Translations under genes and position numbers: made by a program
In this document: one piece after another, positions 1 to 37,939 of the stretch
Position numbering within the stretch: position 1 is the stretch's first letter
How the letters are laid out: each line of letters begins with the position of its first letter
Notes under the pieces: model-generated
What the model was told of the DNA's origin: nothing
Databases searched by the model: none
Seen by the model: the letters and a program-made list of their open reading frames with translations, nothing else
Virus record (IMG/VR): IMGVR_UViG_3300021963_000309
Span: 1-37,939 of that record
Source: a virus
DNA length: 37,939 nucleotides
Strand: one strand, 5' to 3'

Positions 1-124
1 GAGTGACATAATCAAACTCCAAGAATCCATCACATTCTGCATCGTGTTCTGGGGATTGAGGATCACCACAATAGGGACACTTATCATCAAAATCAAACTC
101 GATTGCAGTAACTTGGAATTGCAT
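1..124 (-). CDS. Small acidic protein with Cys pairs (C-terminus outside window)
   Basis: The frame opens with ATG at 122-124 and runs off the left edge without a stop, so only the first 41 residues are seen. It has a CPYCG motif followed by a further Cys about 12 residues on (CPYCG...HDAEC), which suggests a small zinc-binding knuckle. The start codon shares one base with the stop of the gene before it (TGATG), so translation is probably coupled. Function not recognised. Confidence 0.75.
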   Translation of the reverse strand, partial: MQFQVTAIEFDFDDKCPYCGDPQSPEHDAECDGFLEFDYVT

Positions 125-270
125 CAGTCTTCAGCAAAGATAGTGTGAATCTTACGACGAATAGAATAAACTTCATCAGGATCGAACAAATCATCATCGA
201 GTGCATTACCGATGAAGTTGTAGATGAGATCCCACTCAGAGTCAGTGAAGAACTCTTTAATGTTGTTCAT
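124..270 (-). CDS. Small acidic hypothetical protein (48 aa)
   Basis: ATG at 268-270 and TGA at 124-126 give 48 residues beginning MNNIKEFFTD. It is rich in Asp and aromatic residues and has no membrane segment. It overlaps the preceding gene by 4 nt (ATGA) and the next by 1 nt, as expected for a co-translated phage operon. Not recognised. Confidence 0.75.
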   Translation of the reverse strand: MNNIKEFFTDSEWDLIYNFIGNALDDDLFDPDEVYSIRRKIHTIFAED

Positions 271-395
271 TGTGCAGTGTTTTGAGCGAAGGATTGAATA
301 CCACCGATAGCACGATTACCCATCTGTGCTATACCGTTGAAACCGACTGTTGATAGAACGATTCCAACGATAACACCGATCACGAACTTACTCAT
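267..395 (-). CDS. Small one-span membrane protein (42 aa)
   Basis: ATG at 393-395, stop TGA at 267-269. The N-terminal 20 residues (MSKFVIGVIVGIVLSTVGF) form one hydrophobic segment, either a membrane anchor or an uncleaved signal. The tail is short and polar. It lies 2 nt after the preceding stop and overlaps the next start by 4 nt. Small membrane peptides like this recur throughout the window. No family recognised. Confidence 0.7.
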   Translation of the reverse strand: MSKFVIGVIVGIVLSTVGFNGIAQMGNRAIGGIQSFAQNTAQ

Positions 396-397
396 CT

Positions 398-523
398 TCA
401 GTAATCGTAGTCGCCGTTAATGTACTCAGTCATGTTGAAATCTTCTTCCTTGAGTTCAGGAATGTCAAGATCGTAGATTTCACCAGGCATGTCTTGGATT
501 TCGCTCCAGAGTTCATCAAACAT
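398..523 (-). CDS. Small acidic hypothetical protein (41 aa)
   Basis: ATG at 521-523 with a strong Shine-Dalgarno (GGAGG, 5 nt before the start), stop at 398-400. The protein is strongly acidic and ends NGDYDY. It is the first gene of the four-gene operon 523-1 and lies just downstream of the dyad-type promoter at 547-611. Function unknown. Confidence 0.75.
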   Translation of the reverse strand: MFDELWSEIQDMPGEIYDLDIPELKEEDFNMTEYINGDYDY

Positions 524-546
524 GGGTGCCTCCGTTGTTGACTCTT

Positions 547-611
547 ATAGTATTGCACCCCCAGGGCGGGTCTGGGGGGTTTGGTGGACAGTGCCTCAGG
601 CGGCACACTGG
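547..611 (-). promoter_or_regulatory. Dyad-box promoter A
   Basis: The plus strand reads GTGGACAG at 584-591 as the proximal arm of an imperfect dyad (584-611). A -10-like TACTAT (minus strand) lies at 547-552, 31 bp away; CAATAC at 550-555 would give 28 bp. It drives the operon starting at 523. No -35 hexamer is visible. One of fourteen similarly arranged sites in the window. Confidence 0.5.
558..578 (-). terminator. GC-rich hairpin after the ligase-fold gene
   Basis: On the minus strand CCCCCAG and CTGGGGG form a perfect 7-bp stem around a 7-nt loop, 17 nt beyond the stop of the gene at 596. No U-tract follows, so it is either a poor intrinsic terminator, an mRNA 3'-end protector, or a spacer within the promoter element. 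Confidence 0.45.
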
Positions 612-1504
612 AAACGTCCGCTGTTGAAATTGTGATAGCTAAAGACTTCACGATTCACGAGTTTGAACATACCAAACTCATTGGTCATCACGTAACCCTC
701 AGCATCAATACGATTGCCGTTCACGTATGCTGCAGGACCATCATTGCGGCACAAGAATAGGCAATCATCTTTAATCGACTTCACCAGCAACCACAAACGA
801 ATCAGGTTAGGATCACAATCAAACGAATCCTCATCAGTAACAGGACGCCCCTCACGAATGATTGCATTGAGTTGCTTCTTCAGTTCAGCGAGTTGCTTAC
901 CCTGAACGAACTCACACGCAGTAGACATTTGACGGGCAAATTCTACGATTTCTTTTACATCTGCGAACGAAGGTTGATCATACAGAATGTAAGCGTTAGG
1001 TTGCACGAACTTCACGCGCTCAGTATCATCAAAGATCTCAATGTCTACCATGTCCATGATAGTGTAAGCATCTTTGAGTTCACCATCGGTTGCATACAGA
1101 GTATGCGGAGCGATGATAACATCCTGATCGATTACTTCACCAAACTTGTAAGTAATCGTGTTGGGACGATACTCATCAGAACCGCCAAAACCAATAAAGT
1201 CACCTTGAACGATACCATCGTGCCGAGGAAGGCAATCAAAGCAAGCGTGAAGAATAGTCGCAACCTCACCCTCATAGAACGAATCAATTTCTTCATGAGA
1301 GTGTGCAATACGAATCTTCTTTTTATTGAAAACAGCTTTGGTTCCCACGAAGAACGAATCAGTCGCAGGATCTGTACCCCAGACAATTGCGGGGGCACCA
1401 TCAATCTTAACGGAAAGGTCACCCTCAGCAGTAAACCAATCCAGAACGGTCAGATCGCCGCTCAGGATGGTGTCTTCGGGGTGTTCGAGGTGTTTGTTTT
1501 GCAT
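596..1504 (-). CDS. Nucleotidyltransferase/ligase-fold protein (DUF6267-like)
   Basis: 302 residues from ATG 1502-1504. The longer frame upstream starts at GTG and reads through the intergenic hairpin, so I reject it. The motif order matches covalent nucleotidyltransferases (DNA/RNA ligases, capping enzymes): K33-I-D35-G36 (motif I, KxDG, the lysine that would be adenylylated), Q-G-D-F-I-G around 100-105 (motif III-like), E269-G-Y-V (motif IV) and K281-L-V-N-R (motif V-like). From memory it resembles a conserved cyanophage protein of DUF6267 type. Family members are normally left unannotated; the ligase-fold assignment is my inference from the motifs. Preceded by promoter B, whose predicted start point is almost at the ATG, so the mRNA may be leaderless. 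Confidence 0.85.
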   Translation of the reverse strand: MQNKHLEHPEDTILSGDLTVLDWFTAEGDLSVKIDGAPAIVWGTDPATDSFFVGTKAVFNKKKIRIAHSHEEIDSFYEGEVATILHACFDCLPRHDGIVQGDFIGFGGSDEYRPNTITYKFGEVIDQDVIIAPHTLYATDGELKDAYTIMDMVDIEIFDDTERVKFVQPNAYILYDQPSFADVKEIVEFARQMSTACEFVQGKQLAELKKQLNAIIREGRPVTDEDSFDCDPNLIRLWLLVKSIKDDCLFLCRNDGPAAYVNGNRIDAEGYVMTNEFGMFKLVNREVFSYHNFNSGRFQCAA

Positions 1505-1510
1505 GAATGT

Positions 1511-1569
1511 ATTATGCCCCCTCCAGGGGCATCCTGGGGGGTTTGGTGGACACTCCACGAAGTGGTCCA
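1511..1569 (-). promoter_or_regulatory. Dyad-box promoter B
   Basis: The dyad GTGGACACTCC...AGTGGTCCA at 1546-1569 lies 29 bp from a -10-like CATAAT (minus strand, 1511-1516). A hairpin (TGCCCC/GGGGCA, 1515-1531) lies between. +1 is predicted near 1504, the A of the ATG, implying little or no leader. Confidence 0.45.
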
Positions 1570-1718
1570 GGGCGGCCACCAGCAGCGCCTGCGGTGCTTA
1601 TAATGGCCTCACAAGCGAACGAGGGCTGGGGTAAGCCTAAGCGAACGAGGGCTGGGGTAAGCCTGCTGATGAAATGGTCGTCACGGATCCTGCCGTGAAA
1701 TAATATAAAAATTAATAT
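1570..1718. other. GC-rich gene-free spacer
   Basis: This part of the non-coding spacer after the terminator at 1719-1744 is clearly richer in GC than its surroundings. It contains a perfect 26-bp tandem duplication (separate entry). No credible ORF was found: the only starts give frames of about 15 codons. No tRNA fold was seen either; the GTTCG in the repeat is not flanked by a matching T-stem. Confidence 0.5.
1613..1664. repeat. Perfect 26-bp tandem duplication
   Basis: A 26-bp unit beginning AAGCGAACGAGGGCTGGGGT is present twice head to tail, at 1613-1638 and 1639-1664, with no mismatch. Perfect identity implies a recent slippage event or active maintenance. It lies in non-coding DNA between a terminator and promoter B. 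Confidence 0.95.
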
Positions 1719-1744
1719 AAAAAAAGGGGACCTGATTGGTCCCC
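1719..1744 (-). terminator. Strong intrinsic terminator
   Basis: On the minus strand GGGGACC-AATCA-GGTCCCC is a perfect 7-bp stem with a 5-nt loop followed directly by seven U residues. It ends the transcript of the gene at 1753-2070. Confidence 0.9.
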
Positions 1745-1752
1745 AATTAAAT

Positions 1753-2070
1753 TCAGTTAAGACGCATACCAGAGAAGAAAGGAAGAATACCACCCATTGC
1801 ATCACGGAAGAACCATTCGAAGTTCTTTTGAAATACACTTTCGGAACCGATTCCGTGAGCAGAGAGAAGTGCATTCAAACGCGATTTGGTGGTGTTAGTT
1901 TGATGCCCACCATCAAAGATACGCATCCAGGTATCACCAACCTCAGCGATCTTGTGACCGTAGAGGTACACATAGGAAACACCGTCAATGTTACGAACCT
2001 CGGTGTTATCGCAGCGCCAATCCTTTTCAGAAGTGATCGCGGCGTTCATCTGGCGTTCGATCTTACGCAT
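1753..2070 (-). CDS. Hypothetical protein (105 aa)
   Basis: ATG at 2068-2070, stop at 1753. A basic N-terminus (MRKIERQMNAAI) is followed by a compact beta-rich sequence with VSYVYLYGHKIAEVGD and WMRIFDGGHQTNTTKSRLN. It looks like a conserved small cyanophage protein, but no function can be assigned. It is a single-gene unit with dyad promoter N upstream and a strong terminator downstream. Confidence 0.85.
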   Translation of the reverse strand: MRKIERQMNAAITSEKDWRCDNTEVRNIDGVSYVYLYGHKIAEVGDTWMRIFDGGHQTNTTKSRLNALLSAHGIGSESVFQKNFEWFFRDAMGGILPFFSGMRLN

Positions 2071-2094
2071 GGGGTGAATTGCGTTGACTCAGGT

Positions 2095-2153
2095 AGTATG
2101 GATCAGATCGGGGGGCATTGCAACCCCCCTTGTGCCACCTCTCAGACCGTCAC
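2095..2153 (-). promoter_or_regulatory. Dyad-box promoter N
   Basis: A variant dyad GTGCCAC...CCGTCAC at 2132-2153 lies 31 bp from a -10-like CATACT (minus strand, 2095-2100), in front of the gene starting at 2070. The distal part of the dyad lies within the end of the upstream gene. Confidence 0.4.
2110..2129 (-). terminator. G6/C6 hairpin
   Basis: Minus strand GGGGGG-TTGCAATG-CCCCCC. It is a stable stem but not followed by U residues. It lies between the gene ending at 2142 and the next promoter. A sister hairpin with the related loop TTGCGAG occurs at 24679-24699. Confidence 0.45.
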
Positions 2154-2318
2154 AGGATCACCAATAACGGACACGTTAACTTCTTTAATGTTCAATCCGC
2201 AAAGCTGATTGTACACACGCTTGCTGATAACATCGCAGGCATTCTTTAACTTTGAACGTTCATACCAAATAGTACACAAACCATCGTAAGTTTCAACACG
2301 AATGCGAATGTCTTTCAT
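2142..2318 (-). CDS. Small hypothetical protein (58 aa)
   Basis: I choose ATG 2316-2318 (MKDIRIRVETYDG), with AGGA about 10 nt upstream, because the longer frame crosses promoter C and a dyad. The protein alternates hydrophobic and polar residues like a small beta-sheet domain: IRIRVETYDG, then a helix around LKNACDVISKRVYN. Function not recognised. Confidence 0.75.
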   Translation of the reverse strand: MKDIRIRVETYDGLCTIWYERSKLKNACDVISKRVYNQLCGLNIKEVNVSVIGDPVTV

Positions 2319-2340
2319 GGATGAATTCCTGACGACTTGA

Positions 2341-2399
2341 GTATCATTGCACCTTTCGTGTGCTTTTGGTGGATGTAGTGGACACTTGCACAACTGGCC
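2341..2399 (-). promoter_or_regulatory. Dyad-box promoter C
   Basis: The dyad GTGGACACTTG...AACTGGCC at 2378-2399 has both arms well conserved. -10 candidates are TGATAC (2341-2346, 31 bp) or CAATGA (2344-2349, 28 bp). It serves the gene starting at 2318. Confidence 0.45.
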
Positions 2400-2646
2400 T
2401 ATCAGTATCAATATTCTCCTGAAGTGTGGTAATGATCTTATCAACGAACCGCAGAACAGTTTGAGTTACTTTACGAACCTTTTCTTTCCCTTCATTCTCA
2501 TTAAATGCATTAATCGCATATTGTACAACTCCCACAACGATTGCGGCGATAGTAGCAACATTAATAATCAGAGTTTCGATGAATGTCCAGTAGAAAGTGT
2601 TTGCTGTTTTCATTGTTTTACTATCAATGGTTTGAGTTTGAAACAT
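2344..2646 (-). CDS. Membrane-anchored protein (100 aa)
   Basis: ATG 2644-2646; a GTG two codons earlier is also possible and would overlap the upstream stop. Residues around 20-43 form one strong membrane helix (ETLIINVATIAAIVVGVVQYA). A charged helical stretch and a Ser/Thr-rich tail follow. The C-terminal coding region overlaps promoter C. Probably an inner-membrane or thylakoid-membrane protein; role unknown. Confidence 0.75.
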   Translation of the reverse strand: MFQTQTIDSKTMKTANTFYWTFIETLIINVATIAAIVVGVVQYAINAFNENEGKEKVRKVTQTVLRFVDKIITTLQENIDTDRPVVQVSTTSTKSTRKVQ

Positions 2647-2648
2647 GA

Positions 2649-2798
2649 TCACATGAACTCCATCATGTAATAATCAACAGTAACTTCGAGATCTGCTGCT
2701 AGTTCTTCGATAGCAAGATCAAATGCTTCATCGATACTAGTCTCTCGGTTCATTGACTCTTCGTGTGCGATGAAAAGATCCATGGTTTCTTCAGTCAC
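2649..2798 (-). CDS. Small acidic protein, GTG start (49 aa)
   Basis: GTG at 2796-2798 with a perfect AGGAGG 9 nt upstream; stop 2649-2651. Sequence MTEETMDLFIAHEE... is acidic and helical. The stop overlaps the alternative GTG start of the next gene. A -10-like TATAAT at 2871-2876 in the repeat-rich region upstream could drive it. Function unknown. Confidence 0.75.
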   Translation of the reverse strand: MTEETMDLFIAHEESMNRETSIDEAFDLAIEELAADLEVTVDYYMMEFM

Positions 2799-2963
2799 TT
2801 GACTTAGCCTCCTGTTTTGTTGTAGAATTGGTTTGTCGGTTTTGAGTATGAGTCTAGATTAAAGCTTATTATTATATGTGTGATCTAGTTTAAATCTAGA
2901 TGTAATGTGTGATATCTCGACGAGATTATGATGACTTGATGTATACCTCGTCGAGATTATAAG
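2799..2963. promoter_or_regulatory. AT-rich spacer with ATCTCG/ATCTAG palindromes
   Basis: This non-coding stretch contains the perfect palindrome ATCTCGACGAGAT (2914-2926), a second one CTCGTCGAG (2947-2955), several TCTAGA-containing words, and TATAAT on the minus strand at 2871-2876. The same ATCTCG half-site is arrayed at 4174-4300. The two loci bracket a small HTH gene, so these are plausible operator sites. Confidence 0.6.
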
Positions 2964-3338
2964 TTAACGAAGATAAAGATATCCACCAGCCCAATCAGCA
3001 TTCTCCAGAAGCCATTCACGATCTTTAATCAAACGAAGATCATAACGAACACCTTTAGCAGGAGACTTCCAGGATGCAGACTTATAAACTTCACCAGTCT
3101 TCTTATCAATGAAGCAATGTACACTACGTGAACCTGAACCAGTTTCCATCACAATCTTATGATACTTTTTACCAGTTTCTGGATAGAAATTATAACCACC
3201 ATCGCTACCATTATTGCGTTCAATAAAGTTCTGCAGCAATGCTTCACACAGAGCGTAAGTGTGACCCAGAACAGCGAGACCAATATTCTTACGGGCTTCC
3301 TGTTGGGCAGAGTACTCAGCGAAGGTGGTTACTGTCAT
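2964..3338 (-). CDS. Conserved cyanophage-type hypothetical protein (124 aa)
   Basis: ATG 3336-3338, stop 2964-2966. The second half has a compact motif KYHKIVME..SVHCFIDKKTGEVYK..SWKSPAKGVRYDLR. This reads like a small beta domain that I recall as common in cyanomyovirus genomes without a function. Dyad promoter D and a hairpin lie directly upstream. Confidence 0.85.
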   Translation of the reverse strand: MTVTTFAEYSAQQEARKNIGLAVLGHTYALCEALLQNFIERNNGSDGGYNFYPETGKKYHKIVMETGSGSRSVHCFIDKKTGEVYKSASWKSPAKGVRYDLRLIKDREWLLENADWAGGYLYLR

Positions 3339-3362
3339 GGGTTGGTTCCTCAGTACTTTTTA

Positions 3363-3419
3363 AAGATATCACCCCACAGAGCCCATGGGGTGATTGGTGG
3401 ACAGTTATCAGATCGGCAC
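3363..3419 (-). promoter_or_regulatory. Dyad-box promoter D
   Basis: The dyad GTGGACAGTT...ATCGGCAC (3397-3419) lies exactly 28 bp from TATCTT (minus strand, 3363-3368). A TCACCCCA/TGGGGTGA hairpin fills the interval. It serves the gene at 3338. Confidence 0.45.
3369..3393 (-). terminator. 8-bp hairpin after the HTH gene
   Basis: TCACCCCA and TGGGGTGA pair perfectly around a 9-nt loop; ATATCTTTAAAAA follows on the minus strand. It lies just beyond the stop of the HTH gene at 3408 and may terminate it weakly. Confidence 0.45.
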
Positions 3420-3692
3420 AGCAGTCCCAACTCGGATCTGATTCAGACTGTACTGAATATAACCAACTGCTTTGTTTGCATCAAATGCATTTTTCCAGTG
3501 AAAATGCGCCTCAGAGCAATTGTGAATGCCGTAGTAATAATAGCGAACTGCGGTCTTACTCATATCCAATTCCTCTGCAATCTGCTCGGTCGTATACCCT
3601 TCCTTGTACATGTTATTAATTTGTTTGCAGAATTCCTGGGAACGATCAGTTGCTTTGCAGAAACTAATCGGGGCAACGTTTGGATACCTCAT
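3408..3692 (-). CDS. Small helix-turn-helix protein (94 aa)
   Basis: I choose ATG 3690-3692 (MRYPNVAPISFCK), because the longer frame runs through the intergenic dyad. Residues about 22-50 (FCKQINNMYKEGYTTEQIAEELDMSKTAVRYYYYGI) are a classic HTH of the homeodomain-like/resolvase type, with the turn at EELDMS and the recognition helix at KTAVRYYYY. It probably binds DNA. It sits between two non-coding stretches carrying ATCTCG repeats and behind dyad promoter E, so it is the natural candidate for a local regulator of either motif. That link is inference. Confidence 0.85.
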   Translation of the reverse strand: MRYPNVAPISFCKATDRSQEFCKQINNMYKEGYTTEQIAEELDMSKTAVRYYYYGIHNCSEAHFHWKNAFDANKAVGYIQYSLNQIRVGTAVPI

Positions 3693-3719
3693 TGAGGTGC
3701 ATTTGTTGAGTACCTGAGT

Positions 3720-3776
3720 AATATAACCGATCTGGGGGCAGTTGGGTGGATTGGTGGACAGTTCCAGATCCGTCAC
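3720..3776 (-). promoter_or_regulatory. Dyad-box promoter E
   Basis: The dyad GTGGACAGTT...ATCCGTCAC (3754-3776) lies 28 bp from TATATT (minus strand, 3720-3725). Its sequence is very close to promoter D across the whole dyad. It drives the HTH gene. Confidence 0.5.
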
Positions 3777-3867
3777 AATCACTGCCATGCTTTGGTAAAT
3801 GTATACTAAAATACCCTCCCACAAAGAAGTAGAAGGGTATTATAATATTTTTGTTTTAATTAATAAT

Positions 3868-4041
3868 CTACCATCTATCAGGTGCTGATAGATTCTCAAC
3901 ATATGATTTAATAGTTTCTGCTGGTTGAAGATCAAGTGCTTTCTCCCAATCAATTTGATGAGGATTGAAGTCTTCGAGTACGTTAAGCTCTAATGTGATC
4001 CTGTATCGTGTTTTCTGTGTCGATAGGTAAGAGTTGACCAT
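3868..4041 (-). CDS. Small hypothetical protein (57 aa)
   Basis: ATG 4039-4041 with AGGAAAGG 5 nt upstream, stop TAG 3868-3870. The sequence starts MVNSYLSTQKTRYRITLELN and ends APDRW. It has its own strong sigma70-type promoter at 4070-4098. Function unknown. Confidence 0.75.
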   Translation of the reverse strand: MVNSYLSTQKTRYRITLELNVLEDFNPHQIDWEKALDLQPAETIKSYVENLSAPDRW

Positions 4042-4069
4042 AAGAACCTTTCCTGGAAACTATGTGTAT

Positions 4070-4098
4070 AGTATACATGAATCTCGATGCGATGTCAA
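4070..4098 (-). promoter_or_regulatory. Consensus sigma70-type promoter
   Basis: TTGACA (4093-4098), a 17-bp spacer, and TATACT (4070-4075) on the minus strand. It drives the gene at 3868-4041. The spacer itself contains the repeat word CATCGAGATTCA found in the array at 4174-4300, so a protein binding the array would also cover this promoter. Confidence 0.8.
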
Positions 4099-4173
4099 GT
4101 GCGTCTAGATTCATGATGAATTATATATGAATCTAGTATGAAATATTGTGATACTTTATAATGATATCATGAT

Positions 4174-4300
4174 ATCTCGATGTGAATCTCGATGTGAATC
4201 TCGATGTGATCTAGATGTGAATCTCGATATGATTGTATGATGAAATCTCGATGTGAATCTAGTGCGAATCTCGATGTGAATCTAGTGCGAATCTCGATGA
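4174..4300. repeat. Tandem array of ATCTCGATGTGA-type 10-12 mers
   Basis: Ten adjacent units: ATCTCGATGTGA at 4174, 4186, 4198, 4245 and 4268; ATCTAGATGTGA overlapping at 4209; ATCTCGATATGA at 4221; ATCTAGTGCGA at 4257 and 4280; ATCTCGATGA at 4291. Another copy, ATCTCGATGCGA, is at 4081. The spacing of about one helical turn would place each half-site on the same DNA face, as in iterons or multi-site operators. Confidence 0.9.
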
Positions 4301-4395
4301 TATAATACTAGTGTTATATGATTGTATGATGATATCTCGACTAGATTATGATGTTATTGTATAATCTCGAAGAGACTTATATGATATTGCCGCGC

Positions 4396-4408
4396 ATCTC
4401 GTCGAGAT
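4396..4408. promoter_or_regulatory. ATCTCGTCGAGAT palindrome
   Basis: A perfect 13-bp palindrome (ATCTCG-T-CGAGAT) at the end of the array. It matches ATCTCGACGAGAT at 2914-2926 except for the central base. It is a probable full site for a dimeric DNA-binding protein whose half-site is repeated in the array. Confidence 0.6.
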
Positions 4409-4442
4409 TTTTGTGTCCGTCTCCTTATATTTTTCGGGGGTC

Positions 4443-4560
4443 TCTTGACTTTTTTGCGGTTGTGTGATAGCCTGCACGCTTAGATCACAAGGAATCACAA
4501 GGAATCAGAGGATATCAGAGGGTTTAAAGGAATCAAAAACACAAGGAATCAGAGGGTAAT
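4443..4560 (+). promoter_or_regulatory. Plus-strand promoter-like element and CACAAGGAATCA repeats
   Basis: The plus strand has TTGACT at 4445-4450 with TAGCCT 17 bp downstream, a poor -10. The repeated word CACAAGGAATCA follows at 4486, 4496 and 4540, and ATCAGAGG appears several times. No ORF follows on either strand, so an antisense or non-coding transcript is possible but unproven. Confidence 0.3.
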
Positions 4561-4641
4561 AAGGGTATAACATCATCATATAACAATAACATTATACGAT
4601 AAACAAATCACACAGCTATATTTAAAAAAGGCTTTTTTTAA

Positions 4642-4809
4642 TTAAATTAAATCAAAAACATAATTTAATTCATTTCTATCACATTCTTTTACATTACCAT
4701 CATTATCTTTCACATAAAGTTTTTGACCTTGACCTGCAAGAATCTTTACAGTTTTACCAGAGTTCAGAATAGCAAGGTGTCCAATGTATCCATGAAATTC
4801 TTTATTCAT
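4642..4809 (-). CDS. Small hypothetical protein (55 aa)
   Basis: ATG 4807-4809, stop TAA 4642-4644. The sequence begins MNKEFHGYIGHLAILNSGKT and looks like a small beta barrel (alternating strands with turns at NSGK, GQGQ and DNDGN). It lies 5 nt after the preceding gene's stop. A run AAAAAAAGCCTTTTTT follows and may stop transcription weakly before the repeat region. Not recognised. Confidence 0.75.
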   Translation of the reverse strand: MNKEFHGYIGHLAILNSGKTVKILAGQGQKLYVKDNDGNVKECDRNELNYVFDLI

Positions 4810-4814
4810 CGTAA

Positions 4815-4973
4815 TCAAATTGCGTAACGGCAGTTAGGGTGATTGTAGTGAATCTGAGCACATGCCTGATCATAAGAATCAAACATCTTCTTATCTCTTT
4901 GAATTAGTAAAGCATTCCATCCTACAATAAAAGCAAGAGATACAATACCAGTGATCAGATACTTTCGGTTCAT
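4815..4973 (-). CDS. Small membrane or exported protein (52 aa)
   Basis: I choose ATG 4971-4973 (MNRKYLITGIVSLAFIVGW); the longer frame lies upstream of the -10 element. A basic N-terminus and one hydrophobic helix (about residues 5-22) precede a polar tail with two Cys (QACAQIHYNHPNCRY), which suggests a periplasmic or lumenal tail with a disulphide. Driven by dyad promoter F. Confidence 0.75.
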   Translation of the reverse strand: MNRKYLITGIVSLAFIVGWNALLIQRDKKMFDSYDQACAQIHYNHPNCRYAI

Positions 4974-4994
4974 GGTGAATTTGTTGATATAGTT

Positions 4995-5052
4995 ATTATA
5001 ATGCCTTTGTTGATGAAATGGATGACTGAGTGGCCAGTTAAACAAGTGTCCT
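4995..5052 (-). promoter_or_regulatory. Dyad-box promoter F
   Basis: The dyad GTGGCCAGTT...AAGTGTCCT (5030-5052) lies 29 bp from a perfect TATAAT (minus strand, 4995-5000). The dyad matches promoter G at 8210-8232 almost base for base. No -35 hexamer. Confidence 0.6.
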
Positions 5053-5236
5053 ATCGAATGGTTGGATATGTTTTATCACTATCAAAATACTCCCACTTAG
5101 CATCTTTCATATTCAGGCACATTAGAATTGTTTCATGCTCACGTTGTTCTCTTGGTGTACCTCTATACATGTAACGTCTTTGATAAGCACAACACCAAAC
5201 GTTTTTATAAATCTTTGCTTTTTCAGTGAGGTTCAT
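5051..5236 (-). CDS. Small hypothetical protein (61 aa)
   Basis: ATG 5234-5236 with AAAGG just upstream; a GTG nine codons earlier would overlap the previous gene more deeply. The sequence is basic and Cys-containing (NVWCCAYQRRYMYRGTP; LMCLNMKDAKWEYFD). It overlaps the previous gene by 14 nt in another frame. Unknown. Confidence 0.7.
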   Translation of the reverse strand: MNLTEKAKIYKNVWCCAYQRRYMYRGTPREQREHETILMCLNMKDAKWEYFDSDKTYPTIR

Positions 5237-5387
5237 GTCCTTTACATTGTTGATAGAATACACCGTTTACATAACATGCCTTATCGGGTTCATAATACTT
5301 AATTGGTGGAGGATTATGACTCCTTTCACAAATGTATTGCCCCTCAAGACATAACATTAATAAAGAGTTTATTAGTACTGCATTCAT
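5223..5387 (-). CDS. Small Cys-containing protein (54 aa)
   Basis: ATG 5385-5387, TGA 5223-5225. The sequence begins MNAVLINSLLMLCLEGQYIC and has further Cys at KACYVNG and QQCKGH. The hydrophobic start could be a short signal or anchor. It overlaps the tiny upstream ORF by 4 nt (ATGA). Unknown. Confidence 0.65.
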   Translation of the reverse strand: MNAVLINSLLMLCLEGQYICERSHNPPPIKYYEPDKACYVNGVFYQQCKGHEPH

Positions 5388-5449
5388 GACTGTTGACCAT
5401 CTTTATAACCTTGAATGAAGAGTGAAAGAATCTTTTTAAGATAGTTCAT
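5384..5449 (-). CDS. Possible 21-residue minigene
   Basis: ATG 5447-5449 sits inside the stop region of the preceding gene (CGATGA) and ends in TCATGA, which overlaps the next start. It codes MNYLKKILSLFIQGYKDGQQS, an amphipathic basic helix. Overlap at both ends supports translational coupling, but a chance ORF of this size is possible. Confidence 0.4.
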   Translation of the reverse strand: MNYLKKILSLFIQGYKDGQQS

Positions 5450-5844
5450 CGTAGTTTTCTTTTAATTTTATTAAGACAATCATTGAATCCTTCTACAGTA
5501 CATTCAACATAAGCATTTTGAGACCCAGCAGCAGATTGTTCTTTGGGTAACCAGTTTTTAATTTGTTCTACCAAACTATCAATAGAAGTTTCCATATCCC
5601 AACTACTATGAGTTGTGAATACATCCGACCACCAATCTTCAATCAAAGTATAAAGAGTTTGTGATTGTTTCTTTTTCTCAATCTCTTCAAGCAATGATAC
5701 TTTTGCATTGAGTACTTTGATTTGTTCTTTCAGTTCTTCGATTTCAGTCATAGGAGTTTCGTATTGTACTGCATTAGATTCACTTAACCATTCTTCCAAA
5801 ACTTCATCAGGAACAATAGGTTGAATTTTATTCATATCTTTCAT
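5446..5844 (-). CDS. Coiled-coil hypothetical protein (132 aa)
   Basis: ATG 5842-5844 (an ATG three codons on is an alternative). Residues 32-60 (MTEIEELKEQIKVLNAKVSLLEEIEKKK region) form a clear leucine-zipper-like coiled coil, followed by a Trp-rich segment. Likely a homo-oligomer. It overlaps the upstream stop by 4 nt and couples to the 21-residue ORF. Function unknown. Confidence 0.85.
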   Translation of the reverse strand: MKDMNKIQPIVPDEVLEEWLSESNAVQYETPMTEIEELKEQIKVLNAKVSLLEEIEKKKQSQTLYTLIEDWWSDVFTTHSSWDMETSIDSLVEQIKNWLPKEQSAAGSQNAYVECTVEGFNDCLNKIKRKLR

Positions 5845-6056
5845 TTGATGTTATGGGCATAGCCAGCAATATAGGCGGCATGAATCCATTTATAAAGCAA
5901 ATCCTTACGAGTCTTTTCATCTTCTACTTCACAGTCGCCAAAGAACCATTCGGAGCGAAGAGAATAAGATCCATAAGAACCATTAAACCAATCAACAAAG
6001 CCTTCTTCTACAGGATCATTAAACTCCCAGTCATTTGCAGGATGTTTAGTCATCAT
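5841..6056 (-). CDS. Small acidic hypothetical protein (71 aa)
   Basis: ATG ATG at 6051-6056 (either could start), TGA overlapping the next start by 4 nt. Trp- and Tyr-rich with FVDWFNGSYGSYS and a C-terminal helix WIHAAYIAGYAHNIK. It overlaps the upstream gene by 11 nt. Not recognised. Confidence 0.8.
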   Translation of the reverse strand: MMTKHPANDWEFNDPVEEGFVDWFNGSYGSYSLRSEWFFGDCEVEDEKTRKDLLYKWIHAAYIAGYAHNIK

Positions 6057-6201
6057 CGAAACTCTCCTGAAAGCATTTCCACCCTTCTTCTAATTGTTTG
6101 TCTGCCCATCCCCAGGCACCATGTTCCATACCATCAATTTGTGCTGCATCAATCTCTTGTTTGATGAGATGACGTAACAGTTGAATTTGTTCTTCAGTCA
6201 T
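6046..6201 (-). CDS. Small helical protein (51 aa)
   Basis: ATG 6199-6201, TAA 6046-6048. The sequence MTEEQIQLLRHLIKQEIDAA... with EHGAWGWADKQLEEGW resembles small all-helical phage proteins. It is part of the overlapping chain (8 nt with the upstream gene, 11 nt with the downstream gene). Unknown. Confidence 0.75.
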   Translation of the reverse strand: MTEEQIQLLRHLIKQEIDAAQIDGMEHGAWGWADKQLEEGWKCFQESFDDD

Positions 6202-6496
6202 TTTTCACCCAAGTACAAGCAAAACAAATCCTCGTCATAAACCTCACAAACCTATTAGGCACTTTTCCTTCTACTGGAGTATAAGCAATACCATTACCAG
6301 GAGATCCACCAAACAGATAACAAGTCCAGTTAGATAGTTTTGGTATGGTGAGTTGATAGTCAGGGAATTTAGTTTTATACCTATACCAATCTGGATCTAC
6401 AGTCAATTCAGGATTTACTGGTTGTCCTATGTTGTTTTCCCAGACATCAACATCCCAAGGAGATGAGATATTCTTTTCAGGTTTCCATTCCTTCAT
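6194..6496 (-). CDS. Hypothetical protein (100 aa)
   Basis: ATG 6494-6496. Trp/Pro-rich (PWDVDVWENNIGQPVNP), with a C-terminal FMTRICFACTWVKND carrying two Cys. It overlaps neighbours by 4 and 8 nt. No family recognised. Confidence 0.8.
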   Translation of the reverse strand: MKEWKPEKNISSPWDVDVWENNIGQPVNPELTVDPDWYRYKTKFPDYQLTIPKLSNWTCYLFGGSPGNGIAYTPVEGKVPNRFVRFMTRICFACTWVKND

Positions 6497-6663
6497 CGTA
6501 TTCCAGTATCAAAGAGTTCTTTTAGTTCCCGATAAAGTGGTCGCAGTTCGTCATACCCAGACCCAATATCCAATAGTTCCTTATTAGCTTTTAGCATAAA
6601 ATGGAGTTGTCGTGTTTGGTCTTCTGTAAGTGTGAGTTTATACTGCTTTTCAATTTCAATCAT
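6493..6663 (-). CDS. Small helical protein (56 aa)
   Basis: I choose ATG 6661-6663 (MIEIEKQYKLTLTEDQTRQL), with GGAG 8 nt upstream. The earlier in-frame Met lies inside the previous gene. The motif LTEDQTRQLHFMLKANKELL predicts one long helix. It overlaps the upstream gene by 8 nt. Unknown. Confidence 0.75.
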   Translation of the reverse strand: MIEIEKQYKLTLTEDQTRQLHFMLKANKELLDIGSGYDELRPLYRELKELFDTGIR

Positions 6664-6829
6664 TTTGAGGTCTCCAATTTGATGTGTGTGCCCAACCATC
6701 TGTTTTTACATTATACCAGTAATCATATCCCCACACACCAAAATCATTGCGATAATACTGAACCAATCCAAATCCATTAGCATCTTCTTTTGTTGGTCTT
6801 CTGTTTGTAATTGGTTTAGTTTCAGTCAT
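6656..6829 (-). CDS. Small Trp/Tyr-rich protein (57 aa)
   Basis: ATG 6827-6829, TGA 6656-6658. It begins MTETKPITNRRPTKEDANGF and then VQYYRNDFGVWGYDYWYNV. The opening resembles other short phage proteins in which a KPITxRRPT motif precedes a small beta domain (from memory). Function unknown. Confidence 0.75.
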   Translation of the reverse strand: MTETKPITNRRPTKEDANGFGLVQYYRNDFGVWGYDYWYNVKTDGWAHTSNWRPQND

Positions 6830-6835
6830 TTTCAA

Positions 6836-7036
6836 TCACTCCACATAATGATATAAAGGTTCTTTGTATTTTCTCAGTAGTCGTATTGTTTCTTGTGCTT
6901 CTTGAAGTGTTTGGAATGTAGCATCTGAATAAAGGAAATACTTTTGGTCCTTAATACTATAACATTGAATAAAAAAATAAGGTTTCAAAGTTTTCAAATT
7001 GAGGTCTTCTACAATTCGGTAATCATAAACTTTCAT
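6836..7036 (-). CDS. Small YRI/EEAQ-type protein (66 aa)
   Basis: ATG 7034-7036 with GGAGG 10 nt upstream; the earlier frame start overlaps the previous gene. The protein has strands MKVYDYRIVED, a YPFF-type strand, then FQTLQEAQETIRLL. This layout resembles the products at 7248 and 14803 (YRI...F..LEEA...), suggesting a small paralogous fold. Unknown function. Confidence 0.75.
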   Translation of the reverse strand: MKVYDYRIVEDLNLKTLKPYFFIQCYSIKDQKYFLYSDATFQTLQEAQETIRLLRKYKEPLYHYVE

Positions 7037-7251
7037 TATTTCCGTGCCTCCCAATACTTACCTTCTGGACCACATTTACCCCATTCCATTCTCATCATAT
7101 CACAAAAACGATCTTTAACTTTTCCAGTCACCAGATTTTCACTCACTACTGGATTGAGGCACATATCAAATCGGTCTCCACCACCAGTAAGATGCTCAAA
7201 CCAATCTTTCTTGTAGTGCTTACAATCCTTACAGAGTTTGATGTCGGTCAC
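7036..7251 (-). CDS. Cys-rich, putative zinc-binding protein (71 aa)
   Basis: GTG at 7249-7251 with GGAG 7 nt upstream; it overlaps the previous stop by 4 nt (GTGA). Six Cys occur in the pattern CKDCKHY...MCLNP...FCDMMRMEWGKCG, a likely zinc site. I recall similar Cys-rich proteins in many cyanophages, all of unknown role. Confidence 0.8.
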   Translation of the reverse strand: MTDIKLCKDCKHYKKDWFEHLTGGGDRFDMCLNPVVSENLVTGKVKDRFCDMMRMEWGKCGPEGKYWEARK

Positions 7252-7463
7252 TGGGGTTCTCCACAATCAAAGTCAAGGTATTCTACCACAGGTTTCCTCA
7301 AATAATTACAAAGGTGCTTCTGTGCTTCTTCAAATGTATCATAATCACCATCCCTATATTCATCTACAAATAGATTATACCAAAATAATCCATATCTTTT
7401 GTGTTGTGGGTAGTATCTGGTTGAGTGTCCGTCTGTTACTTTTTTGATACGATAGTTTTTCAT
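7248..7463 (-). CDS. Small YRI-type protein (71 aa)
   Basis: ATG 7461-7463 overlaps the upstream stop by 4 nt; the longer frame start is less likely. The motif YRIKKVTDG...RYYPQHK...FWYNLF...YDTFEEAQKHLCNYL is shared with the 69-residue protein at 14803 (YRVIEQ...FFPQYK...FYSLESATKFI). The two are paralogues, pointing to duplication of a small fold. Confidence 0.8.
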   Translation of the reverse strand: MKNYRIKKVTDGHSTRYYPQHKRYGLFWYNLFVDEYRDGDYDTFEEAQKHLCNYLRKPVVEYLDFDCGEPQ

Positions 7464-7645
7464 AAATCGTAAGGATGTTGAGGGTCTCTGGTCCAAAGTT
7501 TAGTATATACTAACCATTTCTCTTGTTTGTTATCCAATTCAGCAGTCCAGTGAATTCCATTCTCATCAATAGCATCAAGGTAATGAATACCTTTGCGGTC
7601 ATCAATCACACGAGTGATAGTTACAAACTTTACTTTCTCAACCAT
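7460..7645 (-). CDS. Small beta-rich protein (61 aa)
   Basis: ATG 7643-7645; the two codons before it include a TTG that overlaps the previous stop. Strands KFVTITRVID, GIHYLDAID and GIHWTAELD alternate with turns, predicting a small beta barrel (OB/SH3-like). Coupled to both neighbours. Unknown. Confidence 0.75.
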   Translation of the reverse strand: MVEKVKFVTITRVIDDRKGIHYLDAIDENGIHWTAELDNKQEKWLVYTKLWTRDPQHPYDL

Positions 7646-7647
7646 AA

Positions 7648-7770
7648 TCAATTACCGTTAATGATGTTCCAAAATTGTTTAGAATTAGCACCAGGAAGAT
7701 GTGGTAGTTTCTTCTCCCAATATCCTGTGATGTGATAATACCACGATTTTAGCACATATGGGAGTTTCAT
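7648..7770 (-). CDS. Small basic aromatic protein (40 aa)
   Basis: ATG 7768-7770, TGA 7648-7650. The sequence begins MKLPYVLKSWYYHITGYWEK, with many Trp/Tyr. It lies 11 nt after the preceding stop. No hydrophobic span. Unknown. Confidence 0.65.
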   Translation of the reverse strand: MKLPYVLKSWYYHITGYWEKKLPHLPGANSKQFWNIINGN

Positions 7771-7781
7771 TGATACTTTGT

Positions 7782-7949
7782 TTAAACGGGAAAGACTTCA
7801 ACAGAGCGAATCAAATTGGTGCGATCTTGGGCTAGGTAATCATCAGCGATTTTACCGCAAGAAGAACGTGACTTAATGATCTTTTCTTCATATAGGTTCT
7901 CATCTTCATCAGGAACCCAGTATTCAATCAGCATACGATAGGTATTCAT
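7782..7949 (-). CDS. Small hypothetical protein (55 aa)
   Basis: ATG 7947-7949; a GTG three codons earlier (GTGACTGAA) is a good alternative because it gives the MTE start common here. The sequence MNTYRMLIEYWVPDEDENLYEE then helix KIADDYLAQDRTNLIRS. Unknown. Confidence 0.7.
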   Translation of the reverse strand: MNTYRMLIEYWVPDEDENLYEEKIIKSRSSCGKIADDYLAQDRTNLIRSVEVFPV

Positions 7950-7954
7950 TTCAG

Positions 7955-8152
7955 TCACTTCACAGAGAGGTTGTTGACGATTTTGCGGGCAAACTTCATA
8001 AAACCATAAGCAGTCACATTACCATCATCATAACCATCCAGCATATCAGTTTGATTGTAAGTATTCACAATCAACATGCAAGCATCATACAATGCTGCTT
8101 GATGTTCTTCTTCAGTGTGAAATGAGATTGCGTTGTAAGAAGGAAGCGTCAT
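7955..8152 (-). CDS. Small helical protein (65 aa)
   Basis: ATG 8150-8152 with AAGGA about 7 nt upstream. All-helical, with EEEHQAALYDACMLIVNTYNQ. It is the first gene of an operon that runs down to 5051, and the only one with dyad promoter G directly before it. Unknown. Confidence 0.8.
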   Translation of the reverse strand: MTLPSYNAISFHTEEEHQAALYDACMLIVNTYNQTDMLDGYDDGNVTAYGFMKFARKIVNNLSVK

Positions 8153-8175
8153 TGGAGTTCCTTGGGTATGTAAGT

Positions 8176-8232
8176 ATTATAGACCAAAACAGGCACCTTG
8201 TGAGCGCCTGTGGCCAGTTCTTCAAGTGTCCT
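8176..8232 (-). promoter_or_regulatory. Dyad-box promoter G
   Basis: The dyad GTGGCCAGTT...AAGTGTCCT (8210-8232) lies 28 bp from a perfect TATAAT (minus strand, 8176-8181); the hairpin 8190-8210 is between them. The dyad overlaps the 3' end of the upstream gene. It is one of the clearest examples of the class. Confidence 0.65.
8183..8210 (-). terminator. Hairpin terminator before promoter G
   Basis: CAGGCGC-TCACAAG-GTGCCTG (one G:U pair) followed by GTTTTGG on the minus strand, 12 nt after the stop of the gene at 8222. A plausible intrinsic terminator with a short U-tract. Confidence 0.6.
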
Positions 8233-8512
8233 CAACCTTTCCCTTCAATTCATTAGGTTGACTGTAAAATAATTCATCGCGCCAGTTACGACCAGCAATA
8301 TCAAAAGTAAATCCTAATTTTCCAATAGAGAAAAGAAAAGAGAATAACCTACCATATCCCATAGAGATCTGAAGATAAGGCCATTCAATCCATTTTCCAT
8401 ACTCACCATGGTCAATTGCAAATTGAAGAAGTGAATAATGTTTTGTAGTACAAAGAGTCAAATAATATTCTTTTCCATAATCATCTCTTACTCCAACTTG
8501 AAAGAGTTTCAT
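8222..8512 (-). CDS. Hypothetical protein (96 aa)
   Basis: ATG 8510-8512, overlapping the upstream stop by 4 nt. The protein has a YYLTLCTTKHYSLLQFAIDHGEYG segment and aromatic repeats. It is the last gene of the operon from 13531 downward. Not recognised. Confidence 0.8.
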   Translation of the reverse strand: MKLFQVGVRDDYGKEYYLTLCTTKHYSLLQFAIDHGEYGKWIEWPYLQISMGYGRLFSFLFSIGKLGFTFDIAGRNWRDELFYSQPNELKGKVEDT

Positions 8513-8805
8513 TTGTATTTGTTCTCCACTTCTTTTACGCGATTCATAAAACTATCATCACCATGATCACCTGAATACAGATAATCAATGTGCCTCATGA
8601 TTTCAGCCATCTTTCTCATCTTTGGCAGTTGCTCTTTCAGATACTCAATCACTTCAGGTTCGTGGTGAGGATACCATTTATCACCATAGTATCCACAATC
8701 TTCACGCTCTCTACCATTATTGAGAATTTCTTCTTCAAGTTCATCAGCAAACTGTGCTACCTTATAGTAATCGTAACCGCAGTTACCAAAGTGTCCGCCG
8801 CTCAT
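8509..8805 (-). CDS. MSGGHF-type conserved phage protein (98 aa)
   Basis: ATG 8803-8805. The N-terminus MSGGHFGNCGYDYYKVAQFADELEEEI belongs to a family I know from many unrelated phages (MSGGHFxxxxYxxxxIAxEIExxI), always of unknown function and helical. Residues HHEPEVIEYLKEQLPKMRKMAEIMRHIDYLYSGD continue that pattern. Chained by 4-nt overlaps. Confidence 0.9.
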   Translation of the reverse strand: MSGGHFGNCGYDYYKVAQFADELEEEILNNGREREDCGYYGDKWYPHHEPEVIEYLKEQLPKMRKMAEIMRHIDYLYSGDHGDDSFMNRVKEVENKYK

Positions 8806-9011
8806 TTTACCTCCAATTCATCCAGTTTCTCATTCACAAAACCAGTCATATCCAAAGTTCTTGGATCAATACTAGCATCAGTACAATCCATGATAAACTC
8901 CATAAATGCACCTAGAATGAGACAGGCACGGCGATGGTCATGCTCTGTGATGGTAGTATGAGGCATAGCAACATAGTTTACCACATGCTCATAGAGTTCA
9001 TCGTAAGTCAT
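8802..9011 (-). CDS. Small helical protein (69 aa)
   Basis: ATG 9009-9011, 4-nt overlaps at both ends. Mostly helical, with MTYDELYEHVVNYV and ACLILGAFMEFIMDC. Unknown. Confidence 0.8.
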   Translation of the reverse strand: MTYDELYEHVVNYVAMPHTTITEHDHRRACLILGAFMEFIMDCTDASIDPRTLDMTGFVNEKLDELEVK

Positions 9012-9193
9012 TTGTATTGCTCCAGAACATCAATAAAGTGTTGAATACAATCTTTGGGAATGTGAATAGTTTGATATCCTGGCCCATTACCATCCTCCAC
9101 ACTCACAGTTCCAAGTTCATCAGCAGTGAAATCAAAACTCCAACCATCTTCTTCGTGTTCGATTTGAATGTGTTTGGTGATAGTGTAAGTCAT
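9008..9193 (-). CDS. Small beta-rich acidic protein (61 aa)
   Basis: ATG 9191-9193, overlaps both neighbours by 4 nt. Strands TYTITKHIQIEHE, WSFDFTADEL and VSVEDG, then a C-terminal helix CIQHFIDVLEQY. Unknown. Confidence 0.8.
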   Translation of the reverse strand: MTYTITKHIQIEHEEDGWSFDFTADELGTVSVEDGNGPGYQTIHIPKDCIQHFIDVLEQYK

Positions 9194-9363
9194 TCTTCTT
9201 CCTCATAAGGGAACATTTCATCATACTCTTCATCAGTGAGAGTAAGATATTGAACATTAGCATCACGGTGCTCTTCGGCATACATCAACTGATAGTGTGC
9301 GAAGTTTGAGGCACTGGTGCTAGCATATTCTAGCAGTCCATCAACAAAACAAAGGTAGTTCAT
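9190..9363 (-). CDS. Small acidic protein (57 aa)
   Basis: ATG 9361-9363 with GGAGG 4 nt upstream (an in-frame TTG further up is unlikely). MNYLCFVDGLLEYASTSASN, ending EEYDEMFPYEEEE. The acidic tail is typical of small phage inhibitors or DNA mimics, but nothing more can be said. Confidence 0.8.
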   Translation of the reverse strand: MNYLCFVDGLLEYASTSASNFAHYQLMYAEEHRDANVQYLTLTDEEYDEMFPYEEEE

Positions 9364-9638
9364 AATACCTCCCAATCACATTCCCAAAAATCATTTACAT
9401 TTACCCAAAAGAAGTATTTCTGATTCTCACTGGCGAGAAACAGCATACCATCACCTTTGTCTTGTTCTACAATGCAAATAGGATTATTATCCATAACATT
9501 GCAGAGACGGTTCTTTGCTTTCTTTGATTTAGGTCGAACAGTGACTCGTCTCATTCGATCTTTGTTTGAACTGAGGTTATCATAGCGCAAAACAACCCGT
9601 TGAGAGCAGGTGCTGTGACGGTTCTTTAACTGTCCCAT
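9360..9638 (-). CDS. KAKNR-type protein, paralogue of 22685 (92 aa)
   Basis: ATG 9636-9638 with AAGG 5 nt upstream; MRRVTVRPKSKKAKNR 28 codons in is an alternative start giving a length like the paralogue. The motif V-x-P-x-S-K-K/A-K-N-R-x-x-N-x-M-D, then LFLxSxNxxYxFW, recurs in the 67-residue protein at 22685. Two diverged copies of a small domain of unknown role. Confidence 0.8.
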   Translation of the reverse strand: MGQLKNRHSTCSQRVVLRYDNLSSNKDRMRRVTVRPKSKKAKNRLCNVMDNNPICIVEQDKGDGMLFLASENQKYFFWVNVNDFWECDWEVL

Positions 9639-9955
9639 GGGGCCTTGCGGTTTAATACTTTAGCAATATTCTCATTATACTCTGGTGGTTCATTTAATTT
9701 CTCTACCAGTTCATCATAATCTTCTGTTGATAGAATAATCTCTTCTGGTGGATATGATCCTTTACCCCAGAACTGTTCAAACTCCCACTTGTAGTTCATA
9801 TCCAAATATCCAGAGTTAAGAGAATACCAAAACTCTCCCCATACATGATAATCATCAAAGCGGAACCCTTGATGTGAAATTAATCTCCACCACCACCAAA
9901 AAGGTGTGTAGCGGAGATAACGATTACCAATAATAAGTTTATGTAGTATTACCAT
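9626..9955 (-). CDS. Hypothetical protein with TacA-like tail motif (109 aa)
   Basis: ATG 9953-9955. The N-terminal half is Trp/Tyr-rich (YTPFWWWWRLIS). The C-terminus reads STEDYDELVEKLNEPPEYN...NRKAPWD, which resembles the C-terminal toxin-wrapping segment of TacA/DUF1778 antitoxins (xEDWxxLxxxLxxPPxxN). There is no DNA-binding ribbon and no adjacent acetyltransferase toxin, so this is a weak analogy only. Confidence 0.75.
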   Translation of the reverse strand: MVILHKLIIGNRYLRYTPFWWWWRLISHQGFRFDDYHVWGEFWYSLNSGYLDMNYKWEFEQFWGKGSYPPEEIILSTEDYDELVEKLNEPPEYNENIAKVLNRKAPWDS

Positions 9956-10263
9956 CTACCCAGTCTCAATTTACGTTCGGGTGAAAGATAAGGATTATAT
10001 GGATCATCATAGGGATAAATGTATTCACACATCCAACCCCAAGACAATCCCTCCCAGAAGTCATCAGGAAAGTGCTCTACTGTCTCATAACAATCAATGA
10101 TATAATGAATGTTACGAAATCCCTCAACGAACCATTCCCACTTACTCATACCATAGTATTCATCTCTCATAGCCTTAAGAACCTCTGGTTTGATAATAAT
10201 GCTGTTAAGTTCTTCGTTATTGAACTGCTCTAACTGTTTTTTGAATTCAGTAAGATCAGTCAT
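9949..10263 (-). CDS. Hypothetical protein (104 aa)
   Basis: ATG 10261-10263, overlapping neighbours by 7 and 8 nt. An N-terminal helix TEFKKQLEQFNNEELNSI, then a Trp/Tyr-rich C-terminus (WEWFVEGFRNIHYI; FWEGLSWGWMCEYIYPYDDP). Unknown. Confidence 0.8.
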   Translation of the reverse strand: MTDLTEFKKQLEQFNNEELNSIIIKPEVLKAMRDEYYGMSKWEWFVEGFRNIHYIIDCYETVEHFPDDFWEGLSWGWMCEYIYPYDDPYNPYLSPERKLRLGRW

Positions 10264-10450
10264 TCACCCACTCTTCATAACGTGTATTGATCTTACCATC
10301 ATTCAGGAAGATATTCAAGTGCCCTGTGTTACCATTCTCAAAATAGAAAGCCATCCATACGTGATGTCCTTCATCCATCACTTCATAGTGATACCCTTTG
10401 ATGTTATCAAGCAAAAACTCATCGGGGTTGTAGAGTTCTTTATCGGTCAT
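10256..10450 (-). CDS. Small beta-rich protein (64 aa)
   Basis: ATG 10448-10450 overlaps the upstream stop by 4 nt; the longer frame starts deep inside the upstream gene and is rejected. Strands HYEVMDEGHHVWMAFYFENG, GHLNIFLNDG and NTRYEEW form a likely small sheet. Unknown. Confidence 0.8.
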   Translation of the reverse strand: MTDKELYNPDEFLLDNIKGYHYEVMDEGHHVWMAFYFENGNTGHLNIFLNDGKINTRYEEWVND

Positions 10451-10965
10451 GAGAAGTTGTAGTGAACACGGGTGTAGAAGTCTTTGAAGCAACTCTTATT
10501 GAGTAACTTCATCATCGCTGGAGGAATGTAGTATGAATAATCGCTGAAGAAATCTTCTTTACTTAGAAATCTAAGACCATGAAGATACCAAGTTCCAAAC
10601 TGCTCGTGGAATGCTCTCACAGCACGATATTGCTGTGTAGTACAAGCAACATACTTATTGGTAGAGTTTTCAAAATCTTCTTTTTGACAAGGACTTGCCT
10701 GTGTCATCATAACACACACGGTTTGACCTTCACCTGTGCCGAAGTATTCAGAAACCATATAAACCCAATGTTCATCTACTGGGAATACATCACGCTGATA
10801 CTTCTGCTCATATTCTTTCATACAAGCATCAGCAACCAGTTGAAAGTTTTCTTTCTTCTTTGCTTCTAACTCTACTCGTAACTCTACCTTTTCAGTTTCA
10901 GCAAGCTCTTTGAGAGCATCAGTGCATTTACCAATAGCACCAACAGCAGTTTGAAATTCAGTCAT
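10447..10965 (-). CDS. Hypothetical protein (172 aa)
   Basis: ATG 10963-10965. The N-terminal half is a long charged helix (KELAETEKVELRVELEAKKKEN). The centre, HWVYMVSEYFGTGEGQTVCVMMTQASPC, and the C-terminal half, TTQQYRAVRAFHEQFGTWYLHGLRFLS, look globular. One of the larger unknowns of the small-gene block. Coupled to both neighbours. Confidence 0.8.
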   Translation of the reverse strand: MTEFQTAVGAIGKCTDALKELAETEKVELRVELEAKKKENFQLVADACMKEYEQKYQRDVFPVDEHWVYMVSEYFGTGEGQTVCVMMTQASPCQKEDFENSTNKYVACTTQQYRAVRAFHEQFGTWYLHGLRFLSKEDFFSDYSYYIPPAMMKLLNKSCFKDFYTRVHYNFS

Positions 10966-11305
10966 AGGTCGAAAACAGAAATACTTTTAGTGTTTGTCCT
11001 TCGTCTTGTTCACAGATTTGAACATTGGAGCATTCATACTTTACAAACTCTCGTCCATTGTTGGTGATAACCTCTACACGAGTAACAAGTGGATAAGACT
11101 TGATGTAATCACCATTTGGTGCTTCATAGTCTACATTTTCCTGTCCTCTGAAATCATCATATTCAATTCCAAGTGCTTTAAGTGCTTTGTTTTCTGCTTC
11201 TCTTTGAGCAGCAACTTCTAACATTTCCTCATGGGTCATAAACCCATCATAAGATGTATCCAACCATGGAACATCATCTTTATCTGGTAGATTGTGCTCA
11301 GTCAT
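10958..11305 (-). CDS. Hypothetical protein (115 aa)
   Basis: ATG 11303-11305. Acidic; helix HEEMLEVAAQREAENKALKALG, then strands VTRVEVITNNGREFVKYEC and LKVFLFS. Overlaps of 4 and 8 nt with neighbours. Unknown. Confidence 0.8.
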   Translation of the reverse strand: MTEHNLPDKDDVPWLDTSYDGFMTHEEMLEVAAQREAENKALKALGIEYDDFRGQENVDYEAPNGDYIKSYPLVTRVEVITNNGREFVKYECSNVQICEQDEGQTLKVFLFSTYD

Positions 11306-11571
11306 CGTTCATTATAAAATACAAATGCTGTTGAGGTTTTGTGGTCGTAATAATAATACTCTTGAAACACTCCACTTTCAAATGACTCAATAGTTTCATC
11401 AAGCTCATCACTACCAGTTGAATAGTAACAGTCTAACACAAAGTCAGAGTATTCTCCAACAGGACCACAGAACCTATCACCAAACTTTGTAATGTCTTTA
11501 TCTGGAAAGAGTTCGTAGTATGTGTCTAATACTTCCTGTCCGTATTCTTCAAGGATTTCTTCAAGGGTCAT
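11302..11571 (-). CDS. Acidic hypothetical protein (89 aa)
   Basis: ATG 11569-11571. Very acidic and Tyr-rich: FVLDCYYSTGSDELDETIESF, FQEYYYYDHKT, FVFYNE. It could be a DNA-mimic-like protein, but no specific family is recognised. 4-nt overlaps at both ends. Confidence 0.8.
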   Translation of the reverse strand: MTLEEILEEYGQEVLDTYYELFPDKDITKFGDRFCGPVGEYSDFVLDCYYSTGSDELDETIESFESGVFQEYYYYDHKTSTAFVFYNER

Positions 11572-11975
11572 CTATTCATTTGAAGTGTTGGTACGGGCAT
11601 TCCACCTTCAGTCGGAACGTAGATAGTTACGTTGCCTTTGTTGCTGCCTTCTTCCAGACCAGTGATATACAAATACTGAAGATACTCACGGTTATCTTTC
11701 AGACTATCACCAATGATTTGGTTTGCCTTAGCAACACCAGTAGCACGGATGATCTCAGCATCAGCAAGTTGTTGAGCACTATCTTTCTTTGCTTGTGCTT
11801 CAAGCACAGCTACCTGGCGAGTGTATTCTGCTTTCTGGAGTTCTGCTTTACCAGCAAGAGATTGTTGCCATACGTTGTACTGTGGACCACCAATAAAGAT
11901 AAGACCACCAAGTACAACTACACCCACAGCGACAATAGCAACACCAGGGTCAATAAATCCGTTTTGTTGTTTCAT
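11568..11975 (-). CDS. Membrane protein with stomatin-like coiled tail, no SPFH core (135 aa)
   Basis: ATG 11973-11975. One membrane helix (residues about 9-30, PGVAIVAVGVVVLGGLIFIGG) is followed by an Ala/Glu/Gln-rich helix (about 45-90, LEAQAKKDSAQQLADAEIIRATGVAKANQII), then EYLQYLYITGLEE and VTIYVPTEGG. The helix and the YLQYL..GL.....IYVP tail match the C-terminal half of stomatin/prohibitin/HflC proteins, but the SPFH domain is missing. It may cap or poison host membrane SPFH assemblies (inference). Confidence 0.85.
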   Translation of the reverse strand: MKQQNGFIDPGVAIVAVGVVVLGGLIFIGGPQYNVWQQSLAGKAELQKAEYTRQVAVLEAQAKKDSAQQLADAEIIRATGVAKANQIIGDSLKDNREYLQYLYITGLEEGSNKGNVTIYVPTEGGMPVPTLQMNR

Positions 11976-12088
11976 TTTTGTTCAAATTCCTTTACGAATT
12001 GTTCGATCTGTTTGTTGGCGCGATAGTTTTTGATAATATCCATCACACAATACCCAAAGGCAAATCCAGCCATAATTGAAGTAATCAT
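11972..12088 (-). CDS. Small membrane protein (38 aa)
   Basis: ATG 12086-12088, TGA 11972-11974, 4-nt overlaps at both ends. MITSIMAGFAFGYCVMDII is a membrane helix, followed by a basic/helical tail. Part of a run of four membrane proteins (11568-12560). Confidence 0.75.
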   Translation of the reverse strand: MITSIMAGFAFGYCVMDIIKNYRANKQIEQFVKEFEQK

Positions 12089-12276
12089 TTAGAGGAAACT
12101 CCAGAGTTTTTAAAGATCATATTTGCCAGAACAATGATAGCAAGGTTTTGCCAGAAAGTCAAAGACACACTAAACCAAGACAGAATAAGTCCAAGCAACC
12201 ATGCTTCAAATAAGAGACTTGCAGTTACAAGAACTACAGCGGCAAAGACAACGCCAAGAGCAGTAGAAGTTTTCAT
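12085..12276 (-). CDS. Two-span membrane protein (63 aa)
   Basis: ATG 12274-12276. Two hydrophobic helices: about 5-30 (LGVVFAAVVLVTASLLFEAWLL region) and about 38-55 (FWQNLAIIVLANMIF). Short polar ends. Probably a small inner-membrane protein. Unknown. Confidence 0.8.
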   Translation of the reverse strand: MKTSTALGVVFAAVVLVTASLLFEAWLLGLILSWFSVSLTFWQNLAIIVLANMIFKNSGVSSK

Positions 12277-12281
12277 AATGA

Positions 12282-12560
12282 TTAATTTTGAGTATCAGAA
12301 GGGGGAGGAGGTGGAGTTGGTTGAGTTATTGTATCAGATTGTGAGGGTTGTTGCAAATTCTGATACTGTGGAATTTCTTGAGTTGATAATTGAGGTGGTT
12401 TGGATAATTGATCTAACTTTTGATCTAACTGATTAATTTTTTCATCTAATGCTGTTGGAGGTTGTGGTGAGTTTGATTCAGCAAGTTTCCATCCAGCAGC
12501 AGCGGCACCAAAAATACTAGCAAGAGCAGCGACAGTTGAAATGGTCTTGGTGAAACTCAT
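12282..12560 (-). CDS. Membrane-anchored Pro/Gln-rich protein (92 aa)
   Basis: ATG 12558-12560. An N-terminal hydrophobic segment (VAALASIFGAAAAGW, about 9-23) is a signal or anchor. A helix DEKINQLDQKLDQLS with heptad spacing follows, then a disordered Pro/Gln tail ending PPPPPSD. The architecture resembles spanin- or envelope-spanning proteins in outline, but no lipobox is present. Unknown. Confidence 0.8.
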   Translation of the reverse strand: MSFTKTISTVAALASIFGAAAAGWKLAESNSPQPPTALDEKINQLDQKLDQLSKPPQLSTQEIPQYQNLQQPSQSDTITQPTPPPPPSDTQN

Positions 12561-12739
12561 GTGTAATCTTCTTCCTCAAAAGTAAAGTATTCATAGATTT
12601 GAGACATCACGGCGTCTTCAATAGCTTCAATAATAGCACCTTCAGTGGGATTTTCTACATGCTTGTGAGCGCGATGATACCCACGACGCACACCTTCTTC
12701 AATTGCTAACTCTAAGATGACTCGCAGTTTAGGTTTCAT
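12557..12739 (-). CDS. Small helical protein (60 aa)
   Basis: ATG 12737-12739 (MKPKLRVILELAIEEGVRRG). The in-frame upstream Met lies within the previous gene. The motif LELAIEEGVRRGYHRAHKH...EAIEDAVMSQIYEYFTFEEED is one I recall from several cyanophages and other phages. Entirely helical, function unknown. Confidence 0.85.
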   Translation of the reverse strand: MKPKLRVILELAIEEGVRRGYHRAHKHVENPTEGAIIEAIEDAVMSQIYEYFTFEEEDYT

Positions 12740-12741
12740 AA

Positions 12742-13131
12742 TCAATCCCAAGAAACATTTTGAACAAGAAATCCAGGCATTACATAAGTCCAAGCACCCA
12801 AATCTTGATTGCCTCCGACTTTATATTCCCACTTATATTCAAACTTATTGTGACTATCCCAAGTCACATATCCCTTCTCTTTATCAAAGCGACCTTTAAT
12901 AGTCAGACCGTGCTTATTGGAATAAATGTTACGAGTTCGAAGTGCTCCACCTTTTTCACGAGTTTCAATCACAACACATACATCAGGGTAGGTTTGAATA
13001 CCTTGCTCCAACAAACAAGAAGTTTCATACCGAAATGGGCGGTAAACTTTCTTTTCTACAACTGTTTCAGTTTGTGCAAAAAGAGGAGTAGTGAAAAAAA
13101 TGGTAGAGAAAAGAATCAGTTGTTTAATCAT
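12742..13131 (-). CDS. Secreted protein with signal peptide (129 aa)
   Basis: ATG 13129-13131. Signal peptide MIKQLILFSTIFFTTPLFAQ with probable cleavage after FAQ. The mature part is beta-rich with a likely disulphide (SCLLEQGIQTYPDVC). It should act in the periplasm. Not a known endolysin or spanin. Role unknown. Confidence 0.85.
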   Translation of the reverse strand: MIKQLILFSTIFFTTPLFAQTETVVEKKVYRPFRYETSCLLEQGIQTYPDVCVVIETREKGGALRTRNIYSNKHGLTIKGRFDKEKGYVTWDSHNKFEYKWEYKVGGNQDLGAWTYVMPGFLVQNVSWD

Positions 13132-13137
13132 AAGTCT

Positions 13138-13263
13138 TCAGTCTTCTTTCTGTGGTTTGGTTTGAATTGGTTCTTCCCAATTTGGGTTATTTGCATTAAG
13201 AACATAGTTGATGAATATTGCACCCATCATTGCTCCAACAAATGCAAAAGCTGCGGTAATCAT
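13138..13263 (-). CDS. Small membrane protein (41 aa)
   Basis: ATG 13261-13263, TGA 13138-13140. MITAAFAFVGAMMGAIFINYVL is one membrane helix, and the tail is polar. It is 1 nt from the preceding stop. The size and layout resemble the 38-residue protein at 11972. Confidence 0.75.
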   Translation of the reverse strand: MITAAFAFVGAMMGAIFINYVLNANNPNWEEPIQTKPQKED

Positions 13264-13264
13264 C

Positions 13265-13531
13265 TCAGTTACTCCACTTACCTTTTTGAATTAGAATCTT
13301 TTTAATCTCATCATAAAGAAAACTCTTCAGTTTCTTATCTTCTGTGATTTCAAGTGCTTGATACAGACGATCAAGATACTGATCTTTCGAAGTAATTTTC
13401 ACAGTCTTAGCAGAAGTCATACCAATTTCCATTAAAGTTGATCCAGACTTAACCTTGGGTTTTCCAAAATTTCCCGTTATGTTTCCTTGAGTTCGAAACT
13501 TGGGTTTGATCTTCGAAAGATTGGACTCCAT
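13265..13531 (-). CDS. Basic hypothetical protein (88 aa)
   Basis: ATG 13529-13531. A basic flexible N-terminus (KIKPKFRTQGNITGNFGKPKVK) is followed by helices DQYLDRLYQALEITEDKKLKSFLYDEI. Could bind nucleic acid. It is the first gene behind dyad promoter H and heads the long operon toward 8222. Confidence 0.8.
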   Translation of the reverse strand: MESNLSKIKPKFRTQGNITGNFGKPKVKSGSTLMEIGMTSAKTVKITSKDQYLDRLYQALEITEDKKLKSFLYDEIKKILIQKGKWSN

Positions 13532-13553
13532 CGGGATTTCCTTGTACCCTGTT

Positions 13554-13610
13554 ATTATACTACCCAGACCCCTCCAGGATCGCCTGTATGGGACAGTTTA
13601 CGTACTGGCC
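13554..13610 (-). promoter_or_regulatory. Dyad-box promoter H
   Basis: The dyad TGGGACAGTTT...TACTGGCC (13589-13610) lies 29 bp from TATAAT (minus strand, 13554-13559). It overlaps the end of the deformylase gene. No -35 box. Confidence 0.55.
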
Positions 13611-14047
13611 TTGTCTAGGTACTCAACAAACAGTTTTCCATCTAAATGGTCTATTTCATGCTGAACAATCCTAGCAGTCATCCCATCAAGTAGTTTAATA
13701 TTTGGTTTTCCTTTTGTATCTCTATATTTTACTTTAACACTCTTAGATCTTTCTAAATCATGATATTCGTTAGGTACGCTTAGACAACCCTCATTCATTA
13801 ATACTTTTTCTTCACTTGCTTCTACAATTTCTGGATTTATCATAACAAGTGGTTTATTTTCATCAAGTACAACTATGATGCGTTTTAGCACTCCAACTTG
13901 AGGTGCAGAAAGTCCAACACCATTATTTTCATACATTGTATCGATCATACTCTTACAAAAATTTCTAAGAGAATCATCGATCTTTGAAATTCTTTTTGAT
14001 TTTTGATTTAGGAGTTTATCTCCTTGCTTTAAAATATTAAGAGACAT
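13598..14047 (-). CDS. def: Peptide deformylase
   Basis: 149 residues from ATG 14045-14047. All three metal/active-site motifs are present: GVGLSAPQVG (43-52), EGCLS (86-90, metal-ligand Cys88) and HEIDH (130-134, two His ligands and the catalytic Glu131). It removes the formyl group from nascent N-terminal Met. The short form lacking an N- or C-terminal extension is typical of cyanophages, where it is thought to favour processing of photosystem proteins such as D1 during infection (established idea). Dyad promoter H overlaps its 3' end. Confidence 0.97.
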   Translation of the reverse strand: MSLNILKQGDKLLNQKSKRISKIDDSLRNFCKSMIDTMYENNGVGLSAPQVGVLKRIIVVLDENKPLVMINPEIVEASEEKVLMNEGCLSVPNEYHDLERSKSVKVKYRDTKGKPNIKLLDGMTARIVQHEIDHLDGKLFVEYLDKAST

Positions 14048-14071
14048 AGCCAGATCTCATATTTTAACTAT

Positions 14072-14383
14072 TTACCCAACTACTCTCCAACAAACAACAG
14101 CATTTCCTCTGCTCGGAGAAGCAATATGAGCAAAAGCAGCATAAGAGAGGTCAATATCAGCATGAGAATATGGACCACGATCATTAACTCTCACGATCAC
14201 CTGCTTCATATTGTCTTGGTTAGTTATCCTAATTTTAGAGCCCATAGGCAAATAAGGATGAGCTGCAGTCCAACGATAAGCATCAAACCGTTCACCATTG
14301 GCGGTTTTTTGTCCATGAAATCCGTCTCCTACACCGTAAAAAGTAGCAATACCACAAGTCAAAGTGCTAAGTAAGAAATTCAT
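14072..14383 (-). CDS. RlpA-like double-psi beta-barrel protein
   Basis: 103 residues, ATG 14381-14383. A short hydrophobic N-terminus (MNFLLSTLTCG), possibly a remnant signal, is followed by a complete DPBB core: ATFYG..F.G..TANGERFD, TAAHPYLPMGSKIRITN, VIVRVNDRGPY and IDLSYAAFAHIA. The conserved Asp of NDRGP is present. RlpA relatives bind or cleave denuded peptidoglycan glycans, so it probably acts on the host wall. Lacks the SPOR domain of bacterial RlpA. Confidence 0.93.
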   Translation of the reverse strand: MNFLLSTLTCGIATFYGVGDGFHGQKTANGERFDAYRWTAAHPYLPMGSKIRITNQDNMKQVIVRVNDRGPYSHADIDLSYAAFAHIASPSRGNAVVCWRVVG

Positions 14384-14401
14384 AATTTACTTTCTATTTA
14401 A

Positions 14402-14677
14402 TCAAAGTTTACCACCAACTGTTCCATCATATGTACGAGAAGAATCAAATCCCTCTTGTTTTCCTTTGATATAAAATCTTGTAGCAGCGATACAATTTTC
14501 TTTCGATAGAGAAGTCATAATGCCTTCTCCATTTTCATAATACGATTGCCAGGTTCCCCACCTCTTTTGCTCAACATAGAAACAATCATCAATTAGATCT
14601 TTTTGGGGTTTTGAATTTTCTGACTCCAATTGCCCCAGTTCCTTTGAGTTTTCTTGCGTAGTCGTCTCTGTAGTCAT
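14402..14677 (-). CDS. Hypothetical protein, deep overlap with upstream gene (91 aa)
   Basis: ATG 14675-14677. A Thr/Glu-rich, probably disordered start of about 28 residues, then a folded core FYVEQKRWGTWQSYYENGEGI...ENCIAATRFYIKGKQEGF. The disordered start lies entirely in the 89-nt overlap with the gene at 14589-14810, read in another frame. No clear Shine-Dalgarno is seen before this ATG. Confidence 0.75.
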   Translation of the reverse strand: MTTETTTQENSKELGQLESENSKPQKDLIDDCFYVEQKRWGTWQSYYENGEGIMTSLSKENCIAATRFYIKGKQEGFDSSRTYDGTVGGKL

Positions 14678-14810
14678 CGTATGGAAAGTAAGCGTTGTGT
14701 TGTAGTTTTTTCTTTCCCTCTTTGATAAACCATTCTAAGGCATAAGGGAAAGTTTCATGAAATGGTTTTACAGAAATATCTGTTTCTTTCGAAACTCTTT
14801 TACTAATCAT
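14589..14810 (-). CDS. Hypothetical protein (73 aa)
   Basis: ATG 14808-14810, stop 14589. The core VKPFHETFPYALEWFIKEGKKKL, then FPYDDYRDDYARKLKGTGAIG. Its last 29 codons overlap the next gene out of frame by 89 nt, unusually deep for this window. Both products look protein-like, so I keep both. Confidence 0.75.
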   Translation of the reverse strand: MISKRVSKETDISVKPFHETFPYALEWFIKEGKKKLQHNAYFPYDDYRDDYARKLKGTGAIGVRKFKTPKRSN

Positions 14811-15012
14811 CTTTAATATAATAGATTTTATTTTTGGGTTTATTTACTTGCTTTTTAATAAATTTTGTAGCACTTTCTAAAGAGTAAAACTTAACTTGCC
14901 TTGGAGGGAAGTCGAAGTCATAGAAATATAACCAAAAAATAATCTTTTTATATTGTGGGAAAAAGCAAATTTCGCCATTCAAATCTGCTTGCTCAATGAC
15001 TCTATACTTCAT
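14803..15012 (-). CDS. Small YRV-type protein, paralogue of 7248 (69 aa)
   Basis: ATG 15010-15012, 4-nt overlap upstream, 8-nt overlap downstream. MKYRVIEQADLNGEICFFPQYKK... FYSLESATKFIKK follows the same strand-strand-strand-helix plan as the 71-residue protein at 7248. Unknown function. Confidence 0.8.
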   Translation of the reverse strand: MKYRVIEQADLNGEICFFPQYKKIIFWLYFYDFDFPPRQVKFYSLESATKFIKKQVNKPKNKIYYIKDD

Positions 15013-15389
15013 GACTCATACTCATAAAGGAAACCATGATTAGTAGTATAATGTACATTGGTTATTCCTGCTTCCTTTAGAGCAAGAGTACAAATTGGAC
15101 AAGGTTTAGCCATTCGTAGTTTTCCCTGGTTATTAACTCTTGCGACAACAATTGTATCCACATCTTCCTTACACTTTATGAGTGCTGCAATTTCTGCATG
15201 GAGATATATTTTTTCAGGAAAACCTGCTCGAATAGCAAAAGATGCCTGAAGAGGATGGGATTTTGACTCAAGGTTTGTTGCACTGATAATTGTTTTATTT
15301 TTGCTCAAAAGTAATGCTCCAACCTTTTTCTTGGATGGAGAAGACTTTGCGGTTTCAATCGCCAAATCAAAAACAGAATCAGAAAGCAT
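15009..15389 (-). CDS. Cytidine/deoxycytidylate deaminase-like protein
   Basis: 126 residues, ATG 15387-15389 with AAAGGA about 6 nt upstream. The zinc signature is complete: H64-A-E66 and P96-C97-P-I-C100. The fold order (VGALLLSKNKTII, HAEIAAL, PCPIC, C-terminal strand) matches the CDA/dCMP deaminase clan. The DxxR/ATP-dependent features that would mark a T4 dCMP deaminase are not evident, so the substrate (free nucleotide, tRNA or DNA) is undecided. It may feed the dUMP pool. Confidence 0.9.
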   Translation of the reverse strand: MLSDSVFDLAIETAKSSPSKKKVGALLLSKNKTIISATNLESKSHPLQASFAIRAGFPEKIYLHAEIAALIKCKEDVDTIVVARVNNQGKLRMAKPCPICTLALKEAGITNVHYTTNHGFLYEYES

Positions 15390-15450
15390 TTAATCCTTTA
15401 TGTACAAGATCATAATAACATGGAAGTCAAGTCAAATCAAATCTCAGTGG

Positions 15451-15825
15451 TCAGTTTGTTAACTGGTCTTCATCATCTTCTTTTCCAATCAATTCCTGCA
15501 ATTCTTTCATTACATCCTCAATAGGATAAGTCTTTACCTTACCAGTTTGAACGTCATCCGCCATTTGCATGAGTTCTTCAAGAAAGTCTTTAGGATAAAC
15601 ATTATCTTCACCAAGAGAAACCCAAAACCATTCATAGCATTCAACGAATGGATCATCCTCATTTAAAAGAGTATAATCTTGATAACTACTCGTCATCAGA
15701 TCACTCCAGATGATAAAAGATCCTCTAATACTTTGCCAACCAGTCATCCAACAGTGGCCAACCCAGTATTCCCACCAAGATAAACTGTTTTTATTAGTAG
15801 ATTTAATTTCTCTACTCTGAATCAT
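15451..15825 (-). CDS. Hypothetical protein (124 aa)
   Basis: ATG 15823-15825. A Trp-rich N-terminal half (SWWEYWVGHCWMTGWQSI) and an acidic helical C-terminus (FLEELMQMADDVQ; EDVMKELQELIG). It overlaps the upstream gene by 14 nt. A 61-bp spacer separates it from the deaminase start region. Unknown. Confidence 0.8.
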   Translation of the reverse strand: MIQSREIKSTNKNSLSWWEYWVGHCWMTGWQSIRGSFIIWSDLMTSSYQDYTLLNEDDPFVECYEWFWVSLGEDNVYPKDFLEELMQMADDVQTGKVKTYPIEDVMKELQELIGKEDDEDQLTN

Positions 15826-15976
15826 TGTTTTCTTCCAAACTTAACATATCCAAGTGTGATTGAATGGCGTCAATGAAATCTTGTTCTGTCCAGTCATTAA
15901 AAATGGATTCAGATGGATCATTTTCATCCCAAGAAATAGTAAATGATCCATCATCATTTTCTTTTACATCAATCAT
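15812..15976 (-). CDS. Small acidic protein (54 aa)
   Basis: ATG 15974-15976, TAG 15812-15814. MIDVKENDDGSFTISWDEND, then SIFNDWTEQDFIDAIQ. The strand-then-helix plan DGSFTIxWDENDPxxSxFNxWTxxDFI is one I recall from small T4-like phage proteins of unknown function. Overlaps both neighbours. Confidence 0.8.
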   Translation of the reverse strand: MIDVKENDDGSFTISWDENDPSESIFNDWTEQDFIDAIQSHLDMLSLEENNDSE

Positions 15977-16610
15977 TCTTTTTCCTCCCATGAATAGGAC
16001 ACTCTACGTCGATCCACTTTCGATCATCAGGCATTTCTGAGTTATCGAGAGAAGGACAGATACAACCTTCTTTCTTTGCTTCAGGTGTCCCTGGAATAAA
16101 ACCATTCCATTTTTTCATGGAATCAAGTTTTGTTCCTCCTGCTTCAACGCACATAGCATCGAGTTCTTCATCAGTATATTTTACTGCTTCTACATCACTA
16201 TAACGCCTTCGAAGTTCGAAGTAACGCTTTTCCCAAATGTCTGGTTCAGACTTATTCTGTTCTAACCACTGTTTATCATGCTTCAAACGATCTTCAATAA
16301 TTGCAGGAAGATCTTCACTTAAAATAAGATCATACTCTTCAGCAATTTTCCTAACTTCTTCTGTTTCCAGATTGATAGAATCTGTGAATGCAAGATGAAC
16401 AGCACCTTTCATGATAGTTTTATCACAAAATCCAATAGCACGAAGGAATGACCTAAAGAGATTGAAGTATTGGTGTATATTCATCTCAGTAGAAGGGACC
16501 TGCATTGAAATATCCTGATCTTCGATTAGATCAGGATATGCATCACTATATTGAGGAATACCAACACTTTCTGTGTGATATACTAACTTAACGTATCCTT
16601 TCAAAGTCAT
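15969..16610 (-). CDS. Hypothetical protein with C-terminal Cys/His cluster (213 aa)
   Basis: ATG 16608-16610. Largest unknown of this stretch. The N-terminal domain (about 1-110) is mixed alpha/beta; about 110-150 is a charged helix (WEKRYFELRRRYSDVEAVKY). The end carries GCICPSLDN...VECPIHG, a CxC...CxxH arrangement that could bind zinc. Coupled to neighbours by 4-8 nt overlaps. Confidence 0.8.
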   Translation of the reverse strand: MTLKGYVKLVYHTESVGIPQYSDAYPDLIEDQDISMQVPSTEMNIHQYFNLFRSFLRAIGFCDKTIMKGAVHLAFTDSINLETEEVRKIAEEYDLILSEDLPAIIEDRLKHDKQWLEQNKSEPDIWEKRYFELRRRYSDVEAVKYTDEELDAMCVEAGGTKLDSMKKWNGFIPGTPEAKKEGCICPSLDNSEMPDDRKWIDVECPIHGRKKND

Positions 16611-16840
16611 TTGTAATTGTGCAGTGGATAAGTATCAGATGTTTGAATCGGAATTAAAATATATTTTGGGGAGTTCCAGTGTCTGATAACTCCCGCAACA
16701 ATAAAACAGTTTGTAATTAAATAAGTTAGAAAGATAATTGTTCTAACTATTGCAACTTTATCAGATTCTTTATTACAACTACTTGCTTTTTCTCCTAGAG
16801 ATTTAGCCCATAATCTCCAAGGACTATATGATTTCGACAT
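16607..16840 (-). CDS. One-span membrane protein (77 aa)
   Basis: ATG 16838-16840. A basic N-terminus, one membrane helix at about 33-53 (TIIFLTYLITNCFIVAGVI) and a short polar tail. Overlaps both neighbours. Unknown. Confidence 0.8.
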   Translation of the reverse strand: MSKSYSPWRLWAKSLGEKASSCNKESDKVAIVRTIIFLTYLITNCFIVAGVIRHWNSPKYILIPIQTSDTYPLHNYK

Positions 16841-16988
16841 CTGAGTAATTTTGTTTGTAGATTAAAAGTCTTGGCGCATTGTATTTAACATCCTTTGGGG
16901 GGATTTCCATTACAATGTAGTATTCGGATATGAAAGAGACAATACCGCACATGTTACGATATTTGATCCGTGTACCTTCTACAAACAT
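16824..16988 (-). CDS. Small beta-barrel-like protein (54 aa)
   Basis: ATG 16986-16988, TAG 16824-16826. MFVEGTRIKYRNMCGIVSFISEYYIVMEI looks like an SH3-like barrel (G-x-x-I/V-x-Y/F pattern). It overlaps the next gene by 17 nt. Unknown. Confidence 0.75.
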   Translation of the reverse strand: MFVEGTRIKYRNMCGIVSFISEYYIVMEIPPKDVKYNAPRLLIYKQNYSDVEII

Positions 16989-16994
16989 TTTCTA

Positions 16995-17195
16995 TCAAAA
17001 AGAATCACACATAACCCATTCAGATGGTTCTTTACCATCTACAACAAACTCAGTATAAAGAGAGTCTGCATTTTGAATTTCGTTTTGATCTACCAAGTGA
17101 GTCATCCTTTCGCACCAGTAAAGTTCAATTTCATCGATGATGTTTTCTCTAATAGAGTCGATGCGTTGGTTGTAATTTTCTTTCATTGGAAACAT
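16995..17195 (-). CDS. Small acidic helical protein (66 aa)
   Basis: ATG 17193-17195 (MFPMKENYNQRID); an ATG three codons on is an alternative. Helical, acidic, ending SEWVMCDSF. 13-nt overlap with the upstream gene. Unknown. Confidence 0.8.
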   Translation of the reverse strand: MFPMKENYNQRIDSIRENIIDEIELYWCERMTHLVDQNEIQNADSLYTEFVVDGKEPSEWVMCDSF

Positions 17196-17464
17196 GCCTC
17201 AAGAGGGGTTCGTTTGATGGTCATTGCACTCCATGGAGTTGTTGAACTGATGTCTACCAGATCTCCAATTTTATCATAGTTGATGGGTGCGTAAAATTCT
17301 TTTGTCTTTGTGTTTTGAAACCCCCAAACAGTTTTAGTGACTTTACCATTATTGTAATCAAATTTGCGATTACAAAAAAGAACTATTCTCACATAGTTTC
17401 GTTTGTATTCTTCAACACCATAATAATAATTTTTTGGTGCTTTATGATGAAAGGGGTCAATCAT
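17183..17464 (-). CDS. Conserved cyanophage-type hypothetical protein (93 aa)
   Basis: ATG 17462-17464. The segment VTKTVWGFQNTKTKEFYAPINYDKIGDLVDISSTTPWSAM reads like a small conserved beta domain I associate with cyanomyoviruses (KTVWGFxNTKTxEFYxPIN). It follows the gene at 17473 by 8 nt. No function known. Confidence 0.85.
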   Translation of the reverse strand: MIDPFHHKAPKNYYYGVEEYKRNYVRIVLFCNRKFDYNNGKVTKTVWGFQNTKTKEFYAPINYDKIGDLVDISSTTPWSAMTIKRTPLEACFQ

Positions 17465-17472
17465 TTTATTGA

Positions 17473-17706
17473 TTATGTTGTAAATGCTTCTACGATACCA
17501 CTTTCCTCATCATTAAGGAGGGCAAACCTTTGAGCTTTCACAACATTTTCCATGATTCGATCATCATATTTTGAGTTGTATTCTTCTCTCCAGTCAAGTA
17601 AAATATCATGACATTCATTGTCGTTTTCAGAGATTACATTGATAACTCCACCATACTCACTGCTGGGGAAAGGAATCCAATAATCAATAATGTAAAGATA
17701 CTTCAT
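17473..17706 (-). CDS. Small acidic protein (77 aa)
   Basis: ATG 17704-17706. MKYLYIIDYWIPFPSSEYGG, then helix ECHDILLDWREEYNSKYDDRI and strand VKAQRFALLNDEESGIVEAF. The first gene behind the sigma70-type promoter at 17730-17758. Unknown. Confidence 0.85.
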   Translation of the reverse strand: MKYLYIIDYWIPFPSSEYGGVINVISENDNECHDILLDWREEYNSKYDDRIMENVVKAQRFALLNDEESGIVEAFTT

Positions 17707-17729
17707 CTGTTAAGTGAAACTACTCCGTA

Positions 17730-17758
17730 ATTGTACAGGAAAAAGGGTTTTTGGTCAA
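17730..17758 (-). promoter_or_regulatory. Sigma70-type promoter
   Basis: TTGACC (17753-17758), 17-bp spacer, TACAAT (17730-17735) on the minus strand, between the genes at 17763 and 17706. The -35 box begins 5 nt beyond the upstream stop. Confidence 0.75.
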
Positions 17759-17762
17759 TAGG

Positions 17763-18143
17763 TCAGACTGCAAGGGCACCAGAAGGAATTTCTACCACCT
17801 CAGGCATTTTCTCACCCCACTGGTGGCGATCATAACACACCCACTCACCTTTCAGAGTGTAGATGTAAGCATACTCTTCACCATCAGCAAGATACTCATA
17901 CTTGTTAGCATCAAGACGAGGAGGGCAATTCTCACCACGAGCAGAATAATACTCGGGTTCTTTGCTTTCACTCCAGCAGGTGCTCATGTCGCCACCATCA
18001 ATCAGTTCTGCAACTTTATCACGAGTGTTGTAATGAGTCTTCAGAATGCGACCCAGCCACTCGGGATATCCATCCCAGTGGTGATACACAGAGAGCACAG
18101 ACTCATCAGCGAGTTGGATACCGATGCGAGAGCGAGTGGCCAT
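17763..18143 (-). CDS. MATRSRIG-type conserved phage protein (126 aa)
   Basis: ATG 18141-18143. The N-terminus MATRSRIGIQLADESVLSVYHHWDGYPEWLGRIL and ...NTRDKVAELIDGGDMS match a family I know from many unrelated phages and some bacteria (MATRSRIGxxxxDGxxxSIYCHWDGYPExxGxxL). It reads as a small alpha/beta protein; function unknown. Its own promoter M overlaps the end of the methyltransferase gene. Confidence 0.92.
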   Translation of the reverse strand: MATRSRIGIQLADESVLSVYHHWDGYPEWLGRILKTHYNTRDKVAELIDGGDMSTCWSESKEPEYYSARGENCPPRLDANKYEYLADGEEYAYIYTLKGEWVCYDRHQWGEKMPEVVEIPSGALAV

Positions 18144-18166
18144 TTGGGCGTCTTTCGATTACTTTG

Positions 18167-19159
18167 TTAGTATAGTGCCTCAACAAGGGCATTAGAGGGG
18201 TCTTGTGCCAGTTCTGCAAGTGACTCCTGAGCGATGCGGATAGCATCTGGATTAACGTCCATGGTCAGGCAATTCCTGCCCAAATTAAAAGCGGAAATTG
18301 CTGTCGTTCCAGATCCGCAGAAGGGGTCCAGCACCCATCCGCCAGGAGGACAAGACGACTTTATGATACGTTCTAACAGTTTTAGTGGTTTTTGTGTGGG
18401 ATATTTACGCTTATTCTGCTCACTTCTACTGATAAAATATACATCATCCCATAGATTTTGTACGGGAACGCCCTTGGACTCATGAGAATAGATTTTTTTG
18501 TAAATATTGTTCGCACCGTAGTGCAGACGCCCCTGGGCGGCCAGTTCTTCCAATTTTTCCCTTGTTATACGGAATCCATACTGAGGATTGTACCCTTTAT
18601 ATTCAAAGCGGACACAAGGACGACTCTTCTCTCCAGTTACCTTTGCAAGAGCATAATAACCAACTTCATCTTTATTTTTGAAACTATTTTCAGCGTAAAC
18701 TGGATCAAGAGATGTATACTCAACTTCGAAGTATGGTTTTCCTTTTTGTAGAACCATAATGCTATCTACAATATTACCCCAACCATTCTTGAGATTGTTC
18801 TTTGGTCCACTACGTTTCCAAGAGATATTGGTATAGAAAGCATCCCTAACTTTAGGATCTACTTTAGAAAGAACTAATGCATTACCTATAAAGTTATTGT
18901 GTGCATATAACCAACCATCTTTGTTTAGTTTCTCAAAGCAGTTGTTAATTACTTTTGCGTACCAATCAATGTAGTCATCAAATGAATTCCATGTATCACT
19001 GAATCCCTTTTCTTCCCCATCTTCTTCCTGCATTTTAAAATCACGCTGAAGACCAAAAGGAGGATCCATATAGATCAAATCAAATGTTTGATCAATGGAC
19101 CCAACCTCTTCAACTGGTTTCTCAATAACTCTAATATCAGTCTTCATTAATCCATCCAT
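18167..19159 (-). CDS. Beta-class DNA methyltransferase (N6-adenine or N4-cytosine)
   Basis: 330 residues from ATG 19157-19159; ATG 19145-19147 (MKTDIRV) is an equally good start. Catalytic motif IV D32-P-P-F35 is near the N-terminus; after a long target-recognition region come TQKP (255-258) and the S-adenosylmethionine loop DPFCGSGTT (278-286). The order IV-TRD-X-I defines the beta class. No restriction endonuclease is adjacent, so it is an orphan, probably protecting phage DNA or altering expression. Its last codons contain dyad box M. Confidence 0.95.
   Translation of the reverse strand: MDGLMKTDIRVIEKPVEEVGSIDQTFDLIYMDPPFGLQRDFKMQEEDGEEKGFSDTWNSFDDYIDWYAKVINNCFEKLNKDGWLYAHNNFIGNALVLSKVDPKVRDAFYTNISWKRSGPKNNLKNGWGNIVDSIMVLQKGKPYFEVEYTSLDPVYAENSFKNKDEVGYYALAKVTGEKSRPCVRFEYKGYNPQYGFRITREKLEELAAQGRLHYGANNIYKKIYSHESKGVPVQNLWDDVYFISRSEQNKRKYPTQKPLKLLERIIKSSCPPGGWVLDPFCGSGTTAISAFNLGRNCLTMDVNPDAIRIAQESLAELAQDPSNALVEALY
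18169..18228 (-). promoter_or_regulatory. Dyad-box promoter M (inside a coding end)
   Basis: GTGCCAGTTCTGCAAGTGACTCCT (18205-18228) lies in the last codons of the methyltransferase and closely resembles dyad G (GTGGCCAGTTCTTCAAGTGTCCT). TATACT (minus strand) lies 30 bp away at 18169-18174, before the gene at 18143. Confidence 0.5.
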
Positions 19160-19436
19160 AAACCATCAGGATAAAAGCAATTATAGCAATTGGTAAAACA
19201 ATATACCAATAGGTCATTGCAAAATAAAGTGCAACAACAATAAGAATAAGTAACCAACTTCCTCCAGATGAAGACACTGAGGAACCTGAACTTACTTTTC
19301 TCAAGTTGATAATTTGTTCTGCCCCATAAATTCGTTTGAATTGTTCCTGGGCACCATAAGATGTATTTGAGTCTACCTCAAGTTCCTGATAACCAGAAGC
19401 AGAACCCAACCAACACTTTGCTCTCCAAGTAGCCAT
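19137..19436 (-). CDS. Membrane protein with soluble N-terminal domain (99 aa)
   Basis: ATG 19434-19436. Residues 1-48 form a soluble beta domain (MATWRAKCWLGSASGYQELEV... YGAEQIINLRKV), followed by a Ser/Gly linker (SSGSSVSSSGGS) and two closely spaced membrane helices (WLLILIVVALYFAMT; YIVLPIAIIAFILMVYGW). The soluble part faces the cytosol. It overlaps the methyltransferase start. Unknown. Confidence 0.85.
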   Translation of the reverse strand: MATWRAKCWLGSASGYQELEVDSNTSYGAQEQFKRIYGAEQIINLRKVSSGSSVSSSGGSWLLILIVVALYFAMTYWYIVLPIAIIAFILMVYGWINED

Positions 19437-19447
19437 ATCTTTAAAAA

Positions 19448-19651
19448 TTAGTGGGAAACACCGAAAGCAACTTTCCTTGCCGTTTCTTTAGTAGGAAATG
19501 GACCGTAGACATCGTGACTACCATCGTTGAAATACATCTTAAAATACCAACCAGGACCATCTGTTACATAATCATGATCATTAATCAAGATGTCTTCATC
19601 GGAAAGATGGTAGAAATCAACATCTACGATAGAGTAACTTGAACAAATCAT
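19448..19651 (-). CDS. Small beta-rich protein (67 aa)
   Basis: ATG 19649-19651. The core GPGWYFKMYFNDGSHDVYGPFPTKETARKVAF (strand-strand-turn-helix) looks conserved. Its start is driven by a promoter with both a perfect -35/-10 pair and a dyad box. Unknown. Confidence 0.85.
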   Translation of the reverse strand: MICSSYSIVDVDFYHLSDEDILINDHDYVTDGPGWYFKMYFNDGSHDVYGPFPTKETARKVAFGVSH

Positions 19652-19672
19652 GAGACTTTTTCGACTATGAAT

Positions 19673-19730
19673 AGTATATGCTAAAAATAAGATCGTGTCA
19701 ATAAAAAAGGACAGTTTTCAAACTGTCCAC
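19673..19730 (-). promoter_or_regulatory. Consensus promoter with dyad box L
   Basis: TTGACA (19696-19701), 17 bp, TATACT (19673-19678) on the minus strand. The palindrome GGACAGTTTTCAAACTGTCC (19709-19728) lies at the dyad-box position (28 bp from the -10 to the 8-mer ending in GGACAG). It is the only dyad site with a good -35 element and the most perfect dyad. Confidence 0.75.
19703..19728 (-). terminator. Intrinsic terminator formed by the dyad
   Basis: Minus strand GGACAGTTT-GA-AAACTGTCC followed by TTTTTTA. A 9-bp perfect stem and U-tract make it an obvious terminator for the gene at 19755, while the same DNA sits at the promoter-box position for the next gene. Confidence 0.85.
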
Positions 19731-19754
19731 CAATCGCAATTTTTATTTTAAAAT

Positions 19755-19937
19755 CTACTTATTTCGAATAGGTAGGTCACTTTTCCCCTCTAGAGATCGC
19801 ACCATCAACTCAGTGAATTTTTCCATCTTTTCAGCAGATACTGTTTGTGGAGCATAAGTTATAGCATTTTTAAGTGCTACAAGTTCATTCCATTCTTCTT
19901 GATTGAGAGTTTCTGTTCCAGAGCGGGAAAGAGTCAT
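19755..19937 (-). CDS. Small helical protein (60 aa)
   Basis: ATG 19935-19937 (MTLSRSGTETLNQEEWNELV). The longer frame needs a TTG start and lacks a Shine-Dalgarno. Helical: LVALKNAITYAPQ, AEKMEKFTELMVRSLEG. Terminator L follows. Unknown. Confidence 0.75.
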   Translation of the reverse strand: MTLSRSGTETLNQEEWNELVALKNAITYAPQTVSAEKMEKFTELMVRSLEGKSDLPIRNK

Positions 19938-19993
19938 GAGTTTTTTGCGATGTGTCCCAATGTTAGCATTACAATACAATACTATCTAGAAAT

Positions 19994-20392
19994 TTAACTA
20001 TTTCTTTTTATTTGCTCAATATCTTGTAACAATTTGGGACTATCCTGTTTCGGATAAAAGTGATTATAAAGAATATTGTGAATATCTATAAGTTCATCTA
20101 TCCAAAAACCTTCTGGATAGATTCCCAATTCTGATTGAAGTTGTCTATGTGAGCACCCTTCTTTTTCTGCCTTTAGAATTATATACAATAATCCTTGTAC
20201 AGTTAAATACTTCTCTTCATCAGAAAGATTGTTGTACCAAAAAAATGATTTTTCTATAGATTTTTGTTTAGCATCATTCAGTTCCTTCCTAAGAAGTTTA
20301 GCTTCTTTGGAATCCCAAAAGTTTTTAACTTTTTCTACGCTGATGCTTTCAACTTTTTTTGGTTTGATTTTTTTCTTTGCTTTTTTGCTCAT
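19994..20392 (-). CDS. Basic helical protein (132 aa)
   Basis: ATG 20390-20392. A very basic start (MSKKAKKKIKPKK), then helices KNFWDSKEAKLLRKELNDAKQK and YLTVQGLLYIILKAEKEGCSHRQLQSELGI. The last part (GCSHRQLQSELGIYPEGFW) could be a helix-turn-helix. Possibly nucleic-acid binding. 3 nt from the previous stop. Confidence 0.8.
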   Translation of the reverse strand: MSKKAKKKIKPKKVESISVEKVKNFWDSKEAKLLRKELNDAKQKSIEKSFFWYNNLSDEEKYLTVQGLLYIILKAEKEGCSHRQLQSELGIYPEGFWIDELIDIHNILYNHFYPKQDSPKLLQDIEQIKRNS

Positions 20393-20395
20393 GTC

Positions 20396-20617
20396 TTACA
20401 TTGAAAATGGACCCCACTTACCACTATCACCTTCCATTCGATTCTCTAATTTATCCATAATCTCATCAGTCTTGATAAGATTATCAATTTGCATGACCAT
20501 ATCTGCAATATGCTTACTGATGTAAGGTTTTTCATTTCTAGCAGCAAATGCAAGAGCATTTCGCAGACTAGATTCCGCTTCCCTTAAAGATTCTTCTACT
20601 TGTTTACTAAGAGCCAT
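20396..20617 (-). CDS. MALSKQVEESL-type conserved protein (73 aa)
   Basis: ATG 20615-20617. MALSKQVEESLREAESSLRNALAFAARNE is a signature helical start that I recall from many cyanophage genomes; the rest, KPYISKHIADMVMQIDNLI, is also helical. Function unknown. 3 nt from the previous stop. Confidence 0.88.
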   Translation of the reverse strand: MALSKQVEESLREAESSLRNALAFAARNEKPYISKHIADMVMQIDNLIKTDEIMDKLENRMEGDSGKWGPFSM

Positions 20618-20620
20618 GAT

Positions 20621-21106
20621 TTATGTACCTTGTTTTTTAAGAGTAAATGATCCGTCACCTTGATCATTCCATTCCAGAATGTCTCCAGGAGACCAGTTAA
20701 CTTTTTGAAGTAAAGAATCTGGAAATGTAATATAACTGAAAATAGTATTTCCATTAGAATCATATGCTTCTTCCACAGGAAGAATTGTTTTTTCTGATTC
20801 TTCTGCCTGAGTAACTTCTTTAGGTTCTGTCTCTGTGAAATAATGATTTCGAATACTTTCAAGTTCTTGACTCTTCAACTCACGAACTGTATTATTCCAT
20901 GCTCTACGGAATTTTTCATCGTATTCAGTAATAAACCATTCAACCAGAGTCTTTGATGCTGAAGTAAGTGCCTCTGCTCTATCATACTGAGCGTTATCAA
21001 TACATTCAATTGAAGATTCAAGAATTTCCTTTATGTAAGTGATCTTATTGAATGAAACTTCAAGATCATTCATTACTTCCCAAACTTTTTCATAATTAAT
21101 AGTCAT
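20621..21106 (-). CDS. Protein with C-terminal AbrB/MazE-like hairpin domain (161 aa)
   Basis: ATG 21104-21106 (MTINYEKVW); five codons further upstream is an alternative. N-terminal 85 residues are helical. The last 45 residues (IFSYITFPDSLLQKVNWSPGDILEWNDQGDGSFTLKK) match the SpoVT/AbrB swapped-hairpin pattern: strand, LPxxLLxxLxWxxGDxLxW, then GDGSFxLxK. In bacteria this fold binds DNA as a dimer (AbrB, MazE antitoxin). Here it may be DNA- or protein-binding. No toxin partner seen. Confidence 0.85.
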   Translation of the reverse strand: MTINYEKVWEVMNDLEVSFNKITYIKEILESSIECIDNAQYDRAEALTSASKTLVEWFITEYDEKFRRAWNNTVRELKSQELESIRNHYFTETEPKEVTQAEESEKTILPVEEAYDSNGNTIFSYITFPDSLLQKVNWSPGDILEWNDQGDGSFTLKKQGT

Positions 21107-21126
21107 AAGATAATTCTCCAAAAAAA

Positions 21127-21291
21127 TTAGTCACACAAATTATAAATTTTAGACTCTAACCTATTTTCTACTTCGTATATACAGTTAGTTAATTCTATAT
21201 TTTCTTTTTCTAAAAATTCAACTCGTTTCTCCAAACGTTCAATCATTTCAAATAAATTTTCACTTGGTCCAATTTGATCTGAAGTATTCAT
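21127..21291 (-). CDS. Coiled-coil microprotein (54 aa)
   Basis: ATG 21289-21291, TAA 21127-21129. ENLFEMIERLEKRVEFLEKENIELT is a strong heptad coiled coil. It overlaps the upstream gene by 32 nt in another frame. Unknown. Confidence 0.75.
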   Translation of the reverse strand: MNTSDQIGPSENLFEMIERLEKRVEFLEKENIELTNCIYEVENRLESKIYNLCD

Positions 21292-21418
21292 TGTATTTTA
21301 AAAACCTATTTAAAGACGGTTTTACTCCAAGACTATAACAGCATTCCAAATAAGACATCCACTCATACCATGGAGTAGTTTCATCTAAAACATGGTAGAG
21401 TGGAGATTCTTCATCCAT
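21260..21418 (-). CDS. Small aromatic protein (52 aa)
   Basis: ATG 21416-21418, TGA 21260-21262. MDEESPLYHVLDETTPWYEW, then MSYLECCYSLGVKPSLNRFL. 8-nt overlap upstream and 32-nt overlap downstream. Unknown. Confidence 0.7.
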   Translation of the reverse strand: MDEESPLYHVLDETTPWYEWMSYLECCYSLGVKPSLNRFLKYNEYFRSNWTK

Positions 21419-21533
21419 TGATTTTGCTAGAATTAACGATTGACCAATATTCAGCTAGACTCGAAATTAGTTCGGGAGTTTCTTCCCATTCCCAGATAGT
21501 TCCGTCTTTTTGAGTGTGAGTTTTGATAGTCAT
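21411..21533 (-). CDS. Small protein (40 aa)
   Basis: ATG 21531-21533, TGA 21411-21413. MTIKTHTQKDGTIWEWEETPELISSLAEYW: two strands and a helix. Overlaps the next gene by 8 nt. Unknown. Confidence 0.7.
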   Translation of the reverse strand: MTIKTHTQKDGTIWEWEETPELISSLAEYWSIVNSSKING

Positions 21534-21543
21534 AATTTAAAAA

Positions 21544-21747
21544 TTATTGAGGTTGTTCAGTTTGTTCGGGTGAATACTCTTTCAGTTCGAGATCACTCAT
21601 AACTTTTTTTTCAGTGAATAGATGCTTTACATTGTTATATTCGGGAAGATCTTCACGAATGAAAAGATCCATCGCAGAAAGGATGCTTTTTACATCATCA
21701 ATAGATTGAATGTTATCTACGTTAAGACCCCAATAAACTTGTTCCAT
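21544..21747 (-). CDS. Small acidic protein (67 aa)
   Basis: ATG 21745-21747. MEQVYWGLNVDNIQSIDDVKSILSAMDLFI, then an acidic tail ending EQTEQPQ. It has its own sigma70-type promoter at 21773-21801. Unknown. Confidence 0.8.
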   Translation of the reverse strand: MEQVYWGLNVDNIQSIDDVKSILSAMDLFIREDLPEYNNVKHLFTEKKVMSDLELKEYSPEQTEQPQ

Positions 21748-21772
21748 GATTGAATTAATGAACTAAAGGACA

Positions 21773-21801
21773 ATTTTAAGCGAAAAAGAATTATTCGTCA
21801 A
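21773..21801 (-). promoter_or_regulatory. Sigma70-type promoter
   Basis: TTGACG (21796-21801), 17-bp spacer, TAAAAT (21773-21778) on the minus strand. The -35 box overlaps the stop region of the membrane protein at 21791-22036 (CTTGACGAATAA). Confidence 0.65.
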
Positions 21802-22036
21802 GAGGTTTATTTAACTCGTCAAATAATTCTTTGGCTAATTTTTCAGATCTTCTTTTAATTGACCAAGAAACAATAGGGTTTCTTGGATCATTTTGAATAA
21901 TCCATTTTATCTTTCTATATTGTACTTGTACTAATTTAGAAAGTAAAAATATATATGTCGCAACATTAGCATCCAGTATCATTAGGATGCATATGATGCT
22001 AAAAACCAAAAAAAGGGAGTAATAGTATGAAATCAT
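21791..22036 (-). CDS. Membrane protein (81 aa)
   Basis: ATG 22034-22036. A long hydrophobic N-terminal region (YYSLFLVFSIICILMILDA, then ATYIFLLSKLV) gives one or two spans; the tail is basic and helical (RKIKWIIQND; RRSEKLAKELFDEL). Unknown. Confidence 0.8.
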   Translation of the reverse strand: MISYYYSLFLVFSIICILMILDANVATYIFLLSKLVQVQYRKIKWIIQNDPRNPIVSWSIKRRSEKLAKELFDELNKPLDE

Positions 22037-22038
22037 AA

Positions 22039-22209
22039 CTATCCCTCATTATTTCTAATTGAATTGAGATAGTATATAAGTCGATCTCTTACTTCATCCA
22101 ACTCTGAGTTGCACCCAAGCAAAATTGCCTGAGTTCTTATTTCATGATGTTTTGTGCATAGATCCTCAATGATAAGATCTATTGCTTGGTTTAGTGGTAA
22201 ATTTTTCAA
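22039..22209 (-). CDS. Helical protein with TTG start (56 aa)
   Basis: TTG 22207-22209 with GGGAG 8-9 nt upstream follows directly on the upstream TAA. No ATG or GTG fits the frame before the conserved-looking core NQAIDLIIEDLCTKHHEIRTQAILLG. Unknown. Confidence 0.65.
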   Translation of the reverse strand: MKNLPLNQAIDLIIEDLCTKHHEIRTQAILLGCNSELDEVRDRLIYYLNSIRNNEG

Positions 22210-22380
22210 TTATTTCTCTCCCACTATTTTTACAGGGCATTTTGGAACCACTTTTCTTATTTCTACTATTATTTCAATTTTTTGTTTAGGTGTTAAGGTA
22301 GAAATATTAATTACCCTATTAGCTAGGTTAATCAGGTCAGAGCAACTGAGAATAGTTGATAAAAAAGTAGAAATTACCAT
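22210..22380 (-). CDS. Small helical protein (56 aa)
   Basis: ATG 22378-22380, TAA 22210-22212. MVISTFLSTILSCSDLINLANRVIN, then KIEIIVEIRKVVPK. It is adjacent to the TTG-started gene with no gap (TAATTG). Behind the sigma70-type promoter 22407-22435. Confidence 0.7.
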   Translation of the reverse strand: MVISTFLSTILSCSDLINLANRVINISTLTPKQKIEIIVEIRKVVPKCPVKIVGEK

Positions 22381-22406
22381 TATTTAAATGGCGTTGTTGC
22401 TTCTAC

Positions 22407-22435
22407 TATTTAAGCATGTTTTTTCAGTTAGTCAA
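22407..22435 (-). promoter_or_regulatory. Sigma70-type promoter
   Basis: TTGACT (22430-22435), 17 bp, TAAATA (22407-22412) on the minus strand. TTGACTAA contains the stop codon of the secreted protein at 22428. Confidence 0.55.
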
Positions 22436-22688
22436 CTACACCGTTAACTTTTCTAAAGTAAGCCATGCAGTCTTGATATTTATCCCAATCTCTGGAAGAA
22501 AATTCCACTGCTTCGTATTCTATTCCAACTAAGTCAGCACAGACACGATTTGCATTGAAATTAACGATTTCAATATTAACTTTAAGGTCTGCGGGGATTA
22601 CTAGATCCTCACTTAAAACATTTACAGCATTCGAAGATGATGGAAGGAGGAACAAAAAGATTGAAGTTAGGATGATGGGAAATCTCAT
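22428..22688 (-). CDS. Secreted protein with signal peptide (86 aa)
   Basis: ATG 22686-22688. Signal peptide MRFPIILTSIFLFLLPSSSNA, with probable cleavage after SNA. The mature part has two Cys (NRVCADLVG, YQDCMAYF) and is probably exported to the periplasm. Coupled by 4 nt to the previous gene. Unknown role. Confidence 0.85.
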   Translation of the reverse strand: MRFPIILTSIFLFLLPSSSNAVNVLSEDLVIPADLKVNIEIVNFNANRVCADLVGIEYEAVEFSSRDWDKYQDCMAYFRKVNGVVD

Positions 22689-22888
22689 TTTTCAATTCTC
22701 CAATGTTCGTTGCCACCTTTCTGGATCCAAAAACAATATTGCTTGTTTAGGGACACTAGAAATAGTCGGTCATTAGATTCTTTCTCAACTTCACAAGCAT
22801 GAAAACTGTCCATAATATTAATGAACCTGTTTTTTGCTTTTGAAGTCAGAGGAACAACATTTACAAACTTACGTTTAGTTTTGTTCAT
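22685..22888 (-). CDS. KAKNR-type protein, paralogue of 9360 (67 aa)
   Basis: ATG 22886-22888. VNVVPLTSKAKNRFINIMDSF...LFLVSLNKQYCFW matches the protein at 9360-9638. Both likely descend from one small gene duplicated in the accessory region. Unknown function. Confidence 0.85.
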   Translation of the reverse strand: MNKTKRKFVNVVPLTSKAKNRFINIMDSFHACEVEKESNDRLFLVSLNKQYCFWIQKGGNEHWRIEK

Positions 22889-23124
22889 TTAGTGGATCCA
22901 ACAAATTCAGAGTAATTTTCAAATTTAATATCAAAGTATGTCTCGGAAAGACATTCTTCAATTGCAGATAGTCTATTCAGGACATCTTGAACGCTTACAT
23001 AATTATCCTTATGAAATTTTTCAGATTGGAGATAACTTTTTAGATGCATCAGTTCTTGTTTTGCATCAAGAATCTGATCTGTTTGACTAGCAGATTGAAC
23101 CTGCATCTTTTTGATGAAATTCAA
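22885..23124 (-). CDS. Helical protein with TTG start (79 aa)
   Basis: TTG 23122-23124 with GAGGAG 5 nt upstream. Two helical stretches: SQTDQILDAKQELMHLKSYLQSEK and VQDVLNRLSAIEECL. ATG at codon 7 (MQVQSAS) is the alternative. Promoter I lies just upstream. Unknown. Confidence 0.7.
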   Translation of the reverse strand: MNFIKKMQVQSASQTDQILDAKQELMHLKSYLQSEKFHKDNYVSVQDVLNRLSAIEECLSETYFDIKFENYSEFVGSTK

Positions 23125-23147
23125 AACTCCTCCTCTTGGATACTTTT

Positions 23148-23209
23148 ATTATAAGGCACTGGCCACCGCTATGAGGCGAACCTTGTGACACCTGTAGGAT
23201 TGTCCTCAC
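23148..23209 (-). promoter_or_regulatory. Dyad-box promoter I
   Basis: The variant dyad GTGACACCT...ATTGTCCTCAC (23185-23209, inside the upstream gene) lies 31 bp from a perfect TATAAT (minus strand, 23148-23153). GTGGCCAGTGCC also lies close to the -10. Confidence 0.4.
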
Positions 23210-23357
23210 GATGTTTTTTTATAAACTTATTTGCCTGTAGGACTGTACTTACATCGCCAAGTTGCTGACCATTGTAGATAATAACCAATCTTTTCCCCCA
23301 TGGGACTGCTGCATACCCATCCTTGGTCTCAAACCCCTCTGCCTTACTGGTTTTCAT
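23169..23357 (-). CDS. Small conserved-looking protein (62 aa)
   Basis: ATG 23355-23357. MKTSKAEGFETKDGYAAVPWGKRLVIIYNGQQLGDVSTVLQANKFIKKHRED: a small beta hairpin followed by a helix. It lies between the helicase terminator and promoter I; no clear promoter of its own. Unknown. Confidence 0.8.
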   Translation of the reverse strand: MKTSKAEGFETKDGYAAVPWGKRLVIIYNGQQLGDVSTVLQANKFIKKHREDNPTGVTRFAS

Positions 23358-23383
23358 GAAAAATCTTAAAATGTAAAATAAAA

Positions 23384-23411
23384 GAAAAAATAAGCGGTTA
23401 AATCACCGCTT
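23384..23411 (-). terminator. Intrinsic terminator of the helicase gene
   Basis: AAGCGGT-GATTTA-ACCGCTT followed by ATTTTTTC on the minus strand. The hairpin overlaps the helicase stop codon (AAGCGGTGA). Confidence 0.9.
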
Positions 23412-24650
23412 AATGACCGAAACTGCTGCGTCGCCTTGCTCAAAGACAATATCTACGACGTTTTGGATCTTTTGAGCGGTACTAATGCCCACTTTATCGA
23501 ACACAGGGACGCAAACTAGACCAAAAGATTTAGTATATTGATCCAGAGCGCCAGGGGTGATTTTGCCCGAGCGGAGACCAGCAGCGTCATCCTTATGAAG
23601 ACGGATCACACGGCCGATGGTTTGGGAAATACCGATATAATCCATGGATCGCATGAAAATAACAGCATTGAGACCAGACACATTGATACCTTCAGACAGA
23701 ATGCTGTGGTGAAGAACAACAAACTTTTTAGAGTCATCCTTACCCCACTCACTAAGAGTTTCGAAGAACACCTCACGATTCACTTTTTTGCCGTCGATCA
23801 CCGCACCAGTCTTTGCCGTGATATACATGTAAGAATAACCACGGAATCCGAGTTGAGTGATGAAGTCAGACTCAGAAACAAGACTGATGATATTCTTGGT
23901 AGACTTAGCACAAACAAGCACTTTATCGCACTTGTTGTCGTCAATAGTCTCCAGAAGATTGATGGAGTCACGAGCAGCAACACTAGTGAAGTTGCTAGCA
24001 AGTTGCATTTGCTTCACCACAACCTTAGGAGGAATGATGAAACCACCCTGAACAAGTTCAGGAGCAGGAACTTGACAAATCACCTGACCATAAACATCAC
24101 TATCATTCATCCCAGGTTTGGAAATAGTAGCAGAATGCTTAGGAGTAGCAGTGAAGAAATAGCAGCGGTCAGCAACAGAAGAGAAGTACTCCGTAGCAGG
24201 GAAAAAGTGACGCTGAACTGAATTGTGTGCTTCATCGAAGTAAATTGTATCAACGTGAATATCTGCCGCCTGAAGACGATTCAGGGAATTGTAGGTGGTG
24301 AAGATCAGTTGGTGACGATTAGCAGCAGCACACTTAGCAGTATGAACCACAATATCGGCAGGTTTAGTGGTGCTGTAGTGATGAGTTTCACCACTGTGAA
24401 CGTGCATCACTTCGACATCAACAATGTGCTCAAGAAACTCAGAAGAAAGCTGCTCAGCAAGAAGAATACGAGGAGCAACAACAACGACTGTTTTAGCAGT
24501 TTCAGACTGAAATTGGCGGATAGTATCGAAGATCATCTTCAGAGTCTTACCACCACCAGTAGGTACAATGATCTGACCCTTAGAATACTTCTGCATTGCG
24601 GCAGTAGCACGGGTCTGGTGAGGACGGAGAAGAGGAATCACGGATCTCAT
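23403..24650 (-). CDS. DEAH-box superfamily 2 helicase
   Basis: 415 residues, ATG 24648-24650. Motif order: RPHQ (9-12), Walker A PTGGGKT (30-36), Walker B DEAH (139-142), motif III TATP (167-170), a RecA2 domain with VVLHHSILSEGINVSGL and motif VI QTIGRVIR (343-350). The small RecA1-RecA2 core without accessory domains resembles phage UvsW-like or bacterial ComF/RadD-like SF2 enzymes. Probably an ATP-dependent branch-migration or DNA-unwinding enzyme; UvsW itself is larger, so I give no symbol. A single-gene unit: promoter J upstream, strong terminator downstream. Confidence 0.95.
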   Translation of the reverse strand: MRSVIPLLRPHQTRATAAMQKYSKGQIIVPTGGGKTLKMIFDTIRQFQSETAKTVVVVAPRILLAEQLSSEFLEHIVDVEVMHVHSGETHHYSTTKPADIVVHTAKCAAANRHQLIFTTYNSLNRLQAADIHVDTIYFDEAHNSVQRHFFPATEYFSSVADRCYFFTATPKHSATISKPGMNDSDVYGQVICQVPAPELVQGGFIIPPKVVVKQMQLASNFTSVAARDSINLLETIDDNKCDKVLVCAKSTKNIISLVSESDFITQLGFRGYSYMYITAKTGAVIDGKKVNREVFFETLSEWGKDDSKKFVVLHHSILSEGINVSGLNAVIFMRSMDYIGISQTIGRVIRLHKDDAAGLRSGKITPGALDQYTKSFGLVCVPVFDKVGISTAQKIQNVVDIVFEQGDAAVSVIKR

Positions 24651-24663
24651 CGCTTATGAATAT

Positions 24664-24722
24664 AATATACAGCAAAACGAGGGGGCTCGCAACCCCCTCT
24701 GTGACGGTTTTTAAAGTGTCAC
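24664..24722 (-). promoter_or_regulatory. Dyad-box promoter J
   Basis: The dyad GTGACGGTTTTTAAAGTGTCAC (24701-24722) has arms GTGAC and GTCAC. TATATT (minus strand) lies 31 bp away at 24664-24669, before the helicase. The implied leader is about 7 nt. Confidence 0.45.
24679..24699 (-). terminator. 7-bp GC hairpin
   Basis: GAGGGGG-TTGCGAG-CCCCCTC on the minus strand followed by GTTTTGC, 20 nt after the stop of the 402-residue gene. A sister of the hairpin at 2110-2129 with a related loop. A weak U-tract makes it a fair terminator. Confidence 0.6.
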
Positions 24723-25927
24723 TTGACGTGAACTCGGATGTAATTCTCCACTTCATCTACTGAAACAGAGGACTTATTTGTGGGATTTGCAAGTTTGTAA
24801 ACCTCTTCAAAGAACTTGCTATTCTTCTTCCCAGACTTGAGTTTGAAGAAAGAATCATCAAGTTGACCACTTCGGATCAGATAATCATTGACGTTATTTG
24901 CAACTTTGACTAGATGTTGCCATGGTTTTTTATCTGTAGTAGTGCTACCAAGATAACGCTTAACATTGTAATTTGAGAAATACTCTTCAATGTGAAGAGT
25001 TAGGTCAAAGTTAATCCCAAGACCCCCCATTGCGTCATCCAGAAGGGGATGAAGACGCTTTTCGAAGTTATAGAAAGCGCGTAGGAGATATGCTGAGATT
25101 TCTTTATTTGGTTTTTCTTTTTCCCAATCGACAGAGTTACAAATAGTTTGCACAATAGTCTTTAGGGTGTCCAATTCATCATCATTGATCGCATAGGAAA
25201 TTAGTTTTTCCATTTGCGAAACTTTAGTGCAAGTAAAATGAGGATTGGATACTAGGGGGAATGAAAAGTCGATAGGTTGCCAAGTAAACCCAGGGATACT
25301 CTTATAAAACTTCATTGTATTTTCTGCGTTCTTGTCGCCACAAGCAACGCGGTGAGGAAGAGCTTCCCATTCTTTAGTTGTGTTGATTCCCTTGATCTCA
25401 TTATAGAAGATTTTAGATGCTTCTAGAGAACGATCATTTTGAGAAACAGTTGAATCAAAAGCAATAACTCGGCACATTACTTCAATTTCTTTCTCAGTTA
25501 CCGAAGAAATTGCTGCAACTTGTGCAAGTGTGTGTTGTTTCTTTACTGGATTGAATTCTCCTGTTAGTTCGCTATAAAAAACTACTGGAATTTCTGATTC
25601 ACAGAAATCAACACTGTGGTTAAAAAGTTCAAAATTTTGTACACAGAATTCGGGAAGGACTTGCCTAACCTGCCCTTGTCGATAGAAAATTTTAGAGATC
25701 GGAACTTTTACTGTGTAAGTTTCTTTACGAGAATCTTGTTGGTTATAGAGATCGTAAAACCTTTCAAGATTCATAAAGCAATCACCAAATCCAATTGGAT
25801 ATTTTACTTTTGCAGAGTCGATATGATCTTGAATTGTTGATCGAAGACCTCGAAAACGAGGTTCAGACACCAAAGAAAGAGCAGAAACAGATTTAATCTG
25901 CTGCACCAATGAAAAAATACTAGTCAT
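24719..25927 (-). CDS. Unknown 402-residue protein, weakly ParB-like
   Basis: ATG 25925-25927. No family is recognised with confidence. Residues about 75-130 (VPISKIFYRQGQVRQVL... and later VKKQHTLAQVAAI) show the order of ParB/Srx-like phage proteins: a VxxI strand, an R-rich loop, then a QHT/QHR element. About 165-215 (SLEASKIFYNEIKGINTTKEWEAL) recalls their helical half. The C-terminal half is helical. No nuclease motif. Its neighbour is a DEAH helicase, each with separate promoter; co-function is possible but unproven. Confidence 0.85.
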   Translation of the reverse strand: MTSIFSLVQQIKSVSALSLVSEPRFRGLRSTIQDHIDSAKVKYPIGFGDCFMNLERFYDLYNQQDSRKETYTVKVPISKIFYRQGQVRQVLPEFCVQNFELFNHSVDFCESEIPVVFYSELTGEFNPVKKQHTLAQVAAISSVTEKEIEVMCRVIAFDSTVSQNDRSLEASKIFYNEIKGINTTKEWEALPHRVACGDKNAENTMKFYKSIPGFTWQPIDFSFPLVSNPHFTCTKVSQMEKLISYAINDDELDTLKTIVQTICNSVDWEKEKPNKEISAYLLRAFYNFEKRLHPLLDDAMGGLGINFDLTLHIEEYFSNYNVKRYLGSTTTDKKPWQHLVKVANNVNDYLIRSGQLDDSFFKLKSGKKNSKFFEEVYKLANPTNKSSVSVDEVENYIRVHVK

Positions 25928-25981
25928 AAAAAAGTAAAAGACAAAAACAAAACCTTTTAACGAGGGTTAACTCATGAATAA

Positions 25982-26010
25982 ATCATATCACTGCGAAGAT
26001 CCAAAGTCAA
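25982..26010 (-). promoter_or_regulatory. Sigma70-type promoter
   Basis: TTGACT (26005-26010), 17 bp, TATGAT (25982-25987) on the minus strand, 60 bp before the start of the 402-residue gene. Confidence 0.7.
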
Positions 26011-26018
26011 GAGCCCCC

Positions 26019-26504
26019 TTAGGGTTTTATCGTTTCGTAACAATACTCAGACTTTACAAAATCTAGAATACTCATTATAAGTTTAAGAGATTTTTGATGT
26101 GGTCTTTGTTTCCATCCATACCATTTGGAAGGCCTTCCCTGTTCGTATGGGGGATTTTCTCCAACTGAATAATATTGATCACGAGTTATATCATAAATTT
26201 TATCTCCATCCTGTAACCACCAATGCTTATCGTTCCTATAATCCGTTGCACTCATAGGAACTAAATTGTTTGTATTCATAAGATAATATAATGCTTGAGT
26301 TGAATGATAACAATGCCCAAACATTGGATTGTTCTTATTTTCTTCTCTATATTTTGGAGTTAAAATAGTTGGATTTAATTGATCACGAATTAAATTCATA
26401 ACGTTATGAATATTTTCTTCAGAATATTCATAAGGAGTGAAAGTCAGTCGTCTAGTCTCGAAGATTTCATGTCCATTATATCTACTTCTTTCTACAACTT
26501 TCAT
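26019..26504 (-). CDS. Hypothetical protein with Cys-His-Asp landmarks (161 aa)
   Basis: ATG 26502-26504. The C-terminal two thirds read GHCYHSTQALYYLMN ... HWWLQDGDKIYDITRDQYY ... RPSKWYGWKQRPHQ. The order Cys (before a helix), His (before a strand) and Asp in YDITRDQ recalls the papain-like/transglutaminase clan, but it is only an analogy. The sequence looks well conserved (many Trp/Tyr), and I recall similar phage proteins without function. Sigma70-type promoter 26562-26591 directly upstream. Confidence 0.85.
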   Translation of the reverse strand: MKVVERSRYNGHEIFETRRLTFTPYEYSEENIHNVMNLIRDQLNPTILTPKYREENKNNPMFGHCYHSTQALYYLMNTNNLVPMSATDYRNDKHWWLQDGDKIYDITRDQYYSVGENPPYEQGRPSKWYGWKQRPHQKSLKLIMSILDFVKSEYCYETIKP

Positions 26505-26561
26505 AATAATTTCTTATTTTTTTATATTTAGCTAAGTTATCCTGCCAACCCTAGCAAAGGC

Positions 26562-26591
26562 ATTATAGTCATTATTTGAATATCTAGTCAA
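26562..26591 (-). promoter_or_regulatory. Sigma70-type promoter
   Basis: TTGACT (26586-26591), 18 bp, perfect TATAAT (26562-26567) on the minus strand. The -35 box overlaps the stop codon of the 35-residue gene (GCTTGACTAG). Confidence 0.75.
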
Positions 26592-26695
26592 GCGAAGAAC
26601 ATTTTTGTGATTGCAAACTCAGTGACTTTTGAGGCCCAATGAATAAACCAGATCAAAGAACCCATAAAAATCAGTCGATCAAAGTTGGAATACAT
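26588..26695 (-). CDS. 35-residue membrane peptide
   Basis: ATG 26693-26695, TGA 26588-26590. MYSNFDRLIFMGSLIWFIHW forms one membrane helix, then a polar tail. No clear Shine-Dalgarno. It sits alone between a terminator and a promoter, behind dyad promoter K. Small but plausible. Confidence 0.5.
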   Translation of the reverse strand: MYSNFDRLIFMGSLIWFIHWASKVTEFAITKMFFA

Positions 26696-26715
26696 GAGAT
26701 GATTTCATTTCCCAC

Positions 26716-26769
26716 ATACTAATAAAAAAAGACCCCCCGTAGGAGGTCTAGTGGACAGTTTGAAAACTG
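26716..26769 (-). promoter_or_regulatory. Dyad-box promoter K
   Basis: GTGGACAGTTTGAAAACTG (26751-26769) lies 29 bp from a weak TAGTAT (minus strand, 26716-26721). The terminator 26724-26748 fills the interval. The arm shares its sequence with site L. Confidence 0.35.
26724..26748 (-). terminator. Strong terminator with UACG tetraloop
   Basis: GACCTCC-TACG-GGGGGTC followed by seven U residues on the minus strand. The C(UACG)G loop is an extra-stable UNCG tetraloop, typical of T4-type terminators. It ends the tail-fibre operon. Confidence 0.92.
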
Positions 26770-26771
26770 AA

Positions 26772-27179
26772 TCAGTCTTCTGGGGTTGGTCTGTTTGGAT
26801 CCAGGGTAACTGGAACTTGATCCCATTTTTTGGTTTCTTCATTCCAAACATGATCAAATCCTTCTTTTGGAGCAGGAACTGGTACGGGTGCATACCATCT
26901 GCAATCACTATCGTTTAGTAACCAACTTTCAAATGGTTTTGGACCGATGAAAGCATCTTTTGCTTTATCATAAGTATGTCCAATACCAGCAAAGTTCTTA
27001 CGAATAGAACCATTATAACTTGTTTTAACCCAAGTTGTATCATTTCCAAAAAGTGATTTGCAGAATTCTACTCCAACTGCTTCAGATTCTTTTCCTTTTG
27101 AATCTTTACAGTCAGCATCTCCAACTACAATCACGTTGATCACTTTGTTGTTTTCATCTAATTGTGCGAAATGTGCCAT
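26772..27179 (-). CDS. MAHFA-type protein, long paralogue (135 aa)
   Basis: ATG 27177-27179 with AGAGG about 9 nt upstream. The N-terminal half MAHFAQLDENNKVINVIVVGD ... WVKTSYNGSIRKNFAGIGHTYD is shared with the 84-residue protein at 31874. The added C-terminal half is Pro-rich. It lies at the end of the fibre cassette and is probably virion-associated (tail fibre or a fibre-linked protein). No enzymatic motif. Confidence 0.9.
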   Translation of the reverse strand: MAHFAQLDENNKVINVIVVGDADCKDSKGKESEAVGVEFCKSLFGNDTTWVKTSYNGSIRKNFAGIGHTYDKAKDAFIGPKPFESWLLNDSDCRWYAPVPVPAPKEGFDHVWNEETKKWDQVPVTLDPNRPTPED

Positions 27180-27211
27180 AATTCGACCTCTGAATAAGTT
27201 TACGTTTTAAA

Positions 27212-28153
27212 TTACCATCTAATTGATCCACTACCAGTCCACTGGTAACCTCTAAATCCAGAGACACTCAGAGTAGTATAAGAACCAGTAATTGATGCTG
27301 GGGCTGGGAAAGTATCTGGATATCTGATAATTACTGTACCAGAACCACCGTTTCCACCTAGAGCTGATCCTGCAGCACCACCTCCACCACTTCCAGTATT
27401 AGCACTACCATCAAAACCTGCGGTTGTATGCCAACCGCCACCACCACCACCTCCTTGGCCTCCTGCGGCAAGACCGGGTCCACCATAATAAGAACTTGGG
27501 TAGATTGATCCACCGCCGCCACCACCAGCTCTTGTTACAGCAGTTCCTGTAATAGTTGATGGTTTTCCATTACCACCTTTTCCGCCATCATAATATGCTT
27601 GAGTTCCACCTCTTGTTCCAGCCTGATTGGCTCCGCCACCACCACCAGCACCTGGCCAATATGCACCGGTGCTATAAGATCCGCCACCTTCGTAAGTAGA
27701 AATTGAATATGATGAAGGAATTTTGCCCAAATCAAATAGAGATGTTACATTCAGTCTTTCTAGGTAAGTAATAGATCCAGTGCTTGATGGAGATCTTTGA
27801 CCATTTCCACCTGTAGAACCGAGAACATTCTTAGCGTCAATGAATGCTCCACCGCCTCCACCGCCACCCCAGGCGTAAATATTACCTAGTCTACTAAATC
27901 CACCATCACCACCTTGATTTGCCTGGTTATCATAAACGCCACCAGCACCAACAGTAACAGTATATGTTGTTCCTGGAACAACAATGAATCCAGTACCATT
28001 AATATAAGCGCCTGCACCGCCACCTCCACCAGCAACGCTAGTACCTCTGTTTCCACCGCCAGAACCACCACCACCGATTACAAGATAATCGATAGGAATA
28101 TATGTGCTTGGAATTACTTGACCAAATCCGTAAAATTGACTTAAAGTACTCAT
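27212..28153 (-). CDS. Glycine-rich tail-fibre adhesin (313 aa)
   Basis: ATG 28151-28153 with GGAGG 10 nt upstream. A short N-terminus (about 1-25) leads into more than eight Gly-runs (GGGGSGGG, GGGGGGG) spaced by variable loops, over residues 28-270, and ends in GTVIIRYPD. This is the polyglycine-helix sandwich of T4-like gp38 adhesins and cyanophage relatives, in which the loops contact the receptor. The C-terminal strand-rich tail may anchor or mature the tip. Receptor unknown. Confidence 0.93.
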   Translation of the reverse strand: MSTLSQFYGFGQVIPSTYIPIDYLVIGGGGSGGGNRGTSVAGGGGGAGAYINGTGFIVVPGTTYTVTVGAGGVYDNQANQGGDGGFSRLGNIYAWGGGGGGGAFIDAKNVLGSTGGNGQRSPSSTGSITYLERLNVTSLFDLGKIPSSYSISTYEGGGSYSTGAYWPGAGGGGGANQAGTRGGTQAYYDGGKGGNGKPSTITGTAVTRAGGGGGGSIYPSSYYGGPGLAAGGQGGGGGGGWHTTAGFDGSANTGSGGGGAAGSALGGNGGSGTVIIRYPDTFPAPASITGSYTTLSVSGFRGYQWTGSGSIRW

Positions 28154-28154
28154 T

Positions 28155-28493
28155 TTAAGAAATCCTCCAACCTCTTGTTGCGTCTACGTAAAGTAGTGTT
28201 AAAGATATATCAGCTTGATCAATAATTAAATTTTCTGCTAAATCCATTATATTTGAACCATTTCTAGCAACAGTTGTATCACTAAAAGTTCCAACGCTGA
28301 TTTGTACTTCCCACCCTGCTTGAGGGCTTGCTGGTAGTGTGATCGTTCTTCCACTATTAGTTACATGAACAAGTTCTCTATTTACAAGAGTTTTATCAGA
28401 ACTAGTTGTAGAAACAGTTGTCCAAACTCTGTTGATATTTACTAGGTTTCTGTTGTTATCAATAACATCAGTTCCTGAAATTTTAATAGCCAT
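28155..28493 (-). CDS. Small tail-fibre-type protein (112 aa)
   Basis: ATG 28491-28493 with AAAGGAGG 9 nt upstream. MAIKISGTDVIDNNRNLVNINR is a fibre-type start. The rest is beta-rich (ITLPASPQAGWEVQISVG, WRIS ending), reminiscent of small receptor-binding proteins in cyanophage fibres. Probably structural. Confidence 0.85.
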   Translation of the reverse strand: MAIKISGTDVIDNNRNLVNINRVWTTVSTTSSDKTLVNRELVHVTNSGRTITLPASPQAGWEVQISVGTFSDTTVARNGSNIMDLAENLIIDQADISLTLLYVDATRGWRIS

Positions 28494-28542
28494 TTACCCC
28501 ACCTCCTTTGCCGTGAGGCAAATTGGTTTGATTTTCTGCCAT
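28483..28542 (-). CDS. 19-residue minigene
   Basis: ATG 28540-28542, preceded by GGAGAC, encodes MAENQTNLPHGKGGGVNGY and overlaps the start of the next gene by 11 nt; its coding sequence contains that gene's Shine-Dalgarno. It may act as a coupling leader or be a real peptide. A late promoter lies upstream. Confidence 0.45.
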   Translation of the reverse strand: MAENQTNLPHGKGGGVNGY

Positions 28543-28573
28543 CTTCGTGTCTCCACTCAGCATTTACAAATAT

Positions 28574-28581
28574 TATTTATC
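28574..28581 (-). promoter_or_regulatory. T4-type late promoter
   Basis: GATAAATA on the minus strand, matching the NATAAATA late-promoter pattern described for cyanomyoviruses (cf. TATAAATA of T4). It lies about 32 bp before the minigene and 81 bp before the 112-residue fibre gene. Confidence 0.6.
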
Positions 28582-28584
28582 TAC

Positions 28585-29766
28585 TCAATTATTTTTAAGT
28601 CTATCTACTTCATCTTTTAGTTCTTTGACTGCTTCAACTAATAGTGCTATAATACCGTTGTAATTAACAGTCTTTACCTCCCCATCAGAAACTAAATCTG
28701 GATATGCACTTTCAACTTCTTGTGCAATAACACCTACAGATGTTCTTTTTGATTCCTTCCAATCAAATCGAACTCCCCTTATTTTAGATACTAACTCAAG
28801 TGCATTTTCAATAGTTTCTACATTTTCTTTCAGTCTAACGTCAGAAGTAGAGTTAAAATCAGTTGCAGTAATTATACCCGCAACGTTAATATTAGAAGGT
28901 AGTCTGGAGTTGTTTAGAGTACCTGATGAAATGTTTGAAGCGTTTATATTAATTACTGAACTACCATCTCCAACAAAAAATGCACCTGTAATAATTCCAC
29001 TAACACTAATATTTGATGCTAATCTAGCATTATTTAATGTACCAAATGCTATATCAGATGCATTTAAAGTTCCAGAAAAAGCACCAGCAGATAATGTATT
29101 TGTTGATGGATTATAAGTTAATGATATATCACTATTTGGTCTTTGATTACCACTAGCACCACTAGTAAATATAGGATAATGTGTGGTATTGGTTGAATTA
29201 TTTGCTGCAACATTAAAATTAGTAGATGTTGTTGCAGTTCCTGTTAAATCTCCTACAAATCTTGTAGCAGTTATAAATCCAGCAGAAGCATTAATGTTTG
29301 CTGCTGTTAAAATTCCAAGTACGGAAACGTTTGTTAATGAAACACTAGGAAGTCCTGTTAGTCCAGTTGCATTTCCTTGTAATCCGCCAACAAAAGTTCC
29401 ATATAAAAGAGGAGAAGATATAGAAGATCCTACCGAAAGGTTTGTTGAAATATCAACATTCCCTCTAACGGATAATTTAGATGTTGGTACTGATGTTCCA
29501 ATTCCAACTAGCCCTTGAGTGTAATCATAAAAAATATCTAAAGATCCTCTAGTATCCGTATTTTCGTAATTATATTGAAGTTGACCCTGAGATCCTGCAG
29601 GAACTGGAATGGAAGGAACATTTCTTAAATTTCTTCCATCACCATAAAAAGTTTGAGAAGTAAATGATCCACCAATAGAGACACTGGTTGTTATTGCTAT
29701 TTTGTCAGTATTATCATTTACTTCCAAATATGCTGCAAATTGAGATAGTTCTCTATTGTTAGACAT
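28585..29766 (-). CDS. Tail-fibre protein with S74 intramolecular chaperone (393 aa)
   Basis: ATG 29764-29766. Residues 1-300 are a beta-repeat shaft with quasi-repeats such as NISSGTLNNSRLPSNINVAGIITA. Residues 306-393 are the peptidase S74 domain: S308-D-V-R-L-K313 gives the Ser-Lys catalytic dyad at the usual 5-residue spacing, then RGVRFDW, VGVIAQEVE, YPDLV and a C-terminal coiled coil. The domain trimerises, folds the fibre and then cuts itself off. Late promoter upstream at 29791. Confidence 0.93.
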   Translation of the reverse strand: MSNNRELSQFAAYLEVNDNTDKIAITTSVSIGGSFTSQTFYGDGRNLRNVPSIPVPAGSQGQLQYNYENTDTRGSLDIFYDYTQGLVGIGTSVPTSKLSVRGNVDISTNLSVGSSISSPLLYGTFVGGLQGNATGLTGLPSVSLTNVSVLGILTAANINASAGFITATRFVGDLTGTATTSTNFNVAANNSTNTTHYPIFTSGASGNQRPNSDISLTYNPSTNTLSAGAFSGTLNASDIAFGTLNNARLASNISVSGIITGAFFVGDGSSVININASNISSGTLNNSRLPSNINVAGIITATDFNSTSDVRLKENVETIENALELVSKIRGVRFDWKESKRTSVGVIAQEVESAYPDLVSDGEVKTVNYNGIIALLVEAVKELKDEVDRLKNN

Positions 29767-29790
29767 TTTTATAAATCTTTTCTTATGTTT

Positions 29791-29798
29791 TATTTATT
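29791..29798 (-). promoter_or_regulatory. T4-type late promoter
   Basis: AATAAATA on the minus strand, 25 bp before the ATG of the 393-residue fibre. It shares the longer word AATAAATAAAACAT with the promoter at 30514. Confidence 0.6.
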
Positions 29799-29804
29799 TT
29801 AAAA

Positions 29805-30476
29805 TCATTGAGCAGCATTACCAAAAGGTAATTGAACAACTGGTCTAATAGTAACTTCATAAACTTCATCAATTGTTTTACATGCATCTATTTCTTGAAG
29901 TTTTGAAAGTTCCCAATCAAAGGCCTCTTGAACAACTTTATCAATTTCAGAAATAACTTTTTGAAGATCACTTGAAGTTACTTCTAACCAAGTATTTCTA
30001 AATTTATAGTTAAATGATTCTGATGACGCTGCAATTTTACTTGATATAAGTAGTCTTTCTTCTCTTGAAGTTGATACCTGAACAGAAGTTCCATTAATAT
30101 CAATTTCAATAATAGTATTTTCTTTTTCCTTTCGTACTGGAGAAATTTCTTGCTTTCTTAAAACTTTTACTTCATCTAAAGTTTTATCAAGAATAGGGTA
30201 TGTTAGTTTTAGTTTAGTTGGAATATTATCTTCTTTAATAATTTCCCAACTAAAGTTTCCAACTTTTTTATGTAATGGATTATATTCTTCAATGAAATTT
30301 TCAACTGGAATTAAATGTGTAAGTCCATCAGAAAAATGAATGGGTACATCCTTAAACCCTTGAGATGAAACTCTATCATTCAATTCAAGATCCTCAAGTT
30401 CAGAATTAATCATTCTCCTATTGAATCCAATAGGTCCTAATAACAAACTATTATCGTGTACCAGTGCAAATTCCAT
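29805..30476 (-). CDS. Tail-fibre assembly-type protein with DUF4376-like domain (223 aa)
   Basis: ATG 30474-30476. Residues about 125-215 (INGTSVQVSTSREERLLISSKIAA...TWLEVTSSDLQKVISEIDKV...ACKTIDEV) match the DUF4376 pattern (SRxRI..., W..., LTxxDL, IxAxxTxEEL) found in phage tail-fibre assembly or fibre-associated proteins. The N-terminal half is beta-rich and less certain. Between two late promoters in the fibre cassette. Confidence 0.85.
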   Translation of the reverse strand: MEFALVHDNSLLLGPIGFNRRMINSELEDLELNDRVSSQGFKDVPIHFSDGLTHLIPVENFIEEYNPLHKKVGNFSWEIIKEDNIPTKLKLTYPILDKTLDEVKVLRKQEISPVRKEKENTIIEIDINGTSVQVSTSREERLLISSKIAASSESFNYKFRNTWLEVTSSDLQKVISEIDKVVQEAFDWELSKLQEIDACKTIDEVYEVTIRPVVQLPFGNAAQ

Positions 30477-30513
30477 GTGTTTTTTAGATATTTAATAGTT
30501 TTTCCATATGTTT

Positions 30514-30521
30514 TATTTATT
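30514..30521 (-). promoter_or_regulatory. T4-type late promoter
   Basis: AATAAATA on the minus strand with extension AATAAATAAAACAT, 38 bp before the 223-residue gene and beyond the stop of the sulfotransferase-like gene. Confidence 0.6.
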
Positions 30522-30535
30522 ATATGGATCAATTG

Positions 30536-31267
30536 TTAATACAGATAATCTTTAAGTTGAGGGAAGAGGTTTTCTATTTCTTCAACCCTTCTTTGTATGT
30601 CTGGATCATATAAAGCCATTTTAGTTTCAATTAACCCATATGAGGGAAAAGTGTACTCTATGTCTTTAGATTGATAAAATGTATCAATAACTGGAATGTC
30701 TTTCCCATTTAATCCAGACTTTTTTACATTTACATCACACAAAGAAAAGTCAGTCACTTCAGGTATATTGAAATGATTACATACTAATTTTAAAGTTTCT
30801 TTTTTATCTTCCAAAAAACTATTCGTCGTTATCCATAAAACGTTTGAACTATCTAACATACGAAACACACTACACAACCAGACATATGTTACTCTGTCTA
30901 ATTTGTCTTTTGGAATCCAATTAATTGCAGGATGATTATATTTTTTTAAAATATAATCTGTTTTTCGTAATCTATTTTCGATCCACAAAGGATCAACAGA
31001 TTTGATTTTACATAGATGCTGTGCTAAGGGTCTATACAAAAATACTTTATTTCCTGGAAAGTTTGTTTCAAAACAAGAAGTCAAACTTGGAAACTTAACA
31101 ACAGACCCATAAAAAGATTCCATGTTCTTATATGGATCTATTCCTAATAAGAATGATGCAGACCAACTTGGTTCTGAGTATGCTTGATATACTGTAGACA
31201 ATAATGAAGTCATTAATGTAGAACCACATCTTGCTACATGATATATTTGATGTATTTGTTTATCCAT
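30536..31267 (-). CDS. Sulfotransferase-like protein (243 aa)
   Basis: ATG 31265-31267 overlaps the upstream stop by 8 nt (ATGGATAA); three codons further is a GTG alternative. Near the N-terminus QIYHVARCGSTLMTSLLS is the 5'-PSB loop of PAPS-dependent sulfotransferases (xxRSGSTLxxxLL, here R-C-G-S-T). LWITTNSFLEDKKETLKLVCNHFNI later resembles the 3'-phosphate strand-helix. Fold is clear; the substrate and even activity are not. Pairs with a 2OG oxygenase in front of it. Confidence 0.85.
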   Translation of the reverse strand: MDKQIHQIYHVARCGSTLMTSLLSTVYQAYSEPSWSASFLLGIDPYKNMESFYGSVVKFPSLTSCFETNFPGNKVFLYRPLAQHLCKIKSVDPLWIENRLRKTDYILKKYNHPAINWIPKDKLDRVTYVWLCSVFRMLDSSNVLWITTNSFLEDKKETLKLVCNHFNIPEVTDFSLCDVNVKKSGLNGKDIPVIDTFYQSKDIEYTFPSYGLIETKMALYDPDIQRRVEEIENLFPQLKDYLY

Positions 31268-31877
31268 ACTTATCACTATTTTTTACGGCCATAAATTGAG
31301 ATATACAGTATCTTCCATCTCCATTCCAATACGCACTATCTTCTATCAATACTTTTTTAACACCATGCTGCACATATCCAGGAAATAAAATAAAAGTATT
31401 ATGCGAACATTCTATTTGATAATTGTATTCTGGAAAATATAACTCTCCACCACTAAATTTTTTGGGTATTGTGTGGAAATATGAAAAGGTTAGAAACTCA
31501 TGCTTAATGTCTGTATGCGGTTCATATCCTTCATTATTATGATAATATCTAACTTTAGTTATAATCATATCCACATATTTAATACGTAATAATTGTGGCC
31601 ATTTATTTACTATTGTTGATATAAATGGAATATCTAATGTTTTCTTTGTAACCTGCAGAATATTGGATAACTCAGGTATAGTATATGCCTTTTCTAAATG
31701 TAATGCTCTACTTTCAGTAAGTCCTTCAGTACCTGCATGATGAACTCCTGGTTTATATAATTTATTTGGATAGGATAAAAACTTAATTTCTTCTTGTATT
31801 AGTGATAATTCTTTTTCATTATAAAAATTTTCTATTAATACATGAGGAAATGGATTGTCAAGTAATTGTATATTCAT
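31260..31877 (-). CDS. 2-oxoglutarate/Fe(II) oxygenase (prolyl-hydroxylase type)
   Basis: 205 residues, ATG 31875-31877. Double-stranded beta-helix signature: H121-T-D123 (metal), GGELYFPE (143-150), H171 in GYVQHGV (third ligand) and R189 in GRYCISQF (2-oxoglutarate salt bridge). Typical of P4H/PKHD-like enzymes common in marine phages. It could hydroxylate proline, lysine or nucleotides; its place in the fibre cassette hints at a fibre or host-surface substrate (inference). Confidence 0.93.
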   Translation of the reverse strand: MNIQLLDNPFPHVLIENFYNEKELSLIQEEIKFLSYPNKLYKPGVHHAGTEGLTESRALHLEKAYTIPELSNILQVTKKTLDIPFISTIVNKWPQLLRIKYVDMIITKVRYYHNNEGYEPHTDIKHEFLTFSYFHTIPKKFSGGELYFPEYNYQIECSHNTFILFPGYVQHGVKKVLIEDSAYWNGDGRYCISQFMAVKNSDKYG

Positions 31878-32128
31878 TCATCTCCAGCAATAGGAACAAA
31901 TTCATCAATCATTTCATCATAAAACATTCCAATACCAGCATATCTTCCTCTAATGTTTCCATTGTATGAAGTTTGCTTCCATCTAGTGGTTTCTCCCTGT
32001 ATTTTTTTACAAAATTGAATACCAATTTCTTCGTTTTCTTTCCCATTCTCGTCAAGGATATTATCGTTAGATACAACAATAACCTCAATTACTTTATTAT
32101 TCTCGTCTAATTTTGCGAAATGAGCCAT
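31874..32128 (-). CDS. MAHFA-type protein, short paralogue (84 aa)
   Basis: ATG 32126-32128; stop overlaps the next start by 4 nt. MAHFAKLDENNKVIEVIVVSND ... WKQTSYNGNIRGRYAGIGMFYD is shared with the longer protein at 26772, indicating duplication across the cassette. Likely a small virion- or fibre-associated protein. Confidence 0.9.
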   Translation of the reverse strand: MAHFAKLDENNKVIEVIVVSNDNILDENGKENEEIGIQFCKKIQGETTRWKQTSYNGNIRGRYAGIGMFYDEMIDEFVPIAGDE

Positions 32129-32130
32129 AA

Positions 32131-34197
32131 TTATGCAACAGTGAATGTATTGGATCCTGTAAATGTATGTATAACATAATTAACTCCACCTACTGTTTGA
32201 TATGTTATTGTTCCTCCAACTGCTCTGGCACTATTTCCAATGTATCGAATTACAATTTGACCAGAACCACCAGTAGAACCACCAGTAGTACTTCTCCCAC
32301 GACCACCTCCACCACTATTTGCTGGAGCATTATCTATAGTTGGATTATTTTGTTGATCTCCATTTAGTCCGCGTGTTGCTCCTCCTCCACCACCACCCCA
32401 TCCGAGATAAACAGGAGTTCCACCAGCAAATCCTACTAGATTGTAACCACTTCCACCATTTCCACCAGCATTCGCTGCTCCATCCGCACCAGGACTTCCC
32501 CAACCGCCACCTCCACCTCCTGAGGCTGCAGATCCGGAGCTAAAGGAAACGTCATTACGTCCAGCTCCACCATTATTACCTTGGCCTGGAGTACCATTTC
32601 CTCTAGCGGTTCCATTAAATTTCCAATCTTGTCCACATCCACCACCACCAGAGCCTCCATCTCTTGGAGCAAGGTTAGATCCATTTCCTCCACCGGACGC
32701 AGATATAACGGCAGCCCCTCCAGGTGTTAGTGAATAATATGTACTACTTCCAATCGAAGTCGATGTATCTGAAGCAGCTCCACCAGCACCAACTGTTAGA
32801 TATAATGAACTTCCACTAATTGTAGTTCCGTTTGTAGTTCTTAAACCACCACCTCCTCCTCCACCACTAGCAGAAAACGTAGCACCCAAAGAATCATCTA
32901 TAGCAGAAGGAAAAATCGTTGCAAGTGTTCCACCTCCTCCAGCAACTAACAACATTTCCCAATCCAAAGGAGCTGGTGGTTGCACATAATCAGATGATCC
33001 TCCCTCAGATGAAAGTGCCCCTGTAAATAAAGTTCCAGCACTTACTTGTTTCCAAGTATTTCCTCCAGCAAATGTTGTTACTGGAGTAGACCTATCAATT
33101 GCATCATTAGTTCCAAGTCTTCCTTTACTAGCTCCAAAGAAAGAATTTGTCCCCCATAACCATAATGTTCCATCTGTCTTGATCGCTGCAGTATGGGCAT
33201 ATGCAGAAGAGACTTGTTTCCAGTCGTTTCCTCCAGCAAATGTTGTTACCGGAGTAAGTTTAGTACCACTATCATTAGTCCCAAGTCTTCCGTACACTCC
33301 AGAACCCCAAACCCATAAAGTTCCATCCGTTTTAATTGCTGAATTGTTTGCTCCACCACCACAAGAAACTTGTTTCCAGTTGTTCCCTCCAGCAAATGTT
33401 GTAACTGGAGTAGACCTAGCAACAGAGTCATTCGTTCCTGCATTTGAACCACATGCCCATAAAGTTCCATCAGTTTTGATTGCTATCAAAGAGGAATTTC
33501 CTCCACAAGAAACTTGTTTCCAGTTGTTCCCTCCAGCAAATGTTGTAACTGGAGTAGACTTAGAAATAGAATCATTAGTTCCCAATTGACCATAAGTATT
33601 GTTACCCCATACCCATAAAGTTCCATCGGTTTTGATTGCTGCTACATGACAGTTTCCTGAGGCTCCAAGACTAACTTGTTTCCAGTCATTACCTCCAGCA
33701 AATGTTGTGACTGGAGTTGTTCTAGAATTTCCATCATTAACTCCCATTTCTCCATTAAAGTTATATCCCCAGATCCACAATGTTCCATCATTTTTTATTG
33801 CTGCTGTTCTTCTATCTGTAGTACTTACCTGTTTCCAAGTATTTCCACCAGCAAATGTTGTTACTGGAGTGGATCTATTAAACATAACAGCGCCTGGAAC
33901 ATAATTAAGTCCCAACTGTCCTAGTTGACCAGAACCCCATACCCACAAAGTTCCATCCATTTTAATTGCTGCAGCATGATCATAAGCACAACTCAGTTGT
34001 TTCCAGTTTGATCCACCAGCAAAAGTTGTTATTGGAGTAGATATATCACTAAATGAAACATTATTTCCAAGTGCTCCTGCTCCATTATCTGATCCCCATA
34101 AAAAAAGATCATCATTAATCCATTGGTCAATTAACCAACTTTCGGTTATAAAATAATTTTCTAGGTCTCCTTCTGGAGATAAGAATTCGTTAGGCAT
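32131..34197 (-). CDS. RCC1-propeller/polyglycine tail fibre (688 aa)
   Basis: ATG 34195-34197 with GAGGG about 9 nt upstream. Residues about 35-405 hold seven RCC1-type repeats (TPVTTFAGGNxWKQVS ... AIKxDGTLWxWG), expected to make a seven-bladed propeller. About 430-645 is a Gly-run domain (GGGGGG with variable loops) like the adhesin at 27212, ending GQIVIRYIG and a beta tail. So a propeller is fused to a polyglycine adhesin. Probable distal fibre or tip with carbohydrate-binding role. Contains a perfect 57-bp DNA repeat. Confidence 0.9.
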   Translation of the reverse strand: MPNEFLSPEGDLENYFITESWLIDQWINDDLFLWGSDNGAGALGNNVSFSDISTPITTFAGGSNWKQLSCAYDHAAAIKMDGTLWVWGSGQLGQLGLNYVPGAVMFNRSTPVTTFAGGNTWKQVSTTDRRTAAIKNDGTLWIWGYNFNGEMGVNDGNSRTTPVTTFAGGNDWKQVSLGASGNCHVAAIKTDGTLWVWGNNTYGQLGTNDSISKSTPVTTFAGGNNWKQVSCGGNSSLIAIKTDGTLWACGSNAGTNDSVARSTPVTTFAGGNNWKQVSCGGGANNSAIKTDGTLWVWGSGVYGRLGTNDSGTKLTPVTTFAGGNDWKQVSSAYAHTAAIKTDGTLWLWGTNSFFGASKGRLGTNDAIDRSTPVTTFAGGNTWKQVSAGTLFTGALSSEGGSSDYVQPPAPLDWEMLLVAGGGGTLATIFPSAIDDSLGATFSASGGGGGGGLRTTNGTTISGSSLYLTVGAGGAASDTSTSIGSSTYYSLTPGGAAVISASGGGNGSNLAPRDGGSGGGGCGQDWKFNGTARGNGTPGQGNNGGAGRNDVSFSSGSAASGGGGGGWGSPGADGAANAGGNGGSGYNLVGFAGGTPVYLGWGGGGGGATRGLNGDQQNNPTIDNAPANSGGGGRGRSTTGGSTGGSGQIVIRYIGNSARAVGGTITYQTVGGVNYVIHTFTGSNTFTVA
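33359..33559. repeat. 57-bp identical direct repeats in RCC1 blades
   Basis: The sequences 33359-33415 and 33503-33559 are identical over 57 bp and 144 bp apart (one blade). Other blades are close but mismatched. Exact identity points to recent blade duplication or gene conversion. Confidence 0.9.
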
Positions 34198-34204
34198 AGT
34201 TTAA

Positions 34205-37200
34205 TCAACCCTCTAAGTTCTTGATTCTATTCTTCAGATTTTCGATTTCTTTCTGTTGCTCTTTAATTGCTTCAATAAGTACACCAACAATGTTTCCATA
34301 AGAAACTGATTTTGTACCATTTTCATCTTGCTCTACCAATTCAGGTAGAACAGTTTCTACATTTTGTGCAATTAGACCAACAGAAGACTTATTATCTTCT
34401 ATCCATTCGAATCTAACTCCATTTAAGGAGTTTACAATATCTAATGCATTTTCAATAGGTCTAATATTAGTCTTCTTGTTTTCATCTGATGTAGAAGTAA
34501 ACTGAGTAGCAAATAAGTTACCAAATGCATCAAGCCTTGCGGTTATATTTTGTGAGGTTCCTCCAGTTACTGTTCCAGTTCTGAATAAGAGTTGACCTGG
34601 ATATGTTGATGCATTTCCACCAACAAAATCAATTTGACCACCTCTTGCTGATGAAGATGCAACACCACCACTAAAAATTTGTATGCTTCCTACACTAGAA
34701 TTACCGCTAATAACTGCGGGTTTTGTAGTCATATCAGAGGATTGGACAATTAAGTTGTATTCACCACCAACATCTGCAGCACCACCTCGGAAATTACCAG
34801 CACCACCAAAAATTGTTGTTCCAACTGCAACTTTAGTGTAGAACAATGTATCTCCACCAACTTCAAGTTTTGCACCAAATGCCGGTGTTAATCCAACACC
34901 AATTTGGCCATTAGATTGTGCAGTTAATGTATATGCAGTTGGTGAGTTGTCTACTAGTAGTGAAGTGCTCTTTACTTGACCAGTAGAAATTATATTTGGA
35001 GAATATAGAGTATTAGTAGATGGAACAAAGTTTAAAGCACTTGAATCTATAAGTAAATCAGTATTACCTGATGACGCATTAACAAAGACAATGTTACAGA
35101 AAGATGGTATTACTGAATTATTTGTAACAAATCCATAACTTGAATATGTAGCATTAGTTGCATTGGTAGCAGTACCTGCGCTTGTTGCATAAGTAGCAAT
35201 ACCTGCATTTGTTGCATATGTTGCTATTCCTGAGTTTGTTGCATAAGTTGCATTACCAGTAAGATTTCCTACAAATCCACCAGTTGATGTTGTAACACCA
35301 GAAACCTTAAGTGATTGAGTATCTAACTGACCAAATACTGTTGCACCAACACCAGTTGTTTCAAATTGTTTTGAATTTGCATAGTAAAGTCTTGTTTCTG
35401 CACCATAAATAAATCCTGCATATTGAGATCCATCGGTATTTTGTAAGAAAATATTCGCAGGAGATCTTACAAACAAATTAGATGTGCTTTCAAATAATCT
35501 TTGAGAACCAACATATAAATCATCGCTGGCCTTTAATGATTGTGCCGTTAGTATTCCAGAAATATTAGCAGAAGCAATATTTCTAAGATTTCTAGAACTA
35601 TCTAAAACTTGAGTAGTTGCTACATAAAGGTTAGGAACTGTAGCAATGCCGCTGCTAGTAAAGTTTACAGCAGATAAGTATTGTGAACCAAATGCAGTGG
35701 TATTTAAAGTCGCAAATGTTGCGATACCAGTGAAGTTAGCATTTGTTCCATTAACATAAGTTACATTTCCTACACTAGAATTTAAGGTAGAAATAGTACC
35801 AATTCCACTATAATTTAGATCAGTACCAGAAATATAAGTTCCGTTTACTCTTGTGCTATTAATTGTTGGAATAGTACCAATTCCAGATAAATCAATATTT
35901 GTTCCACTAGTGTAAGTAGCATCCAATCTAGAAATAGTACCAATTCCGGAATAATTTAAATTAGTACCGGAAAGACGAGTAATAGTAGATAGTCCAGTAT
36001 AATTTAATTCAGTGCCTGTTAGTGAAGTAACAATACCAGAAGCCGCTCTGAGATTTTGTATTGTTCCAATACCAGAGTAATTAAAGTTTGTTCCACTTAT
36101 ATGTGTAACAACACCACTTACAACATTAATGTTTGGGGCACTAACAGTTCCACCAATTTGTGGGTTTTGAGTTAAGGTATATGCAGCACCATTACCAACT
36201 AAGATAGATCCTAAAGATGGAGTTGCTACGATTCCAGTTCCTCCTTTAGTTACTGGAATTGAACTTGTTAAGTTGATCGGATCTAGGTAGTATGAACCAT
36301 GATGTCCATCTAATTGATCAGCATCAACATCACCACCCTCATCTGAAGTTTTAATTCTTACTGAACCGTTACTACCAAGAGCAAAAGTACTCTTTTTAAA
36401 TCTGGAAACACCTAGACTACCATAGTCATCAGATACAGATGTGTTTGAATCAGCTCTATTAAGTGAAATATTTACGTTACCATAATATGTTGTTATTCCA
36501 GCAGAAGCATCAAATCCAGCACTACTAGAAACTGTTATTGGTTCTGTAGTTCCAATTCCAACACCTTTGGCTACCTTTTGATAGGTAGAGTTTCCTGCTA
36601 AGAATGTATCAGCAGAAGCACTTCCAGAACCAGCAAGTCTTGATGGACTTACAGTACCTGAAATAATATTTGATGCATCAATATTTGCACTAGAGTTAAT
36701 GCTAAATGAGGATTCTTGTGACGATGATGTATTAACTACGTTTGTTACTACTACATTCTGCTCTGTAAATGTAATATTACCGGATCCAGTAGATCCTAAA
36801 GATACTGGATTTACAGTAATTCCATTGATAGATGATGTAGAATCTGATTTTAATGTATGTAAAGTAAATGAATTTGTCGTTACAGATCCAACAAAGTAGA
36901 AATTATTTGAAGTTAATCCTTGAGGTAATGTTGATCCTGTTATTTTTACTGGATCACCTGTAGTGTATCCATGAGAACTTAATATAATAGAGTTACTTAC
37001 TGTATTGACTCCAACCCTTGTTAATGATTGAGTTCCAGTTCCAGTTGATGATAAATCTCTTATTGAACTTAGATTATAAGTGCTGTAAAGTTCTACTGAA
37101 GAAATACCGACCGCCTTTACAAAATATGTTTGGCCATCAGTTAATCCTCCAATTACTGCTCCACCGGATGAACTATAAACAATTGGATCACCATTTGAGA

Positions 37201-37939
37201 AACTGTGATTTCCTGTAAAAATTATTCTGTTTAAAACAGTGTCTACATCACTAGCAGAATTAAATGTTTCAGTATAGTTTGTTGTTAATGATGTAGTTAA
37301 ACCTACTGCACTTCCGTCCTGAATATAATTTGGAGATGATGTTGAAGCAGTTAATTTAATACCATTACCAATCAAAGTATATAATCTTGTTTCAACATTG
37401 GAAACGGTTAATGTGGAATAATTGGTTCCGCTAATCGGTAAAGAATTTAATACTAGAATATCACCAACCTGATATCCTCTACCACCATAGGTTAAGTCTA
37501 CTGAAGTAACACTACCTAAACCACTTACAGTAACGCTAGCTCTAGTAGATGTTCCAATACCAGTTGAAGATGCGACAGAGACGTTTGTATAAATTCCTGG
37601 AGTATATCCAGATCCTCCATAACTAATGGATAAATTGGTTAGAACACCTTTGACTAAACCAGTAGTTCCATATCCAACAGTTGTTGGTACAGTTACAATA
37701 CCAACAGCACCATCATTTATTCCTAGTATAGAATCTCCGTTATCAAAATCATAATTTCTAGTATTATCACTTAGAACTAAGTATTGACTAATATTATCAT
37801 TAATTAATTGATAAGTAAGTGTTGCAATACCAGTATTTTCTACAACATAATCACCAGACCTTAGATCTTTTGCTGGAATATCATCAACTAAACCTGTTCT
37901 TGCTCCACTTCCTTCTGCATAATAGAAGTTAGAAGCTCT
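34205..37939 (-). CDS. Large tail fibre with S74 chaperone (N-terminus outside window)
   Basis: The frame is open from 34205 to the right edge (1244 residues) without a stop and without a credible start, so the N-terminus is outside. The first residues contain two Y-G-G-x-G-Y elements (ISYGGSGYTPGIY, LTYGGRGYQVGD). The centre has many repeats like SGTNLNYSGIGTISRL, a rod-like beta solenoid. The last 96 residues are an S74 domain (S-D-E-N-K-K dyad region, VGLIAQNVE, C-terminal coiled coil). Probably the long tail fibre; first gene of the late run in this window. Confidence 0.93.
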   Translation of the reverse strand, partial: RASNFYYAEGSGARTGLVDDIPAKDLRSGDYVVENTGIATLTYQLINDNISQYLVLSDNTRNYDFDNGDSILGINDGAVGIVTVPTTVGYGTTGLVKGVLTNLSISYGGSGYTPGIYTNVSVASSTGIGTSTRASVTVSGLGSVTSVDLTYGGRGYQVGDILVLNSLPISGTNYSTLTVSNVETRLYTLIGNGIKLTASTSSPNYIQDGSAVGLTTSLTTNYTETFNSASDVDTVLNRIIFTGNHSFSNGDPIVYSSSGGAVIGGLTDGQTYFVKAVGISSVELYSTYNLSSIRDLSSTGTGTQSLTRVGVNTVSNSIILSSHGYTTGDPVKITGSTLPQGLTSNNFYFVGSVTTNSFTLHTLKSDSTSSINGITVNPVSLGSTGSGNITFTEQNVVVTNVVNTSSSQESSFSINSSANIDASNIISGTVSPSRLAGSGSASADTFLAGNSTYQKVAKGVGIGTTEPITVSSSAGFDASAGITTYYGNVNISLNRADSNTSVSDDYGSLGVSRFKKSTFALGSNGSVRIKTSDEGGDVDADQLDGHHGSYYLDPINLTSSIPVTKGGTGIVATPSLGSILVGNGAAYTLTQNPQIGGTVSAPNINVVSGVVTHISGTNFNYSGIGTIQNLRAASGIVTSLTGTELNYTGLSTITRLSGTNLNYSGIGTISRLDATYTSGTNIDLSGIGTIPTINSTRVNGTYISGTDLNYSGIGTISTLNSSVGNVTYVNGTNANFTGIATFATLNTTAFGSQYLSAVNFTSSGIATVPNLYVATTQVLDSSRNLRNIASANISGILTAQSLKASDDLYVGSQRLFESTSNLFVRSPANIFLQNTDGSQYAGFIYGAETRLYYANSKQFETTGVGATVFGQLDTQSLKVSGVTTSTGGFVGNLTGNATYATNSGIATYATNAGIATYATSAGTATNATNATYSSYGFVTNNSVIPSFCNIVFVNASSGNTDLLIDSSALNFVPSTNTLYSPNIISTGQVKSTSLLVDNSPTAYTLTAQSNGQIGVGLTPAFGAKLEVGGDTLFYTKVAVGTTIFGGAGNFRGGAADVGGEYNLIVQSSDMTTKPAVISGNSSVGSIQIFSGGVASSSARGGQIDFVGGNASTYPGQLLFRTGTVTGGTSQNITARLDAFGNLFATQFTSTSDENKKTNIRPIENALDIVNSLNGVRFEWIEDNKSSVGLIAQNVETVLPELVEQDENGTKSVSYGNIVGVLIEAIKEQQKEIENLKNRIKNLEG

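Follow-up and report, generated by a model that had tools for sequence, protein, structure and literature searches.

The window analysed here is a 37,939-base IMG/VR fragment of a T4-like cyanophage (Kyanoviridae). Its relatives, at both the DNA and the protein level, are T4-like phages of Synechococcus and Prochlorococcus, and several of its genes were assigned to Kyanoviridae families. The features considered below are the following:

2854..2957 (no strand): second operator block, with seven ATCTMG/CKAGAT half-sites and palindromes at 2914-2926 (perfect) and 2945-2957 (one mismatch)
2940..2967 (minus): weak promoter-like site TTAACT-16-TATACA, from sequence reading and under the promoter-scan threshold
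3408..3692 (minus): small helix-turn-helix (HTH) protein of about 94 aa, with sub-threshold HTH matches
3868..4041 (minus): phrog_12516 gene, 57 aa, the constant neighbour of the conserved element
4070..4098 (minus): predicted sigma70 promoter TTGACA-17-TATACT serving phrog_12516; its spacer has half-site CGAGAT in the conserved register
4174..4300 (no strand): array of direct half-site repeats, spacing mostly 11-12 bp
4334..4346 (no strand): palindrome ATCTCGACTAGAT
4364..4376 (no strand): degenerate palindrome ATCTCGAAGAGAC
4396..4408 (no strand): perfect palindrome ATCTCGTCGAGAT; the -35 of the conserved element follows about 37 bp downstream
4424..4496 (plus): conserved promoter element (profile model R1, E=1.2e-18; alignment of 42 relatives)
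4483..4560 (plus): short direct repeats ATCACAAGGA/AATCAGAGG, within what is presumed to be the noncoding transcript
20621..21121 (minus): 166-aa protein whose C-terminus is an AbrB/MazE-like domain (phrog_661; match at 20630-20800), candidate array binder, with fold evidence from relatives

A first-pass annotation of this DNA had noted perfect ATCTCG-N-CGAGAT palindromes at 2914-2926 and 4396-4408, and both proved exact. With up to two mismatches allowed, the window contained eight such palindromes against 0.67 expected, a number reached in none of 100 shuffles, and the near-perfect copies at 2945-2957 and 4334-4346 are additional to those originally noted. The half-site array with a period of about 12 bp was recovered by Tandem Repeats Finder at 4174-4299 as a 12-bp unit, ATCTCGATGTGA, in 10.8 copies. 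It holds 11 half-sites within 130 bp, compared with a maximum of 4 across 200 Markov simulations, and the spacing, mostly 11-12 bp, is that of tandem direct repeats at helical spacing; 26 of the 40 ATCTMG/CKAGAT half-sites of the window fall within 432 bp. The promoter said to carry the array word in its spacer was likewise present on the minus strand (4098-4070, TTGACA-17-TATACT, 11 of 12 matches, with CATCGAGATTCATG in the spacer), the left half of its spacer palindrome being decayed, and so were the three short ORFs between the two blocks, one of them with an HTH (2964-3338, 3408-3692 and 3868-4041, all on the minus strand). The block at 2854..2957 lies upstream of a small minus-strand gene (2649-2798), and the weak promoter-like site within it has the palindrome 2945-2957 in its spacer. 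For the 57-aa phrog_12516 product, the structure model showed fair per-residue confidence and almost no secondary structure.

The window has repeats of other kinds as well. An intergenic repeat, TTGGTGGACA(G/C)T, found at 581-592, 1543-1554, 3394-3405, 3751-3762 and 19722-19733, adjoins GC-rich hairpins between small genes (nine matches with up to two mismatches versus 3.3 expected), and two related records (L004 and L006) have repeats of other sequence in the same kind of place. There is a perfect 26-bp tandem duplication at 1613-1664 (AAGCGAACGAGGGCTGGGGTAAGCCT), and a 162-bp tandem repeat at 33511-33805 within a large minus-strand gene (32131-34197), the product of which has repeated units of the WVWG.N..GQLG type.

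A search for the array in relatives, as proposed in the first-pass annotation, disclosed clusters of ATCTMG-N-CKAGAT in P-SSM2 (four perfect sites, 66029-66170), in S-BM3 and in genome G001 (eight sites), and the array is also present in P-SSM5. Taking two such palindromes within 38 bp as the criterion, at least 120 IMG/VR stretches carried paired palindromes, versus about 4 estimated by chance; these and the other locus counts from pattern scans refer to the matches listed, and many contigs are fragmentary. In loci with an element-model match, the array was upstream of the element, at 5-136 bp, in 29 of 30 cases and downstream in none of the 30. The position of the array is explained by the conserved plus-strand element at 4424-4496, a landmark that had been missed in the earlier annotation. 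Moreover, 18 distinct phage promoters among the matches listed had the form TTGAC-(palindrome, up to two mismatches)-N5-6-TA...T in one register: the palindrome begins at the last base of TTGACA, and the spacer is 17 bp in 17 of them and 18 bp in one. With 12 shuffled palindromes, no promoter showing the TTGAC-palindrome-TATAAT-type register was found. It is this constancy of register that argues most strongly for an operator. Two to four palindrome clusters were present in 31 of the 120 listed array loci, and secondary clusters resembling the 2854..2957 block were seen in these 31 and in records L007 and L008; the window has two blocks, and S-BM3 and G001 have one cluster only per genome. Since some phages have two to four clusters, the palindrome system resembles a regulon, and looks like a small one. 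A de novo search of Syn9, P-SSM4, S-PM2 and S-SM2 for other palindrome arrays yielded none, a negative result that is weak because, with identical settings, G001 and P-SSM2 were recovered and S-BM3 and the window were missed. The annotated gene PSSM2_098 (P-SSM2 66124-66279, equivalent to L188 5125-5280) falls inside the operator array and is unlikely to be a genuine gene. In agreement with the novelty originally claimed, the open PubMed Central papers searched contain no description of such an array in this group of phages.

The conserved element consists of a -35 box TTGACT (4445-4450), a 17-bp spacer, a -10 box TAGCCT (4468-4473) and a conserved start, GCACGCTTAGATCACAAGG. It points away from the phrog_12516 gene and has no same-strand gene downstream in the window, and a second, divergent promoter is common to the upstream regions of phrog_12516 genes in relatives. 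We infer that this rightward promoter is transcribed as a short noncoding RNA. A 44-nt consensus with three mismatches matched nothing, even in genomes that have the element, and therefore a profile model was built. It matched 14 of 19 records (weakly in RN05-S), with a single copy in 13 of the 14 and one strong plus one weak match in Sf-FS3; the cultured phages carrying the element include S-BM3, S-SM2 and Bellamy. No match was obtained with this model in Syn9, S-PM2, P-SSM2, P-SSM4 and S-RSM4. Beside the array of P-SSM2, near 65.9 kb, there is a diverged element that was recognised by eye and to which the model gives no score; in S-BM3 the element is at about 6.7 kb. In annotated records the element is placed in a noncoding gap, and it opposes the neighbouring genes in S-SM2, S-SCSM2R and Sf-FS3. 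A degenerate pattern of the element, with a near-invariant block TTGACATTTCTGCGAG..TGATAGACTGCTCGCTTAGATCAC, matched at least 80 IMG/VR stretches, and an Rfam search of five loci gave no match. Host derivation of the element was rejected, no match to the degenerate pattern being found in the genomes of 84,980 bacterial species, and a role as a general early promoter is unlikely because the element is single-copy.

The short direct repeats at 4483..4560 occupy the position where many relatives have DnaA boxes. When the 9-mer TTWTCCACA was counted over 60 non-redundant elements, 49 copies were found in 19.3 kb downstream of the element (46 of them oriented along the transcript), 4 in 23 kb upstream and 3 in the remaining 380 kb, and 19 of the 48 elements with enough sequence (about 40% of relatives) had at least one box. 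In cyanobacteria the DnaA box has the sequence TTTTCCACA (PMC4674748). In both complete genomes, S-SM2 and S-BM3, the boxes reach their highest genome-wide density at the element, and S-BM3 combines the element and its boxes with an array. At the elements of the window and G001 no DnaA box was found, and a strict box occurred in just 5 of 27 array loci, the window not among them. Downstream of elements free of DnaA boxes (L045, L049, L083 and similar ones), short direct repeats of other kinds are common, for example AGTAACT..GAAGACACCCCAGATAC, and these are possibly sites for another initiator. The GC-skew flip that the first-pass annotation suggested looking for near the array was not present in the window, nor at the element in S-SM2, S-BM3 or G001. 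The detrended cumulative skew of S-SM2 and S-BM3 had a maximum, not a minimum, 11-15 kb from the element, so the skew is uninformative. As to the two roles initially offered for the array, that of an operator is supported by the recurrence in relatives and by the fixed promoter register. The link to replication is partly supported, because the array is next to an origin-like element, which in relatives comes with DnaA boxes; against it, the window has no DnaA box and no skew flip. It is plausible that the element region is a replication origin.

Two proteins were considered as binders of the array. The local HTH protein belongs to a family found in the window, L003, G001, G005 (72% identical to that of the window), G006 and, more distantly, G004; in G001, G004 and G005 its gene is near the conserved element (L078 5107-5421, L342 and L329), with or without the array. 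Homologues were absent from the array phages S-BM3 and P-SSM2 and from 15 other named phages, and records L007 and L008 yielded no match to the family. The first-pass annotation, which pointed to this protein, had reasoned that loss of the array from relatives keeping the HTH gene would speak against it, and this is what G004, G005 and G006 show: none of them has the array, and G004 and G005 do have the element. The HTH protein might be a dedicated regulator that controls its own gene through the array, as the position of that gene between the two site blocks in the window and near the array in G001 would suggest, but its distribution across relatives led us to reject this explanation, which we consider very unlikely.

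The second protein, phrog_661, is matched by a short form of 58-65 aa, by a 49-aa protein of S-BM3 and by the C-terminus of the 20621-21121 product of the window. The S-BM3 copy matched Pfam MazE_antitoxin above the gathering threshold, 7 of 12 short forms matched it weakly, and a model of the short form (pTM 0.44) had AbrB, MazE and SpoVT proteins as its top seven Foldseek hits, all weak (best E 0.1). Profile and fold matches together place phrog_661 in a predicted AbrB/MazE fold. The S-BM3 protein alone, as AbrB query, missed P-SSM2, which the family profile recovered; the phrog_661 gene of that phage is PSSM2_102. Among the matches listed, the short form was found at 32 of 89 array loci versus 0 of 79 element-only loci. 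Strong phrog_661 matches were present in 9 of 9 array genomes versus 6 of 20 array-free ones (Fisher 7e-4, with related phages treated as independent), and in 2 of 16 element-bearing array-free genomes (Fisher versus the 9 of 9, 2.7e-5, kinship ignored). This co-occurrence is confounded because array phages share ancestry, and phrog_661 was also found in the array-free phages Syn9, S-PM2, P-SSM4, S-RSM4, S-CAM9 and S-8S55. None of 32 short phrog_661 genes had operator sites upstream, and the window gene is 16 kb from the array, embedded in a longer protein. The phrog_661 protein is the most likely candidate binder of the array, ahead of the HTH protein.

We believe, with a probability of about 0.6, that a dimeric phage DNA-binding protein uses the array as a multi-site operator and thereby controls early transcription at a divergent control region conserved in T4-like cyanophages. 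Such a phage-encoded protein, most likely that of phrog_661 rather than the local HTH protein, would occupy the array, which fills the DNA between the leftward and rightward promoters. On the left, the sigma70 promoter, whose -35/-10 spacer contains an operator, would drive the phrog_12516 gene and be blocked by occupancy; on the right, the conserved single-copy sigma70 promoter would give a short noncoding transcript. Further clusters in the same genomes would make up a small regulon, and replication may start in the region of the rightward promoter, with the help of this transcript and, in part of the group, of host DnaA. A wider proposal, namely a conserved single-copy origin of T4-like cyanophages with a noncoding transcript, host DnaA recruited by some of these phages and, on the array, an AbrB-fold phage protein that switches between early expression and origin firing, seems to us rather unlikely.

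Alternatively, the repeats could be origin iterons, on which the bound protein opens AT-rich DNA or loads a helicase, the conserved promoter supplies a primer transcript or R-loop, and transcription control is secondary. This would account for the strict position of the array beside a single-copy noncoding promoter element, and for the DnaA boxes, both as concentrated downstream of the element in relatives and at the elements of S-SM2 and S-BM3 and as combined with an array in the latter. Nevertheless, the skew keeps its sign at the element, strict DnaA boxes are few at array loci, most named phages have the element without the array, and several clusters per genome with operators inside promoters suit control better than an initiator. 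No initiator gene was co-conserved beside the repeats: the HTH gene is not, and phrog_12516, constant at the element, is present also without arrays. We regard iterons as possible, albeit doubtful. That six named phages of the same host genera carry phrog_12516 and the element without any palindrome site argues against binding by a host factor, either a cyanobacterial transcription factor or a nucleoid protein, exploited or titrated by the phage; such a protein would explain a motif common to phages differing in gene content, and phrog_661 is not exclusive to array phages, but we find this unlikely. A centromere or packaging site (parS- or pac-like) would fit the dense single-locus clusters of S-BM3 and G001 and is highly improbable given operators within sigma70 promoters, several clusters per genome and the ORFs around the array, in which no partition gene was noticed.

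According to a review of the T4-like cyanophages, the mechanism of early and middle transcription is unresolved, motA and asiA being absent, and a single theta origin is reported there only as a prediction, for Syn9 (PMC2984593), a phage where the element model finds nothing. What the present locus contributes is a concrete operator code, recognisable by its constant register within promoters, together with a candidate regulator and a noncoding promoter element that is single-copy and, in many relatives, accompanied by DnaA boxes. Since cultured phages carry parts of it (P-SSM2, P-SSM5 and S-BM3 the array; S-BM3, S-SM2 and Bellamy the element), both control and origin are directly testable. 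Among known systems, MraZ binds a series of direct repeats at a promoter in Mollicutes (PMC8475190). The candidate binder shares the fold of the AbrB/MazE/MraZ autoregulators, and the cyanophage sites are palindromes plus direct half-site repeats; on the other hand, no toxin gene has been connected with phrog_661 and no sites were found at its own gene. Like the iteron origins of plasmids and phages, the array has short direct repeats beside a promoter, spaced at roughly one helical turn; it differs from them in that no Rep initiator was identified, in that its half-sites also form palindromes inside promoters and in the several clusters per genome. As in T4 oriF and oriG, the presumed noncoding transcript of the element promoter runs into repeats, and as in bacterial oriC there are cyanobacterial DnaA boxes in about 40% of element relatives; T4, in contrast to these relatives, is not known to use DnaA boxes. 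The stoperators of mycobacteriophage L5 are reportedly dispersed multi-site phage operators. The cyanophage sites differ from them in being symmetric, densely clustered and strictly beside one noncoding promoter in a lytic T4-like group, with a regulator that is only a candidate, and share with them, as these are reported, many near-identical sites of about 13 bp at several promoters or intergenic positions, some overlapping -35 or -10 boxes.
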